From contig NZ_OY726395.1 in the NCBI RefSeq assembly GCF_963378085.1, positions 1-64,000 on the forward strand: a stretch of 64,000 bases of DNA, read 5' to 3'. The position numbers were made by a program, and so were the translations under genes. Positions 1 through 64,000 of the stretch are shown here, piece by piece; within the stretch, counting starts at the first letter, position 1; each line of letters starts with the position of its first letter. The notes beneath the pieces are model-generated. The model made no database searches and had not been told where the DNA came from. It saw only the letters and a program-made list of their open reading frames with translations. Origin of the DNA: Mycolicibacterium sp. MU0050 (GTDB lineage: Bacteria > Actinomycetota > Actinomycetes > Mycobacteriales > Mycobacteriaceae).

Positions 1-20
1 CGAAACAGGGGGATCCGTCG

Positions 21-1547
21 TTGACCGATGATCCCAGTGCTGATTTCGCGACGCTGTGGGCCGACGTCGTCGCCGAACTCAACGGAGAATCCGACGCCGC
101 CCGCAACGGCTCCGCGCATCCCAATGCCGACGGCTTCAACCGTCCGCTGACTCCGCAGCAAAGAGCCTGGCTCAAGCTCGTCAAACCGCTGACCATCGTC
201 GAGGGGTTTGCTCTGCTGTCCGTGCCGAGCAGCTTCGTCCAGAACGAGATCGAGCGACACCTGCGCATCCAGATCACCGACGCGTTGAGTCGCCGGCTGG
301 GCCAGCGGGTGGAATTGGGCGTGCGGATCGCCCCGGCCGGTCCCGAGGAGGACGACGACTCGCCGGACCCGGTCGACCCGGTCTCCCCCGCCGCGACGGA
401 AACCGAGGACACCGACGAGGTGGACGAGGACAGCGAGGCGCTGGCCAGTGCCCACGAGAGTTGGCCCACGTATTTCACCGACCGGCGCCAGGCCGCCGAC
501 CCGTCGACCACCCAGGGCGCCAGCCTCAACCGGCGCTACACCTTCGAGACTTTCGTCATCGGCTCCTCGAACCGCTTCGCCCACGCCGCGGCGCTGGCCA
601 TCGCCGAGGCGCCGGCGCGTGCCTACAACCCGTTGTTCATCTGGGGCGAATCCGGTTTGGGGAAAACACATCTCCTCCACGCCGCCGGCAATTACGCACA
701 ACGGCTCTTCCCGGGGATGCGGGTCAAGTACGTCTCCACCGAAGAGTTCACCAACGACTTCATCAACTCGCTGCGCGACGACCGCAAGGTCGCCTTCAAA
801 CGCAGTTATCGCGACACCGACGTGCTGCTCGTCGACGACATCCAGTTCATCGAGGGCAAGGAAGGTATCCAGGAAGAGTTCTTCCACACCTTCAACACGC
901 TGCACAACGCCAACAAGCAGATCGTCATCTCGTCGGATCGCCCGCCCAAACAGCTCGCCACCCTCGAGGATCGGCTCCGGACCCGGTTCGAGTGGGGTCT
1001 GATCACCGACGTCCAGCCCCCCGAGCTGGAGACCCGCATCGCGATCTTGCGCAAGAAGGCGCAGATGGAGCGCCTCGATGTGCCCAACGACGTGCTGGAA
1101 CTGATCGCCAGCAGCATCGAACGCAACATCCGCGAACTCGAGGGTGCGTTGATCCGCGTCACCGCGTTCGCCTCCCTCAACCAGACGCCCATCGACAAGG
1201 CCCTGGCCGAGATCGTGCTGCGCGATCTCATCGCCGATGCCAGCACCATGCAGATCAGCGCGGCGACCATCATGGCCGCGACCGCGGAATACTTCGACAC
1301 CACGGTCGAAGAACTGCGCGGACCAGGCAAAACGCGGGCGTTGGCGCAATCCCGCCAGATCGCGATGTACCTGTGCCGCGAGCTCACCGACCTGTCTCTG
1401 CCCAAGATCGGCCAAGCTTTCGGACGCGATCACACCACCGTGATGTACGCGCAAAAGAAGATCCTCAATGAAATGGCGCATCGCCGCGAGGTCTTCGACC
1501 ACGTCAAGGAACTCACCACCCGCATCCGGCAGCGCTCCAAGCGCTGA
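21..1547 (+). CDS. dnaA: Chromosomal replication initiator protein DnaA
   Basis: AAA+ ATPase that binds DnaA boxes in oriC, melts the origin and loads the helicase. The 508-residue product has an N-terminal domain I (to about residue 95), an acidic low-complexity linker (about 105-150), an AAA+ core with Walker A GESGLGKT at 209-216 and Walker B LLVDDIQF near 270, and a C-terminal helix-turn-helix with the DnaA signature DHTTVMYA near 470. The start is TTG at 21, preceded by AGGGGG; the N-terminal MTDDPSADF resembles mycobacterial DnaA. It is followed directly by oriC and dnaN, the canonical actinobacterial order. Its promoter lies outside the window. Confidence 0.98.
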
Positions 1548-1770
1548 CTCACCGCACTTCCCGCTTGGCCGCCCGTCAGCACGCCGCCGGCTGATCGACG
1601 TTGCGGGCCTCCAGTGCGCCCCCAGCCCCCTCCAACGGGCCCGCCGGTGTCATCCCCCGCCCCGAAACTGGCCATCAGGCCCCGCGGACGCCCCGTCGAC
1701 GACAAATCCGGCCCAAAAAACTTTGGTCCCGCTCGTCACAACAGTCCCAGCGCCGCGGTGTGTAGTTACC

Positions 1771-1779
1771 TGTGGACAA
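1771..1779 (-). promoter_or_regulatory. Perfect DnaA box
   Basis: TGTGGACAA, the reverse complement of TTGTCCACA, which is the mycobacterial DnaA-box consensus. It is the only exact match in the dnaA-dnaN spacer; weaker boxes flank it on the right. Confidence 0.85.
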
Positions 1780-1936
1780 CCTGCACAACAACTGCCGGTG
1801 GCTGCGAGGTGTCGTGCACAGCTGCGATGTTCTGCACAGCCCTCCCCAGCGGTCCTCAGTGTCATCCACCGGTACTCCACACGGCCGTACCGCTCTGGGC
1901 TGCAGCAACCCGTGTTCATCCCCAGCGTGCACAGGC

Positions 1937-1980
1937 CCTATTACTGTTACTCCGTTATATCTCTAATTTGTTCTTTAGAA
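1937..1980. other. AT-rich block, probable DNA unwinding element
   Basis: A 44-bp stretch rich in A and T inside otherwise GC-rich sequence (for example TTATATCTCTAATTTG). It sits on the dnaN side of the DnaA-box cluster, where the duplex unwinding element is expected. The assignment rests on composition and position only. Confidence 0.65.
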
Positions 1981-2210
1981 GCAGACCGTTGGGGACAGCG
2001 CGCTCACCGCCCGGCCCACACCGCGATGACCTCGGCTCACAGCGCAGATGTCAGCCGGATCGAATAGCTTTGAAGTTACGAGTGAAAGCTCTACGGTTGT
2101 TCTTCGACGCCGGTTAGGGTCGTCCTGCGGGGGCACGGTCAACGGACCTCTGGCGAAGGACCGCTCTGTCAGGGCTGTTTGTGATGACTGTGAAGTGACG
2201 AAGGGACGCT

Positions 2211-3413
2211 ATGGCGGTGCAAGGGCCGACGGTGACAGTTGGCACCGACTTGAAGTGCCGTCTGGTTCGGGATGATTTCGCCGACGCCGTGGCATGGGTG
2301 GCGCGAAATCTGCCGACCAGGCCCACCGTGCCGGTGTTGGCCGGGGTATTGATCACCGGAACCGACGAAGGTCTGACGATCTCGGGGTTCGACTACGAGA
2401 CATCCGCAGAAGTCCAGGTTGCGGCCGAAGTCGCTTCTCCGGGAAGCGTTTTGGTGTCCGGCCGATTGCTGTCGGACATCACCCGGGCGTTGCCGAACAA
2501 GCCGGTCGAGGTCAGCGTGGACGGCACCCGGGTGTCCCTGACCTGCGGAAGCGCCCGATTCTCGCTGCCGACGATGGCCGTCGAGGACTATCCGACGCTC
2601 CCGCTGCTGCCCGAGGACACCGGTGTGGTCCCGGCCGATCTGTTCGCCGAGGCCATCGGCCAGGTCGCCGTTGCTGCCGGCCGTGATGACACGCTGCCGA
2701 TGCTGACCGGCATCCGGGTGGAGATTTCCGGTGAGACGGTTGTGCTGGCCGCGACCGACCGGTTCCGTCTCGCCGTTCGCGAGCTGACCTGGGCCACGTC
2801 GACCGCCGATACCGAGGCCGCGGTCCTGGTTCCGGCGAAGACGCTGGCCGAGGCCGCCAAGACCGGCGGCGCGGCCACCGAAGTTCATCTGTCCCTGGGC
2901 GCCGGCCCGAATGTCGGCAAGGAGGGACTGCTCGGCATCCGCAGCGGCGGCAAGCGCAGCACCACCCGGTTGTTGGACGCGGAGTTCCCGAAGTTCCGCC
3001 AACTGCTGCCGGCCGAGCACACCGCCGTGGCCTCCATGGGAGTCGCCGAATTGACCGAGGCGATCAAGCGCGTGGCGCTGGTCGCCGACCGCGGGGCGCA
3101 GGTCCGGATGGAATTCAGCGACGGTTCGGTGCGGCTGTCGGCGGGTGCCGACGATGTCGGCCGCGCCGAGGAGGACTTGCCGGTCGAATTTGCCGGCGAG
3201 CCGTTGACCATTGCTTTCAACCCGACGTACCTGACCGATGGGTTGGGATCGTTGCATTCGGAGCGGGTCGCGTTCGGCTTCACCACGCCGAGCAAGCCGG
3301 CGGTACTGCGGCCCGGTGGCGAGGAAGGTTCGCTGCCCGAGGGCGCCGGGCCGTTCCCGGCTGCCGAGACCGATTACGTGTATCTGTTGATGCCGGTGCG
3401 ACTTCCCGGTTAG
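2211..3413 (+). CDS. dnaN: DNA polymerase III beta subunit (sliding clamp)
   Basis: Ring-shaped processivity clamp that tethers DNA polymerase and other replication and repair proteins to DNA. The 400-residue length fits the three-fold repeated clamp domain. Recognisable segments include [14 protein letters not shown] in the middle domain and the conserved C-terminal YLLMPVRL, which forms part of the protein-binding pocket. ATG at 2211 follows GAAGGGA. It lies downstream of oriC and upstream of gnd and recF, the usual mycobacterial arrangement. Confidence 0.98.
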
Positions 3414-3444
3414 TCCGGGTCGGACCGGCTGGAAAGGGTTTTCG

Positions 3445-4338
3445 ATGCAGCTGGGGTTGGTTGGACTCGGGAAGATGGGGTTCAACATGCGCGCGCGGTT
3501 GCGTAGCGGCGGTCACGACGTGATCGGTTACGACCCTCGGCCCGAGGTCACCGACGTCGCGACGCTGGCCGCGCTGGCCGAGGCGCTCGCGGAGCCCCGC
3601 GTGGTCTGGGTGATGGTTCCCTCGGGACCGATCACCAGCGAGACCATCGCTGAACTCGCCGACGTCCTCAGTGCCGGCGATCTGGTGGTCGACGGTGGAA
3701 ACTCCCGGTACACCGAGGACGGCAAGCACGCAAAACTCCTGGCCGACAAGGGAATCGGGTTTGTCGACGCCGGCGTTTCCGGTGGTGTCTGGGGCCTGGA
3801 CGAGGGCTACGGCCTGATGGTCGGCGGCACCGACGCGGATGTGGAACGCCTCATGCCGATTTTCGACACGTTGCGGCCGGAGGGTCCGCGGGAGGACGGG
3901 TTCGTCCACGCCGGGCCCATTGGCGCCGGTCATTACGCGAAAATGGTGCACAACGGCATCGAGTACGGCCTGATGACCGCGTACGCCGAGGGGTACGAGC
4001 TGCTAGCCGCCGAGGACCTCATCCAGGATCCGCAGGCCGTGATTCAGGCCTGGACCAACGGCACCGTGGTGCGGTCTTGGCTGCAACAACTGCTGGCGAA
4101 GGCCCTGGCCGAAGATCCCGGTTTGGCCGGAATCTCCGGCTATACCGAGGATTCCGGTGAGGGGCGCTGGACGGTGGAGGAAGCCATCAACCACCGGGTT
4201 CCGGTCCCGGTGATCGCCGCTTCGCTGTTCGCGCGGTTCGGGTCGCGCCAGGAGGAGTCGCCCACCATGAAGGCCGTCGCCGCGCTGCGCAATCAGTTCG
4301 GCGGCCATGCCGTCAAACGGATCGGCCTGTCCGGTTAG
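3445..4338 (+). CDS. gnd: 6-phosphogluconate dehydrogenase, decarboxylating (short Gnd type)
   Basis: Oxidises 6-phosphogluconate to ribulose 5-phosphate plus CO2 in the pentose phosphate pathway. The N-terminus is a Rossmann fold (LGLVGLGKMGFNM), followed by the substrate loop VDGGNSRY, the glycine-rich GVSGGVWGLDEGYG, and the catalytic KMVHNGIEYG segment. At 297 residues it is the short form (about 300 aa), not the 470-residue enzyme. Start ATG 3445 has GGAAAGGG upstream. It sits between dnaN and recF, probably in the same transcript; recF begins 9 nt after its stop. Confidence 0.95.
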   Translation: MQLGLVGLGKMGFNMRARLRSGGHDVIGYDPRPEVTDVATLAALAEALAEPRVVWVMVPSGPITSETIAELADVLSAGDLVVDGGNSRYTEDGKHAKLLADKGIGFVDAGVSGGVWGLDEGYGLMVGGTDADVERLMPIFDTLRPEGPREDGFVHAGPIGAGHYAKMVHNGIEYGLMTAYAEGYELLAAEDLIQDPQAVIQAWTNGTVVRSWLQQLLAKALAEDPGLAGISGYTEDSGEGRWTVEEAINHRVPVPVIAASLFARFGSRQEESPTMKAVAALRNQFGGHAVKRIGLSG

Positions 4339-4347
4339 GTCTCGGTC

Positions 4348-5505
4348 GTGTACGTTCGTCACCTCGCTCTCCGTGATTTCCGGTCCTGGGAATCCGTCGA
4401 TCTCGAACTGACTCCCGGACGCACGGTGTTCGTCGCACCCAACGGGTATGGAAAGACGAATCTTGTTGAGGCCCTATGGTATACCGCCACATTGGGGTCT
4501 CATCGAGTGGCCACCGACGCGCCGCTGATCCGGGCCGGCGCGCCGCGCGCGGTGGTGTCGACGATCGTGGTCAACGAGGGTCGGGAGATGGCCGTCGACC
4601 TCGAGATCGCGGCTGGCCGGGCCAACAAGGCACGGGTCAATCGGTCCCCGGTGCGCAGCACCCGGGAGGTGCTCGGCGTGGTGAAGGCGGTGTTGTTCGC
4701 GCCCGAGGACCTGTCGTTGGTGCGCGGCGACCCGGGTGATCGGCGCCGTTACCTCGATGATCTTGCGGTGCTGCGACGTCCCCGAATCGCCGGTGTCCGT
4801 GCGGATTACGAGAAGGTTGTCCGCCAGCGCACCGCACTGTTGAAGTCGGCGGCCGGCGCCCGGTATGGCTCGCGCGACGCCGGGGTGGAGGAAACCCTCG
4901 AGGTGTGGGACGGTCACCTTGCCGACTACGGCGCGGAGTTGATGGCCGCCCGGCTGGAGTTGGTCAGCGAGTTGGCGCCCGAGGTGGAGAAGTCCTACCA
5001 ACTGCTTGCGCCGTCGTCGCGCTCGGCGGCGATCGCCTATCGCAGCGCCACGGACTACCCGCCGGAGGTGATCGGCGGCGCCGATGCGGTGGCCGCGCTG
5101 CGGGAGGCGCTGCTCGCCGGATTGGCGCAACGCCGCCGCGCCGAACTGGATCGCGGCGTGTGCCTGGTGGGGCCGCACCGCGACGATCTGGACTTGATGC
5201 TGGGCGACCAGCCCGCGAAAGGCTTTGCCAGCCACGGCGAATCGTGGTCGATGGCGTTGGCGCTGCGACTCGGTTCCTACGAGTTGCTGCGGGCCGAAGG
5301 TGCCGAGCCGGTGCTGCTGCTCGACGACGTGTTCGCCGAACTCGACGTATCGCGGCGCCGCGCGCTCGCCGGCGTGGCCGCCAATGCCGAGCAGGTCCTG
5401 GTGACGGCCGCTGTGTCCGAAGACATTCCGGACGACTGGGACGCCCAGCGGATTGTGGTGGACATGAAAGACAGTGAACACGGCCGAGTTTCGGAGTTGG
5501 CATGA
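4348..5505 (+). CDS. recF: DNA replication and repair protein RecF
   Basis: SMC-like ATPase that helps load RecA at gaps and stalled forks. The 385-residue protein starts [14 protein letters not shown] (GTG at 4348), with Walker A PNGYGKTN near residue 31-38 and a C-terminal [11 protein letters not shown]alker B/D-loop typical of RecF. Its last four bases overlap the next gene (ATGA), indicating translational coupling with dciA. The position downstream of dnaN is canonical. Confidence 0.97.
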
Positions 5506-6074
5506 GCGAGTCCGAAGAACCGCAGCCGAGCGAGCGGTCGGGCCCGCCCGCGCACCTGGCCCACCTCAAGGGCATGGATCTGGTGCGGCGCACCCTCGAA
5601 GAGGCCCGCGGCGCGGCCCGGGAACAGGGTAAGGATGTCGGGCGCGGCGGCCACTCCCCCCTCCGCCGGCGCCCCCGGCCCGGCCGTCGTCGCAGTTGGT
5701 CCGGTCCCGGTCCGGACAGCCGCGACCCGCAGCTGCTGGGTTCGGCGACCAGCGATCTGGCCAAGAAACGCGGTTGGAACAACAAGGTGTCCGAAGGAGT
5801 GGTGATCGGGCAGTGGGCGATGGTGGTCGGCGAACAGATCGCCGAGCACACCGAGCCGACCACGCTGCGCGACGGAGTGCTCAGTGTGTCGGCGGACAGC
5901 ACCGCGTGGGCGACCCAGCTGCGGATGGTGCAGGCCCAGTTGTTGGCCAAGATCGCCGCCGCCGTCGGCGACGGGGTGGTGACCGCACTGAAGATCACCG
6001 GCCCGACCGCGCCGTCGTGGCGCAAGGGTCGCCGTCATATCCCGGGTCGCGGGCCCCGCGACACCTACGGCTGA
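5502..6074 (+). CDS. dciA: DciA/DUF721 family replicative helicase-associated protein
   Basis: Small basic protein (190 aa) of the DUF721/DciA family. DciA proteins are known partners of the replicative helicase DnaB in bacteria that lack DnaC. The N-terminal half is charged and likely disordered, with a basic stretch near 50-65. The C-terminal half carries the conserved KH-like domain ([21 protein letters not shown] and [17 protein letters not shown]). It overlaps recF by 4 nt and is followed by a spacer of about 210 bp holding the gyrB leader. Function is assigned from family and position. Confidence 0.9.
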
Positions 6075-6248
6075 CGAGCGCGCTCAGAGCGTGCAGGATC
6101 GAACGTGAGCCGTGGGTGGTCCCGATTTGGCTATGCCCACCGAGAAAATCTGTGTCCGGCGCAATCAGATGCCGGGAAACGCCCATAGAGGATCGGTGCT
6201 GACGGGTTGTACCGGTAGACTGGCGTGATGACCTGCCGCGGTGACTAG

Positions 6249-8315
<2,067 letters not shown>

Positions 8316-8363
8316 CCGGCACAACGGTTTACACCCAGCTTGCGAGGATAGATTGAGGAGCGC

Positions 8364-10883
<2,520 letters not shown>

Positions 10884-10905
10884 CGGTCAGAGGGACGGAG
10901 TAGGT

Positions 10906-11775
10906 GTGAGTTCACCGAACGAGCCGGGCCATTCGGGTCCCGGCGAGGGGACCGGCGCGGGCAACGGCGCCGCCGACCGCGCCGCGACTCGGGCCACTGC
11001 CCCGGTGCCGCGAGTCACCGAGTCCGGCGACGTGCCGCCGTGGCAGCGCGGTGCGGGCCGCTCGCAGCCGGCGCGACCGCCGGCCGACCAGCCGGCTCGC
11101 CCGCCGGCCCCGGCGGAGCAGCCGGGCCGGGAGAAGCCCGAGCAGCGCCCGGACAGCCGGGTCAGCCGCTACATCACGGGCACGGCCGCCCCTGGGGCCC
11201 TGCAGGGCGCCGGGAAGCCCGCGGCGGAGCCCGACCAGGGCCCGGCCCGCCCGGCCGAGCGCAACAAGGAGTACGCGAGCGAGCTGCCCGACCTGTCCGG
11301 CCCGCAGCCCCGTCCGGCCGCGGCCCGACGGGACACCGCGGATCGGGCGGAGTCCGGGCCCGGACGGTCGACGGCCACCGGCCGGATCCAGGTGGGCAGC
11401 CGCGCCAAGTCCGGCCCGGTGCGCGCCAGCATGCAGATCCGGCGCATCGATCCGTGGAGCACGCTGAAGGTGTCGCTGCTGCTGTCGGTGGCGCTGTTCT
11501 TCGTGTGGATGATCGCGGTGGCGTTCCTGTACCTGGTGCTGGGTGGCATGGGAGTGTGGACGAAGCTGAACAGCAACGTCGGCGACCTGCTCACCAGCAC
11601 CGGCGGCGCCGGCGGGGAGTTGGTGTCCAGCGGCACGATCTTCGGCGGCGCGCTGCTGATCGGCCTGGTCAACATCGTGCTGCTGACCGCGATGGCGACT
11701 ATCGGGGCCTTCATTTACAACCTGTCGACCGACATCGTCGGCGGCGTCGAGGTGACGCTGGCGGACCGGGATTAG
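10906..11775 (+). CDS. DUF3566 membrane protein (Rv0007-like)
   Basis: Protein of 289 aa with a long Pro/Ala/Arg-rich, probably disordered N-terminus (about 1-165) followed by a conserved DUF3566 domain starting [26 protein letters not shown]. Two transmembrane helices are visible, one within that region and one at [29 protein letters not shown] 10906 was chosen because it follows AGGGACGG and gives the N-terminus MSSPNEPG, like M. tuberculosis Rv0007; the frame stays open further upstream but overlaps gyrA. It lies 22 nt after gyrA and is probably in the gyrase transcript. Its molecular role is not established. Confidence 0.9.
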
Positions 11776-11838
11776 CCGCGCCGGAGCCCGCGTTTTGTTC
11801 GCAGGGCTCCCGGTGCGGTAATCTCGCTGCTCGGTAAC

Positions 11839-11912
11839 GGGCCTATAGCTCAGGCGGTTAGAGCGCTTCGCTGATAACGAAGAGGTCGGAGGTTCGAGTC
11901 CTCCTAGGCCCA
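11839..11912 (+). tRNA. ileT: tRNA-Ile (GAT anticodon)
   Basis: 74-nt cloverleaf. The acceptor stem GGGCCTA pairs with TAGGCCC, discriminator A. The anticodon stem CTTCG/CGAAG encloses GAT at 11873-11875, and the T arm carries GGTTCGAGTCC. CCA is not encoded. It stands directly after the gyrA-DUF3566 cluster and 134 nt before tRNA-Ala, as in M. tuberculosis. Confidence 0.97.
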
Positions 11913-11914
11913 CT

Positions 11915-12046
11915 ATGAGACTGCTACTGGTGGTTGTGATCGTCGCCGCGGCCGCCGTGGTGTTTCGGTCGCGCCGGCGTGGCGAGGTCTGGCATTCTGT
12001 ACCGGAATCAGCAGCCGATCAGACACCCGCGGTTGATCACCGCTGA
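11915..12046 (+). CDS. 43-residue single-pass membrane peptide between two tRNAs (DLW-39-like)
   Basis: A 43-aa reading frame that fills the gap between tRNA-Ile and tRNA-Ala. It starts MRLLLVVVIVAAAAVVF (one hydrophobic helix) followed by RSRRRGEVWHSVPE and a short polar tail. Actinobacteria often encode a tiny DLW-39 protein at this position, with an N-terminal helix and a (D/E)LW motif; EVWHSV may be the equivalent. There is no good ribosome-binding site: the ATG lies 3 nt after the tRNA. Assignment is by position and shape only. Confidence 0.5.
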   Translation: MRLLLVVVIVAAAAVVFRSRRRGEVWHSVPESAADQTPAVDHR

Positions 12047-12119
12047 GGGGCCTTAGCTCAGTTGGTAGAGCGCTGCCTTTGCAAGGCAGATGTCAGGAGT
12101 TCGAATCTCCTAGGCTCCA
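12047..12119 (+). tRNA. alaT: tRNA-Ala (TGC anticodon)
   Basis: 73-nt cloverleaf. The acceptor stem GGGGCCT pairs with AGGCTCC (one G-T), discriminator A. The anticodon stem CTGCC/GGCAG has the TGC anticodon at 12080-12082. Its 3' part from 12075 is duplicated at 15212-15259, marking it as the integration site of the element that follows. Confidence 0.97.
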
Positions 12120-12122
12120 CAA
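12075..12122 (+). repeat. Left attachment-site repeat, within tRNA-Ala
   Basis: 48 bp identical to 15212-15259 except at one base, the third anticodon nucleotide (C here, G in the right copy). It covers the anticodon loop through the discriminator and 3 nt beyond. A duplicated tRNA 3' segment bounding foreign genes is the classical product of tyrosine-recombinase integration. Confidence 0.88.
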
Positions 12123-12142
12123 GTAAAAGCAGTAGTTCAGAG

Positions 12143-12174
12143 GCGGTTTCGGTACTGACTACGGAGCCGCTTTT
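12143..12174 (+). terminator. Possible terminator after tRNA-Ala
   Basis: An imperfect stem, GCGGTTTCG (12143-12151) with CGGAGCCGC (12162-12170) and two mismatches, followed by TTTT. It would end the tRNA transcript. It overlaps the integrase remnant on the opposite strand, so it belongs to the inserted element rather than to the ancestral tRNA locus. Confidence 0.4.
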
Positions 12175-12311
12175 GTCGTTCCCGACCACATTCTGACCGT
12201 CGTCACGGAGCGAGTCAGCTTGATCTTCAACCCATCGAGATCCAGATCGTGCCACCGTGGTTCCACGGACTCCCCGAACCGCAACCCACAGGTCCCCAAG
12301 TCGATGGCGAT
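12159..12311 (-). pseudogene. Remnant of a phage-type tyrosine integrase
   Basis: Fifty codons open on the minus strand ending at TAG (12159-12161). The translation contains GTCGLRFGESVEPRWHDLDL followed by DGLKIKLTRSVTTV and SGTTKAAP. This matches the box-I region of phage integrases (TGLRxGEL.. LxWxDxDL followed by a beta-hairpin and a PKTxxS-like turn), including the first catalytic arginine. An in-frame TGA lies at 12312-12314 and the insertion sequence abuts it; the second half of the catalytic domain (HxxR, Tyr) is missing. Clearly non-functional. It sits beside the tRNA attachment site, as an integrase gene should. Confidence 0.7.
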
Positions 12312-12317
12312 TCACCA

Positions 12318-12350
12318 GGGATAGTGCCCCTTGGGGTGGTGGACTTCGGA
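12318..12350 (+). repeat. Left inverted repeat of the IS256-type element
   Basis: Begins GGGATAGTGCCCCTTGGGG and matches the reverse complement of 13744-13775 over about 30 bp with a few differences and two 1-nt gaps. Both ends share the GGG tip, CCCTTGG and TTCGGA. Confidence 0.85.
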
Positions 12351-12394
12351 TCGGCGTGGGTGCACGCGTGGTGATCAACGAGTCGTGGTGAATG

Positions 12395-13633
12395 TTAGGC
12401 GATTTGGCGTTGTTCGGCGATGGGTTCGGCGGCGGCGTGTTTGGCGGCGATGACTTTGCGCAGCTCAGCCATGGACACCTCGGACAGGTAGCGGCGGGTG
12501 ACCTGCCATTCGTCGTGGGCTTCGATGACCACGGCGGTGGCCAACCGTAGGAACGCGGCCGGGTTGGGGAAGATCTCGACGACATCGGCGCGGCGTTTGA
12601 TCTCCTTGTTGAGCCGCTCGATCGGGTTGTTCGACCAGATCTTCTGCCAGTGGGTACGCGGGAACGCGGTAAACGCCAGCACGTCGGCTTTGGCCTCATC
12701 CATCATCGCGGCCACTTTCGGGAAACTGGACGAGAGGGTGTCGGCGACCTGATCCCACTGCGCGGCGACCTCGGCGGGGTCGGTGTGGGCGAAGATCGTC
12801 TTGACCGCTGCGGTGACCGCCGGGGCGTGTTTGGCGGCCACCGCCCCGTGCAGGTTGCGCATGAAATGCACCCGGCAGCGCTGCCAGGACGAGCCGGTGA
12901 ACTGCTGGGCGACGGCGGCTTTCAACCCGGCGTGGGCATCGGAGATCACCAGGTGCACGCCGGTCAGGCCGCGGGCCTTGAGCGAGGCCAGGAACTCCCG
13001 CCAGAACTCGAAAGACTCGCTGTCACCGACGGCGGTGCCCAGCACCTCCCGGGTGCCATCGATGGAGACGCCGGTGGCCACCACCAGGGCCTGGGAGACC
13101 ACGTGGGCGCCGACGCGGACCTTGCAGAACGTCGCATCGCAGAACACGTAGGGAAATGAGGTGTGGGTCAGGCTGCGGGTTCGAAACGCCTCGATCTCGC
13201 GGTCGAGGCCGGCGCAGATGCGCGAGACCTCCGATTTGGAGACCCCGGATCCAACCCCGAGTGCGGCGACCAGGTCATCGACGTTGCGAGTCGACACACC
13301 ATGGACGTAGGCCTCCATGATCACCGCATGCAGGGCCTTGTCGATGCGACGCCGGCGTTCCAGCAGGGACGGGAAGAAGGAGCCGGCTCGCAGTTTGGGG
13401 ATCTTGACCTCGATATCGCCCGAGGTCGTCGACACCGTCTTGGGCCGATGCCCGTTGCGGTGCGTACTGCGTTCGCCGCTGCGTTGGTAGCGTCCGGCCC
13501 CGATGGTCTCGGTGGCCTCGGCCTCGATCAACGCCTGCAGCCCAGCGCGGATCAGCTCAGCGAACACCGCCCCGACATCAGCGGACTTGAGTGCATCGAG
13601 TTGGGCGAGCAAGGCAGAATGGTCCTGGGTCAT
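12395..13633 (-). CDS. IS256-family (mutator-type) transposase
   Basis: Full-length 412-aa DDE transposase that catalyses excision and insertion of the surrounding element. Visible motifs: N-terminal GAGRYQRSGERSTHRNGHRP, first Asp in FCDATFCKVRVG, second Asp in LVISDAHAGLKAA, the C/H segment WQRCRVHFMRNL, and the catalytic Glu in NNPIERLNKEIKRR. No frameshift is seen, so the element may be active. ATG at 13633 with AAAGGACG upstream. Confidence 0.95.
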   Translation of the reverse strand: MTQDHSALLAQLDALKSADVGAVFAELIRAGLQALIEAEATETIGAGRYQRSGERSTHRNGHRPKTVSTTSGDIEVKIPKLRAGSFFPSLLERRRRIDKALHAVIMEAYVHGVSTRNVDDLVAALGVGSGVSKSEVSRICAGLDREIEAFRTRSLTHTSFPYVFCDATFCKVRVGAHVVSQALVVATGVSIDGTREVLGTAVGDSESFEFWREFLASLKARGLTGVHLVISDAHAGLKAAVAQQFTGSSWQRCRVHFMRNLHGAVAAKHAPAVTAAVKTIFAHTDPAEVAAQWDQVADTLSSSFPKVAAMMDEAKADVLAFTAFPRTHWQKIWSNNPIERLNKEIKRRADVVEIFPNPAAFLRLATAVVIEAHDEWQVTRRYLSEVSMAELRKVIAAKHAAAEPIAEQRQIA

Positions 13634-13743
13634 CGCGTGGTGCGTCCTTTGCTTGAGTCACTTGGTAGGTAACTCATTGACCACTACGCGATGACCCGCC
13701 CGAAAGCCCTCAACGACACACCCCGGCCTGGGCCGTCCTCAGC

Positions 13744-13775
13744 TCCGAAACCCCACCACACCAAGGGACTTACCC
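13744..13775 (-). repeat. Right inverted repeat of the IS256-type element
   Basis: Reverse complement begins GGGTAAGTCCCTTGGTGTGG and pairs with the left end at 12318-12350. It is immediately followed by TCACCA, which also precedes the left end. Confidence 0.85.
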
Positions 13776-13888
13776 TCACCACAGGACTTTTAGACGACGT
13801 GTGAACTAAGTTCGCACATGCGCAAAACATAGAAAGATTGCGCGAATTTCTTTGCATATTGCCTCAAGGTCTGGGATCGTTAGGCAGT

Positions 13889-14983
13889 GTGACGGACTGG
13901 CAACGTGACAGGCCCTACAACGAACTTCCTCCACCACCTACCGCCGACCAGCTCGAAAGCCGCAGAGTACTCAAGGCTGCCATTGGTGCCAATACTGCGC
14001 TTGGTCAGCTCGATCAGGCAGTTGTGTCGATCCCGAACCCGACTGTTCTGATCAATACGTTGCCTGTCTTGGAGGCTCAGGCAAGCTCGGAAATCGAGAA
14101 CGTGGTGACCACGACGGATGAGCTGTTCCGCCACCTGGACGACGACGCCGGCGCAGATCCGGCTACCCGCGAGACTCTTAGATATCGCACTGCGTTACGG
14201 GTGGGATTCGAGATGACGGAAGAACGCGGTCTGACCGCCGCGACTGCTAGTGCGGTCTGCAGCACTATCAAAGGCCGCGAAATGAAGGTCCGCGCTGTCC
14301 CGGGCACCCGGATCGCCAGTCCCGCCACGGGCGAGATCATCTATAGCCCGCCCGAGGGGCGCGATGTGATTGACGAGAAGCTCTCGGAATGGGAAAGGTT
14401 CATCCATGCAGGCGATGGTCTGGACCCGCTCGTCCGGATGGCTGCTGCGCACTATCAGTTCGAGGCGATTCACCCCTTCTCCGATGGCAACGGTCGCACC
14501 GGCCGCATCTTGAACGTGTTGATGCTTGTCGAGGCTGGCTTGTTGAGGCTCCCGGTCCTGTACCTGTCGCGTTACATCATCGACACAAAAAACGACTATT
14601 ACCGTCTGCTGCTCGCGGTGACTGCTGAGTCTGCGTGGGAGGAGTGGGTGCTTTACGTGCTGAGAGGCGTTGAACTGACGTCGCGCTACACGCTGCGGAA
14701 GGTCACTGCCATCCGCGCGTTGCAGGACGATTTCAACAAGAGAGCGCGCGCGGCGTCCAAGGGCGGCGCAGACTCCGAGTTTCAAGCAATACTGTTCGAG
14801 CAGCCCTACTGCCGTATTCAGACGGTCATGGATCGTTGCGGCGTGTCCCGTCCCACAGCATCCAACTGGCTAGGTGCATTGGCAGACGCTGGAATGCTCC
14901 AGAACGTGAAGATCGGCCGTGACCGCCTCTTCATCAACAGGGAGTTTCTGCAGCTGTTAGTCCGGCGAGAACCTACGGGTTGA
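13889..14983 (+). CDS. Class II Fic family protein (predicted AMPylase)
   Basis: Fic enzymes transfer AMP (or another nucleotide moiety) to protein hydroxyls. From GTG 13889 (MTDWQRDRPYNELPPPP, the usual start of this subfamily) the product is 364 aa. The N-terminal inhibitory helix has S66-S67-E68-I69-E70-N71, fitting (S/T)xxxE(G/N), so the enzyme carries its own inhibition motif. The core is HPFSDGNGRTGR starting at His195, a complete HPFx(D/E)GNGRxxR active site. The C-terminus looks like a winged helix (RIQTVMDRCGVSRPTASNWL). The frame is open upstream to a TTG at 13838, but without a convincing ribosome-binding site. It is the only intact cargo gene in the tRNA-Ala island. Targets are unknown. 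Confidence 0.9.
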   Translation: MTDWQRDRPYNELPPPPTADQLESRRVLKAAIGANTALGQLDQAVVSIPNPTVLINTLPVLEAQASSEIENVVTTTDELFRHLDDDAGADPATRETLRYRTALRVGFEMTEERGLTAATASAVCSTIKGREMKVRAVPGTRIASPATGEIIYSPPEGRDVIDEKLSEWERFIHAGDGLDPLVRMAAAHYQFEAIHPFSDGNGRTGRILNVLMLVEAGLLRLPVLYLSRYIIDTKNDYYRLLLAVTAESAWEEWVLYVLRGVELTSRYTLRKVTAIRALQDDFNKRARAASKGGADSEFQAILFEQPYCRIQTVMDRCGVSRPTASNWLGALADAGMLQNVKIGRDRLFINREFLQLLVRREPTG

Positions 14984-15354
14984 CGTTCTGGACATGCGAA
15001 GAGATTTTGCATCTTCCAAAAAAGTGGAAAGAAATGCGGTTCAAAGTTGCGCAAAAAGCGTGTCACAGCTCACGGCGGTGGATGATGAACGCCCAGGGTT
15101 CAGCCGCGCTGCGACCACATTTGGCCACAGTTCCAGATAACTGCGATGAGCTACAGCCATGCGTTCCCGCAGCTCACCCCAGCCCGAGCCTGTGGACCTG
15201 CGGGCCGGTTCGCCTTTGGAAGGCAGATGTCAGGAGTTCGAATCTCCTAGGCTCCACAAATACGGTCCGGCGTGGCCCGGCTTCTCCTGCGCTGCCTCGT
15301 TCTCTCGCTTGATACCCGCCTCGGTGTCGTCGCCCGGCACTAGCATGCGCGTCT
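14984..15354. other. Gene-poor right end of the tRNA-Ala island
   Basis: 371 bp between the Fic gene and the next gene. The first part (about 14990-15070) is AT-richer than its surroundings, with runs such as CCAAAAAAGTGG. The middle shows no supported reading frame. The right attachment repeat lies at 15212-15259, after which ordinary chromosome resumes. TAGCAT at 15341-15346 could be a -10 element for the gene starting at 15355. Confidence 0.7.
15212..15259 (+). repeat. Right attachment-site repeat (tRNA-Ala 3' fragment)
   Basis: 48 bp matching 12075-12122 with a single difference at 15219; perfect over 40 bp (15220-15259). There is no 5' half, so it is not a tRNA gene. It marks the right boundary of the integrated element, about 3.1 kb from the left copy. 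Confidence 0.88.
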
Positions 15355-16089
15355 ATGACCGAGGGCCGACCGGGCGACGATGAACCCGAGACCACGGTCG
15401 ATTCCGCCCCGAACGCGGAGACGGAATTCGCAGCACTGCCCGCGGCGGACACTGCGTCCCGCCTGGCCTGGGAGCTCGACGACGGCCCCGAGTGGAAGCC
15501 TCCGTTCTGGACACCGGGGAAGATCACCGTCGTCGCGGTAGCGATCGCGGTGGTCGCCGCCGTCGCCGTGGCGGGATTCGCCGGGTACCACCTGCGGGGT
15601 GGATCGGAGCCATCGCCGAGCCAGGCATCCAGGGCGCCGCTTGCGACCGCCACCGTTCCGGCCACGGCGTCCCCGCTCCCCCGAGAAGCCGAACCGCCGC
15701 CCGCTCCCCCGCCACCGGTACCGCGGCCCACCACACCGCGCGGCCCCGTCGACCTTGCAGCGCCGCGGGGCACCACTTTTGTCGGCACCCAGTCCGGCAG
15801 AACGTCCTGCCAGCTCACAGCAGGTTCCGTCGCGTGTCTGGTCGACTTCGTGGTCGACACACCCCGCCGCTACGGCGCACCCGCCAACGGCGCACAGATC
15901 TCGATCAACGGCGACTTCGAATGGATCCTCGGGGACGCCGGCCAACAGCAGCTGGAGCGCCTCGCCTACGGAGTGACGTATCGCGCCCTGGGTTGGACGA
16001 TCAAACCCACCAGTGAGGGCACGACCTTCATCAACGACACGACCGGGCACGGCATGACAGTCAGCGTCGAGGGCGTCCAGCCGTTCTGA
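15355..16089 (+). CDS. Membrane-anchored protein with Pro-rich linker and extracytoplasmic domain
   Basis: 244 aa of unknown function. An acidic cytoplasmic N-terminus (about 1-50) precedes one transmembrane helix (ITVVAVAIAVVAAVAVAGFAGYHL, near 57-80), a Pro/Ala-rich linker (about 85-130), and a folded C-terminal domain with two cysteines (SCQLTAGSVACLVDF) and the segment INGDFEWILGD. This architecture is common among mycobacterial envelope proteins; the C-terminal fold is not one I can name. It is the first chromosomal gene after the island boundary and convergent with cwsA. Confidence 0.8.
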   Translation: MTEGRPGDDEPETTVDSAPNAETEFAALPAADTASRLAWELDDGPEWKPPFWTPGKITVVAVAIAVVAAVAVAGFAGYHLRGGSEPSPSQASRAPLATATVPATASPLPREAEPPPAPPPPVPRPTTPRGPVDLAAPRGTTFVGTQSGRTSCQLTAGSVACLVDFVVDTPRRYGAPANGAQISINGDFEWILGDAGQQQLERLAYGVTYRALGWTIKPTSEGTTFINDTTGHGMTVSVEGVQPF

Positions 16090-16131
16090 GCGGCTCGGAG
16101 TACGGGGCCAGCGCTGGCTGTGGCTGCCCGG

Positions 16132-16557
16132 TTAGGGCTTCGGGTCGATCTGCACGCTGGGCGGCCGCGGCGACGGCTCGGGCTGGGTGTTGCGCCGCAC
16201 GAACGCGAACGCGGCCCCACCGAGCACCAGGGTGCCGGCGACGGCCCCGGCGATGATCCAGGGCCGCTTGCTGGTTCGCCGATTGGCGCGCGCCTCGCGG
16301 AAGCTCTCGGGCAGTTCGGCGAGGACCTCCCCCGCCGTGCTGAGCTCCCGGGTCAGCGCCGTCTGGGCATCGGCGAGCTCCTTGCGCAACTGGCTGTCCC
16401 GGTAACGCTGCCGGGCGCCGGCCACGGCGGCCGCCACGGCGTTCGCGCTCAGGCCGACAGCTCCCCTGGTGATGTCGACGGGCCCGGCCGCGGTGTGGGC
16501 GAGTCCGCGAGTAAGGCGCTGTCCGGGCGTGAGCCGGGTCTCGGTGCTCGAGGTCAT
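16132..16557 (-). CDS. cwsA: Cell wall synthesis protein CwsA
   Basis: Mycobacterial protein that interacts with the CrgA/Wag31 division and polar-growth machinery. The 141-aa product begins MTSSTETRLTPGQRLTRGLAHTAAGPVDITRG, conserved with Rv0008c. It has a central helical, charged region (RQRYRDSQLRKELADAQ), a C-terminal transmembrane helix (PWIIAGAVAGTLVLGGAAFAFV) and the tail RRNTQPEPSPRPPSVQIDPKP. ATG 16557 was chosen because GGAGAAGGTGG lies just upstream and it fits the family length; the frame is open further upstream. It is next to ppiA and near crgA, as in M. tuberculosis. Confidence 0.92.
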   Translation of the reverse strand: MTSSTETRLTPGQRLTRGLAHTAAGPVDITRGAVGLSANAVAAAVAGARQRYRDSQLRKELADAQTALTRELSTAGEVLAELPESFREARANRRTSKRPWIIAGAVAGTLVLGGAAFAFVRRNTQPEPSPRPPSVQIDPKP

Positions 16558-16681
16558 ATCCACCTTCTCCATCTGAACGGGCGTCTGGGAACCTTCGCGA
16601 CGACGCGTGGTGTTCACTCTGCCACCATCGCGGCCGGGTTGGGGCAAAGGGGAGGTGGGCCATCACGTCGCCAGGGCGCTA

Positions 16682-17230
16682 GTGGCAGACTGTAAAACCG
16701 TGACTACGAGCCCCATTCAGACCGCTACCGCCACACTGCACACCAACCGCGGCGATATCAAGATCGCGCTGTTCGGTAACCACGCCCCCAAGACCGTCGC
16801 GAACTTCGTCGGCCTGGCCCAGGGCACCAAGGAGTACTCGACGGAGAATGCGTCGGGTGGCAGCTCGGGCCCGTTCTACGACGGCACGGTGTTCCACCGG
16901 GTCATCGAGGGTTTCATGATCCAGGGCGGCGATCCGACCGGCACCGGCCGCGGCGGACCCGGCTACAAGTTCGCCGACGAGTTCCACCCCGAACTGCAGT
17001 TCGACAAGCCCTACCTGCTGGCCATGGCCAACGCCGGACCGGGCACCAACGGATCGCAGTTCTTCGTCACCGTCGGCCCCACCCCGCACCTCAACCGCCG
17101 GCACACCATCTTCGGTGAGGTCGTCGATCCCGAGTCGCAGAAGGTTGTCGACGCCATCGCCACCACGGCGACCGATCGCAACGACCGGCCCACCGAGGCC
17201 GTCGTGATCGAGTCGATCACCATTTCCTGA
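16682..17230 (+). CDS. ppiA: Peptidyl-prolyl cis-trans isomerase A (cyclophilin)
   Basis: Cyclophilin-type PPIase that speeds proline isomerisation during folding; no signal peptide, so cytoplasmic. Core motifs: [36 protein letters not shown] and [15 protein letters not shown] 16682 gives [20 protein letters not shown] and 182 aa, the same length as Rv0009; GTG 16700 is an alternative. A strong stem-loop follows the stop codon. Divergent from cwsA. Confidence 0.95.
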
Positions 17231-17258
17231 CCCGGGCGCAGGCGAGACAGCTTTCGCT

Positions 17259-17300
17259 CTGAGGGCCGGCCGCTCTTCTTCGGAGGTGGCCGGCCCTCAG
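17259..17300. terminator. Strong stem-loop terminator between convergent genes
   Basis: A perfect 13-bp inverted repeat, CTGAGGGCCGGCC (17259-17271) with GGCCGGCCCTCAG (17288-17300) and a 16-nt loop, but no T-tract. It lies just after ppiA and upstream of the 3' end of the convergent gene at 17531. The rest of 17301-17530 shows no supported gene. Confidence 0.75.
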
Positions 17301-17530
17301 TGTGCGGATTGGTCCGCCGGATCCGCGTGTCGCGGATGAATTCGCACTTTCGGGTGGAGCCTGCGCCCAGGCCACACCCGGTGGTCCGCGCCGGGCTGAG
17401 AAACCCCTCCAAGGAGCGCCGAGCGTGCGCAGAACACGGAAATCCAGCGGCGTGTCGGCCGGGGACACGCCCAGTCGCGGGAGGTGCCGGCGCCGCGGGG
17501 GACCCAGCTCGCGGGGAAACCGGGGCGGGT

Positions 17531-17953
17531 CTAGCGGGTGTAGCCGGCCTCGGTGAGCGCGTCGAGCACGGCCAGCGGGTCGGTCCCGAGGTCCCAGCGG
17601 GTGAACACCCGCAGCCGATCGTCGACGGTGTCGATCTCCAGCATCCGGGCCCGCCGCCCGAGCCGCCGGAACTCCGTGATGCGAATGTTCGCGATCTCCG
17701 ATTTTGGCAAAGTGGTCACGCCCCGCCACCCGCGTACCGCGAGGCCACCGTCGGTGATTGCTAGTTTTGGCCGGGCGAGCCAAGAGTTCGTTGCAAACAC
17801 AAGCAGACCCACGGCGGCAACGCCGGTCAGGACCCGCCCCGGAGTGTCTGTGATCAGCATCACACAGGCGATACCCATCACGATTCCGCCGATTCCCAGC
17901 GCTGCGACACCCGCGGGCTGCGGGGCCCAATTTGTTTGCTGGAAATCATTCAT
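17531..17953 (-). CDS. PH-domain membrane protein (Rv0010c-like)
   Basis: 140-aa protein with two N-terminal transmembrane helices (VAALGIGGIVMGIACVMLI and VLTGVAAVGLLVFATNSWL) followed by a small beta-rich PH-like domain (LAITDGGLAVRGWRGVTTLPKSEIANIRI) and RVFTRWDLGTDPLAVLDALTEAGY. Closely similar in layout to M. tuberculosis Rv0010c; function unknown. ATG 17953 (MNDFQQTNWAP) was chosen by comparison with that family; the frame extends 12 codons upstream. A perfect DnaA box lies 27 bp upstream of its start. Confidence 0.85.
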   Translation of the reverse strand: MNDFQQTNWAPQPAGVAALGIGGIVMGIACVMLITDTPGRVLTGVAAVGLLVFATNSWLARPKLAITDGGLAVRGWRGVTTLPKSEIANIRITEFRRLGRRARMLEIDTVDDRLRVFTRWDLGTDPLAVLDALTEAGYTR

Positions 17954-17979
17954 AGGCACTCTTACCATTGCAGATGGAG

Positions 17980-17988
17980 TTATCCACA
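17980..17988 (+). promoter_or_regulatory. Isolated perfect DnaA box upstream of the PH-domain gene
   Basis: TTATCCACA, an exact match to the classical high-affinity DnaA box, located 16 kb from oriC in the upstream region of the leftward gene starting at 17953. No box cluster surrounds it, so a regulatory or DnaA-titrating role is more plausible than a second origin. Confidence 0.55.
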
Positions 17989-18101
17989 AGCGCTATCAAC
18001 AATGGGGATGAATAACACGCGTGTGATTGGGTTGACAGACTCTGCCACCTTCAGTACCCGCCTGGACGCCGAAATGAATTCAACTTGAGCGCGGGTCCGG
18101 C

Positions 18102-18365
18102 TCAGCGCCAGCGCATGGTCAGCAAGAGCCCCGTGATCATGAAGGCAAACGCGATCGCGTAGTTCCACGGCCCGAGTTCGGCCATCCAGGGCAGCGACGA
18201 CGAGGCGAGCTGGAAAACCAACAGCCAGAACAGCCCGATCAACATCAGACCCACGAAAAGCACGACAAACCACACACTGGACGGTCCGGCTTTCACCTTG
18301 ACCGGGGTGCGGCTGACCGGGTTGATGGTGAAGTCGTTCTTCTTGCGAACCTTGGACTTGGGCAT
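18102..18365 (-). CDS. crgA: Cell division protein CrgA
   Basis: Small septal membrane protein that in mycobacteria contacts FtsZ, FtsQ, FtsI and CwsA. 87 aa: the basic N-terminus [21 protein letters not shown] is the family signature, followed by two transmembrane helices ([23 protein letters not shown] and [16 protein letters not shown]). ATG 18365 has GAAGG upstream. Divergent from the DUF881 gene, as in M. tuberculosis. Confidence 0.96.
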
Positions 18366-18473
18366 GGTTACCTTCGTAGAAAGTTGAGCAGGTGCGACGA
18401 TGGACGTCACGACAGGAGTCCTCCGAAGCCTAACCCAGCGTGCGGGGCTCCTCAGAAACCGCGGGAGACGTTG

Positions 18474-19235
18474 ATGGCACTGCCACCGACCCAGCGCTCG
18501 GCTCGCCGATCCTGGTGGCGCGTCGGCGTGCCGGTCGTCTGCCTGCTGGCGGGGCTGCTGCTGGCGGCCACGCACGGGGTCTCCGACGGCGGCGAGATCC
18601 GCCGCAGTGATGCGCCCCGCCTCGTCGATCTGGTACGCGAAACCCAACAATCCGTGGATCGGTTGACCGCCGAACGCGACCAACTGGCCCAGCGGCGCGA
18701 CTCCACCCACGGCCGCTCGGGCGACGCCGCGCTGGCCGCCATCAATACCCGGGCCGACGCGATGGCCGGCGAAGCCGGACTGGACCCGGTCCGAGGCCCG
18801 GGGCTGACGGTGACACTGACCGACGCGCAGCGTGACGCCCAGGGCCGCTTCCCGCGCGACGCCTCCCCCGACGACCTGGTGGTCCACCAACAGGACATCC
18901 AAGGGGTCCTCAATGCGCTGTGGAGCGCCGGCGCGGAGGCGATCCAGATGCAGGATCAGCGCCTGGTTGCGACCTCGGCGCCCCGCTGCGTCGGCAACAC
19001 GCTGCTGCTCAACGGCCGCACCTACAGCCCGCCCTACCGGATCACCGCCATCGGCGATGCGGCCGCCATGCAGGCGGCCCTGGCCGAGGCGCCGCTGGTA
19101 CAGCTCTACAAGCAGTACGTGGTGCGGTTCGGCCTCGGCTACGCCGAGCAGGCGCACGACGAAATCCAGGTCGTCGGCCACGCGGACCCGCCCCGGATGC
19201 GCTACGCCAGACCGATGGGACCGCTCGGCTACTGA
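18474..19235 (+). CDS. DUF881 family membrane-anchored protein
   Basis: 253 aa. One N-terminal transmembrane helix ([22 protein letters not shown]) is followed by a coiled-coil-prone segment ([26 protein letters not shown]) and the DUF881 domain ([15 protein letters not shown] ... [18 protein letters not shown] ... [24 protein letters not shown]). DUF881 proteins occur near division genes in Gram-positive bacteria; their role is unclear. ATG 18474 follows GGGAG; the frame is open further upstream but overlaps the crgA promoter region. Confidence 0.9.
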
Positions 19236-19280
19236 TCCGCGCCGGTGAAAACCAATTGTCGCGGACCCCGTCGACCCCGG

Positions 19281-19286
19281 TAACCT
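19281..19286 (+). promoter_or_regulatory. -10 element for a leaderless trpG/pabA transcript
   Basis: TAACCT fits the mycobacterial -10 consensus TANNNT and ends 6 nt before ATG 19293. No Shine-Dalgarno sequence is present, so the mRNA probably starts at the ATG. Confidence 0.55.
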
Positions 19287-19292
19287 GTGGCG

Positions 19293-19988
19293 ATGCAGGT
19301 CTTGGTCGTCGACAACTACGACAGCTTCGTGTTCAACCTCGTGCAGTATCTGGGGCAGCTCGGGGTGACCGCGCAGGTGTGGCGCCACGACGACGAGCGG
19401 CTGTCCACGCCCGACGACATCGCCGTGGTGGCCGACCGGTTCGACGGGGTGTTGCTGAGCCCGGGACCCGGCACCCCGGAGCGCGCCGGCGCGTCGATCC
19501 CGTTGGTGCACGCCTGCGCCGCGGCCGGCACTCCCCTGCTCGGTGTGTGCCTGGGCCACCAGGCCATCGGGGTGGCCTTCGGCGCGACCGTGGACCGCGC
19601 ACCGGAGTTGCTCCACGGCAAGACCAGCACCGTCTATCATCGCAATTCCAGTGTGCTGCAAGGACTCCCGGATCCCTTCACCGCAACCCGCTACCACTCG
19701 CTGACCATCCTGCCCGAGACGTTGCCCGACGTTCTGCAGGTCACCGCTCAGACCCGCAGCGGCATCATCATGGGGGTCGCGCACACCGAGTTGCCCATCC
19801 ACGGAGTGCAATTCCACCCGGAGTCGATCCTCACCGAGGGCGGCCACCGGATGCTGGCGAACTGGCTGGGCTGCTGCGGCGCGGCCCCGGACGAGGGATT
19901 GGTGCGTCGCCTCGAGAACGAGGTCGCCGACGCGCTGGCCGGCTCGGCCGCCGCGATCGAGCGGGCCACGAACCGCACGTCGGCCTGA
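19293..19988 (+). CDS. trpG: Anthranilate/aminodeoxychorismate synthase glutamine amidotransferase component
   Basis: Class I glutamine amidotransferase supplying ammonia for anthranilate (tryptophan) and/or p-aminobenzoate (folate) synthesis. Begins [20 protein letters not shown]; catalytic Cys86 in [12 protein letters not shown]; His/Glu of the triad in [14 protein letters not shown]. 231 aa. ATG 19293 is favoured over GTG 19287 by comparison with Rv0013 and the -10 spacing. No synthase partner is adjacent, so it may serve both pathways. Convergent with pknB. Confidence 0.92.
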
Positions 19989-20054
19989 CCGCCGGCCGCA
20001 CCGACACCCCGGGAGTGACCGGCCGGCCCGCATCCCGGCAGGGCACGCCGTCGG

Positions 20055-21926
20055 CTACGACCCGAACGCCAGCGTGATGGTCCCGCCGTAGGTCACACCC
20101 TGCCCCGGCGACGGCGACTGCGACATGACCCGGTTGCGGTTCTGATCGCCCGCGTTGGGCACGTCGGGGCCCTTGTTGAGCACGCCCCGCCAGCCCAGCG
20201 CTCGCAACGTCGGTTCGGCGTCGGTCCAGAACTGACCCACCAGGTTCGGCATGGTGAACTGATTGCCCCGCGAGACGCGCAGCTCGATCACCGAGTCCAG
20301 GGGAACGTTCTCGCCGGTGGGCGGATTGGTGCCCACCACCGTGCCGGCGGGCTCGGTGCCGTCGACGTCCGCGCGGGCGATCTTGGTGAACCCGTACACG
20401 CCGAGGTTGCGCTGGGCGACGTCCACGGTCTGACCGCCCACGTCGGGTACGTCCCGGGTTTCGGGTCCCGCGCCGACGATCACGGTGATCTCGTTGGTGA
20501 TCGCCGAGGTCTGATTCGCCGGGGGGTTGGTCCCGATGACCCGGTCCTTGAGTTCCGGGGTCGACGGCGAGTTGGCCTGCTTGAAGACCGTGAAGCCGGC
20601 GGCCTTGAGTTTCTGGACCGCGTCGCCGTAGCTGAGCTGCGCGACGTCGGGCACCTCGCGCTGCTCGGGGCCGGTCGACACGTAGACGGTGATCTCGTCG
20701 CCCGCGTCGACGGAGGTTTCGGCCGCAGGGTCGGTCTCGATGACGTGGTCGGGCGGCACCGCGGAGTCGGGCTGCTGCTGGGTGCGGGTCCGGAAGCCGC
20801 GGTTCTGCAACGTGGCGACCGCATCGGCGGAGGCCACCCCCGTTACGTCGGGCACCGCGACGTCGCGGGTGCCGCCGCCGAAGACGTTGATGGAGATGGT
20901 GACCACCACCGTCAACACCGCCAGCACCGCCACGGCCACGAGCCAGCGCGCCACGGAACCGCCACCCCGTTCGCCGGGGTAGCGCACCGGGGCGGGGATC
21001 TGTTCGGTCTGATCGCCGCGGTAGTCCGACGGGGCGCTCAGCATCGAGGTGCGCTCGGCGTCGGTGAGCACCTTCGGCGCCTCCGGGTGCTCGCCGTTGT
21101 GGACGCGCACCAGGTCGGCGCGCATCTCGGCCGCGGTCTGATAGCGGTTGTCGGGATTCTTGGCCAGCGCCTTGAGCACCACCGCGTCGAGTTCGGGCGG
21201 AATGCCGGCGTGCCGCTGCGACGGCGGCACCGGGTCCTCGCGGACGTGCTGGTAGGCCACGGCCACCGGCGAGTCACCGACGAAAGGTGCTTCCCCCGTG
21301 AGCATTTCGTAGAGCACGCACCCCAGGGAGTACACGTCGGAGCGGGCGTCGACGGACTCGCCGCGGGCCTGCTCGGGCGACAGGTACTGGGCGGTGCCGA
21401 TCACTGCGGCGGTCTGGGTGACGCTGTGCGTCTCGGCCAGGGCGCGGGCAATGCCGAAGTCCATCACCTTCACGGCGCCGGATTTGCTGATCATGATGTT
21501 CGCCGGCTTGACGTCGCGGTGGATGATGCCGTGGGTGTGGCTGAAGTTCAGGGCCTGGCAGGCATCGGCGATTACCTCGATGGCGCGCTGCGGGGGCATC
21601 GGCCCGTCGTTGTGGACGATGTCGCGCAGGGTGACGCCGTCGACGTACTCCATGACGATGTAGGGCAGCGGGCCGGTGGGCGTCTCGGCTTCGCCGGTGT
21701 CGTACACCGCGACGATCGCGGGATGGTTCAGCGCGGCCGCGTTCTGCGCCTCGCGTCGGAACCTCAGGTAGAAGCTGGGGTCGCGGGCGAGGTCGGCGCG
21801 CAACACCTTCACCGCGACGTCCCGGTGCAGCCGGGTGTCGCGGGCCAGGTGAACCTCCGACATGCCGCCGAACCCGAGGATTTCACCGAGTTCGTAGCGG
21901 CCGGAGAGCAGCTCAGGGGTCGTCAT
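20055..21926 (-). CDS. pknB: Ser/Thr protein kinase PknB with four PASTA domains
   Basis: Essential mycobacterial sensor kinase controlling peptidoglycan synthesis and division. 623 aa: an N-terminal kinase domain ([13 protein letters not shown]; catalytic Lys in [27 protein letters not shown]), a juxtamembrane region, one transmembrane helix ([22 protein letters not shown], near 333) and an extracellular part of four PASTA repeats that bind muropeptides. It is the last gene of the leftward fhaA-to-pknB operon and overlaps pknA by 4 nt. Confidence 0.97.
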
Positions 21927-23332
21927 TGCGGTATCTCGTCAGTAGGCACGAGGGGTCGTGCGGCGTCGTGGACGGTGGGGCCGTGGGCGGCGAGCAAGGT
22001 CGCCGACCGCCCGATGTGGTTTCCAGCATCCTTGGTCGGTACCCGCTGAGTCCACTTCTTTGACATCGAGGACTGCGCCGGCGCCCAACTCTGCGGAGTG
22101 ACCGCCGCGGCCTCCGGCGGCGCCCAGGACTGCGGTTCGGCGGGCGCTCCCTCCGGCGGGGCTTCCGGCGGCGCCTCCTCCGCGGGCTCCTGACCAGGGG
22201 TGATGGTGTCGGTCACGGTGGGCGGCGGCTGGTTCTGATTGAGCCGGTCATCGCGGGCGTTGACCACGATCAACACCGCGATCACGATCGCCAGGGTGCC
22301 CAGCACCCCGGCGGCCCACAACAGCGCCCGCTGCCCGGAGGAGAACGTCCGTCGCGGCGGGGGTGGGCGGTGGCTGCCGGTCGCCGCACGCGGGCGCGCC
22401 GCGGTGGCCGGGGCGACGGCGGCACGGGTCTTGGCCGAGCCGATGGCGGCCGGGGCCGCCCGCCCGATGGTCGGGGCGGAGTTCGGCCGCGGCGGGCGTC
22501 GGCCGGAGCGGACGGCGGCCACCGCATCGGCGAACGGCCCGCCGCTCTTGTAACGCATGCCCGGGTTCTTGGCCAGCGTGATCTCGATCAGCTCGCGCAC
22601 GTTGGGCGGCAGGTCGGCCGGCAGCGGGGCCGGCGTCTCCTTGATGTGCTTCATCGCGACGGTCAGGGCGCCATCGCCGGTGAACGGGCGCTTGCCCGAA
22701 ACCGCTTCGTAGCCAACCACTCCCAGTGAGTAGACGTCGCTGGCCGCGGTGGCGTCGTGGCCCAGCGCCTGCTCCGGGGCGATGTACTGGGCGGTGCCCA
22801 TCACCATGCCGGTCTGGGTGACCGGGGCGGCGTCGACCGCCTTGGCGATGCCGAAGTCGGTCAGCTTCACCTGCCCGGTCGGGGTGATCAGGATGTTGCC
22901 CGGCTTGACGTCGCGGTGCACCAGGTTGGCCGAGTGCGCCACCTGCAGGGCGCGGCCGGTCTGTTCGAGCATGTCCAGCGCGTGCCGCAGCGACAGCCGG
23001 CCGGTGCGCTTGATCACCGAGTTCAGCGGTTCGCCGTTGACGAGTTCCATCACCAGGTACGCGGTGCGGCCCTCGCCGTCGATCTCGGTCTCGCCGTAGT
23101 CGTGCACGCTGGCGATCCCGGGATGGTTGAGCATCGCGACCGTGCGCGCCTCGGCGCGGAAACGCTCGACGAACTCCGGATCCGAGGAGTACTCGGCCTT
23201 GAGCACCTTGACGGCGACCCGCCGGCCCAAGCGGCTGTCCACGGCCTCCCACACCTGCCCCATGCCGCCGGTGGCGATGAGGCGTTGAAGCCGGTAGCGG
23301 CCGGACAGCGTCACACCTACGCGGGGGCTCAT
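21923..23332 (-). CDS. pknA: Ser/Thr protein kinase PknA
   Basis: Transmembrane Ser/Thr kinase regulating cell shape and division together with PknB. The 469-aa product has a kinase domain ([19 protein letters not shown]; Lys in [28 protein letters not shown]), a Pro/Ala/Arg-rich linker, one transmembrane helix ([22 protein letters not shown]) and a Pro/Glu-rich extracellular tail. At 469 aa it is longer than the M. tuberculosis protein (431 aa), mostly through the linker and C-terminal tail. It overlaps pknB by 4 nt and follows pbpA by 46 nt. Confidence 0.95.
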
Positions 23333-23378
23333 GGTCGGCCTCCCTGCCGTAGGTGCCTCACTCCTGGCGGTCGCGAAG

Positions 23379-24854
23379 TCATGATCCTCCCTGGAGTGCC
23401 GTGGCCATCACGGCTCGGCCGATCGGCGCTGCCACCGCTCCGCCGGTCGCGGAGAGGCGGTCGCCGCCGTTCTCCACCACCACCGCAATGGCGACCTTGG
23501 GGTCCTTGGCGGGCGCGAACGCGATGTACCACGCGTGTGGCGGGGTGTTGCGCGGGTCGGTTCCATGTTCGGCGGTACCTGTCTTGGACGCGATCTGGAC
23601 GCCGGGGATGGACCCAGCCTGCTGGGTGAACTGTTCGGCGTCGATCATCAAATCGGTAAGTTTAGCCGCGACCTGCGGCGACACCGCACGCTCCTGCTCA
23701 TAGGGCACGGTCGTGGAAATGTTTGCCAAGTCGGGACCCTTGAGGCTTTCCACCAGGTAGGGCTGCATGGCAACCCCGTCGTTGGCGATGGTGGCGGCCA
23801 CCACCGCGTTCTGCAGCGGCGTCATCGCGACATCGCGCTGCCCGATCGCGGTCATGCCCAGGGCGGCACGGTCCGGAATGGGGCCGACGGTCGACTCCGC
23901 CACCTGCAGCGGGATCGGCGCCTGCGGGGTGTCGAGCCCGAAGGACGCCGCGGTGCTGCGCAGCCGGTCCGCGCCGATGCGCAGCCCGAGCTGGACGAAC
24001 GCGGTGTTGCAGGAGCGCGCGAACGCCTCCTGCAGCGACGCCGTCTGGCCCGACCCGCACGGCGCGCCGCCGTAGTTCTCCAGCGACGCGGTGCTGTCCG
24101 GCAGCGGGATGGACGGCAGCGCGGTGAACCGGTCCTCCTCGCTGATGCCGGACTCCAGCGCGGCCGCGGTGGTGATCACCTTGAACGTCGACCCCGGTGG
24201 ATAGCGTTCGGAGATCGCCCGATTGGTCAGCGGGTTGGTCGGGTCGTCGCGCAGTTCCTCCCAGGCTTCCGACTGCGCGGCGGCGTCGTGCGTGGCCAGG
24301 CGGTTGGGGTCATACGACGGCGAGGACACCATCGCCAGGATGCGCCCGGTCGAGGGTTCCAGCGCCACCACCGCGCCCTTGCACGGACCGTTGCAGCCGT
24401 TCTGCAGCGCATCCCAGCCGGTCTGCTGGACGCGGGGCACGATCGTGGTGTCCACGCTGCCACCGCGGGGGTCGCGGCCGGTGAAGAAGTCGGCCAGCCG
24501 TCGTCCGAACAGGCGCTCGTCGGAGCCGTTGAGGATGCTGTCCTCGGCGCGCTCCAGCCCGGTGCTCGAGTAGCTCAGCGAGTAGAACCCCGTGATCGGC
24601 GCATAGACGAACGGATCCGGGTAGGTCCGCAGGTACCGGTAGCGGCCGGGGGTCGACACGGAGTAGGCCATCAGCTGGCCGCCGGCGGAGATCTGCCCGC
24701 GCTGCCGGGAGTACTCGTCGAGCAGCACCCGCTGGTTGCGGGGGTCGGCGCGCAGGCCGTCGGCGGTGAAGAACTGGGTGAACGTGGCGTTGCCCAGCAG
24801 CAACACGACCAAGGCCATCAGCGTCATCGAGACACGGCGCAGCGAGGTGTTCAT
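23379..24854 (-). CDS. pbpA: Penicillin-binding protein A (class B transpeptidase)
   Basis: Class B PBP that cross-links peptidoglycan; in M. tuberculosis PbpA is a PknB substrate. 491 aa from ATG 24854: signal anchor ([22 protein letters not shown]), dimerisation region, then a transpeptidase domain with S222-TFK, SCN in FARSCNTAF, and KTG in [10 protein letters not shown]. The start overlaps rodA by 4 nt (ATGA), giving translational coupling; the frame runs further upstream inside rodA but that part is not conserved. Confidence 0.96.
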
Positions 24855-26263
24855 ACCTTCTCGATCACCTCGGTACTGGCGACGGCGATCGGCGGTTGCA
24901 CCGCGGCCTGCGGGCCGGTGTTGATGGGCCGTCGCGCATTGTGCGAAATCCGGATGAGGATGGCGAGCAGCAGGTAGTTGGCCACCAGCGACGAACCGCC
25001 GTAGGACATCCACGGTGTGGTCAGGCCGGTCAGCGGGATCAGGTTGGTGACGCCGCCGACGACGATGAACAGTTGGATGCCCAGGGTGCCGGCCAGCCCC
25101 GCGGCCAACAGCTTGCCGAAGCTGTCGCGCACCGCGATCGCGGTGCGCAGGCCCCGGATGATGACGATGGTGTAGAGCATCAGGACGCCGGCCAGGCCCA
25201 CCAGCCCGAGTTCCTCACCGATGGCGGCGATGATGAAATCCGTCGACGCCGCGGGCACCGTCCCGGGTTGGCCGTTGCCCAGCCCAGTACCGAACACGCC
25301 GCCGGTGGCGAAGCTGAACAGCGCCTGGATGGTCTGGTAACCGGCGCCATCGGGGTCGGCGAACGGGTCCAGCCAGTTCTGCACCCGCACCCGCACATGG
25401 GCGAACAGGTGGTAGGCGGTGACGCTGCCCGCCACGAACAGGCCCAAACCGATCAGCACCCAGCTGAGGCGTTCGGTGGCGATGTAGACCATCAGTAGGA
25501 ACGAGGCGTACAGCAACAGCGAGGTGCCCAGGTCCTTCTCGAAGATCATCACGCCGATCGAGGCCACCCATGCTCCCAGCAGCGGCGCCAGGTCACGGGG
25601 CCGGGGCAGGTCCATGCCCAGGAAGTGCTTGCCGGCGCTGGTGAACAGGTTGCGCTTGGACACCAGCACCGAGGCGAAGAAGATCAGCAGCAGGATCTTG
25701 GAGAACTCGGCGGGCTGAATAGAGAAGCCCTCGAAGCGAATCCAGATCTTGGCGCCGTACTCCTCGGAGTATTTCGCGGGCAGTACGGCGGGGATGGCCA
25801 ACAGGATCAGGCCGACCAAGCCGCAGACGTAGCCGTAGCGCGACAGCTGCCGGTGGTCCTTGAGCAGGATCACCACCACGATGAAGCCGACGACACCCAC
25901 CAGGGTCCATAGCAATTGCTGGTTGGCGCTGGGGGTTTCGTCGGCCAGCGCCACCCGGACCAGATCCAGGCGGTGGATCATCACCAGGCCGAGGCCGTTG
26001 AGCAACGCCACCACCGGCAGCAGCAGCGGGTCGGCGTAGGGCGCGAAGCGCCGGATCGTCAGGTGCGCGGCCCCGAACAGCCCCAGAAACCCTGCGGTGT
26101 AGGCCAGCAGGTCCAGCGAAACGCCCTGCTCCTGATTGATTTCCACGAGCAGCAGGGCCACGGTGGTGATCGCCGCCGCGTAACACAGCAACAGCAGCTC
26201 GGCGTTGCGACGGTTCGGCAGCGGCGGGGGGACCGCGACGGGGGACTGGGGCGCCGTGGTCAT
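24851..26263 (-). CDS. rodA: Peptidoglycan glycosyltransferase RodA (SEDS family)
   Basis: SEDS-family lipid II polymerase, partner of the class B PBP encoded next (PbpA). 470 aa, multipass (about ten helices). Signature segments: GAKIWIRFEGFSIQPAEFSKILLLIFF, DLGTSLLLYASFLLMVY and TPWMSYGGSSLVANYLLLAI. Overlaps pbpA by 4 nt and follows pstP by 55 nt. Confidence 0.96.
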   Translation of the reverse strand: MTTAPQSPVAVPPPLPNRRNAELLLLCYAAAITTVALLLVEINQEQGVSLDLLAYTAGFLGLFGAAHLTIRRFAPYADPLLLPVVALLNGLGLVMIHRLDLVRVALADETPSANQQLLWTLVGVVGFIVVVILLKDHRQLSRYGYVCGLVGLILLAIPAVLPAKYSEEYGAKIWIRFEGFSIQPAEFSKILLLIFFASVLVSKRNLFTSAGKHFLGMDLPRPRDLAPLLGAWVASIGVMIFEKDLGTSLLLYASFLLMVYIATERLSWVLIGLGLFVAGSVTAYHLFAHVRVRVQNWLDPFADPDGAGYQTIQALFSFATGGVFGTGLGNGQPGTVPAASTDFIIAAIGEELGLVGLAGVLMLYTIVIIRGLRTAIAVRDSFGKLLAAGLAGTLGIQLFIVVGGVTNLIPLTGLTTPWMSYGGSSLVANYLLLAILIRISHNARRPINTGPQAAVQPPIAVASTEVIEKV

Positions 26264-26318
26264 GGGCGGACCGCTCCCGCAGTCGCCGCAGCGGCCGCGT
26301 TGCTCACGTGCTGGCCAG

Positions 26319-27887
26319 TCATCCGCCAGCGCTCGCTGCTCGCCGCCTCGTCATGCCGCCGCCCGGCAGTCCGTACCCGGCTTCTGCGGCGCTGGGGCCA
26401 ACGTCGCCCGAGTGGGCGACGGTGCCGGAGTGGCGGTGGGCGGGGGAGGCGCCGGGGCGGTGGCGGATTCGCTTGGGGCAGCGTCGGTTCGGGGGCGCGC
26501 TCGGCGGTGGTGGTCGCCGGGGAGGTGGCGCCGGCGCGGGGCCGGGGCGGCTCGACGGACCCGGCGCGTGCGGCCGGGGTGCCGGAGCGGGCGCGGTGGG
26601 CGTGGCGGCGGTGGGCTTGGTGGGTTCGCACACCGGCAGCAGGGAGGTCTCGGCGAGCCTGCGCAACTGGGCGATGGCCTCGTCCAGGGACCCACCCGGC
26701 AGGCCGGCGGCGACCTGTGCGCGCTCGGACGGCCGCAGGTCGCCCAACTGCATCAGCCGACAGGCGAATTGCTGTTCGCCGTAACTGATCTGGGACAGCT
26801 CGTTGCGCTCGTTGAGGCAGCCGAGCAGGAACGGTTCCGACATCGACAGGCCCAGCAGCGAGCCCTGGACCCCGCGCATGATGGACACGGTGCCGTCGTG
26901 CTCGGTGACGTAGTAGTTGTTGCGCACGATTTGGCGGCCGATGGCCAACCCGGCCAGCAGCACCAGCACGACCAGCAGCGCGGCGATGAACATCCGGCGC
27001 CGCGAGCGCGGCTTGCGGATGGGCTCCTCGACCTCGGCCACCACGCGCTTGGCGGCGGGCTTGCGCGGGTTGATCGCCGAGGCGCGACCGGCGGCGGTGT
27101 TCGGGGGAGCGGCGCCTTCCCCGTCGTCGCCGGAAACCGCCCCGGCGAGGATCGGTTGGGTCTGGCCGTAGTCGTAGTCGACGACGTCGGCGACCACGAC
27201 GGTGACGTTGTCGGGACCGCCGCCGCGCAGCGCCAGTTCGATCAGCCCGTCGGCGCTCTCGACGACGTCCTCGATCTGCAGGGCCTCCAGGATGGTGTCC
27301 TGGCTGACCGGGTCGGACAGACCGTCGGAGCACAGCAGGTAGCGATCGCCGACGCGGGCCTCGCGCATGATCAGCGTGGGCTCGACCTCGTGCCCGGTCA
27401 GCGCGCGCATGATGAGCGAGCGCTGCGGGTGGCTGTGCGCCTCCTCGGCGGTGATTCGGCCCTCGTCGACCAGCGTCTGGACGAAGGTGTCGTCCTTGGT
27501 GATCTGGTTCAACTCACCGTCGCGCAGCAGATAGCCGCGCGAGTCGCCGATGTGGACCAGGCCCAGCCGATTGCCGGCGAACAGGATCGCGGTCAGCGTG
27601 GTGCCCATGCCCTCGAGCTCGGGGTCGGCCTCGACGTGCGCAGCTATGGCCGAGTTGCCCTGGTGGACGGCCTCGTTGAGCTTGCTGAGCAGGTCGCCGC
27701 CGGGCTCGTCGTCGTCGAGATGGGCCAGGGCGGCGATCACCAGCTGCGAGGCAACCTCGCCCGCGGCGTGACCGCCCATGCCGTCGGCGAGGGCGAGCAG
27801 GCGGGCACCGGCGTACACCGAGTCTTCGTTGTTGGCGCGTACCAGGCCGCGGTCGCTGCGCGCGGCGTAGCGCAGACCTAGGGTCAC
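26319..27887 (-). CDS. pstP: PP2C-type Ser/Thr phosphatase PstP
   Basis: Sole PP2C phosphatase counteracting PknA/PknB phosphorylation in mycobacteria. 522 aa: N-terminal PPM domain (RSDRGLVRANNEDSV; ADGMGGHAAGE; GMGTTLTA; HIGDSRGYLLRDG; SDGLSDPV; GPDNVTVVV), a basic juxtamembrane segment, one transmembrane helix (MFIAALLVVLVLLAGLAIGRQIV, near 300), and an extracellular domain ending in a Pro/Arg-rich tail. The tail is long and low in complexity. GTG start overlaps fhaB by 4 nt. Confidence 0.96.
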   Translation of the reverse strand: MTLGLRYAARSDRGLVRANNEDSVYAGARLLALADGMGGHAAGEVASQLVIAALAHLDDDEPGGDLLSKLNEAVHQGNSAIAAHVEADPELEGMGTTLTAILFAGNRLGLVHIGDSRGYLLRDGELNQITKDDTFVQTLVDEGRITAEEAHSHPQRSLIMRALTGHEVEPTLIMREARVGDRYLLCSDGLSDPVSQDTILEALQIEDVVESADGLIELALRGGGPDNVTVVVADVVDYDYGQTQPILAGAVSGDDGEGAAPPNTAAGRASAINPRKPAAKRVVAEVEEPIRKPRSRRRMFIAALLVVLVLLAGLAIGRQIVRNNYYVTEHDGTVSIMRGVQGSLLGLSMSEPFLLGCLNERNELSQISYGEQQFACRLMQLGDLRPSERAQVAAGLPGGSLDEAIAQLRRLAETSLLPVCEPTKPTAATPTAPAPAPRPHAPGPSSRPGPAPAPPPRRPPPPSAPPNRRCPKRIRHRPGASPAHRHSGTVAHSGDVGPSAAEAGYGLPGGGMTRRRAASAGG

Positions 27888-28351
27888 GGACGTAACTCGA
27901 TTGCTGTCTTGCCGATTCGCACCGGCGTACCAATGGGGACCTTCACGGCGGTCGTCACCTTTGACCTGTCAAGGTAGGTGCCGTTGGTTGATCCTAGATC
28001 CTCGACGTACCAATCCGAACCTCGTGGCGACAGCCGCGCGTGGCGGGTGGACGCGTAGTCGTCGGTGAGCACCAGGGTGGAGTCGTCGGCGCGGCCGATC
28101 AGCACCGGCTGGGTGCCCAGGGTGATCCGGGTGCCCGCCAGCGAGCCGGCCGTCACCACCAGGTAGCGCGGGGTGGCCCGCCCCTGCCGGGACGGCAGCA
28201 GCGTTCCGCGCAGCGCCAGACCGCGCCGCACCATCACCGCGCCCGTCGGCGCGTAGATGTCGGTCCGCAGAATGCGCAGCACCGACCAGATGAACACCCA
28301 GAGCATCAACAGGAAGCCGGCACGCGTCAGCTGCAGAACTATTCCCTGCAT
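27884..28351 (-). CDS. fhaB: FHA domain protein FhaB (FipA)
   Basis: 155-aa FHA protein that in mycobacteria is phosphorylated by PknA and recruited to the divisome under stress. The N-terminal transmembrane helix (GFLLMLWVFIWSVLRIL) is followed by a linker and the C-terminal FHA domain with phosphothreonine-binding signatures GRADDS, STRHARL and DLGSTNGTYLD. Overlaps pstP by 4 nt, so phosphopeptide reader and phosphatase are translationally coupled. Confidence 0.96.
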   Translation of the reverse strand: MQGIVLQLTRAGFLLMLWVFIWSVLRILRTDIYAPTGAVMVRRGLALRGTLLPSRQGRATPRYLVVTAGSLAGTRITLGTQPVLIGRADDSTLVLTDDYASTRHARLSPRGSDWYVEDLGSTNGTYLDRSKVTTAVKVPIGTPVRIGKTAIELRP

Positions 28352-28457
28352 CTGGCGTCCTTCCCGTGATCGTGCGGCAACGTCACGATACTTGGGCGGC
28401 CACCGACGTGAGGGCGAAGCTCGTGCGCGTCGCCAGAGTTGGCGTGTGTGGCTGAGC

Positions 28458-29849
28458 TCAGTGGACGCGCACGACGATCTCGGAGTGGCCCAGCCGGATG
28501 ACGTCGCCGTCGGCCAATTGCCATTCCTGCACCGGCGCGTTGTTGACCGTGGTGCCGTTGGTGGAGTTCAGGTCGGACAGCAGCGCGACCTGCCCGTCCC
28601 AGCGGATCTCCAGATGCCGGCGCGACACCCCGGTGTCGGGCAGCCGGAACTGGGCGTCCTGGCCGCGGCCGACCACGTTGGCACCCTCACGCAACTGGTA
28701 GGTGCGGCCGCTGCCGTCGTCGAGCTGCAGGGTGACCGTCGCGCCCGCGGCACCCGGGTAGTCCCCGCCCGGCGCGGGCTGGCCGTAGTCGGCGTAACCG
28801 CCCTGGGCGGGCGGCTGGCCGTAGTCGTAGTCGCCGCGGGGCGGTTCGCCGTAGCCGCCGCCCTCGTAGCCGCGGCCGTAATCGGGCTGGCCGTAGTCGG
28901 GGCGGCCGTAGCCGGGCCCGCCCTGGTAGCCCTGGTCGTAGCCGCCCTGGTCCGGGTAGCCGCCGCGCGGGTCGGGGCGACCCTCCGGGGGGCCCGGGGG
29001 CCGGCCGTAGTCCGGGCCGGGCGGGCGGCCGTAGTTGTAGTCGCCGCGGGGCGGTTCGCCGTAGCCACCCGACGGCGGGCCGTACGGCTGCTGGCGGTAG
29101 CCCTGGTCGTAGCCGCCGGAGGGCGGGCCGCCGTAGCCGGCGGGCGGGCGCTGCTCGTAGGACGGGGCGTAGCCGCCCTGGTCCGGGTAGCCGCCCTGGC
29201 GCGGCGGGTAGTTCGGGTCGCCCTGCGGGGGGTAGCCACCCTGCTCGGGTCCCTGCGGCGGCTGCGGCGCCTGCGGTGCGTAGCCGGCCCGGGGGTCCTG
29301 AGCGTCTTCCGGACGGCCGTAACGGTCGTCGTAGTACTCGTCTCCGGGACGTCCCTGTCCGGGGCCGCCGCGGTAGCTCGGATTGTCGCTCATCGGTGGT
29401 ACTCCTGGTTCTGCGTTCGACGCACGGTCTGATTGTGGCGCGGCGGGTGCTGACATGGCGGCACCGCCCACCGTGGCGTCGGGGTTGACGACACCGCGGG
29501 CGCGGACCTGGCCGGTGTGCAAACTCGGCGATTGTTCGAATCGGACAACCACATCACCATACGTTTGCCACCCCTGCTCCCCGATGTATCCCCCGAGATG
29601 TTTGGCAAAAGTATCCGAAGTGATGTCGGGATCGGCAAGGACCTTTGCATGGTCGGAGACGCTGAGGGTGATGACGTACTCATTGGGCGCCAACAGCCGC
29701 CCACCCTGCAGGGAGCGGACGCCGTCGGCGGCCTCCCGCCGCAGCATCCCCTCGACTTCCTCGGGAACGACGGAGCCGCCGAACACCCGGGCGAAGGCGT
29801 CGCCGACGGTAGACTCGAGCTTGCGATCAAGTCGCTGCACCAGTCCCAT
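28458..29849 (-). CDS. fhaA: FHA domain protein FhaA
   Basis: Cytoplasmic scaffold that binds phosphorylated partners such as the pseudokinase domain of the lipid II flippase MviN. 463 aa from ATG 29849. The N-terminal DUF3662 domain (LVQRLDRKLESTVGDAFARVF ... GDVVVRFEQS) is followed by a long Gly/Tyr/Pro/Gln-rich repetitive linker (about 140-360) with many GGYxxQGGY-like units, and a C-terminal FHA domain (GRGQDAQFRL, SRRHLEIRWDG, DLNSTNGTTVNN). GTG 29855 is an alternative start two codons upstream. First gene of the leftward fhaA-fhaB-pstP-rodA-pbpA-pknA-pknB operon. Confidence 0.95.
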   Translation of the reverse strand: MGLVQRLDRKLESTVGDAFARVFGGSVVPEEVEGMLRREAADGVRSLQGGRLLAPNEYVITLSVSDHAKVLADPDITSDTFAKHLGGYIGEQGWQTYGDVVVRFEQSPSLHTGQVRARGVVNPDATVGGAAMSAPAAPQSDRASNAEPGVPPMSDNPSYRGGPGQGRPGDEYYDDRYGRPEDAQDPRAGYAPQAPQPPQGPEQGGYPPQGDPNYPPRQGGYPDQGGYAPSYEQRPPAGYGGPPSGGYDQGYRQQPYGPPSGGYGEPPRGDYNYGRPPGPDYGRPPGPPEGRPDPRGGYPDQGGYDQGYQGGPGYGRPDYGQPDYGRGYEGGGYGEPPRGDYDYGQPPAQGGYADYGQPAPGGDYPGAAGATVTLQLDDGSGRTYQLREGANVVGRGQDAQFRLPDTGVSRRHLEIRWDGQVALLSDLNSTNGTTVNNAPVQEWQLADGDVIRLGHSEIVVRVH

Positions 29850-30088
29850 CTCCACCGCCTGTCCCAGCTGTTCGTTGCACCGATCGGGACAGTGACGCAG
29901 GCTGCCGCGTGTCGCGTCACTGTGTTATTTCCGCCCCATGGTATCGGCCTATCCAGGCCAAACGTCACCATAAGAACTCTGAGAATCGCGTTACAGCAGG
30001 TCAGGGCGGGTGAGGCGGATCGCAATCGGGGTGACCTCGCCGGTTGGGAGATGGGGCCCAGACCGTGATACGGTTTCCCGGTTGTCAC

Positions 30089-30171
30089 GGGCGAGTGGCG
30101 GAATGGCAGACGCGCTGGCTTCAGGTGCCAGTGTCCTTCGGGACGTGGGGGTTCAAGTCCCCCTTCGCCCA
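30089..30171 (+). tRNA. leuT: tRNA-Leu (CAG anticodon)
   Basis: 83-nt class II tRNA with a long variable arm (TGTCCTTCGGGACG). Acceptor GGGCGAG pairs with TTCGCCC (terminal G-T), discriminator A. The anticodon loop TTCAGGT gives CAG, and the T arm holds GGTTCAAGTCC. A rho-independent terminator follows at 30200. Confidence 0.96.
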
Positions 30172-30199
30172 CAGTGAGCGGTCACAGACCGTAGGCATG

Positions 30200-30233
30200 A
30201 AAGCCGCGAACCAAGCAGTTCGCGGCTTTTGTG
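30200..30233 (+). terminator. Rho-independent terminator of tRNA-Leu
   Basis: AAAGCCGCGAA (30200-30210) pairs perfectly with TTCGCGGCTTT (30219-30229) around an 8-nt loop and runs into TTTGTGTTT. This is one of the clearest intrinsic terminators in the window. Confidence 0.9.
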
Positions 30234-30327
30234 TTTGGTAGGGCCGTCTTTTTCGGCCGAGGCCGGGCAGTCCGCCGCCGACCACGCTCAGGCGGTGAAC
30301 GCAGTGTCGTCCCGGGAGCATCACCAC

Positions 30328-31401
30328 TCACCGCAAATCTTGCCCCGTCGGCTGCACCGGACTGACCAGCCGGTTCCCACCTTGGCGTTTGGCTTCGTAC
30401 ATGGCGCGGTCGGCCCGGCGCAGCACCTCGTCGATCAGCTCGCCGCCGCCGAGTTCGCCTGCGACACAGGCGATCCCGACGCTAGCCGTGATCGTTCCGG
30501 TGACCGCTTCCATGGCGGTCCGCATCCGCTCGGTGAAACTTCCGACGCCGTCGACACTGGCCATGGCCGCCATCACCACGAACTCGTCGCCACCGAGGCG
30601 CGCAGCAACGTCCCCGGTGCGGATCGATGACCGCAACGCGTCGGCGACCGCCCGCAGCGCGTCGTCCCCGCGCTGGTGTCCGTGGTCGTCGTTGAGCTGC
30701 TTGAACCGGTCCAGATCGATGGCCGCCGCGACCAGCACCGCCTCGCGGCGTCCGCGGACGACGCGGCGCATGGACTCATACATGCCGCGCCGATTGCGCA
30801 GCCCCGTCATGGGGTCCCGCAGCGCCTGTCGTGCGGTCCGTGCCACCGCGCGCCGGCCGCCCTCGATGACCACCTGGATCACGATGGGCATGACCACCAC
30901 CGCTACCAGCGCGGGCGTCACGAACATGTAGGTGTCGAACCAGGTGCGCTCGCCGCTGGCCACCGCCTGCGCGGCCAGACCGAAGATCAACGCGCACGCC
31001 GCGGCGCAATGTGCGGCCAGCACCTTCGGACCCATCAGGAAGCTCGCGAACACCCCGACCAGGGACATGTTGATCACCGTGGTGATCCGGGCCTCCGGGC
31101 TCGACGCGGTGATCGCGGCGATCATCAGGCCGAGGTCGGCCCACGCCATGAACACGACTGCCGCGCGAAAGGAGGGCCAACGTGCCACCATCCACCAGAT
31201 TCCGACCGCGAGGGCCGACACGGCGAAGGTGAACTGGGCGATCCGGCCGATCGCCGACTGTGGTCCCAGCGGGTGCAGCAGCGTCACGCAGCCCAGCACG
31301 GCCATCGCGAAACAGAACGCCCCGACAGCGAACTTCAGGGTGCGCAGGTAACCGCTGGCCCGGATCGCCTCGGTCATGAATCGATAGCTACTGGTCGCCA
31401 T
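30328..31401 (-). CDS. Membrane diguanylate cyclase (GGDEF domain)
   Basis: Predicted to make cyclic di-GMP from two GTP. 357 aa: about six N-terminal transmembrane helices (residues 25-185), then a GGDEF domain with DPMTGLRNRRGM, DLDRFKQLNDDHGH and RLGGDEFVV. An inhibitory I-site RTGD stands exactly five residues before GGDEF, so product inhibition is expected. No EAL domain. ATG 31401 is preceded by GGGAGGCGGAG. No partner gene is adjacent; the signal sensed by the membrane region is unknown. Confidence 0.93.
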   Translation of the reverse strand: MATSSYRFMTEAIRASGYLRTLKFAVGAFCFAMAVLGCVTLLHPLGPQSAIGRIAQFTFAVSALAVGIWWMVARWPSFRAAVVFMAWADLGLMIAAITASSPEARITTVINMSLVGVFASFLMGPKVLAAHCAAACALIFGLAAQAVASGERTWFDTYMFVTPALVAVVVMPIVIQVVIEGGRRAVARTARQALRDPMTGLRNRRGMYESMRRVVRGRREAVLVAAAIDLDRFKQLNDDHGHQRGDDALRAVADALRSSIRTGDVAARLGGDEFVVMAAMASVDGVGSFTERMRTAMEAVTGTITASVGIACVAGELGGGELIDEVLRRADRAMYEAKRQGGNRLVSPVQPTGQDLR

Positions 31402-31473
31402 GTGCTCCGCCTCCCAGCTGGACGCTCAGGCTACCCCCGGTACATTTGCTCGCAGCGACACAACGACGAAGTC

Positions 31474-32715
31474 GTGAGCCAAAGGGGGACGGTGGGGTCG
31501 AGAGTTCGGGTCGGTGCGCTCTTGGCGTTGCTGGCGACGCTGGCTGTCGGCTGCACCGGTGTGCAGGCCGGCACCGCGCTGCGTGACCCCCGCAACGATC
31601 CTCGTGCGGTGAACACGGCCCTGCTCGACCCTGGCGGATTCGCCACGACTCCGCGCACGGATCTGGACGGCACTGCAGGGACTGCCGCGGAAGGAGCGAG
31701 GCTGGAAGCCCGCCGGATGGCCGAGGCGGTGGTGGTGCCGTTCGAGGTGGACTTGGGGTTGTCCCTTCCGGACCCCGAGTGGAATCGCGGATTCACAAGT
31801 CCGTTGGAGCTGCAGCCCATGTTGCCGAAGTCCGTCGCCGTCGCAATCCAGTCAAACAATTTCATCGCCGGGTTCCGCACCAAGGCTGCCGGGCCGACGC
31901 TGGATCGGTCCCTGACCAACATCGTCCTGCGGCTTGCGACGTCGGAAGATGCTCGCCGCGCCGTCAGTGGCATGGCCAACGGCAGCGAGTGGGAGCAAAG
32001 CGGGAGGGATGGACGGACCACGCCGGCCCGCCGAGCACTGCCGATACCGGACAGGCCAGACTCCGTTGCGTTCCTGGCGCAGCCTCGCGGTCGTGCAGAT
32101 CTGTTCGTCTACACAACACACGGGCCGTTCGTGCTGGTGCAGATGGTCCTGGACAGCGGTACCGACGCTGCCCTGAAGTTGGCATTGCACACCGTCGACC
32201 GTCAACGCGCGGCCCTCGATTCGTTCGAGCCCACACCGGTCGACGAGTTGGCGGCGTTGCCGATGGATCCCACGGGTCTGTTGGCCAGAAGCGTGCCTGG
32301 CTACGGCCGCGGCCTGAGCCCACATGCGGCCGGCGCCTACGGACCGCACGGCGCATTGCACTTCATGTCCAAGCCGGACCGCGCCCGTCAGGTTTTCACC
32401 GAGGCGGGAGTTTCGGCGGCAGCAGTGGCGCTGGCGACGGTGTTTCAAGCGCGGGACCCCGACGGTGCCGCCCATCTGGTCGAACAGTTCCTTGGGGATT
32501 ATGTGAACGAGGTATACGGCCGCAGCGAACCGGTCCCGGGACTTCCGGCCTCGCGTTGCCTGTTCGCTCCCGAGGGATCGACGCCCGACTTGCGGTTGGC
32601 CAGCTATTACTGCGTAGTGGCGTACGACAAGTACGTCATCGTCGTACAAGAAGCCAACATCGCTGAGGCCCACCGCGCGTTGGCGGCCCAATACCTGCTG
32701 ATCAGCGCGGAATGA
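31474..32715 (+). CDS. Mycobacterial lipoprotein, DUF7373-like (first of a tandem pair)
   Basis: 413 aa. The signal peptide ends in the lipobox LAVGC (near residue 27), predicting lipid anchoring. The rest is an extracytoplasmic domain containing LEARRMAEAVVVPFEVD and a C-terminal LAAQYLLISAE. The 32786 gene has the same layout and shares these segments (LVEARRMAEALTQPFQVD; LAAQYLMLTAE; also TPVDELAALPMDP versus TPVDQLAELPLDP). Two cysteines near the end (SRCLFAP, YYCVVAY) are also shared and may form a disulfide. Function unknown. GTG 31474 was chosen; GTG 31492 after AAAGGGGG is an alternative. Confidence 0.8.
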   Translation: MSQRGTVGSRVRVGALLALLATLAVGCTGVQAGTALRDPRNDPRAVNTALLDPGGFATTPRTDLDGTAGTAAEGARLEARRMAEAVVVPFEVDLGLSLPDPEWNRGFTSPLELQPMLPKSVAVAIQSNNFIAGFRTKAAGPTLDRSLTNIVLRLATSEDARRAVSGMANGSEWEQSGRDGRTTPARRALPIPDRPDSVAFLAQPRGRADLFVYTTHGPFVLVQMVLDSGTDAALKLALHTVDRQRAALDSFEPTPVDELAALPMDPTGLLARSVPGYGRGLSPHAAGAYGPHGALHFMSKPDRARQVFTEAGVSAAAVALATVFQARDPDGAAHLVEQFLGDYVNEVYGRSEPVPGLPASRCLFAPEGSTPDLRLASYYCVVAYDKYVIVVQEANIAEAHRALAAQYLLISAE

Positions 32716-32785
32716 GTGGCGGTCGGCAACTGCCGGGCGGCCTACACTTCGGACACGCGAGATGGTGTGCTGGGAAGGGGGCAGG

Positions 32786-34003
32786 GTGTTCGTACAACGA
32801 GGTGTTGGCGCACTTGCCGCCGCGATGGCGCTGCTACTGATGGTCGCCGGCTGCGCCGTCACCATGGACGGTGTCGCGATGCCAGACCTCGATGCCACCG
32901 AGAGTGTGCTGGCGCTGGACCCCGGCCATCATCCGACGACGCCGAAGCCCCCACTGGGGGCGGCGGGCCCTGAAGGGCACCTGGTTGAGGCCCGCCGAAT
33001 GGCCGAGGCACTGACACAGCCCTTCCAGGTCGACCCGGATTTGGGCACTGGTGGGGCCATCAGCCGCGGCGATGGTGTCATCGAGGATGCCGTCGCCGTC
33101 GAGAATGTCTTTCCCGCACCCCTTCCTGCGGGCGCCGACCACAACTTCGTTGCCGGGTTCGCCGTCCTCCGTGACAACAAAGGGGTGCAGGAGAAGAGCC
33201 TCCACAACGCCCTGTTGCGATTCGCGACCCCCGAAGATGCCGCCGCCGCAGCCGAAGACATGGCCGGCCGCGTCCGCGGCTCGGTGACTTTTTTTGAGAT
33301 GGACACCTCGTTCGCCGCCTGGCCGGTCGCGATTCCGCGGTATCCGGAGAGCAAAGGCATTGCATTCGAGCTTTACAGCAGCCAGGGAGTGCTCGCGTTA
33401 ACCACGCGCGGACCGTTCATCCTCGGACAATCCACGTTGTCGATCGACGGCTGGGAGGCTGCGGCCGAACTGGTGGCGGACACTCTGGACAAGCAGATCC
33501 CCATGCTCGACGGATTCACCCCGACGCCGGTCGATCAGCTGGCCGAGCTGCCGCTGGATCCGGACGGGGTCCTTGCCCGCACCCTGCCTTTGCCCCCGGA
33601 GATCGACCCGGGAGTGTCAGTGGGAACCTACGGCCCGCACGGTTACCTCACCTACTCCGCCGACCCGGTCCGCGACCAGGAGCTTTTCGAGGAGACCGGC
33701 GTGACCGTGATCGCCAAGTCCGGAGCCACTGTGTACCAGGCCCGTGACGGTGCCGCCGCCGAAAACCTTCTCGATGAATTTGCCGAACGGGCGCGCAATG
33801 AGCTCGGCTTCCGGGACAGCGACGGGGTGGTCGGCTTACCCGAGGCAGTGTGCTTCACCCGGGAGCGAACCTCTGCCACGAGGCGTAACCAGCATTACTG
33901 CCTTGCCACCGCGGACCGCTACCTGATGCAGATCCTCGCCGCCAATCCCTACGCCGCCCGGCAAATGCTGGCCGCCCAATATCTGATGCTCACCGCCGAA
34001 TAG
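32786..34003 (+). CDS. Mycobacterial lipoprotein, DUF7373-like (second of a tandem pair)
   Basis: 405 aa, paralogue of the preceding gene. Signal peptide with lipobox MVAGC, a mature part starting AVTMDGVAMPD, shared blocks ARRMAEAL, TTRGPFILGQ and YGPHGYLTYSADP, and a conserved C-terminal cysteine pair. GTG 32786 is supported by GGAAGGGGG five bases upstream. The 70-bp gap suggests an operon with 31474. The role is unknown; expression at the cell surface is inferred from the lipobox. Confidence 0.82.
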   Translation: MFVQRGVGALAAAMALLLMVAGCAVTMDGVAMPDLDATESVLALDPGHHPTTPKPPLGAAGPEGHLVEARRMAEALTQPFQVDPDLGTGGAISRGDGVIEDAVAVENVFPAPLPAGADHNFVAGFAVLRDNKGVQEKSLHNALLRFATPEDAAAAAEDMAGRVRGSVTFFEMDTSFAAWPVAIPRYPESKGIAFELYSSQGVLALTTRGPFILGQSTLSIDGWEAAAELVADTLDKQIPMLDGFTPTPVDQLAELPLDPDGVLARTLPLPPEIDPGVSVGTYGPHGYLTYSADPVRDQELFEETGVTVIAKSGATVYQARDGAAAENLLDEFAERARNELGFRDSDGVVGLPEAVCFTRERTSATRRNQHYCLATADRYLMQILAANPYAARQMLAAQYLMLTAE

Positions 34004-34189
34004 CCGCGTTGACCCCGGAGGCGGCGGGAGAGCGCCGACGTTTCAGTGCTGAACGCACGGCGCGCATCACCGCTTTTTTGGGTAGCGTGGCCAGCGAGGT
34101 TGAGTTCGCAGCTTCGTCATCGAGGTCCGCGGGGGTCTGACGGTGTCACCGCTAGACAATTCCCCCCACCCCATTCGACGAGGTCTTAC

Positions 34190-35440
34190 GTGAGTATCCA
34201 TTCCGAGGTTCAGCGCATCCCGCCCGCGCTGACCGGTGATCAACTGGCCGACCAGATCGCCACCGAGCTCGGCGGCTCCCTCAATCCGCGCCGCGCCGCG
34301 CTGCAACTGGTGAACCTGATCCAGCGTGACCTGGCCGACTGGGCCATGGTCGTTCTCCCGGACCGGCAGACCGGCGCGATGATGCTGGTGGGTGACGCCG
34401 CGCCGACGGGCGTCCAGGTCGGTCGGGCTTACCTGGTGGGACGCGCGCTGGACCGGGTACTGCGCGCCGGCGGCTTCGAACACATCGAGGGCACCGACCT
34501 GTCCGGTCTGGTGCCCGCCGAACCGTTCCTGCAATCGGCGGCCGAGCTGGTCCCGGCCGAGGTGGTCGGGGTCGGGCTAACGGCCCGCGGGGTCACGTTC
34601 GGCGCGTTGGTGCTGCTGCGCCGGGCCGACGCCGGGTTCACTGTGGCGGAGATCGGTTCGGCGCAGCGCGTCGCCGACCGTGCGGCGCTGGTCTTGGATT
34701 CGGCGCGGATGTATCACGAGCGCATGCACGTCGCGTCGGTGCTGCAGCAGAGTCTGCGGCCGCCGGCGCTGCCCGACATTCCCGGTTTGCGCCTGGCCGC
34801 GTGCTACCGGCCGGCCGCCGAGCACCTCGACATCGGCGGGGACTTCTACGACGTCATAGGTGGCGACGACGACTGGCTGGTTGCGTTCGGCGACGTGTGC
34901 GGCAAGGGCGTCGAGGCGGCGGCGCTGACCGGATTGGCACGCCAAAGCATTCGCACCGCAGCGCATTTCGACCGTGACCCGGCGGCCGTGTTGGGGGTGA
35001 CCAACTCGGTACTGTACAACCCCGCCTCGACGCAGTTTGTGACGGTGCTCTGTGCGCGACTGCGTCCGGACGGAACCGATGTCCAGGTGGATCTGGCCAC
35101 CGCGGGACATACGCCGCCGCTGGTGTTGCGTATCGATGGCCGCGTGGAGGAGGTCGCGGTGTATGGCACGGCCGCCGCCATCGTCGCCGAAGTCCAGTAC
35201 GGCACAACGACTTTCCGCCTTGCCCCCGGTGACACCATGCTGATGTTCACCGATGGTGTCGACGAGGCATGGGGGAGCGCAGGCCAATACGGGCTCGAGC
35301 GATTGCAAAACATGCTGCCCGCCTACGCCGGGGCGCCCCCCGAGGTGGTTTGCGAGGCCGTGGAGCAGGACGTGATGGAGTACCTCGACGGCACTGCCCA
35401 CGACGACATCGCTCTGTTGGCGGTGACGTGCGGACCGTAG
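34190..35440 (+). CDS. GAF-PP2C (SpoIIE/RsbU-type) serine phosphatase
   Basis: Predicted phosphatase acting on an anti-anti-sigma factor. 416 aa from GTG 34190 (GAGG eight bases upstream). The N-terminal GAF-like sensor spans about 1-175. The C-terminal PP2C_SIG domain shows LQQSLRPPALPDIPGLRLAACYRPA, the metal-binding DIGGDFYDV, FGDVCGKGVEAAALT, DLATAGHTPPLVL, LMFTDGVDEAW and HDDIALLAV. No sigma, RsbV or RsbW gene is adjacent. Its 3' end overlaps the cobalamin-binding gene by 13 nt, so the two are probably translated together. Confidence 0.93.
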   Translation: MSIHSEVQRIPPALTGDQLADQIATELGGSLNPRRAALQLVNLIQRDLADWAMVVLPDRQTGAMMLVGDAAPTGVQVGRAYLVGRALDRVLRAGGFEHIEGTDLSGLVPAEPFLQSAAELVPAEVVGVGLTARGVTFGALVLLRRADAGFTVAEIGSAQRVADRAALVLDSARMYHERMHVASVLQQSLRPPALPDIPGLRLAACYRPAAEHLDIGGDFYDVIGGDDDWLVAFGDVCGKGVEAAALTGLARQSIRTAAHFDRDPAAVLGVTNSVLYNPASTQFVTVLCARLRPDGTDVQVDLATAGHTPPLVLRIDGRVEEVAVYGTAAAIVAEVQYGTTTFRLAPGDTMLMFTDGVDEAWGSAGQYGLERLQNMLPAYAGAPPEVVCEAVEQDVMEYLDGTAHDDIALLAVTCGP

Positions 35441-36519
35441 CGGCGGCACCGGTGCTCCGCGAGTACGAGGCGGCGCTGGCCGCCTCCGACCGGGCCCGAG
35501 TCGTGGCGCTCGTCCAACAACTCCTCGACGACGACGTCGCGCCGGTGACGGTGCTGACCGACGTGGTGGCGGCCGCGCAGCGTGCCATCGGTCGGCGGTG
35601 GCAGAGCGGCGAATGGACCGTCGCGCAGGAGCATGCCGCGACCGCGATGTCCATGGCCGCCACCGAGGTCGTCACCCAACGCGCGGCCGACGTGCCGGTG
35701 ACCCGCGGCCACGTCCTGGTGACCTGCGCCGAGCGGGAGTGGCATTGGCTGCCCGCGGCCATCATCGGCTGCGTGCTGCGCGGCGCGGGTTGGCGGGTGA
35801 CGCCCCTGGGACCGGCGACGGCCCCGCTGCGGCTCAGCCAATACATCCAGGACGTCGGCCCCGAGGCGGTGGCCGTCAGCTGCTCGGTGTTGGGAGCGCT
35901 ACCCACCACCCGGCGATTCATCGAGGCCAGCACCTCCGCGGGGGTCCCCGTGGTGGTCGACGGGCCGGCGTTCGGCACGGACACCATCCGCGCGCAGGCC
36001 CTCGGCGCGACCGCGTGGGCACCGGACGCCGCGGGCGCATTGACGGCGATGGACACCCTGCCGGTGGTGGTCTCGGCTGTGCCGCCGCTGCCGCAGGCAC
36101 CGGCCCAGGAGCAGCGGGCACTCGAGCTGGCGCACGCGGACCTGATCGACCGGGTGGTGCGACGGTGGAGCATAACCGGCGGCGCGGCAGGGGATCCCGC
36201 GCAGACGGCCCTGCGGGCGGTGGCCCGGGACGCGGTGCCCCAAACCCTTCATGCCGTCGCGGCCGCACTGCTGACGGGGGATGTGCGGCCGGTGTCGGAG
36301 ACGGCGCAGTGGATGGGCGACCTGTTGGCGCACCGCGAGGTCGACTCCGAGGTTGCCGTGCGGGAACTCGCATCGGTGTTGGGTGCGGTGTTGGTGGACT
36401 ATCCGCTCAGTGCGGACCTGGTGGCCGAGCATTTTCGGCCGGCGCCCCAATGTCCCGACAACGTCGTAGAATTCGCTGAGCGCACCGAAACGGCCTCTCG
36501 ACGAAAGGTTCCGCGATGA
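35428..36519 (+). CDS. Cobalamin-binding protein with CarH-type photoreceptor motifs
   Basis: 363 aa. The N-terminal helical domain contains W58-x9-E68-H69, the capping signature of CarH/LitR AdoCbl photoreceptors. The following Rossmann-like B12 domain has E104-W-H106-x2-P, then exactly 41 residues to S151, and DGPAF at 178-182, fitting ExHx2G-x41-SxV-x24-28-GG with small deviations. His106 would be the lower cobalt ligand. There is no MerR DNA-binding domain; the C-terminal 150 residues look helical and are not recognised. GTG 35428 overlaps the PP2C gene and ATGA overlaps the next gene, so three genes form a tight operon. A role in light or B12 control of the phosphatase is inference. Confidence 0.8.
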   Translation: MRTVAAAPVLREYEAALAASDRARVVALVQQLLDDDVAPVTVLTDVVAAAQRAIGRRWQSGEWTVAQEHAATAMSMAATEVVTQRAADVPVTRGHVLVTCAEREWHWLPAAIIGCVLRGAGWRVTPLGPATAPLRLSQYIQDVGPEAVAVSCSVLGALPTTRRFIEASTSAGVPVVVDGPAFGTDTIRAQALGATAWAPDAAGALTAMDTLPVVVSAVPPLPQAPAQEQRALELAHADLIDRVVRRWSITGGAAGDPAQTALRAVARDAVPQTLHAVAAALLTGDVRPVSETAQWMGDLLAHREVDSEVAVRELASVLGAVLVDYPLSADLVAEHFRPAPQCPDNVVEFAERTETASRRKVPR

Positions 36520-36947
36520 GCGCACCGGACGACTGGAATACCAAGATCATCGAGGAGTTCCGCGCCAACGCCGGCCGCGTCGGCGGGAACTTCGAAGGCG
36601 CCCCAATGGTGTTGGTACATCACACCGGCCGCAAGAGCGGTAGGCAGACCGTCACACCCATGATGTACCTGCCCGACGACGACAACCCCGACACCATCTA
36701 CGTGTTCGCCTCGAAGGCCGGAGCGCCCACCAATCCCGCCTGGTACTACAACCTGACGGCCGCCGGAACCGCGCAGGTCGAGGTCGGCACCGAGACGTAC
36801 ACCGTCGCCGTCTCCGAGATCACCGGAGACGCCCGCGACCGGATCTACCGCGAACAAGCGCAGCGTTATCCCGGTTTCGCCGAGTACGAACGAAAGACTG
36901 CCGGCGTCCGCACCATCCCGGTACTCGCCCTCACGCGTTCGGCGTAG
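36516..36947 (+). CDS. Deazaflavin (F420)-dependent nitroreductase family protein
   Basis: 143-aa Ddn/FDOR-A-type split beta-barrel protein. Motifs GAPMVLVHHTGRKSGRQTVTPMMYL (F420 phosphate-binding region), ASKAGAPTNPAWYYNL and the C-terminal RTIPVLAL are characteristic. Such enzymes use reduced cofactor F420 to reduce quinones or nitro compounds. ATG overlaps the previous stop (ATGA), coupling it to the cobalamin-binding protein. Substrate unknown. Confidence 0.93.
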   Translation: MSAPDDWNTKIIEEFRANAGRVGGNFEGAPMVLVHHTGRKSGRQTVTPMMYLPDDDNPDTIYVFASKAGAPTNPAWYYNLTAAGTAQVEVGTETYTVAVSEITGDARDRIYREQAQRYPGFAEYERKTAGVRTIPVLALTRSA

Positions 36948-37006
36948 CTGCACCCGCGCCCGAAAGGGGCGACGGGCACCGGAAACCGGCGTCGGACGTC
37001 AGTGAA

Positions 37007-37753
37007 TCACCGCGCGGCGTTGCCCACCGGTTGACTCTCGACCCACCGGCGGGCTTCCTTGGCGGCTCGCGCCAGCGCACGCCCTTCGCCGAAGTACGAC
37101 ACGACCGCGCCCACCGCGGGCAGCATCCCCAGATAACGGAAGGGGGCGCTGGGTTGCGGACGTTTGGCGATCTCGTCGCCGATGGCGTCGAACAGTCCCA
37201 CCAGTCGCCAGAGCGCCTTCGCGATACCCACTGGGGTTCGCGATATCGGTTCGGTCGGTTCATGCTCGCCTCCGTCCTCGGAGAGATCCCGGCCGCACAG
37301 GACCTCGGCGAGCATGCGCGCTTGGGTGTCCAGATCGGTGACGCCGAGTTCGCGGGCCACGGCGCACAGCACGATCGCCTGGTTGACGAACCCCAGTAGG
37401 TCTTGAATGGGCAGACCCCGCGCGACGGCGCCGAGCACCCCGGGGAAGGCCACCACCACGGTGTTCAGCGCGCCGACGCGTCGAACCCACCAGCGGATGC
37501 GCGCGTCGGTGTCGAGGTCGTCCCATCCGGGAGTGCCGGGGACGTCGGCGGCGTTGAGGACCCAGGAAACCCCGTCGGCAACGGTGTCCAGGGGCCCGCC
37601 GGCGAAGTCGATGTCGCGCTGCTTCAAGCCCAGCGGGTCGGTGCCCCACAAGACGTCGAGCAGCGGGTTGATGATGCGAACCGCGCGACCCAGCGTGTCT
37701 TCGACATCGGAATCGCGGATCGTCACGGTCGGGGTCGGCAATAGGTTCACCAC
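37007..37753 (-). CDS. Hypothetical protein, alpha-helical
   Basis: About 248 aa. Begins MVNLLPTPTVTIRDSDVEDTLGRAVRIINPLLDVLWGTDPLG. Amphipathic helices and two moderately hydrophobic stretches (VGALNTVVVAFPGVLGAVARGL and FRYLGMLPAVGAVVSYFG) suggest membrane association, but no clear signal peptide. I do not recognise the family. GTG 37753 (or 37750) is preferred over a TTG ten codons upstream because GGGGA lies nine bases before it. Convergent with the F420 oxidoreductase. Confidence 0.6.
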   Translation of the reverse strand: MVNLLPTPTVTIRDSDVEDTLGRAVRIINPLLDVLWGTDPLGLKQRDIDFAGGPLDTVADGVSWVLNAADVPGTPGWDDLDTDARIRWWVRRVGALNTVVVAFPGVLGAVARGLPIQDLLGFVNQAIVLCAVARELGVTDLDTQARMLAEVLCGRDLSEDGGEHEPTEPISRTPVGIAKALWRLVGLFDAIGDEIAKRPQPSAPFRYLGMLPAVGAVVSYFGEGRALARAAKEARRWVESQPVGNAAR

Positions 37754-37880
37754 CTCATGATGTCCCCAGCGGGTGGTACGCAAACCACGAGGTCCTCAGC
37801 TCGGGGGCGTCCTGCTCTGGCCGCAGCTGTGAGATGCGCCCAGCGGGTTCCACATCGACGACACCTCGGCGTGCCTCCGG

Positions 37881-38090
37881 GTGCTCGACGGTAAGGCGAC
37901 GGTCACGCCGGGTCCCAACGCGGAACCCAGCGATGTCACCGTGCGCTGCGCAGCCCCCACCATCGCCGCGATCGTCGGGCGCGCCCTCACCATCGAAGCT
38001 GCGCTGAGCGACGGCAAGTTCGATGTCTCCGGAGACCCCGCGGCTGTCGCGGCGCTGCTCGAGTTGATCGAGCGGATGCTGGCGCGCTGA
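37881..38090 (+). CDS. Short SCP2/HxlR-C-terminal-like protein, possibly a gene fragment
   Basis: 69 codons from GTG 37881. The frame is open back to a stop at 37830-37832, reading GFHIDDTSACLRVLDGKATVTPGP, then DVTVRCAAPTIAAIVGRALTIEAAL and FDVSGDPAAVAALLELI. This resembles the sterol-carrier-like C-terminal half of some HxlR-type regulators, without any DNA-binding half. No ribosome-binding site is visible. It may be a decayed remnant. Confidence 0.4.
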   Translation: MLDGKATVTPGPNAEPSDVTVRCAAPTIAAIVGRALTIEAALSDGKFDVSGDPAAVAALLELIERMLAR

Positions 38091-38268
38091 TTGCCGCTGC
38101 GCTGCGGCGCGAGCTGCGCGTGGTCAGGCAGGGCTGAAGGCGGCGCGGCACGCGGCGAAGAGCCCGGTGACGGCCACCCGATTCGGGCCAGGTTTCTCAC
38201 AATTCTTTAATGTGTGGGTCCCGTCCCGGGTCCGGGTCTTGTCGGTGAGTCGAACTAGTGTTCGAAGT

Positions 38269-40074
38269 ATGGGTAGGGATGCGTTCAGCGACCGGGACAC
38301 GGTGCTGACGTGTCTGGCCGAACTCGAAGCCACCCACGCCCGCCTGGAGCAGTGCTCCTTGGACGGCTTCACCGGCGAAGAACTGCTCGCCGTACTACGG
38401 CGCCGGGAGGTGCTGGCCCGCCGCGCCCCCGTGGTCGACCACCGCATCGTGGCCCGCCTGGTCGCCGACGGCAACCCCGGCGCCCTGGGCGCCACCACCG
38501 TGGCCGAGGCCCTGACCGAACACCTGCGCATCAGCCGCGGCCAAGCACGGCGCCGCGTCACCGAAGCCGCCCAACTGGGCCCGCGCACCAGCCTCACCGG
38601 CCAACCCCTACCCCCGCTGCTCCCCACCCTGGCCGCCGCCCAAGCCGCCGGACAGATCGGGCCCGAACACCTCGACATCGCCCGCAAGGCCTACGCCAAA
38701 ATCCCCGCCGCCGTGCCCGCCGACCTCCGCGCCACCGCCGAAGCCGACCTGGCCGCCATGGCCACCCGCTTCGGCCCCGCCGCCTTCGCCAAACTCGCCG
38801 AACACCTGCTGACCGTCCTGGATCCCGACGGCGACGTCACCGACCGCGACCGCCGCGCCCAACGCCGCGCCCGCCTAGGCCGCCAACGCCCCGACGGCAT
38901 GTCCACCCTGCACGCACTCATCACCCCCGAACTGCGCGCCACCCTGGAACCGATCTTCGCCAAACTCGCCGCACCGGGCATGTGCAACCCCGCCGACGAA
39001 CACCCCTGCCTGACCGGCACCCCCACCGAAACCCACATCCTCGCCGACGACCGCACCCCCGACCAACGCCACCATGACGCCCTGACCGCCATGAGCCGCG
39101 CCCTGCTGGCCTGCGGCGACCTCGGCCAACTCAACGGCCTCCCCGTCACCGTCATCGTCACCACCACCCTGGCCGAACTACACACCGCCGCCGGCGAACC
39201 CGAACCCGCCGCATCGGCGACCAACACCGCAGCGCCACAACGAAAACCGTTGACCGGCAAAGCGCTCACCGCCGGCGGCACCATACTGCCCATCAGCGAC
39301 CTGCTCCGCATGGCCAGCCACGCCTACCACTACCTGACCATCTTCGACGACACCACCGGCCGCCCCCTATGGCTCGGGCGCACCAAACGCCTGGCCACCG
39401 CCGACCAACGCATCGTCCTACACGCCCGCGACCACGGCTGCACCCGCCCCGGCTGCACCACCGCCGGCTACCACACCCAAGTCCACCACCTACGCGACTG
39501 GGCCCACGACGGCCCCACCGACATCAACAACCTCGCCCTGGCCTGCGGCCCCGACAACCGCATGGCCACCACCGAAAACTGGACCACCCAACTCAACAAC
39601 ACCGGCCGCGTCGAATGGATCCCACCCCCACCCCTAGAACGCGGCCAACCCCGCACCAACCCCTACCACTTCATCGAAGACCTCATCGACTACCACCACA
39701 CCAACACCGCACCACTGGGGAGTCCGCCCCACACCAACTCAGAGCCCAACGCAGTCAGCGGGGCCGACGACAACCTCACCGCACACAGCAGAGCCAGCGA
39801 CAACCTGACTGACGCTGACCCCGTCAACGACAACCAGGCCGGCGATGACGACGCCGCCGCTGACCCGAACCCAGGCTCGACCGACCTCGACACCCCGAAT
39901 GACCCACTGCCCGAACCCGATTACTTCTGGGACGACGGACCCCTACCCGGCGAACCCGGATACGACGAACTCCTCGAAGCCCATCACCGCGCCTACGAGA
40001 CCATGGACCTACAAGCCCTCGACCCCGACTACGAACACCTCCCCTGGGTATACCTGACCTCCCAGAAGCCATAG
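38269..40074 (+). CDS. DUF222/HNH endonuclease family protein (13E12-repeat type)
   Basis: 601 aa. The N-terminal DUF222 domain (about 10-330) is followed by an HNH endonuclease core: HARDHGCTRPGCTTAGYHTQVHHLRDWAHDGPTDINNLALACGPDN, with zinc-binding cysteines and HNH histidines/asparagine. The C-terminus is acidic and low in complexity. These multicopy genes (REP13E12-like) are typical of mycobacteria and often serve as mobile-element targets; their natural function is unclear. Codon use is unusually C-rich, unlike its neighbours. ATG 38269 lies 7 nt after TAGTGT, a possible -10 for a leaderless transcript. Confidence 0.9.
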   Translation: MGRDAFSDRDTVLTCLAELEATHARLEQCSLDGFTGEELLAVLRRREVLARRAPVVDHRIVARLVADGNPGALGATTVAEALTEHLRISRGQARRRVTEAAQLGPRTSLTGQPLPPLLPTLAAAQAAGQIGPEHLDIARKAYAKIPAAVPADLRATAEADLAAMATRFGPAAFAKLAEHLLTVLDPDGDVTDRDRRAQRRARLGRQRPDGMSTLHALITPELRATLEPIFAKLAAPGMCNPADEHPCLTGTPTETHILADDRTPDQRHHDALTAMSRALLACGDLGQLNGLPVTVIVTTTLAELHTAAGEPEPAASATNTAAPQRKPLTGKALTAGGTILPISDLLRMASHAYHYLTIFDDTTGRPLWLGRTKRLATADQRIVLHARDHGCTRPGCTTAGYHTQVHHLRDWAHDGPTDINNLALACGPDNRMATTENWTTQLNNTGRVEWIPPPPLERGQPRTNPYHFIEDLIDYHHTNTAPLGSPPHTNSEPNAVSGADDNLTAHSRASDNLTDADPVNDNQAGDDDAAADPNPGSTDLDTPNDPLPEPDYFWDDGPLPGEPGYDELLEAHHRAYETMDLQALDPDYEHLPWVYLTSQKP

Positions 40075-40294
40075 GGATCGGCGCGGGTAGCCCGCCCTGA
40101 CATGGGCCGGGACGGGCACCCCGAGCACAGAAGGGCATCGCCGCCTCCACCCTGGCCTGGCGCGGTGAGTCTGTCGCCCGCAGCGCAGCCAGGCCGCTGC
40201 ATAAGGGAAGCGGACCGCCAAACAAGGGACGGCAAGCCCTCAGCAGCGGGGAAGTGGGCTGTTACGCGGGGCAATCAGGCCGCTACAGGAAAAG

Positions 40295-40447
40295 TCAGGC
40301 CGCCAACACAAGAATTACGGCAAGCACCAACAGCACCACCGCTGCAACACCGGCAACGGCCAGCGCGATCGCCTTCCCGCGATTGTTACGGACCCAGATG
40401 CGGGTGGACGGCACAGTGATGTAGATACGGGGCTCCGCGCTGACCAT
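40295..40447 (-). CDS. 50-residue single-pass membrane protein
   Basis: Small ORF with a perfect ribosome-binding site, GAGGAGGATCG directly before ATG 40447. The product has a polar N-terminus MVSAEPRIYITVPSTRIWVR, a basic NNRGK, and a C-terminal transmembrane helix (AIALAVAGVAAVVLLVLAVILVL). No family recognised. It lies between the DUF222 gene and the acyltransferase; the next ~220 bp to the left (40075-40294) show nothing else I can support. Confidence 0.7.
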   Translation of the reverse strand: MVSAEPRIYITVPSTRIWVRNNRGKAIALAVAGVAAVVLLVLAVILVLAA

Positions 40448-40575
40448 CGATCCTCCTCAGGCCGCCGCCACGGACGTCGACGGCGATACAGCCACCGTAG
40501 CCACTATCCGGGCGAGGCACCGCCCGCGGCCACCTCACCACGAGAGCCGGGGCCCATGGAAAGCTCTCGGCCACC

Positions 40576-42675
40576 TCACCACCAACCGGTGGCCTCCGAA
40601 AGTTGCCGAGCCATCTCGTCGGCCAAGGTATTGACGTAGGTCGACGTCAGGTGGTGGGCGTCGTGGTAGACCAGCACATTGCCCTCGACCGCGCGGCAGA
40701 CATCGGGACCGCACACGGCGTCGCTGAGATCGAGCGGCGCGATGTTCGGATAGCGGTCCAGGTAATCCAGCGTGGGGTTGTAGTCCCCAAGGGCCTGCGA
40801 GCGCGGCAGGCCGCAGCCTTCCGGATCGCCACCCTCCGCCAGGCAATCGACCGGTGAGAACACCATGCCGTCCCGGTACATCCAGGGCGTGTCGCGGATC
40901 CCCAGGATCGAAATGTCATGGGCGGCCAACGTATCCCAGATGCCCAGATAGTTTTCGGGCACAAAGTCACCCGGCGCGGTGGGGCGCGGTCGCGTCGTCG
41001 TCATGAACACGAAGTCGGGCCGGTCCTCCACCAGGCTGGCCATCGTCGTGTCGGTCCATTCGCGACACCCCGGGTAGGGGTTGTTCGACACGCTCACCCG
41101 CGGCACCTCGTCGGTGTTGAGCGGGCACCCCATCTTCAGATAGGTCACGACCTTGAACCCGTGCCGCTGTCCGAGTCGATTCAGCGCGGGGAGCCAGTGT
41201 TCGGAGTGTGACCCGCCGGCGACGGCGATGGTGCGCGATGCCCGTGGATCTCCGTAAGTGCATTTGATCAGGGCCGCGTTCCCGAAGTCGCTGATGCATT
41301 CGTCGACAATCGAGGCCGGCAGATCGTCCGAGGCCTCCAGCACGGACGGGCGCACCGGCAACTTGGGCACCGGCACGCCGTCGAGTAGTGCGCGCGCCCC
41401 CGGATAATCCGCCGCCGAAAGTTTCAGCAGATCAGCACCATTGGCGCGAATGGTGTTCGTGTACTGCCGCCACCCGGCCGAACCGAGGGCAACCACGATG
41501 GCGACCGTTAGCAACACACTGGTCCACACCAACGACATCGTCGGCGCGTGACCGTGCCGGGCGCGGTTGGGCGCCGCGCGCAGGGAGCGCTCGACGAGTC
41601 GCTGCGTGAGAAACGCCAGTGCCACGGCCACAACGACCACCACGATCCCGTCGCTGAGCCCCGCGCGATCCTCGTCGGAATGGGTGAGCCAGAAGATCAG
41701 CACCGGCCAGTGCCACAGATAGAGCGCGTAGGCCATGGTCCCCAGCGAAAGCAGCGGGACCGATTGTAGGACCCGACTCGGCCACGGGAGGCGCTCCGCG
41801 TCAAGAAGATTCGCCGCGCCGAGAACGATCAGGACCGTCCCGACGACGGGGATCGCCGCCAGCGGACCCGGGTACTGTTCGGCGCCGTCGACGAAGAATC
41901 CGACAGCAACGATCGCCGTGAGACCCACGGCACCCGCGGCGGCGCGCAACCAGCGGGGCCAGTTCACCCGCAGCGCAACCGCCGCGGCGAGCACGCCCGC
42001 CAACGGCTCCCAGGCGCGCGCAAAGCTGTCATAGAACGCCGTGGCCTGATCGGTCCGGTGGCTGGCGACGGCATAAACGAAAGACGCCACCGCCGCCAGG
42101 GCGACCACGGCCACGAACACGGCCCGCCGGCGGCGTCGGGGCGCCACGACGGCGATCAACCCGGCGACCACCAGGCCGGCGAGGAAGAATTGCCCCAACA
42201 CCGAGATGGCCCATAGGTGTTGCAGCGGGCTGACCGCTTCCCCAGCCGGCGCATACGCTCCCGCCGAGTTGACCAGCTGCCAGTTCTGGTAGAAGGCGAA
42301 CGTCGAAAGGCTGTGATCGGCAAACGTTTCCCACCGCGTTCGCGGCTGCAAGAGCAGCGTCGCCACACCGCTGGCCGCAACAACCACCACCAGCGCGGGC
42401 AACAAGCGGCGCGCCGACCACGAGAACTCGCTGCGCAGAGCGTCAAAGGAGTAGCCGGCGGTGAAGCCCTCAAGGAGGCGGCGGCCGCAGTAGAACCCGA
42501 AGAGGACCAGCAGCACATCGAGGCCGGCCGAGGCCGACCCGGCCCACACATGGAACAGGACCACGAGCGCAACCGCCAGGCCTCGCAGCCCACTCAGGTC
42601 GTCCCGCACCGTCGGTGCCGTGCGCGGGACCGCGGACGGCAACGGCCGTTCGGTCAGCACAGTCAACACGGTCAC
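40576..42675 (-). CDS. OafA-like acyltransferase with C-terminal SGNH domain
   Basis: About 699 aa. The N-terminal acyltransferase-3 domain has many transmembrane helices (LSGLRGLAVALVVLFHVWAGS start; LLPALVVVVAASG; PLQHLWAISVLGQFFLAG with the conserved WAISVLGQFF). The C-terminal extracytoplasmic SGNH hydrolase domain has the catalytic Ser in AGGSHSEHWLPAL and Asp/His in YHDAHHLTSTY. Such proteins acetylate or acylate cell-envelope sugars. GTG 42675 was chosen because the longer frame to 42840 adds only a basic, unconserved stretch; start uncertain. The acceptor is unknown. Confidence 0.88.
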   Translation of the reverse strand: MTVLTVLTERPLPSAVPRTAPTVRDDLSGLRGLAVALVVLFHVWAGSASAGLDVLLVLFGFYCGRRLLEGFTAGYSFDALRSEFSWSARRLLPALVVVVAASGVATLLLQPRTRWETFADHSLSTFAFYQNWQLVNSAGAYAPAGEAVSPLQHLWAISVLGQFFLAGLVVAGLIAVVAPRRRRRAVFVAVVALAAVASFVYAVASHRTDQATAFYDSFARAWEPLAGVLAAAVALRVNWPRWLRAAAGAVGLTAIVAVGFFVDGAEQYPGPLAAIPVVGTVLIVLGAANLLDAERLPWPSRVLQSVPLLSLGTMAYALYLWHWPVLIFWLTHSDEDRAGLSDGIVVVVVAVALAFLTQRLVERSLRAAPNRARHGHAPTMSLVWTSVLLTVAIVVALGSAGWRQYTNTIRANGADLLKLSAADYPGARALLDGVPVPKLPVRPSVLEASDDLPASIVDECISDFGNAALIKCTYGDPRASRTIAVAGGSHSEHWLPALNRLGQRHGFKVVTYLKMGCPLNTDEVPRVSVSNNPYPGCREWTDTTMASLVEDRPDFVFMTTTRPRPTAPGDFVPENYLGIWDTLAAHDISILGIRDTPWMYRDGMVFSPVDCLAEGGDPEGCGLPRSQALGDYNPTLDYLDRYPNIAPLDLSDAVCGPDVCRAVEGNVLVYHDAHHLTSTYVNTLADEMARQLSEATGWW

Positions 42676-42842
42676 TATCCAAGATCGGGGATGTCGAATT
42701 CCGTCCCGCAGCTTAACGGCGGCAGGTCCTGGGGCTAAACCCGCAGGACTGCGCCGCGCGCGACGCCCCACGGGCCGGCGAAATCCGGTTTGCCGCCGCC
42801 CGCCCCGAGCGACGCGCACGGCGCGGGCGCCGCCATCCATAC

Positions 42843-42883
42843 TGACGTATTCCTTGACAGGAATACGTCAGCGGCTCTACCTT
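42843..42883 (+). promoter_or_regulatory. Promoter with perfect palindromic operator for the ArsR regulator
   Basis: An 11-bp perfect inverted repeat, TGACGTATTCC (42843-42853) and GGAATACGTCA (42860-42870), flanks the hexamer TTGACA (42854-42859), itself a consensus -35. TACCTT (42878-42883) fits the -10 with an 18-bp spacer and ends 6 nt before ATG 42890. The regulator bound here would block RNA polymerase directly, the expected logic of an autoregulated ArsR gene. Confidence 0.8.
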
Positions 42884-42889
42884 GGCGTC

Positions 42890-43222
42890 ATGCAGGCGAC
42901 GGTGTTCGGGGCCCTTGCTGAGCCGAGTCGGCTCCGCATCGTCGAGCTGCTGCGGACCGGGCCGATGTCGGTGGGCGAGATCGCCGACGCGCTCGACATC
43001 CGCCAGCCGCAGGTGAGCAAACACCTTCGGGTCCTGGGGGATTCGGGCGTCGTGTCCGGTGCGGCGCTGGCTCGTCGCCGGATCTACCGGCTCGAACCGA
43101 AACCGTTCGAGGAGATCGTTCGGTGGGCCGGGTCTTTCGAGCGGCTCTGGGACGCCCGGCTCGACTCGTTGGGCACCTTTCTCGAAACCCTGGCCGACGA
43201 AAGCCCCGACGACCCCCGCTGA
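42890..43222 (+). CDS. ArsR-family transcriptional regulator
   Basis: 110-aa winged helix-turn-helix repressor: FGALAEPSRLRIVELLRTGPMSVGEIADALDIRQPQVSKHLRVLGDSGVV and RRIYRLEPKPFEEIVRW. No metal-binding CxC motif, so it belongs to the ArsR/SRPBCC pairing type rather than the metal sensors. ATG 42890 is immediately downstream of a -10 element with no ribosome-binding site (probably leaderless). The perfect palindrome overlapping its -35 is the likely autoregulatory operator. Co-transcribed with the SRPBCC gene 25 nt downstream. Confidence 0.93.
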   Translation: MQATVFGALAEPSRLRIVELLRTGPMSVGEIADALDIRQPQVSKHLRVLGDSGVVSGAALARRRIYRLEPKPFEEIVRWAGSFERLWDARLDSLGTFLETLADESPDDPR

Positions 43223-43247
43223 CCTCCAATCCGACAGGAGACGCACC

Positions 43248-43745
43248 ATGATCTTGCAGTTGTTCAAGAAGACCAAGGAACTCGACCTCGAACGCACCTA
43301 CCGGGCCCCCATCGGGACGGTCTGGGACGCGTGGACCAAGCCGGAGATGCTGCAGCAATGGTGGGGACCGGAGAAGACCTCGGTCCCGGAATGCCGCATC
43401 GACCTGGCCGTCGGCGGCGAGATCCACATCGTCATGGAGGCCGGGCCGGAAATGGGGAAGTACCAGGGCACCCGCTGGCCGATGGCGGGCGTCTTCACCC
43501 GCATCGAGCAACCCTCCCGGCTGACCTACGACGCACGCTCCTGGACCGAGGGTGAGGAAGAGGGCTCGACCATCCTCCACACCAACGATGTCCACCTGAC
43601 CGAGTCCGACGGCGCCACCACCGTCAAGCTGCATGTGACGATCACCCAGATCGGGCCGAAGGCCAAGATGGCGGCGTTCGGGATGAAGTGGGGCTACAAG
43701 GCGCAGCTCGACAAGCTCGAGAAACTCCTTGCCGCCCAACGCTGA
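43248..43745 (+). CDS. SRPBCC (AHSA1-type) domain protein
   Basis: 165 aa with the START-like fold seen in activator-of-Hsp90-ATPase-like proteins: LDLERTYRAPIGTVWDAWTKPEMLQQWWGP, VGGEIHIVME and a C-terminal GMKWGYKAQLDKLEKLL helix. ATG 43248 has AGGAG upstream. ArsR-SRPBCC gene pairs are common in actinobacteria; the ligand is usually unknown. It probably shares the promoter at 42854. Confidence 0.9.
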   Translation: MILQLFKKTKELDLERTYRAPIGTVWDAWTKPEMLQQWWGPEKTSVPECRIDLAVGGEIHIVMEAGPEMGKYQGTRWPMAGVFTRIEQPSRLTYDARSWTEGEEEGSTILHTNDVHLTESDGATTVKLHVTITQIGPKAKMAAFGMKWGYKAQLDKLEKLLAAQR

Positions 43746-43775
43746 TCGGGCGCAGGTGCCACCTCGCCGTCGGGT

Positions 43776-44981
43776 TCAGTCATCCCGCGTCCTGCTCGAC
43801 GGGTTCACCAGCCGCTCCGATTCCTGGTCCGACTCGCCGGCGTCGCAGGGTTCGACGTGCCAATCGCCGAAAGGGTCCGCGTGGCCGGACCAGCTGTCCG
43901 GGTCCGAGAGCTCGGCATCGGTCAACAGCGCGCCACTTAGGCCGGCGAGCACCGCCGTCGGCTCGGCGCCGCAGACCAGGATCACCATCGAGGTGTGCCG
44001 GTCGCCGATGACGTCGTCCCACAACAGGTTTGCCAGGGCACGCCGGTCTGGATCGATGTAGGCGCGCTCCGAATCGGACATGGCGGCCAGCCACTTCCCG
44101 GCGTCGGAGGTGTGTAAACCGCCACCGGCGGACTCCAGCCACATGACGTGGTCGGGTTGGCTGCTCAGCCACAGCCGCCCCCGGGTGCGGATGACCCCGT
44201 CCAGCAGGACGTCGAGCGCCGCGTGCAGGCGTTGCGGGTGAAACGGCCGGCGTGACGCGAACTCGATGATCTGCACGGCGCCGGCGGCCTCTAGTGGGGG
44301 CGCCCCGGCGAGCAACCAGGCGTGGGCGTCCGAAATGTGGCCGCGCCGCGAGTTGCCGTCGAGACTCGCCAGTGCGGACTCCAGGCGATCGGTGTTGAGC
44401 ACGGTCGCCGCGTTCGGGTTGAGCCGTTGCAACACGGCCGCTGCTTCCCGCGGCGCGGGTTCGTCGAGCAGCAGGACGTCGGCGAACTCGGCCTGGCCGA
44501 CGACGACCTGCGCAACCGTTCGTCCGTCGGGTAACGCGTCATCCCCGAGCGCCTGCGTCAGCCACGGGGCGGCTTCCGCGCAGTTCACCACGCCGGCGAT
44601 CATCACGTCGGCGGCGGCCGGCCCGACGGGGTAGCCGGGGCCGATCTGAACACGAACATGGTTGATGGCGAAGCAGATGGGCTCGGGTTCCAACCATGGC
44701 GCCAACCGCACGGCAATGCGGGCCACGTCGCCGCGGTGATGCAGTGTCCGCAGGAGAAACAGCAGGTCATTGCGGATGGTGCAGGACACGCAACCGTGCG
44801 CGAGTTCAAGTATTTCGTCGACTTTCAGCACCACGTGCCGCTGCAGCCGGGCAACGGTTCGCCGCACGAAGTGTCCTTCCAGGTGATGTTCGACCATCAC
44901 CGTGCCCGGTTGTCGCAGCAGCGCATCCGTCGCGCCGGCGGTGTCGCCCTGGCCTGTCACGAGGATCACTGGAGTACGCAT
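43776..44981 (-). CDS. mrf: CobW-like protein, MRF-type ribosome hibernation factor recruiter
   Basis: 401 aa related to CobW/COG0523 proteins. The P-loop is degraded ([13 protein letters not shown] instead of GxxGxGK(S/T)), but the CxxC-type metal motif [12 protein letters not shown] is present, as is the C-terminal CobW_C region ([20 protein letters not shown]). In mycobacteria a protein of this kind (MRF) is induced by zinc starvation and recruits the hibernation factor MPY to ribosomes. Divergent from zinc-independent L28/L33 across two Zur-box-like palindromes, which supports this identity. ATG 44981 follows AAGGG. Confidence 0.8.
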
Positions 44982-44991
44982 CCACACCCTT

Positions 44992-45010
44992 AATGAAAAC
45001 GATTGTCATT
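44992..45010. promoter_or_regulatory. Zur-box-like palindrome 1
   Basis: AATGAAAACGATTGTCATT is a near-perfect palindrome close to the mycobacterial Zur box (TGAAAATGATTTTCA type). It lies 11 nt upstream of the MRF start. Binding is inferred from similarity and context. Confidence 0.7.
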
Positions 45011-45046
45011 TACCACCGGGCCACGTTACAGTCGCGGGCAGCGCTT

Positions 45047-45065
45047 GTCGAAAATCATTTTCATT
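45047..45065. promoter_or_regulatory. Zur-box-like palindrome 2
   Basis: Contains the perfect palindrome GAAAATCATTTTC at 45050-45062, 27 nt upstream of the L28 start. Together with the box at 44992 it would let Zur repress both divergent transcripts when zinc is plentiful. Confidence 0.75.
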
Positions 45066-45091
45066 AGTTGTCGATACGGAAGGACGTACAT

Positions 45092-45328
45092 ATGTCGGCT
45101 CGCTGTCAAGTCACGGGGCGCAGCGTCGGTTTCGGAAACGCGGTATCGCATTCGCACCGTCGTACCCGGCGTCGGTGGAACCCGAATATCCAGACCAAGA
45201 CGTACTACCTGCCCGCCGAGGGGCGCCGCGTCACTTTGCGGGTCAGCGCCAAGGGGATCAAGGTCATCGACCGCGACGGCATCGATGCCGTCGTCGCGCG
45301 GTTGCGGCGGCACGGGGAGCGGATCTGA
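45092..45328 (+). CDS. rpmB: 50S ribosomal protein L28, zinc-free paralogue
   Basis: 78 aa: [36 protein letters not shown] and [17 protein letters not shown]. Zinc-type L28 proteins carry CxxC pairs; here only one cysteine remains, so it is the C-minus form. ATG 45092 has GGAAGGA upstream. The stop overlaps the L33 start (TGATG). Zur boxes upstream imply use when zinc is short. Confidence 0.93.
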
Positions 45329-45492
45329 TGGCGCGCACTGATATTCGGCCCATCGTCAAGCTGCGATCCACGGCGGGCACCGGCTACACCTACGTGACGC
45401 GGAAGAACCGGCGTAACGATCCCGATCGGTTGGTCCTGCGCAAGTATGACCCGGTGCTCCGGCGCCACGTCGAGTTCCGCGAGGAGCGCTGA
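45328..45492 (+). CDS. rpmG: 50S ribosomal protein L33, zinc-free paralogue
   Basis: 54 aa: [42 protein letters not shown]. There are no cysteines, so the zinc-ribbon of the standard protein is absent. It overlaps rpmB by one base and is translationally coupled. No S14 or S18 paralogue follows, unlike the longer C-minus operons of some mycobacteria. Confidence 0.94.
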
Positions 45493-45519
45493 GGGCCAAG
45501 GAGTTCAGAAACCTGCCGC

Positions 45520-46872
45520 TCAGCCCTTGCCGCCTGCGGAGACGCTGCGGAGCATCCGGTTGAGTACGCGGCCGCGCAGCGGCAGCGCCCCGTGCCAACA
45601 CAGCTGACCGGCAAGGCCTTTCGGCACGACGACGGTGTGTTGCTCCACCCGGGTCGCGTGTGCGCCCCGCGGCTGTAACCGGTACTCGATCCACGCGCGG
45701 GCGGGCAACCGCCGCGCCGACCGCAGTCGGAGCAGGTGCGGTTGCTCATCCTGCTCGACGCGCCAGGCTCCGGTGCGCGCTCTGCTCGCGATGTCGGCCC
45801 ACACCTGCTCGACGGGCCGGGACACGTCCAGACCCCGGTCGTCGGTGTACACGGTCCCGCCGGCCCAGGCCGGGTCCGACGGCAGCGGATCCGCCGGCGC
45901 ATCGACGGGAGACGCGCCGGCCCAGGAGGTTTCGACGTTGCCGCTGCGGGACGCGGCCAACGCGCGTGCCACCGCGTCGCGGTAACCGGTGGTCCCGCCG
46001 GGCGGGGGCGGGATCACCGCGTCGATGTCCTTCTCGGAGGTGATCGCGTCGGTGGTCAGCGATTCGATCAGCGCCCGGCCCAGCCCGGTCGGGATCGGTG
46101 TGACCAACCCGATCCACAGCCCGGCCAGCTTGGGGGTGAGCAGCGGAAGCACCAGAATCCGGCGTCGCCGAAGACCGGCCAGCTCGGCGTAGACCTGCAT
46201 CATCTCGCCGTAGCGCAAGATGTCCGGGCCGCCGATGTCGTACGCGCGGCTCTGTGCCAACGGCGCGGTGGCGGCCGCAACCAGGTAGTGCAACACGTCG
46301 CTCACCGCGATCGGCTGAATCCGATTGTTGACCCAGCGCGGGGTCGTCATCACCGGGAGCCGGTCGCTGAGGTGCCGAATCATCTCGAAAGAGGCTGACC
46401 CCGAACCGATCACGACGCCAGCCTGCAACACCATGGTCGGGACACCGGAACGCTGCAGGATGTCGGCGACCTGCCCGCGCGAGCGCAGGTGCTTGGACAC
46501 CTCCGGGGACTCCGGCTGCAGACCGCCCAAGTACACGATGCGGCCCACCCCGGCGTCGAACGCCGCGTCGGCGACGTGCTGGGCGCTGCGACGTTCGACA
46601 TCCTCGAAGTCGCCGTCGCCGCCCATCGAGTGGACGAGGTAGTACGCGACGTCGACGTCCTCGCAGGCCCGCCGAACGGAGCCCGGATCGGTCAGGTCAC
46701 CCTGGACCACCTCGACGTCCTCGGCCCAGGCGGTGTTCCGGATCTTCTCCGGTGTGCGCACGAGCACCCGAACCCGGTGGCCGGCGTCGAGTAACCGCGG
46801 TACCAACCGCGCGCCGATGTAGCCGGTGGCGCCGGTGACCAGGATGCGCAGGGGCGCGTCGCCGGGCTTCAT
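45520..46872 (-). CDS. SDR-family NAD(P)-binding protein with DUF2867-like C-terminus
   Basis: 450 aa. The N-terminal Rossmann domain (LRILVTGATGYIGARLVPRLLDAGHRVRVLVRTPEKI; VQGDLTDPGS; YYLVHSM) is of the NmrA-like/atypical SDR kind. The C-terminal ~150 residues resemble a DUF2867/polyketide-cyclase-like domain (SRPVEQVWADIASR ... LLRLRSARRLPARAWIEYRL). ATG 46872 overlaps the stop of the upstream TIGR01777 gene (ATGA), so the two are coupled. Substrate unknown. Confidence 0.85.
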   Translation of the reverse strand: MKPGDAPLRILVTGATGYIGARLVPRLLDAGHRVRVLVRTPEKIRNTAWAEDVEVVQGDLTDPGSVRRACEDVDVAYYLVHSMGGDGDFEDVERRSAQHVADAAFDAGVGRIVYLGGLQPESPEVSKHLRSRGQVADILQRSGVPTMVLQAGVVIGSGSASFEMIRHLSDRLPVMTTPRWVNNRIQPIAVSDVLHYLVAAATAPLAQSRAYDIGGPDILRYGEMMQVYAELAGLRRRRILVLPLLTPKLAGLWIGLVTPIPTGLGRALIESLTTDAITSEKDIDAVIPPPPGGTTGYRDAVARALAASRSGNVETSWAGASPVDAPADPLPSDPAWAGGTVYTDDRGLDVSRPVEQVWADIASRARTGAWRVEQDEQPHLLRLRSARRLPARAWIEYRLQPRGAHATRVEQHTVVVPKGLAGQLCWHGALPLRGRVLNRMLRSVSAGGKG

Positions 46873-48233
46873 GCCGCGCTCCGCTGGTGACCGAGTTGGT
46901 GGCGCAGACAATCCTCGAGGTCGACCCGGCGGAACCGATGACCCGCGTCCAGCAGCCGTTGTGGGACGACGCGCTGGTTGGCCTCGGCCAACTCGCGGGC
47001 GCCCTGCTCGCCGAGCAGCAACCGCGGACCGAGGCTAGGCACCGGCAGCATCGCCGGCCGCCGCAGGACCGCCGCGAGCACCTCGGTGTACTGCGCGTTG
47101 CGCGTCGGATCGGGGGCGACGGCGTTGACCGGCCCCGACAGCACCGGGTCGACGAGCGCACGGTGGTAGATGTCGATGAGGTCGTCCAGGTCGATCCAGG
47201 ACAGCCACTGCCGTCCGCTGCCCAGCCGGCCGCCGAGTCCGGCAGCGAAGAGCGGACGCAGCAGCCGTAACGTGCCGCCGCGCGGCGTCTGCACGATGCC
47301 GGTGCGCACGTTGACCACCCGCACGCCCGCCGCGGCGGCCGGTGCGGTGGCCGCCTCCCAGTCGGCGACCACATCGGCGAGGAATCCGTCTCCGCGGGAG
47401 GCACTTTCGTCCAGCGTCCCGTCGCCGCGGTCATGGCCGTAGATGCCGATGGCCGAGGCGCACACAAACACCGCCGGCCCGTCGTCGGTGGCGGCCGCGC
47501 GTTCGGCCAGCAGCCGCGTGGGTTCGATCCGGCTGGCCCGCACCGCCGACTTGTGGGCATCGGTGAACCGGCCCGCGATCGACGCGCCGGCCAGATGGAT
47601 CACCGCGTCGACCCCGTCGAGCAGATCGGGTGCGGGGCGCTCGGGATCCCAGCGCCGTTCGTCGGTGTCGCGAGCCTCGCGGCGGACCAACCGGATCACC
47701 CGGAAGCCGCCGGTGCTCAGGAAGGCGGCCAGCGCGCTGCCCACCAACCCGGAGGCTCCGGTGAGCGCGACGGTTCCGGCCCCCACGCCGCGTTCGGCCC
47801 GCCAGCGGTGGGCGGCGATGTCCTCGGCGAGTTGGCGGTGCCGGAACTGGAACATCTGCCGCAACAGTCGTTCGGGAACCGCCGTGTCGACGCGGTCGGT
47901 CAGCCGGGTGCGCTCGCCGGCCAGCGCATCGAAGCGGTGCTCGTGACGCCACGAGCCGGCCAACTTGGTGGGCCAGGACCGCACGTCGGGCTGGGCGAGT
48001 TCGTCGACGAACCGGGCGGGCGGGTCGAAGTCCGCGGGCTGGTGATCGGACACCAGCCGCAGACCGCCCGGCGCGCTGAGCACCGCCTGCCCGTCGGCCA
48101 GCGAGCCGGCCTCGGCGACGATGCCCACCGGCTGCCACGGGGGCAGCAGCCGCGCCAACGCGCCGGCCCGGCTGTGCCAGGCGAACACGTCATCGCGCGC
48201 TGCGTCGATGATGCTGCTGTATTGGATTGCCAC
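46869..48233 (-). CDS. TIGR01777 family epimerase with N-terminal SRPBCC domain
   Basis: 454 aa. The N-terminal START/SRPBCC-like domain (MAIQYSSIIDAARDDVFAWHSRAGALARLLPPWQPV) is fused to an SDR epimerase domain (VALTGASGLVGSALAAFLSTGGFRVIRLVRR; VIHLAGASIAGRFTDAHK; C-terminal RLLDAGHRFRRVDLEDCLRH). GTG 48233 has GGAGG four bases upstream. First of a two-gene leftward operon whose second member is also an SDR protein with an SRPBCC-like part, in the reverse domain order. Confidence 0.9.
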   Translation of the reverse strand: MAIQYSSIIDAARDDVFAWHSRAGALARLLPPWQPVGIVAEAGSLADGQAVLSAPGGLRLVSDHQPADFDPPARFVDELAQPDVRSWPTKLAGSWRHEHRFDALAGERTRLTDRVDTAVPERLLRQMFQFRHRQLAEDIAAHRWRAERGVGAGTVALTGASGLVGSALAAFLSTGGFRVIRLVRREARDTDERRWDPERPAPDLLDGVDAVIHLAGASIAGRFTDAHKSAVRASRIEPTRLLAERAAATDDGPAVFVCASAIGIYGHDRGDGTLDESASRGDGFLADVVADWEAATAPAAAAGVRVVNVRTGIVQTPRGGTLRLLRPLFAAGLGGRLGSGRQWLSWIDLDDLIDIYHRALVDPVLSGPVNAVAPDPTRNAQYTEVLAAVLRRPAMLPVPSLGPRLLLGEQGARELAEANQRVVPQRLLDAGHRFRRVDLEDCLRHQLGHQRSAA

Positions 48234-48405
48234 AGGACCTCCGTCGGACTCGGCTACCGAAAGGGATTCGGAGCCGCGGCGCCTTCGGACGGGTCGGCCG
48301 AGCCGACTGACGGTGAAGACACGTCAGCCGGGTACCCCGCCGGGCAGGTCGTCAAGCCCGGCGCCGACCTGCACAGGGCCCGTGCCGTGGTGGACCCCGG
48401 ACGCG

Positions 48406-48440
48406 CCGAGACCCTCCCCGCTGGGCGGAGAGGGTCTCGG
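48406..48440 (-). terminator. Stem-loop terminator after the secreted repeat protein
   Basis: Perfect 11-bp inverted repeat CCGAGACCCTC (48406-48416) and GAGGGTCTCGG (48430-48440) with a 13-nt loop, 17 nt past the stop codon of the leftward gene. No T-tract. The remaining spacer to 48234 shows no gene. Confidence 0.7.
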
Positions 48441-48457
48441 GCAGGGGCGGTTGCAGG

Positions 48458-48931
48458 TCAGGCCCGCGTGGCCTTGCGGCCGGACGCCCGGGTCTCGGAC
48501 GCCTTGGCGCGGGTCTCCGAGGCCTTGGCGCGGGTCTCGGAGGTCTTGGCCTTCGGCATGACCGAGGCCAGCTCCGGGGCCGGGGTCACGCTGGCCAGCT
48601 TGGCGCGGGGCATGACCGAGGCCAGCGCCGCCTTCGGCATCACCGACGCCAACTCGGGGGCCGGCGCGACGCTCGCCAGTGCCGCCTTCGGCATGACGGA
48701 GGCCAGCTCCGGGGCGGGGGCGACGGTGGCCAGCTTGCCGGCATCGTCCACCGAGGCCAACGCCGCCTTGCAGCATTCCTGCACCGAGGCCAGCGCGCCG
48801 CCGTCGTGGGTGGGGTCGGTGTCGGCGTTGGCGATGCCGGCCAGGCCGACCGCGGCCGCACCGAGGATTCCGGCCGACACGGCGGGGATGGCGAGGTAGC
48901 TGGTGAACCGGCGGATGATCTGAGTGCTCAT
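48458..48931 (-). CDS. Secreted protein of tandem LASVxP nonapeptide repeats
   Basis: 157 aa with an excellent ribosome-binding site (AGGAGAATTCAC before ATG 48931). Signal peptide of about 36 residues ending GIANA. Residues 47-129 consist of roughly eight or nine repeats of about 9 residues (LASVMPKAA, LASVAPAPE, LASVTPAPE and similar), followed by three SETRAKA units and the basic tail GRKATRA. Two adjacent cysteines (ECCKA, near 52-54) lie early in the mature part. I do not recognise a family. Monocistronic, ended by a stem-loop. Confidence 0.75.
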   Translation of the reverse strand: MSTQIIRRFTSYLAIPAVSAGILGAAAVGLAGIANADTDPTHDGGALASVQECCKAALASVDDAGKLATVAPAPELASVMPKAALASVAPAPELASVMPKAALASVMPRAKLASVTPAPELASVMPKAKTSETRAKASETRAKASETRASGRKATRA

Positions 48932-49108
48932 GTGAATTCTCCTGTGTGAGTGTTTGTTTGGCTTTGCCGTTCCGGTGTGCTCCGGTACGAGACAAACTCT
49001 GCCGCCTGGGCGCGGCGGTGTCTGTCGGGCGAACGGCCTGTGCGGGGGATGAATCCGATGTCCCCCGAACGGGGGACAGGCGGTGTTTGCTTTGGAAAGC
49101 TATGCGCC

Positions 49109-49762
49109 ATGGTTGGCGCGGAAGGATCCGAGAAGGTTCGCGTCGTGGTGGCCGACGATCACCCGCTGTTTCGGGAGGGCGTCGTGCGCGCGCTCACCTC
49201 GAGCGGCACCGTCGACGTCGTGGCCGAAGCCGACAACGGCGCGTCCGCCCTGGAGCTGATCAGGACCCACCTACCGGCTGTCGCGCTGCTCGACTACCGC
49301 ATGCCGGACATGGATGGCGCGCAGGTCGCCGCCGCGGTCCGGCGCGACGAGCTGCCCACCCGGGTGTTGTTGGTATCGGCGCACGACGAGGCCCCGATCG
49401 TGTACGAGGCGCTCGAGCAGGGGGCTGCCGGCTTCCTGTCCAAGGAGTCGACCCGCGCCGAGATCGTCGACGCCGTGCACAACTGCGCCCGCGGCCGCGA
49501 CGTGCTGGCGCCCGCCCTGGCCGGCGGGTTGGCGGGCGAGATCCGGCGCCGCAGAGAGCCCGACGGTCCGGTGCTCAGTCCGCGCGAGCGCGAGGTGCTG
49601 GGGCTCATCGCGGCCGGCCGCAGCATCCCGGCGATGGCCGAGGAGCTCTATTTGGCGCCGTCGACGGTCAAGACCCACGTGCAGCGGTTGTACGAGAAGC
49701 TCGGCGTCGGTGACCGGGCCGCCGCGGTCGCCGAGGCCATGCGGCGCAGATTGCTCGAATAG
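49109..49762 (+). CDS. NarL/LuxR-type response regulator
   Basis: 217 aa. Receiver domain with acidic pair DD (VVVADDHPLF), phospho-acceptor Asp62 in LLDYRMPDMDG and Lys112 in FLSKES. C-terminal LuxR helix-turn-helix: LSPREREVLGLIAAGRSIPAMAEELYLAPSTVKTHVQRLYEKLGV. ATG 49109 with GGAAAG upstream; the frame is open further upstream. The cognate sensor kinase gene starts 2 nt after the stop codon. Confidence 0.94.
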   Translation: MVGAEGSEKVRVVVADDHPLFREGVVRALTSSGTVDVVAEADNGASALELIRTHLPAVALLDYRMPDMDGAQVAAAVRRDELPTRVLLVSAHDEAPIVYEALEQGAAGFLSKESTRAEIVDAVHNCARGRDVLAPALAGGLAGEIRRRREPDGPVLSPREREVLGLIAAGRSIPAMAEELYLAPSTVKTHVQRLYEKLGVGDRAAAVAEAMRRRLLE

Positions 49763-49763
49763 C

Positions 49764-50972
49764 GTGCTGGACTCCCCGGCTCGCGTCGTCGAGCACCTTG
49801 CTGCCGAACCGGTCCGCGTGTGGGCATGCCTGCGGCTCCCGCTGATCGCCCTGATGTTGTTGCGGATTTATGTTGCCGGCGTAGAGCATTGGCTGCCCGT
49901 CGTGTACGGCGTGGTGCTCGCGGTGTATTGCGGTGCGGCGGTCGCATGGTTGGTGTTCGTGCTGCGCCGACCGGTGCCGCGCTGGGCGCCGTGGGTGTCG
50001 GCGGCCATCGACGCGGTCGCGGTGCTGGCGTTGTGCGTGGCGTCCGGGGGAGCCACCGCGGAGTTGCTGCCGTTGTTTCTGGTGCTGCCGATCTCGGTGG
50101 CGTTCCAGGACCGTCCGGCGTTGACGGCGATACTGGGAATCAGCACGGCGGTCGGCTATCTGGCGGTGTGGCTGATCTTCTCGCTTCGCGAGGACGGGGT
50201 CGAGATGACGCGCGTGGTCTACATCCAGTTCGGTTTCCTGCTGTGGCTCGCGGCGGCGACGAGCGCGTTGTGCCTGGTCCTCACCCGGCGGTCGCAGCGC
50301 GTGGTGGCGTTGATGGAGGTGCGGCGGCGGCTGATGTCGGAGGCGGCGCGCGCGGAGGAACGGCAGAACCGCGAGCTGGCCGAGCATTTGCACGACGGGC
50401 CGCTGCAGACCCTGCTGGCCGCCCGGTTGGAGGTCGACGAGCTGCGCGAGCGGATGCCCGATCCGGCGCTGGACATGGTGCACGCCGCGCTGCAGGAGAC
50501 CGCCGCGGGCATGCGCTCGACGGTCACCGCGCTGCATCCGCAGGTGCTGGCCCAGCTCGGCCTGACCGCGGCTGTTCGAGAGCTGGTGCGCCAGTACGAC
50601 AGTCGGGGCGACTTCATCGTGGAGGCAGAGCTCGAGGACGTCGGCCGGCCCGCGCGTCAGGCCTTGCTGTACCGGGCGGCGCGGGAACTGCTGAACAACG
50701 TCAGCAAGCACGCGGCCGCCACGGTGGTCCGGGTGCGACTGCGCCGCAGCGGAACCCGCGTCGTGCTGTCGATCAGCGACGACGGCGCCGGCTTCGACCC
50801 GGCCATCGTCGAGCAGCGCGTCGCCGAGGGCCACATTGGGTTGGCGTCGCTGTTGGTGCGCATCGATGCGCTGGGCGGGTCGATGGACGTCGACTCCGCG
50901 GACGGCCGGGGGACGACCATCACCGTGACCTCACCCGCTGAGGCCATGGCCGAGCCGGCACCGTCGGCGTGA
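49764..50972 (+). CDS. NarL-type sensor histidine kinase
   Basis: 402 aa. Six N-terminal transmembrane helices (residues ~20-175), then a HisKA_3 dimerisation domain with His210 in LAEHLHDGPLQTLLAARLEV and an HATPase_c domain (RAARELLNNVSKHAAA; SISDDGAGFDP; GHIGLASLLVRIDALGGSM). GTG 49764 follows the regulator stop codon with a 1-nt gap, so the two are a single unit. No large sensory domain; the signal is probably perceived in or at the membrane. Confidence 0.93.
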   Translation: MLDSPARVVEHLAAEPVRVWACLRLPLIALMLLRIYVAGVEHWLPVVYGVVLAVYCGAAVAWLVFVLRRPVPRWAPWVSAAIDAVAVLALCVASGGATAELLPLFLVLPISVAFQDRPALTAILGISTAVGYLAVWLIFSLREDGVEMTRVVYIQFGFLLWLAAATSALCLVLTRRSQRVVALMEVRRRLMSEAARAEERQNRELAEHLHDGPLQTLLAARLEVDELRERMPDPALDMVHAALQETAAGMRSTVTALHPQVLAQLGLTAAVRELVRQYDSRGDFIVEAELEDVGRPARQALLYRAARELLNNVSKHAAATVVRVRLRRSGTRVVLSISDDGAGFDPAIVEQRVAEGHIGLASLLVRIDALGGSMDVDSADGRGTTITVTSPAEAMAEPAPSA

Positions 50973-51052
50973 GTGTCAGTGCTTCCCATGGCGGACGACT
51001 CCCGTATCTTGGCTGAGATGCTGGTCCTGACGACGCTCGGCGGCGGTGGCTG

Positions 51053-52822
51053 ATGCTCGCGCCGGGGCAGACGGTGGCCGGATACCGCGTCGAACGGGTA
51101 CTGGGCGTCGGCGGCATGGGTGTGGTCTACCTGGTGGCCAACCCGGAGTTACCCCGGCGCGACGCGTTGAAGGTGCTCTCCGCCGAGTTGTCGCAGGACG
51201 CGGACTTTCGGGCGCGTTTCACCCGCGAGGCCGAGGTGGCCTCGATGCTGGACCACCCCAACATCACCTCGATCTACCGGCGCGGCACCACCGAGGACGG
51301 TCAGCTGTGGATCGCGATGCAGTTCATCGACGGCACCGACGCCGACGCCGCGTTGCGCGCCGGGACCATGACGCCGCACCGCGCCGTGCACATCGTCACC
51401 GAGGTCGGCAAGGCCCTCGATTACGCGCACCAACGCAACGTGGTGCACCGCGACGTCAAGCCGGCCAACTTCCTGTTGTCCGGGCCGGTGGGGCCGAATG
51501 AACGAGTCCTGCTGTGCGACTTCGGGATCGCCCGCGCCCTCGACGATGCCGGGATCACCGTCACCGGGTCGGTGACGGCAACGGTGGCCTATGCCGCGCC
51601 GGAGGTGCTCACGGGGCGAGCGGTCGACGGTCGGTCCGACATCTACTCGCTGGGCTGCGCGCTGTTCCGGTTGTTGACCGGCAAACCGCCGTATCACGAT
51701 TCGGCGAGTGCGGCTGCGGTGATGAACGCGCATCTGCGCCAGGATCCGCCGCGGGTCACCGACCTGGTGCCGGGGTTGCCGCGCGCCCTCGACGCGGTGA
51801 TCGCCCGCGCGATGGCTAAGGACCCGGCCAAGAGATACCGCAGCGCCGCGGACTTTTCCGGCGCCGCGGTGGCCGCTCTCGACGAGCGGACCGTCCCCGC
51901 GCCGCAGCGCCGGTTCACGCCTGCGGCTCCGGTGCCGCCGCCCGGCCAGGCGCCGCCGCCCGCCCAGACTGTGCCTCCGCCGTCCGCTCCGGCTCCGCCC
52001 CCCGGCGGATGGGCGCCGCACTATCCGCAGTACCAACCGGCACCGGCCGCTCCCGTGCGTCGCGGCTGGGTGTTGGGTGCGATCGCGGGGGTGGTCGTCC
52101 TGGTGGCCGCGGGAATCGTCGGCATCACCGCGCTGTCCGACCGGGGCGGGGCCGACGCGCCGCCGCCCACCGCGACCACCTCGGCAACGTCGCCGAGCGC
52201 CACGACCACGACGACCACGACGACGCGCCCGCCCGGGCCCCCGGTGGCCGCCTCGGCGCTGGCCGGTCTGCTCATCTCGCCCGAGGAACTCGCGAATCTG
52301 GCCGGCGCCGCGGGCATCACCGTCACCGCGAGCGCCCCGATGCTCTCCGACGATTCGGGGGCCGTGGACAGGAAGGACTGCGTGGGCGCCTGGGTTCCGG
52401 TGCAGCGCACCGTGTATGGCGAGCAGGGCTGGAATGCGGCGGAGCAGCAGATGTCGCGCAGTGCGAACGAGGGTCCGCCCAGCCACACCGTCACGCAGGC
52501 CGTCGTCTCGTTCGCCGACGCCGCGGCTGCGGAGGCCTCGGTGGGGCAGCAGTCCGAGCAATGGTCCGGGTGCGCGGGACAGGTGATCACCGCGACCATG
52601 CCGGACAGCTCGGAAACGGTGCGCTACACGTTGGGGTCGCCCAGTACCGAGGACGGCGTGGTCCGCATGCGCGAGACCCGCGAAGGCGGCAACGGCTGGG
52701 GATGTGAGCGCGCGATCGGAGCGCGCAACAACGTCGTCGCCGACACCATGGTGTGCCGCTACGACCCGGCGGGGCAGGCAGTGGCGATCGCACGGGCCAT
52801 CCTCGACCGGGTGCCGGCCTAA
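51053..52822 (+). CDS. Ser/Thr protein kinase with PknH-type extracellular sensor domain
   Basis: 589 aa. Kinase domain (about 8-270) with [37 protein letters not shown] and CDFGIARAL; a Pro-rich linker; one transmembrane helix (WVLGAIAGVVVLVAAGIVGITAL, near 342); a Thr/Ser-rich stretch; then a PknH_C-like sensor domain with four cysteines (KDCVGAW, SGCAGQV, WGCERAI, MVCRYDP), likely two disulfides as in PknH. ATG 51053. Its 3' end overlaps the convergent XRE gene by 4 nt. Family member is closest in layout to PknH; the exact orthologue is not certain. Confidence 0.92.
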   Translation: MLAPGQTVAGYRVERVLGVGGMGVVYLVANPELPRRDALKVLSAELSQDADFRARFTREAEVASMLDHPNITSIYRRGTTEDGQLWIAMQFIDGTDADAALRAGTMTPHRAVHIVTEVGKALDYAHQRNVVHRDVKPANFLLSGPVGPNERVLLCDFGIARALDDAGITVTGSVTATVAYAAPEVLTGRAVDGRSDIYSLGCALFRLLTGKPPYHDSASAAAVMNAHLRQDPPRVTDLVPGLPRALDAVIARAMAKDPAKRYRSAADFSGAAVAALDERTVPAPQRRFTPAAPVPPPGQAPPPAQTVPPPSAPAPPPGGWAPHYPQYQPAPAAPVRRGWVLGAIAGVVVLVAAGIVGITALSDRGGADAPPPTATTSATSPSATTTTTTTTRPPGPPVAASALAGLLISPEELANLAGAAGITVTASAPMLSDDSGAVDRKDCVGAWVPVQRTVYGEQGWNAAEQQMSRSANEGPPSHTVTQAVVSFADAAAAEASVGQQSEQWSGCAGQVITATMPDSSETVRYTLGSPSTEDGVVRMRETREGGNGWGCERAIGARNNVVADTMVCRYDPAGQAVAIARAILDRVPA

Positions 52823-53571
52823 TCCCGGTCGCGCTCCACGTGCGCGACGAACGCCCGGATCCGGTCGACGGTGTTCGGCGGCAACGCCGCGGCGCCGTTG
52901 CGGACGTCCCACATCTGTTCCACCGAGATGCCCAGCAGTCCGGCGATCACGGGTTCGGGCAGCCCCGACCGCGCGCACGCCCGGTCGAGTTGGGCGCCCA
53001 GGCTGTCGGCCAGCCGGTCCAACAGGGTGCGCCGGATGTCCTCCAGCGCCCGGACGTGCCGCAGCAGCGCTTCGCCGGAATCCGCCTCCGCACCCACCGC
53101 GACGCGCCACGAGTTGGCCGCCAGTTGTTCGGCCTTGAGGCACTGCGCGATGACCGAACGTACGACGTTTTCGTATCCGGAATCGGAGGGGGACGGCAGG
53201 CGATCGATGACGGTCTTCAGCGCCTCCAGCTGGGCTTCGGCGTAGCCCTCGAACACCGCGGCGTCCGTTCCGCGTTCGACGATCACCTGAGGGGTTTCCC
53301 GGCGCGAGATCCGCGGTGACTGCTCGGTGAGCACCTGGGCGATCTCGGCCCGCGCATCGGGGGCGACGAGCAGCCGTGCGTAGGTTCCCGGTGGTAGACC
53401 GAGGCCGTTTTCCACCTTCTGAACTGTGCTTTTGTGGGGTTTGCGGGCACCGCGCTCGAGGTAGCTCAAGCCCATCACGCTGACGCCGGTGGCCTCGGCG
53501 AGGTCGGCCAGCGACCAGTCTCGGGACTCGCGGACGGACCGCAACGCCGCGCCGGCGGCCTCGCGGCTCAC
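52819..53571 (-). CDS. XRE-family regulator (Rv0023-like)
   Basis: 250 aa. N-terminal helix-turn-helix (LRSVRESRDWSLADLAEATGVSVMGLSYLERGARKPHKSTVQKVENGL) followed by a long helical region and a second HTH-like motif near the C-terminus (IAGLLGISVEQMWDVRNG). GTG 53571 has GGGAG seven bases upstream; the frame is open far upstream but runs into the whiB gene. Divergent from the WhiB gene; both resemble the Rv0022c/Rv0023 pair of M. tuberculosis by neighbourhood. Likely binds TATACG-type sites between them. Confidence 0.88.
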   Translation of the reverse strand: MSREAAGAALRSVRESRDWSLADLAEATGVSVMGLSYLERGARKPHKSTVQKVENGLGLPPGTYARLLVAPDARAEIAQVLTEQSPRISRRETPQVIVERGTDAAVFEGYAEAQLEALKTVIDRLPSPSDSGYENVVRSVIAQCLKAEQLAANSWRVAVGAEADSGEALLRHVRALEDIRRTLLDRLADSLGAQLDRACARSGLPEPVIAGLLGISVEQMWDVRNGAAALPPNTVDRIRAFVAHVERDRD

Positions 53572-53596
53572 CAGAACGCTCCCGCCATGGGTGAAT

Positions 53597-53682
53597 CGTA
53601 TACACAGACCCGCAGCAACGGATCCATATACGTTTCCATCTCCGTTTGCTTGCGAATTCGGCAGGGATACGTATACGCTTCC
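53597..53682. promoter_or_regulatory. Repeated TATACG sites between the XRE and WhiB genes
   Basis: Three related sites lie in the 141-bp divergent spacer: CGTATACA (53597-53604), ATATACGTTTCC (53626-53637) and GTATACGCTTCC (53671-53682). The last two share 10 of 12 bases and the third lies in the palindrome CGTATACG. They are good candidates for the operator of the XRE regulator. Confidence 0.55.
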
Positions 53683-53712
53683 GTCACGTTTTCCGATGGG
53701 AGGAGCTGACCC

Positions 53713-54132
53713 ATGAACCACAATCCCTGTGCCGACGATCCCGATCTGTGGTTCGGCTACCCCGACGACGACGGCGCCGACGGCGCGGCCAAGGCGCGCA
53801 GCTACGAATCGGCGGCACTGGAAGCGCGGACGCTCTGCCTGCGCCGCTGCCCGCTCGCCCAACAGCGGCTGTGCGCCGGGCGTGCCGTCGAACACGGGGT
53901 GGAGTTCGGCGTGTGGGCCGGAATCAAGCTGCCGGGCAACCAGTACCGCAAACGCGGTGAGCTCCAGCGGGCCCACGAACTGCTGCGCCGGATCGCAGCC
54001 GGCGAGATCAACGCGCGTCAGCTGCCCGAGAACGCGGCGCTGCTCGAGCGCAGGCAGCACCAGGCGATCCCCACGGTGGCCACCGTCTTCCATCTGAGTC
54101 ACCCCGTCGGCGGCGCCGTCACCGCGGCCTGA
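53713..54132 (+). CDS. WhiB-family iron-sulfur regulator (WhiB5-like)
   Basis: 139 aa, the same length as M. tuberculosis WhiB5. Four cysteines at 6, 42, 46 and 54 (CADDP; LCLRRCPLAQQRLC) would hold a 4Fe-4S cluster, and GVWAGIKLPGN is the conserved G(V/I)WxG turn. It is followed by a basic helical region (RKRGELQRAHELLRRI). ATG 53713 after GGGAGGAG. Divergent from an XRE gene and 10 nt before the NlpC/P60 gene, possibly in one operon with it. Confidence 0.9.
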   Translation: MNHNPCADDPDLWFGYPDDDGADGAAKARSYESAALEARTLCLRRCPLAQQRLCAGRAVEHGVEFGVWAGIKLPGNQYRKRGELQRAHELLRRIAAGEINARQLPENAALLERRQHQAIPTVATVFHLSHPVGGAVTAA

Positions 54133-54142
54133 AGGCCGGGCC

Positions 54143-54961
54143 ATGACGGAGTTGGACGCCCTGGCCCGCGCGCATCGACTCTTCGCGGCAACCGCGGCGG
54201 TGACCGACCGGGGACTCCGCCCGCCCGAGCGCGCGCCGGCGGTCGTCGTCGGCGGCGGGCAATTCATCGAGCGGTATGCGCAGGACGCGCAGCGCGCCAC
54301 CGCGGTTTCGCGGGCGGCCGCGCAGACCGACCGGGCCCTGACCGCGGTGATCGCCGATGCCCGGCGTGACCACGCCGACGGATTCACCCACACCCGACGG
54401 GTGCTCGAGGCGGCGCGCGCCGACACCCGCATCCCCACCGACTCGCCCGTGGCGCAACGAGAAGCGCTGCGCCGCAGCATCGCCAGGTTGCGCGCTCAAC
54501 ACGGGCATGTCAGCGCCGCGCGCCGCCGCGCCGCGTTGCGGCTGGCCATCCTGCGGGCGTTGCGATACCGAGCGCGGCGACGAGCGCTCCTGGCGGGTGG
54601 GCACAAGCTGGCACCGACCGATGGCCGGGCAGCTGTGGCGGTGCGGGCCGCGTTGTCCCGACTGGGCCGCCCGTACGTCTGGGGAGCAACGGGACCGGAT
54701 CGGTTCGACTGCTCCGGGTTGATGCAGTGGGCGTACCGGCAGGCCGGAGTGGGGATCGGCCGCACCACCTACGACCAGATCGACGACGGCGTGGCGGTCC
54801 CCCGATCCCACGTCCGCCCGGGTGATCTGGTCTTTCCGCACTCCGGGCACGTGCAGATGGCGATCGGCAACGGCATGGTCGTCGAGGCGCCGTACTCCGG
54901 AGCGACGGTCAAGATCAGCCCGCTGGGGCAGGACGTGGTGATCCGGCGGCCGCTGCCGTAG
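54143..54961 (+). CDS. NlpC/P60 peptidase with N-terminal DUF4226-like helical domain
   Basis: 272 aa. The N-terminal ~150 residues are helical and charged (RAAAQTDRALTAVIADARRDHADGF), similar to the DUF4226 protein next to it. The C-terminal NlpC/P60 domain has RPYVWGATGPDRFDCSGLMQWAY with catalytic Cys190 and GHVQMAIG with His236. Such enzymes cut peptidoglycan stem peptides. No Sec signal peptide, so export by the ESX system is plausible. Rv0024-like by order and layout. Confidence 0.88.
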   Translation: MTELDALARAHRLFAATAAVTDRGLRPPERAPAVVVGGGQFIERYAQDAQRATAVSRAAAQTDRALTAVIADARRDHADGFTHTRRVLEAARADTRIPTDSPVAQREALRRSIARLRAQHGHVSAARRRAALRLAILRALRYRARRRALLAGGHKLAPTDGRAAVAVRAALSRLGRPYVWGATGPDRFDCSGLMQWAYRQAGVGIGRTTYDQIDDGVAVPRSHVRPGDLVFPHSGHVQMAIGNGMVVEAPYSGATVKISPLGQDVVIRRPLP

Positions 54962-54976
54962 CGAGCGCGCGGTGAA

Positions 54977-55005
54977 TTGTTGCCGGCGCGGTGCGCGAGT
55001 AACTT
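54977..55005 (+). promoter_or_regulatory. Promoter of the DUF4226 gene (GTGAATTG type)
   Basis: TTGTTG (54977-54982) and TAACTT (55000-55005) with a 17-bp spacer; the -35 is embedded in GTGAATTG (54972-54979), which recurs at 55397 and 59380. The -10 ends 6 nt before ATG 55012, so the transcript is probably leaderless or nearly so. Confidence 0.6.
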
Positions 55006-55011
55006 GAGGGC

Positions 55012-55377
55012 ATGGCTGAGTCCGGAGGGCAGGCGGTGTCCGCGATGGATGCCCGCCAGACGGCTCTGCTGGCCCGCCACAGCGCAGTCGCCAGCGCCGA
55101 TCGGGCGTTGGCCGCGATCGTCGCCGACGCGCACGCGGCCACCGTGGCGGCGCGGAAACGGTTGGACGACATCGAATCCGAAGTCGAGGCGCTGGTCGCG
55201 AACCAGGACGAGTTCGCGCTGGACACCCCCGCGGGCATGCGGGCCGCGCATCGCCTGCTGGCCACCAAACTGCGTGAGATCCACACCGTGGTGGCCGACG
55301 CCGTCGCCGACGCCGAGGCCAAGACAGCGGTGCTCAAAGAGATGGTGGCGCACTACGACTCCGGTCGCGCCGAGTAG
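55012..55377 (+). CDS. DUF4226 family protein (Rv0025-like)
   Basis: 121-aa helical protein (ADRALAAIVADAHAATVAARKRLDDIESEVEALV ... LDTPAGMRAAHRLLATKLREIHTVVADAVADAEAKTAVL). DUF4226 proteins are found in ESX-linked clusters; size and helical content are compatible with a type VII substrate or chaperone. No WxG motif. It sits between the P60 gene and a larger protein carrying the same kind of domain. Confidence 0.85.
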   Translation: MAESGGQAVSAMDARQTALLARHSAVASADRALAAIVADAHAATVAARKRLDDIESEVEALVANQDEFALDTPAGMRAAHRLLATKLREIHTVVADAVADAEAKTAVLKEMVAHYDSGRAE

Positions 55378-55400
55378 TCCACCGAACCGCCAGAGGTGAA

Positions 55401-55429
55401 TTGTCGGCCCGCAGGGCCGTGCGTACTGT
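55401..55429 (+). promoter_or_regulatory. Promoter of the large DUF4226 gene (GTGAATTG type)
   Basis: TTGTCG (55401-55406), 17-bp spacer, TACTGT (55424-55429). Preceded by GTGAA as in the promoter at 54977. A GGAGG site follows at 55439-55443 before GTG 55451, so this transcript has a short leader. Confidence 0.6.
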
Positions 55430-55450
55430 CCGCGATATGGAGGCAGTCCG

Positions 55451-56980
55451 GTGACGAACCCCAGCGAATTCCAGGCGGTCGTCAAGCAGTTGCGGGACAG
55501 CACCGGTGATCCGAACGCCTGGATGAGCGGGTTGTCGCAGGCAGATATCGGGACGGCGCTGCTCTACGGCCTGGGCGGCGACCACCACGCCCTGGCGCCG
55601 ATCGTCGCCAAGATCCGCGCCAACCACCCCGCGGTGTTCGGCCCGGCGACCGCGCCGTCGGCGCCGCCGGATCCATCGGGGGACCCGCCGCAGACCGGCG
55701 CCGCAGCCACCGCCATCAAGAAGGCTGAAAGCGATCTGGCGCAGCAGAATTCGTCGACCGCGACACTGGACCTGATGGTGATTTCGGCAATCCTGAACGC
55801 CCACGCCACCAGCAGCGCGGGTGCCGAGACGCTACGCGCGTTGCAGCACGAGATCGACGACGCGGTCCGCACCCGGACGGACCTGGACACCCCGGCCGGT
55901 GCGCGGGATTTCCAGCGGTTCCTGATCGGCAAGCTGCGCCACATCGCCAGGGTGATCGAGGAAACCAGCCTCGACGACCGCTCCAAGGCCGCACTGGCCA
56001 CCGCCTGGACCGCGCTCTACGAGTCGACCAAACGGGTCGAGGGTGCCGCCGGGGACGCAAACCCGGAAAACGCCGCAGGTGCAGCAGCACCGAAGAAACC
56101 TGTCTTCGCGCCGACAACCACGCCCGCCCCGGCGGCTGCGGCACCGTCGGACCTGTTGCCGTACGGAGCCGATCTGCCCCTCGATCTCGGCCCGGACCCG
56201 TTGGCGGGACTGCTCCCGCCGCCCGCCCCCGCGGCGCCGCCGGCTGTGGCGCCGGCGCCCGCGCCGCAGCTCCCGTTGTCGGTGCCGCCGTTGCCCGCGG
56301 CCCCGACGCTGCCCGCCGCCGGATCCTTCGGCGGCGCGCCGAGCGGGTTGCCGTTGCCGCGCCCCGGGGATCTCGGCGGTCCGGCGGGCGAGGGCCGCCT
56401 GACCCTCGCGGACCTGTTGGCCGCCGAGGACGCGGCGCTGGCCGAACCGGCGTTGAAGCCCGACGCCGAGGACGACGTCGTCGAGGGGAAGCCGGGTGCG
56501 GACGGAAAGGATCCCGGCGCGCCCACCGAGGAAGAGGGCGGACCGGACGCCCCGGCAGCCGAACCCGAATCGTCGGTGGTGAAACTGCCCGGCGGGGAAC
56601 AGATTCACGCGCCCAGCCCGGCGCTGGCGCGGGTCCTGGGCGCGGCGCTGGCGGGCACGCCCATCGGGGAGGCGTTCCAGCGTGAGGATCTCCCCATCCC
56701 GGCGCCCGGGACGCCGGTACCGCACCCGGTGGATCCGGCTCGCGTCGGCACCGGCGACGTCGCGATGTTCACCGACCGGCACGCGCTGGCCATCGACGCG
56801 GCCAGGGCGCTGATCGACGGGCAGATCCGACCGGTCTCCGCCATCAGCGGCCCCAGTTTCCTAGGCTGGTTGCATCCCCCGGCCGTCGGCGCTGAGACGG
56901 CGCCCTCGGCGACCACGCCGAACGGTTCGAATACGCCCGCACCGACCCGTCCGGCCGCGGCGGCCGGGCCCGCACGATAG
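55451..56980 (+). CDS. Large Pro/Ala-rich ESX-associated protein with DUF4226-like domain (Rv0026-like)
   Basis: 509 aa. N-terminal segment MTNPSEFQAVVKQLRDSTGDPNAWMSGLSQADIGTALLYGLGG, a DUF4226-like helical domain (about 90-200, DLDTPAGARDFQRFLIGKLRHIARVIEE), a long Pro/Ala-rich linker (about 215-320), an acidic stretch, and a conserved C-terminal module (HAPSPALARVLGAALAGTPIGEAFQ ... DVAMFTDRHALAIDAARALIDGQIRPV ... FLGWLHPP). GTG 55451 with GGAGG seven bases upstream. Function unknown; likely a secreted ESX effector or accessory protein by context. Confidence 0.85.
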   Translation: MTNPSEFQAVVKQLRDSTGDPNAWMSGLSQADIGTALLYGLGGDHHALAPIVAKIRANHPAVFGPATAPSAPPDPSGDPPQTGAAATAIKKAESDLAQQNSSTATLDLMVISAILNAHATSSAGAETLRALQHEIDDAVRTRTDLDTPAGARDFQRFLIGKLRHIARVIEETSLDDRSKAALATAWTALYESTKRVEGAAGDANPENAAGAAAPKKPVFAPTTTPAPAAAAPSDLLPYGADLPLDLGPDPLAGLLPPPAPAAPPAVAPAPAPQLPLSVPPLPAAPTLPAAGSFGGAPSGLPLPRPGDLGGPAGEGRLTLADLLAAEDAALAEPALKPDAEDDVVEGKPGADGKDPGAPTEEEGGPDAPAAEPESSVVKLPGGEQIHAPSPALARVLGAALAGTPIGEAFQREDLPIPAPGTPVPHPVDPARVGTGDVAMFTDRHALAIDAARALIDGQIRPVSAISGPSFLGWLHPPAVGAETAPSATTPNGSNTPAPTRPAAAAGPAR

Positions 56981-56990
56981 GAAGTAGCTG

Positions 56991-57299
56991 ATGCAGATCA
57001 ACGTCGACCTCGACAACCTTCGTGTGGCCGCAACGCAGCACGCCCGGGCCGCCGAGCAGTTGCGTGTCGTGCCGGAGAACCACCATGAGATCCAGCAGAG
57101 CCTGGATTCGTTGGGGCCGATCTTTGCCGACCTGCGCGAAGCCGGCCGCGAGCTGCTGGAGCAACGGCGAGCCTGTTACGAGCAGCAGGCCGACGACCAC
57201 GTGGAGATGGCGCGGTATCTCGAGCATGCGGCCGCCGGCTGGGAGGCCGGCGAACAGGACGCGGTGCAGCAGATCCGCGCGGTCCGGGACGAGCAGTGA
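56991..57299 (+). CDS. EspC-like type VII secretion target family protein (Rv0027-like)
   Basis: 102 aa, all helical: MQINVDLDNLRVAATQHARAAEQL ... SLGPIFADLREAGRELLEQRRACYEQQADDHVEMARYLEHAAAGWEAGE. The length and pattern fit EspC/DUF2580-type proteins of ESX loci. A central bend is likely at SLGPIF. A classical YxxxD/E export motif is not obvious. ATG 56991 has AGGAAG upstream; its stop overlaps the next start (GTGA). Confidence 0.75.
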   Translation: MQINVDLDNLRVAATQHARAAEQLRVVPENHHEIQQSLDSLGPIFADLREAGRELLEQRRACYEQQADDHVEMARYLEHAAAGWEAGEQDAVQQIRAVRDEQ

Positions 57300-57598
57300 C
57301 CACCGAACCGGACCCGGACTTCGACGCGGTCCACCCCAGCGGACACATTCTGTTCCGCAGCTGTCGGGGCGGCTACCTGCACAGCGTGGTGCTGACGGAG
57401 CCGGCGCTGGCCACCGATGCGCAGACGCTGGCCGAGGCCATCCTCCGGACAGCGGACGTGTCCTACCTCAAGGCGCTGATGGAGGTGCGGAGCGAGATCA
57501 TCGCCGCGGGCCACACGCCGTCCGACGGGGTTCCCGGCCCCGAGGAGCTGGTGCACGCGATCGAGCAGTTGCGTGAGCACAAGCTCGCCACCGAGTAG
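57296..57598 (+). CDS. ESX-cluster conserved protein (DUF2694-like, Rv0028-like)
   Basis: 100 aa beginning MTTEPDPDFDAVHPSGHILFRSCRGGYLHSVVLTEPAL, followed by TLAEAILRTADVSYLKALMEVRSEIIAAGHTPS. Overlaps the previous gene by 4 nt, so the pair is translated together, typical of partner proteins in ESX loci. Small beta-rich N-terminal half and helical C-terminal half. Biochemical function unknown. Confidence 0.75.
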   Translation: MTTEPDPDFDAVHPSGHILFRSCRGGYLHSVVLTEPALATDAQTLAEAILRTADVSYLKALMEVRSEIIAAGHTPSDGVPGPEELVHAIEQLREHKLATE

Positions 57599-57620
57599 CG
57601 CCCGAACGGGCGAACTCGGG

Positions 57621-57788
57621 TCAGTGCACCCATTTCTGGACCGTGCCAGGCGGCGGCACGATGGTGGCGGGCGGTTCGACGGGATGGTCGCCGAACAGCT
57701 CCCGCGCTTGGGCGAGCAGCGTCCGCACCTCGTCCAACTGCTGCTGAAGCAGCGAATCTGCCATGGCCGCGACGTTACCCAGGCTCAT
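57621..57788 (-). CDS. Small conserved-looking helical protein, opposite strand
   Basis: 55 aa from ATG 57788 (or 47 from ATG 57764): core MADSLLQQQLDEVRTLLAQARELFGDHPVEPP followed by ATIVPPPGTVQKWVH. An amphipathic leucine-rich helix is evident. No strong ribosome-binding site. It lies between convergent and divergent ESX-cluster genes; I infer it is real from its regular helix and codon pattern, but it could be spurious. Confidence 0.45.
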   Translation of the reverse strand: MSLGNVAAMADSLLQQQLDEVRTLLAQARELFGDHPVEPPATIVPPPGTVQKWVH

Positions 57789-57816
57789 CGACCCGCACAA
57801 TTCAGTTGTCGAAAAC

Positions 57817-57850
57817 TGTGAAGTGACCGCCGCCGGTACGCCAGTACGAT
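57817..57850 (+). promoter_or_regulatory. Promoter of the DUF5631/5632 gene
   Basis: TACGAT (57845-57850) ends 6 nt before GTG 57857. Upstream stands GTGAAGTGACC, a variant of the GTGAATTG element found at three sister promoters, with GTGACC as the weak -35 and a spacer of about 16 bp. Probably leaderless. Confidence 0.5.
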
Positions 57851-57856
57851 TGCCGG

Positions 57857-59338
57857 GTGGCGATCTTCGGTCGAAGAACAGCGCGCCAGCGCATGCGCAG
57901 GGCAACGGAACAGTCCCTGTCGATTCCGGCATTCCGGACGCCGATGGACTGCACGCCGTGGGTACTCGGCGGCCTGTGGCCGGCCGAACTCAACCAACCG
58001 GCCCCCGAAACCGCCTCCCTGGCAGAGTATCTGCGCAATGACCTGCACCGCATCGCGGATTCCGCCAATCAGAAGCTGCGTGAAATCGGTGAGGCGGCCC
58101 TGCCGGAGCCGATCCGGCAGGCCGAGGAGGCCAGGGTCATCAACGTGGCCCGCGCCTTCGCGGTGCTACGCGTGGAGTCGACCATCCGGCATCTGCGCCA
58201 GGAACCCTTGGGTTTTCAGCCCGAGTATCTGAGCCTCGGGGTGGTGCCCGAGGAGCCCACCCGGGTGGTCCGTCGCGATCAACCGGAGCCCACCGTCGTC
58301 ATCGAACACGAGGACCCGGCCCACCGCGCCCCGGTCGGGCGGACGGACGCGGTCACGCCCGAGCCGCCGGCGCCACCTGGCGTGGTCGAAATGGCCTGGG
58401 CCGACGGGGAACCGGTCGCCGACGCTGTTGAAACCCCGAGCCCAAGCCCCGCAGTCGCCCCGGCCCAGGAGCAGGTTCGGGGCGCGGAGGAGGTCACGCC
58501 TGTGACCCCCGATCCGGCGGCGACCTCTTCGGATCTCGCCACCCCGCCGGCGTTCCCGGCGGCAGCATCGCCGGCCCAGTCGGCACCGCCGAAACCCCGG
58601 CCCGATCCCGCCGCGCCGGCAGCACCGTCACGCCCGGCGCCGGCACGCGCTCCGGGCGGACCGCGGCACGCGAAGAACCCCGTGGGTTCGCAGGTCGAAT
58701 CGGCCGACAGCCGGTTGCGGCGGTTGCTGACGTATGTAGCTCGTCAGGAGCCGGGTCTGGCGTGGGCGGTGGGAGACCGGGCCGACGGGTCCACGGTGCT
58801 GGTGACCGATGTCGCGCACGGATGGATCCCGCCCGGGGTGAAGCTGCCCGCGGGCGTGGAATTGCTGCTCCCGCAACGCCGTCGGGGAAACCTCACCAAT
58901 CTCATGGGCCCCACTGGCCGTAGCTTGACTTATCGCCCGGGCGACGCGTTCGCCCCGATGACCGAACTCGACGTCACCGTGCCGTCCGCAGAAGTCCGCC
59001 GAGCGGAAGTGGTGCCGGACCTCGGCTGGCAGCTCACGGAGGCCACCCACTGGCGCGACGGCCTGCCCCGGATGGTGCACACCATGGCCAAGGCCGGCGC
59101 GGCCGGCACCGGTGTCGTCGACGCCGAACTCGACGTGCTGCGGGTGCATCTCGATACCGCTCGCTACCAGCTGTTTTCGCAGTACCCCGACATCAACGAC
59201 CGGTTGTTCTGCAACTGTCTGCTGCTTGCCGCGACCGAGGCGATCGCGGTCGGCGACCAGGACGCCGCGAACTATCATTTTGCCTGGTACCTCGAGATGA
59301 CGACCGCCGGCGCCGGCAGCTGGGGGCAACAGCCCTAG
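57857..59338 (+). CDS. ESX-associated protein with DUF5632/DUF5631-like domains (Rv0029/Rv3899c-like)
   Basis: 493 aa. Conserved N-terminus with TPWVLGGLWPAELNQPAPETASLAEYLRNDLHRIADSANQKL; a Pro/Ala-rich middle (about 140-285); and a C-terminal pair of domains (RLRRLLTYVARQEPGLAWAVGDRADGSTVLVTDVAHGWIPPGV, then DGLPRMVHTMAKAGAAGTGVVDAELDVLRVHLDTARYQLFSQYP). In M. tuberculosis such proteins occur beside the ESX-2 locus and as Rv0029. GTG 57857 is immediately downstream of a -10 element. Role in secretion unknown. Confidence 0.82.
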   Translation: MAIFGRRTARQRMRRATEQSLSIPAFRTPMDCTPWVLGGLWPAELNQPAPETASLAEYLRNDLHRIADSANQKLREIGEAALPEPIRQAEEARVINVARAFAVLRVESTIRHLRQEPLGFQPEYLSLGVVPEEPTRVVRRDQPEPTVVIEHEDPAHRAPVGRTDAVTPEPPAPPGVVEMAWADGEPVADAVETPSPSPAVAPAQEQVRGAEEVTPVTPDPAATSSDLATPPAFPAAASPAQSAPPKPRPDPAAPAAPSRPAPARAPGGPRHAKNPVGSQVESADSRLRRLLTYVARQEPGLAWAVGDRADGSTVLVTDVAHGWIPPGVKLPAGVELLLPQRRRGNLTNLMGPTGRSLTYRPGDAFAPMTELDVTVPSAEVRRAEVVPDLGWQLTEATHWRDGLPRMVHTMAKAGAAGTGVVDAELDVLRVHLDTARYQLFSQYPDINDRLFCNCLLLAATEAIAVGDQDAANYHFAWYLEMTTAGAGSWGQQP

Positions 59339-59384
59339 TCCTGGGCTCGCCGGGGGTTCGCGGGAGGCTTTGCTACGTTGTGAA

Positions 59385-59415
59385 TTGACGTTGCTGGCTG
59401 CGCCTCCCATACTGT
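59385..59415 (+). promoter_or_regulatory. Promoter of the small gene before eccB (GTGAATTG type)
   Basis: GTGAATTG at 59380-59387 contains TTGACG (59385-59390); TACTGT (59410-59415) is the -10, spacer 19 bp. GTG codons at 59421 and 59424 follow within 6-9 nt, so a leaderless mRNA is likely. Confidence 0.55.
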
Positions 59416-59420
59416 CATTC

Positions 59421-59735
59421 GTGGTGGGGCCCAGAGGCGCGGAGGAAAGCGCCGACAAGGTTCTCGTCGAAGCAGTTCTCCGCGAGTTGAGTGACGCCGC
59501 TGACAAATGGGAAGCGCTCGTGGAAGAGGCCGAGCGGATCACGTTCGCTGTTGATTTGGGGGATATTCATGCGGTTGCCAACGCCGACGGAAAACTCGTG
59601 GAACTGAGCCTGCATCCTCGGGCCACCGAGTACTCACACGTCGAGCTGGCCGAGCGACTCAACCTGGCATTCGGGGTGCTTCGAGACGAAGCGGTGGCCG
59701 ACAACGCGGCCCGGTACGGCGGCACCCTGCACTGA
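59421..59735 (+). CDS. Small YbaB-like ESX-cluster protein
   Basis: About 104 aa from GTG 59421 (or 59424). N-terminal helix VLVEAVLRELSDAADKWEALVEEAERI, a beta-strand segment (ITFAVDLGDIHAVANADGKLVELSLHP) and a C-terminal helix ELAERLNLAFGVLRDEAVADNAARYGG. Fold order helix-sheet-helix recalls YbaB/EbfC (as in EspL) and DUF2710 proteins. The frame is open 17 codons upstream, but the promoter favours this start. It directly precedes eccB. Confidence 0.7.
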   Translation: MVGPRGAEESADKVLVEAVLRELSDAADKWEALVEEAERITFAVDLGDIHAVANADGKLVELSLHPRATEYSHVELAERLNLAFGVLRDEAVADNAARYGGTLH

Positions 59736-59913
59736 TGGGCACCCAACGCGACACGCACCGCGCTGGCGTGCGGCCCGGAGCCAGGCTCCGGGCCGACAAA
59801 TTGGTGTCATGCAAGGGGTCCGGACGCCGATATCGTGAATGGGCAGCCGGACAGCCAACGACGGGGGATTCGGCGACAGGGGACGCGGGCCATCCGCCGA
59901 AAGGACTTCCACC

Positions 59914-61386
59914 GTGCCGCTGAATTTGTCCAACCGGGACCAGAATTCAGGCCACCTCTTCTACAACAGGCGGCTGAAGGCGGCCATCACCAGGTTCTCC
60001 GTGCGGATGAAGCACGACGACCGCAAACAGCATGCCGCGCTGGCCCTTTCGATCGTCTTCGTCCTCATCGGCGTCGGTTGGATGGTGCTGCTCAACGTGT
60101 TGAAACCGGCCGGCCTGGTCGGCGAGTCCGCCATCATCGGCAACCGGGACACCGGGGCGGTCTACGCCAAGATCGACGGCCGGTTGTATCCGGCGCTGAA
60201 TCTGACCTCCGCGCGGTTGGCCACCGGGTCCAACTCCGCCCCCGCGTGGGTGAAGTCCGCCGAGATCGACAAGTACCCGACGGGCCCGCGGATCGGCATC
60301 CCCGGCGCCCCGGAGGACCTGGCTGTCACCGGTGGCGGGGTTTCGGCGTGGTCGGTGTGTGACACCGCCGCGGCGCGCAACACCGTCGCCGGCCCGGTGG
60401 TGACGTCGATCGCCGGGCAATTGTCGCGGTCCGGGCGTGCCGCGCCGATGGGCTCGGACCAGGCGGTCCTGGCCACCCACGGCGGCGCCACCTACATCCT
60501 CTGGAACGGACACCGGTCGCGGATCGACCCGCGGGACCGCTCGCTGACGTTCAACCTGGGCCTCGACCCGGGTAAGACCTATCCGGTGGCGATGTCCAAC
60601 GCGCTGTTCGACGCGTTACCGGCCACCGAACCGATTGTCGTGCCGGGAATTCCGGAGCTTGGCCGGCCGTCGCGGTGGCTGCCCGACACCCCCGTCGGCA
60701 CCGTGCTGCAAAGCAAGGACGCGGCCGGCACGGTCAGTGGCTTCTACGTCCTGTTGCCCGGCGGTGTGCAACAGATCAGCCCGTTCGTCGCGGATCTGCT
60801 GCGGACCGCCGTCTCGCAGACCTCGGCCGCGCCGCTGCTGGTTCCCCCGGACAAGCTGGTCGGCATCCCCGACGTCGACGTCCTCAACATCGACTACTAC
60901 CCGACTGCCCGGCTGAACTTCATTGACACCGAGGCGAACCCGGTGACCTGCGTGAGCTGGGAGAAGATGTCGACCGACCGCCAGGCGACCGTGACGGTGT
61001 TCAACGGCAGGGGGCTGCCGGTGTCGCCGAGCATGGACTCGCGGCTGGTCAAGCTCGTACGCGACGACCGCCACCCGGATTCGGTGGTCGCCAATCAGAC
61101 GCTGCTGCTGCCCGGCGCCCCCAACTTCGTGGCCACCACCAGCGGGGTGGTCACCTCCGACACCAGGGAAAGCCTCTACTGGATCTCCCCGCAGGGGGTC
61201 CGGTACGGAATCAGCTGGGATGAACAGACTTTGAAGGCCGTCGGACTGAATCCGGGCGCCGCCGTGCAGGCGCCGTGGCCGATCGTCCGGACCTTCGCGT
61301 CGGGCCCGGCGATCAGTCGAGACGACGCATTGCTGGTCAGGGACACCCTGCCCAGCGGGGGCACAGCCGCGCGGGTGGGAGGATAA
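59914..61386 (+). CDS. eccB: Type VII secretion protein EccB (ESX-2-like)
   Basis: Membrane component of the ESX secretion core complex with a large periplasmic domain. 490 aa from GTG 59914 (GAAAGGA upstream). N-terminus MPLNLSNRDQNSGHLFYNRRLKAAITRFSVRMKHDDRKQ, one transmembrane helix (ALALSIVFVLIGVGWMVLLNVL), then repeats around the periplasmic core (AKIDGRLYPALNLTSARLATG; FYVLLPGGVQQISPFVADLL; VTCVSWEK). By recollection the N-terminus and ARLNFIDT region are closest to the ESX-2 paralogue; a search is needed. eccC begins 2 nt after its stop codon. Confidence 0.93.
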   Translation: MPLNLSNRDQNSGHLFYNRRLKAAITRFSVRMKHDDRKQHAALALSIVFVLIGVGWMVLLNVLKPAGLVGESAIIGNRDTGAVYAKIDGRLYPALNLTSARLATGSNSAPAWVKSAEIDKYPTGPRIGIPGAPEDLAVTGGGVSAWSVCDTAAARNTVAGPVVTSIAGQLSRSGRAAPMGSDQAVLATHGGATYILWNGHRSRIDPRDRSLTFNLGLDPGKTYPVAMSNALFDALPATEPIVVPGIPELGRPSRWLPDTPVGTVLQSKDAAGTVSGFYVLLPGGVQQISPFVADLLRTAVSQTSAAPLLVPPDKLVGIPDVDVLNIDYYPTARLNFIDTEANPVTCVSWEKMSTDRQATVTVFNGRGLPVSPSMDSRLVKLVRDDRHPDSVVANQTLLLPGAPNFVATTSGVVTSDTRESLYWISPQGVRYGISWDEQTLKAVGLNPGAAVQAPWPIVRTFASGPAISRDDALLVRDTLPSGGTAARVGG

Positions 61387-61388
61387 TC

Positions 61389-64000
61389 ATGTCCAAGAGG
61401 GGTTTCGTACGCGCACCGCGCAAACCGGCACCAACGGTGCCGCCGGCGCGCGTCGCGGTCAATCCGCCGCTGGAATTGCCCGAGCGCGAGCCGCGGAACA
61501 TCCTGTTGATGATCGCGATTCCAGCACTGCTGGTGGCCATCATCGGCACCCTCATCGTGATGTACACCTCCGGCGCGCGGTCCATGCGGGGCGGCTTCTT
61601 CCCGATGATCGGGCTGGTCGCGTTCGCGGCGATGATGTTCAGTGGGCGGTTCGGTCGCGGCCGCAAGATGACCTGGGGGGAGCAGGAGAAGCAGCGCCGG
61701 ATCTACCTGCGGCAGTTGGATGAGGACCGCGACGAGATCCAGCGCGCCGCGCAGGATCAACGGCGATCCCAGCTATTCGTCCACGGGGACCCGCAGCAGT
61801 TGGACACGGTGATCGGCGGACCACGGATGTGGGAGCGCCGCAACACCGACGACGACTTCCTCGATGTCCGGCTCGGGATCGGAATTCAGCAATCCAACGA
61901 ATCCGCCGTCTCGTTGCAATGGCCCGAGGTGCCCGTCGGTGAGGAACTCGAACCGGTGACCGGGCGCGCGCTGCGCGACTTCATCCTGGAACAGAGCAAG
62001 ATTCGCGGCATCGGCAAGGTGCTGAGCCTGCGGTCGAAACCCGGCTTCAGCTTCCTCGGCTCCGACATGGACGAGCTGCACGGCCTGATGCGTGCGGTGC
62101 TGTGCTCGTTGGCGGTGTACCACAGCCCAGGCGACCTGAAGATCATGGTGGTCACCCGGCATCCCGAAGCCTGGCAATGGCTGGTGTGGTTGCCCCACAA
62201 CCAGCACGACGAGATGTTCGACGCGTGTGGGCTGCGCCGGCTGGTGTTCACCTCCCCGATGGACCTCGAGGTGGCGCTGGACTCCGAACTGCACCGCAAG
62301 GGCCGCGGGCCGTGGGCCCCGCCGTCGGGAAGCAGTCCGTTGGCGATGCCGTCGCCGATGGAAACCCCGGGCGCCGGCGCCCTCGGCCCGCACTGGGTGA
62401 TCATCGATGACGCCGTGGGAACCCCCGAGCAGTGGGAGGGCATCACCGGCCAGAAGGGCATGGCGGGAATCACGGTGCTGCGGTTGGCCACCCGCCCCGG
62501 CGTCGGCGTGGGCTTCGCCGAGGAGGACGAACGGTTCGAGCTGCGCGAGGGGCGGTTGCGGCACCGCGACGCCTTCTACGCCGTCGCCGACATGCTGGCC
62601 GAGAGCACGGCGGATCGCTACGCGCGGGCCATCGCCCGCTGGTCCCCGACCACCGCCGGCGAGCTCTCCCAGACCGACAGCCAGGGCGGGGAGCTGCTGC
62701 GGCTGCTGGGCATCGACGATCCCCGCAAGATCGAGGTGGATCGGCTGTGGGCCGAACGGCGCGGGCGCGGGGACCCGAAATGGGGCATGGTCCCGGTGGG
62801 TGTCCGACCCAGCGGTGAACTCGAGCACATCATCCTGCGCGCCAAGGACTTCGGCGGGTACGGGTTTCACTCGGTGGTGATCGGCACCTCCGGCTCCGGC
62901 AAGTCGGAGTACTTCCTGTCGCTGTGCAACGGCATCGCGCTGACGCACTCGCCGGAGACCTTCATCATCATCTTCGTCGACATGAAGTTCGAGTCCGCAG
63001 CCCAGGACCTCGAGGGGCTGCCGCACGTGGCCGGCTCGCTGTCGAACCTCGGTAAGGACGATCGGCACCTGGCCGAGCGGATGCGCAAGGCCATCAACGG
63101 CGAGATCGCCCGCCGGTACCGGCTTTTCAAGGAGGCCGGTGCCCGCGACGCCAACGAGTACGAGGAGATGCGGCTGGCCGGCCGCGACCTGGAACCCGTC
63201 CCGATCCTGCTGGTCATCATCGACGAGTACCTGGAACTGTTCCACCACCACCAGGACTGGATCGACCTGGTAATCCACATCGGGCAGGAGGGCCGCGGCT
63301 GTAACGTCTTCTTCACCCTCGGTGGGCAGCGCCTCGACCTGTCGTCGCTGAGCAAGGCCAAGAGCAACATCGCCTTCCGGGTCGCGCTGCGGGCGGAGAC
63401 CGCCGAGGACTCCCGCGACGTCATCGGCAGCGATGCCGCGCTGCACCTACCCTCGCAGCAGAACGGGTATGCCCTGCTGAAGGTCGGGCCGCGCGACCTC
63501 GAGCAGTTCCGCTGCTTTTACGTGTCCGCGCCGTACGTGCTGCCCAAGAAGGCCAGTACGGCGGGCAAGACCGTCGACCTCAGCTTCCGCCAACCGCGCG
63601 CGCTGACCTGGGAGTACCAACCGTTGTCGGATGAGGACAACGCGGCGCTGGCGGTCATGGACGAGCCGGAGGAACCCGACGAGTTCCTCTATCACGCCGA
63701 CGGTTTCAAGAAGAAGAAGCTGCTGGAGGTCATCCGCGACTCGCTCCTGGCCCACCCCGCCCGGCCGCCGCATCAGATCTGGCTGCCGCCGCTGGAGGAG
63801 TCCGAGTGCGCGGACGCGTTGGTCCAGCGCTTCCGGGGCCGGCCCTGGCACGTCGACTACGGGCAGAACCCCGGGCTGGTGATCCCGGTGGGCATCGTCG
63901 ACATTCCCGAGGATCACGAGCAGCGGGTTCATGTGCTGGACGTGGAGATGGACAACGTCATGGTGGTGGGCACCGCCCAGCGGGGCAAGTCCTCAACGCT
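61389..64000 (+). CDS. eccC: Type VII secretion ATPase EccC, truncated by the window end
   Basis: FtsK/SpoIIIE-type motor of ESX secretion. 870 codons are visible and the frame runs off the right edge without a stop. N-terminal MSKRGFVRAPRKPAPTVPPARVAVNPPLELPEREPRN, two transmembrane helices (about 39-60 and 70-86), a DUF/ATPase1 region, first full Walker A GTSGSGKS at 499-506 with Walker B ILLVIIDEYLEL, and a second P-loop GTAQRGKS at 861-868 just before the end. A single fused protein (EccCa and EccCb together) is implied, unlike ESX-1. Coupled to eccB by a 2-nt gap. Confidence 0.95.
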   Translation, partial: MSKRGFVRAPRKPAPTVPPARVAVNPPLELPEREPRNILLMIAIPALLVAIIGTLIVMYTSGARSMRGGFFPMIGLVAFAAMMFSGRFGRGRKMTWGEQEKQRRIYLRQLDEDRDEIQRAAQDQRRSQLFVHGDPQQLDTVIGGPRMWERRNTDDDFLDVRLGIGIQQSNESAVSLQWPEVPVGEELEPVTGRALRDFILEQSKIRGIGKVLSLRSKPGFSFLGSDMDELHGLMRAVLCSLAVYHSPGDLKIMVVTRHPEAWQWLVWLPHNQHDEMFDACGLRRLVFTSPMDLEVALDSELHRKGRGPWAPPSGSSPLAMPSPMETPGAGALGPHWVIIDDAVGTPEQWEGITGQKGMAGITVLRLATRPGVGVGFAEEDERFELREGRLRHRDAFYAVADMLAESTADRYARAIARWSPTTAGELSQTDSQGGELLRLLGIDDPRKIEVDRLWAERRGRGDPKWGMVPVGVRPSGELEHIILRAKDFGGYGFHSVVIGTSGSGKSEYFLSLCNGIALTHSPETFIIIFVDMKFESAAQDLEGLPHVAGSLSNLGKDDRHLAERMRKAINGEIARRYRLFKEAGARDANEYEEMRLAGRDLEPVPILLVIIDEYLELFHHHQDWIDLVIHIGQEGRGCNVFFTLGGQRLDLSSLSKAKSNIAFRVALRAETAEDSRDVIGSDAALHLPSQQNGYALLKVGPRDLEQFRCFYVSAPYVLPKKASTAGKTVDLSFRQPRALTWEYQPLSDEDNAALAVMDEPEEPDEFLYHADGFKKKKLLEVIRDSLLAHPARPPHQIWLPPLEESECADALVQRFRGRPWHVDYGQNPGLVIPVGIVDIPEDHEQRVHVLDVEMDNVMVVGTAQRGKSST

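Follow-up and report, generated by a model that had tools for sequence, protein, structure and literature searches.

What does a free-standing B12 photoreceptor-like protein control when its gene begins inside the end of a phosphatase gene? The question arises from a locus of Mycolicibacterium sp. MU0050, whose genome comprises 5.22 Mb in 2 contigs; the window, i.e. the whole stretch of 64 kb that we analysed, is the beginning of the larger contig. An earlier note on this DNA had described a GAF-PP2C (RsbU-like) phosphatase translationally coupled to a CarH-type B12 protein, and had proposed that light or cobalamin status acts through the phosphatase on a partner-switching stress pathway. The two reading frames are open at the coordinates reported there, and the features of the locus are the following.

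34190..35440, plus strand: gene of a PP2C (SpoIIE/RsbU-type) phosphatase with a GAF-like N-terminus and a putative GTG start.
34235..34639, plus strand: GAF-like N-terminal part of the phosphatase, residues 16-150, alpha/beta in the structure model, with PF01590 detected in relatives.
34643..34756, plus strand: long helix joining the GAF-like and PP2C parts, residues 152-189, seen in the model.
35428..35440, plus strand: 13 bp shared by the end of the phosphatase gene and the beginning of the photocobilin gene, read from the sequence (predicted translational coupling).
35428..36519, plus strand: gene of a photocobilin-like B12 protein of 363 aa with a GTG start.
35455..35670, plus strand: helical B12-capping domain PF02607 with W58, E68 and H69 (Pfam, residue invariance).
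35707..36030, plus strand: B12-binding domain PF02310 with Ser151 and with H106, which corresponds to the lower cobalt ligand (Pfam, alignment).
36094..36432, plus strand: C-terminal globin-like domain, residues 223-335 (model helices, fold alignment, residue counts).
36516..36947, plus strand: gene of the F420H2-dependent reductase family, ATGA-coupled to the photocobilin gene (PF04075, 92.5 bits).

The layout agrees with the earlier description. The GTG of the photocobilin gene lies at 35428 and the TAG stop of the phosphatase gene ends at 35440, so that 13 bp are shared, and the ATGA overlap with the reductase gene occupies 36516-36519. Promoter and terminator scans around the gene pair found none, no exact match to the SigF-type promoter GTTT-N14-18-GGGTA (spacings of 14-18) occurs in the 64-kb window, and the Rfam scan of the window returned only tRNAs. 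About 2.8 kb upstream of the pair there is a gene for a GGDEF diguanylate cyclase (30328-31401, minus strand); elsewhere, a GGDEF domain is fused to a photocobilin.

All the motifs previously listed for the B12 protein were found, namely W58-x9-E68-H69, the ExHx2P motif in the form E104-W-H106-W-L-P109, Ser151 at a distance of 41 residues from P109, and D178-GPAF. Both B12 domains exceed their Pfam cut-offs (PF02607 with 55.4 bits against 23, PF02310 with 47.8 bits against 32.1) and the structure model contains the helical cap as well as the Rossmann domain, which bears out the B12 photoreceptor-like fold. The protein was also said to be devoid of a DNA-binding domain, and Pfam detected none at E <= 0.1, MerR-type included. 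W58, E68, H69 and H106 are invariant in 121/121 close homologues, the window protein counted in, and in 79/79 proteins from the named loci, which are the best 80 out of the 446 relatives found (L070 and L072, being truncated, do not enter this residue count), so the motif is no chance match. The equivalent residues of SasPcob, a photocobilin of Saccharothrix syringae, contact the adenosyl group or the cobalt (PMC10979010). By analogy, AdoCbl binding and a light response are predicted for the window protein, and the genome encodes an AdoCbl synthase (204.8 bits).

The assignment to the CarH type, on the other hand, had to be abandoned. The best full-length matches of the protein in both sequence and fold searches are photocobilins, its closest named homologues come from mycobacteria, and the helices of the model together with a fold alignment reaching residue 345 reveal a C-terminal globin (photoglobin) domain that had been overlooked. 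The NCBIfam CarH model scored 46.7 bits against a cut-off of 400, and CarH-like structures match only the B12 part: the alignments with CarH/LitR and with a MerR-family protein of Chloracidobacterium (PDB 8jbs, 8jbt) extend to about residue 212 and do not cover the globin. CarH/LitR proteins, moreover, carry the MerR DNA-binding domain which the window protein lacks. Judged by its sequence and predicted structure, the protein resembles photocobilins, globin domain included, and is not of the CarH type. Some sources name it instead as an MtbC/MtaC-like corrinoid carrier for a methyltransferase, and the NCBIfam models MtgC, MtbC and MtaC do match weakly, far below their cut-offs; we find such a role highly improbable, since the full-length matches are to photocobilins and since a globin domain, a W-x9-EH cap and a conserved adjacent PP2C gene are out of keeping with a carrier.

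The fold matches also include the B12-domain proteins SCHIC and AerR. Proteins of this type have redox-linked roles, and an identical pocket would serve a sensor of cobalamin status (AdoCbl level or type) or of redox, for which photolysis would be a side property. We regard this as rather unlikely, given the invariance of the residues contacting the adenosyl group and the cobalt (79/79) and the light responses of the relatives SasPcob and AbDPcob (PMC10979010).

The association with the phosphatase, on which the earlier proposal was built, turned out to be conserved. In the genus, 89 of 297 genomes contained a photocobilin match at E <= 1e-20. Clade A accounts for 47 matches in 46 genomes at 53-100% identity (one gene of genome G292 was matched in two pieces) and clade B, a paralogue which as a rule has its own PP2C, for 56 matches in 56 genomes at 29-41% identity; 13 genomes have both. 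A PP2C gene on the same strand, with the matched stretches less than 500 bp apart, adjoins 47/47 clade A and 55/56 clade B matches. The exception is on contig 23 of genome G010, and a PP2C of the same class sits on another contig of that genome. Four genus genomes have a PP2C of the pair's class with no photocobilin among the matches listed. These pairing counts are lower bounds, because only the best candidates (up to 6 per genome) and the best 106 PP2C matches entered.

Among the named loci, PP2C lies upstream on the same strand in 78 of 80, and in the other two the contig begins within 232 bp of the match. In 65 of the 78 loci holding both genes, the photocobilin has a candidate start that either overlaps the stop of PP2C or directly adjoins it. 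One locus of Microbispora (L087:3155-5523) has two tandem photocobilin genes behind a single PP2C, the second photocobilin intervening. We also surveyed the phylum, where a search at E <= 1e-25 gave matches in 61 of 396 genomes, and took the loci of 30. Photocobilins of the window's own class were accompanied by PP2C in 11/11 cases and by a STAS ORF in 7/11 (6 of these 11 are new, the others being the window locus and four genomes already sampled within the genus), whereas full-length photocobilins of other classes had PP2C in 0/11, within flanks of up to 1.5 kb, one locus having no more than about 0.6 kb on the upstream side. The pairing thus characterises the class and is not general to B12 photoreceptors. 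In eight loci the match was chiefly to the B12 part; one of these had a PP2C, located downstream, and two had a separate globin match. At L148 and L150 the order of the window protein is inverted, a globin-like match preceding the B12 part on its 5′ side.

The co-occurrence points to a functional link rather than to direct contact, which for photocobilin and PP2C is proposed by analogy. The F420 reductase was dropped as a member of the unit, as a phmmer search (E <= 1e-4) found a homologue in just 1 of 99 other loci (L006-L104), namely L041, where it is upstream on the minus strand. The DUF7373 lipoprotein gene upstream of the pair had no homologue in the loci searched at the same threshold.

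The bilin region of the globin domain was more difficult to interpret. In SasPcob (PDB 8j2w, 8j2x), Asp270 touches three rings of biliverdin, the remaining ring is contacted by Trp296, and a propionate by His137 from the partner monomer (PMC10979010). The window protein has A269 and R135 at the positions of this Asp and His, and unlike SasPcob it carries H275 and W247, which are typical of its subfamily. HMMER aligned D268 to Asp270 through a gap, but D268 was rejected as a retained biliverdin Asp, since the MAFFT alignment of the two proteins is gap-free from the Asp270 position to W295 and, counted back from W295, gives A269. No Asp was found at position 269 in 121/121 close homologues.

From the named loci we delimited a subfamily of 49 members, consisting of the window-like group (46) and three Dactylosporangium sisters. 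Position 269 is A, V, T or I in 49/49 members, as opposed to Asp in 28/30 of the remaining proteins from the named loci, and Asp is also present in 9/11 from other classes. Position 275 is H or Y in the subfamily (49/49) and D or E in the others (30/30), position 247 is W (49/49) versus L or V (30/30), and position 135 is R or K in 46/46 of the window-like group, Q in the three Dactylosporangium proteins and mostly H in the others (25/30). Both W295 (49/49 and 29/30) and R303 (49/49 and 28/30) are kept. A quick tree, midpoint-rooted, with long branches flagged and used for grouping only, placed the 49 members and P0001 on one branch with an SH-aLRT of 100. Because the bilin-region residues are changed, biliverdin binding by the subfamily is uncertain on sequence grounds. 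The Asp is not a defining feature of photocobilins, since AbPcob, the founding one, has His in its place and binds biliverdin weakly (PMC10979010). AbDPcob, whose photoreceptor part (PDB 8j2y) shares the fold of the window protein, also lacks the Asp; it has His there and weak biliverdin binding, and is still light-activated (PMC10979010).

Heme oxygenase was considered as a marker of biliverdin use and rejected, as the distribution of the gene departs from that of the subfamily. The canonical gene (PF01126) is patchy in the genus (100/297 genomes). It is present in 6/46 clade A genomes of the genus, one of them weak, against 94/251 of the others (Fisher p 0.001, ignoring kinship), and in 18/56 clade B genomes against 82/241 (p 0.88). 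Our own genome nevertheless has it (contig 1:1726693-1727286), as do 12/14 clade A genomes of other genera (one weak); Dactylosporangium has it in 0/3 and the canonical-group genomes in 18/26 (one weak). By its altered bilin region the subfamily stands apart, with a second chromophore to be examined.

Regarding the phosphatase, Pfam identified the SpoIIE domain PF07228 with 138 bits, and five Asp residues of the PP2C, which we take to be metal-binding, are invariant in 44/44 aligned sequences. The PP2C half of the GAF-PP2C label therefore stands. The GAF half holds for relatives, with PF01590 detected in 33 of the 44 aligned sequences, and not for the window protein itself, in which Pfam detected no GAF. 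The model consists of an N-terminal alpha/beta part, a helix at residues 152-189 and the PP2C domain, which is closest to that of Rv1364c among the fold matches listed; most of these begin around residue 188. RsbU of Bacillus subtilis and mycobacterial SigF switching likewise feature a PP2C of the SpoIIE/RsbU type that has a regulatory N-terminus and a helical linker. RsbU is regulated by the kinase RsbT, whereas the regulator here would be the photoreceptor encoded together with the phosphatase. The predicted substrate is a STAS anti-anti-sigma factor, in line with the STAS ORFs near the pair in relatives.

Such neighbours were searched for with HMMs built here over the 80 named loci, with flanks of up to 4.5 kb, some shorter. 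A STAS ORF was found near the pair in 61/80 loci, an RsbW-like ATPase in 30/80 and either of them in 62/80; the 18/80 with neither include some truncated loci. In 32/80 the STAS ORF is <= 600 bp downstream of the photocobilin. Pfam confirmed the examples (STAS 4/4, RsbW 2/2). In 36 hand-picked genomes of these loci, 758 Pfam STAS hits in 273.8 Mb correspond to 2.8 per Mb, from which about 2 of 80 loci would be expected, or 4 by the densest genome, though the loci are not independent and the detectors differ (own HMM and Pfam). A first clustering of neighbours, based on a crude gene caller with antisense ORFs, was used solely for the STAS lead. Nine of the 80 loci, eight from Actinokineospora and one from Amycolatopsis antarctica, also contain a SigF-family sigma factor, in the order anti-sigma, sigma, STAS, RsbW, PP2C, photocobilin, STAS. 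For L049 and L057, both Pfam and NCBIfam bore out the sigma factor; for L049, Pfam also bore out the anti-sigma gene.

In the mycobacterial loci L029, L031, L036, L040, L042 and L045 a long frame with an RsbW-like end lies downstream of the photocobilin and is followed by a STAS ORF; the frame of L029 (5530-9675) has 1381 residues with GAF, HisKA, HATPase, response-regulator, PAS, SpoIIE and RsbW-like domains. The closest named relatives of the window (L025-L028) have no STAS or RsbW match in their flanks. The window locus has no STAS, RsbW-like or SigF-family gene beside the pair either, and the nearest STAS match is at 1.007 Mb, so the target of the phosphatase would have to act in trans. 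The proposed partner-switching link hence survives in part: it is likely for the photocobilin-PP2C pair, given the STAS, RsbW-like and SigF genes in many relatives, and the window locus itself is without such neighbours.

We consider it fairly probable that the photocobilin senses light and controls the co-translated PP2C, the two genes forming one module, and the gene pair is probably a light-controlled stress switch. The standalone photocobilin would be the light sensor of the phosphatase translated with it. In the dark, AdoCbl held between the W58/E68/H69 cap and H106 would keep it dimeric; in the light, the Co-C bond would break, adenosine would depart and the dimer interface would be altered. 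The altered photocobilin might then bind to the PP2C, or let go of it, at the GAF-like part and the helical linker, in a manner similar to that of free RsbT on RsbU. This would raise or lower the activity of PP2C on a phosphorylated STAS anti-anti-sigma factor, and by shifting an RsbW-type anti-sigma factor would release a sigma factor of the SigF type that serves stress and pigment genes.

According to PMC12143880, RsbU becomes active when RsbT orders the RsbU linkers into a coiled coil, and linkers of this kind are argued to be general. Light turns SasPcob monomeric, and photocobilins modulate a diguanylate cyclase supplied in trans (PMC10979010); in AbDPcob the output is a fused diguanylate cyclase, as opposed to the separate co-translated phosphatase of the window. 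The sign of the effect and the dimer-monomer step are not transferable, because the window protein is without the biliverdin Asp, SasPcob without biliverdin shows a reversed effect on the cyclase (activating in the dark, inhibiting in the light) and AbDPcob remains dimeric in light (PMC10979010). In M. smegmatis SigF controls carotenoids and thereby peroxide resistance (PMC4694148), and further inputs to SigF are reported (PMC10950880), which makes a light input to SigF plausible.

The genome has its own sigF (485.7 bits, contig 1 at about 3.607 Mb), overlapping an RsbW-like gene by 4 bp, and a STAS-RsbW pair at about 4.729 Mb. By analogy, sigma-F has roughly an even chance of being the final target in this organism. 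The 8 STAS and 13 HATPase_c_2 hits spread along the chromosome would equally suit a light-PP2C module of the same kind directed at a STAS protein of some other pathway, and a sigma factor adjoins the pair in only 9/80 named loci; the clusters with STAS, RsbW-like and SigF-family genes in Actinokineospora and Amycolatopsis antarctica nonetheless make us hold this alternative target for possible at best. It differs from the preferred light-switch reading in the last step only, and our confidences in the two therefore overlap.

The light-switch reading could be taken further. With Ala or Val in place of Asp270, His275 in place of an acidic residue, Trp247 in place of Leu and Arg135 in place of His137, the globin pocket of the mycobacterial subfamily might have been remodelled for a ligand other than biliverdin, e.g. 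a product of heme breakdown in mycobacteria, and the protein might work by itself, in the manner of RsbT, as a light switch on a PP2C that determines how active sigma-F is. We hold this extension to be quite doubtful; if true, light would reach the general stress response of mycobacteria by way of B12.

To our knowledge, light sensing in non-phototrophic actinobacteria, pigment-forming mycobacteria included, is largely open. The photocobilin family itself is already known, and its discoverers counted STAS, SpoIIE and PP2C proteins among the partners that SasPcob might have and called the function of standalone photocobilins "less clear" (PMC10979010). The conserved overlapping phosphatase gene provides a concrete candidate output for them, and with STAS, RsbW and SigF near the pair in relatives the light-stress idea can be reduced to a reconstitution with few proteins. 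The available portions of the main texts of the photocobilin (PMC10979010) and SignatureFinder papers contain no word starting with "mycobacter", and those of the M. kansasii light-transcriptome paper (PMC9861118) contain no "photoreceptor", "B12", "cobalamin" or "CarH". Judged by titles and abstract openings, with subscription papers mostly outside the scope, only PMC10979010 was directly relevant to a B12-PP2C-STAS link. As far as literature listings show, the mycobacterial photocobilins, the class-wide coupling to PP2C with its negative in other classes, the STAS/RsbW/SigF clusters and the changed-bilin subfamily are new; an earlier photoglobin paper may already show part of the PP2C neighbourhood.

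Two other genes of the window encode multidomain proteins: a protein with DUF222 and HNH endonuclease domains (38167-40074, plus strand) and an SGNH domain fused to an Acyltransferase-3 protein (40576-42840, minus strand).
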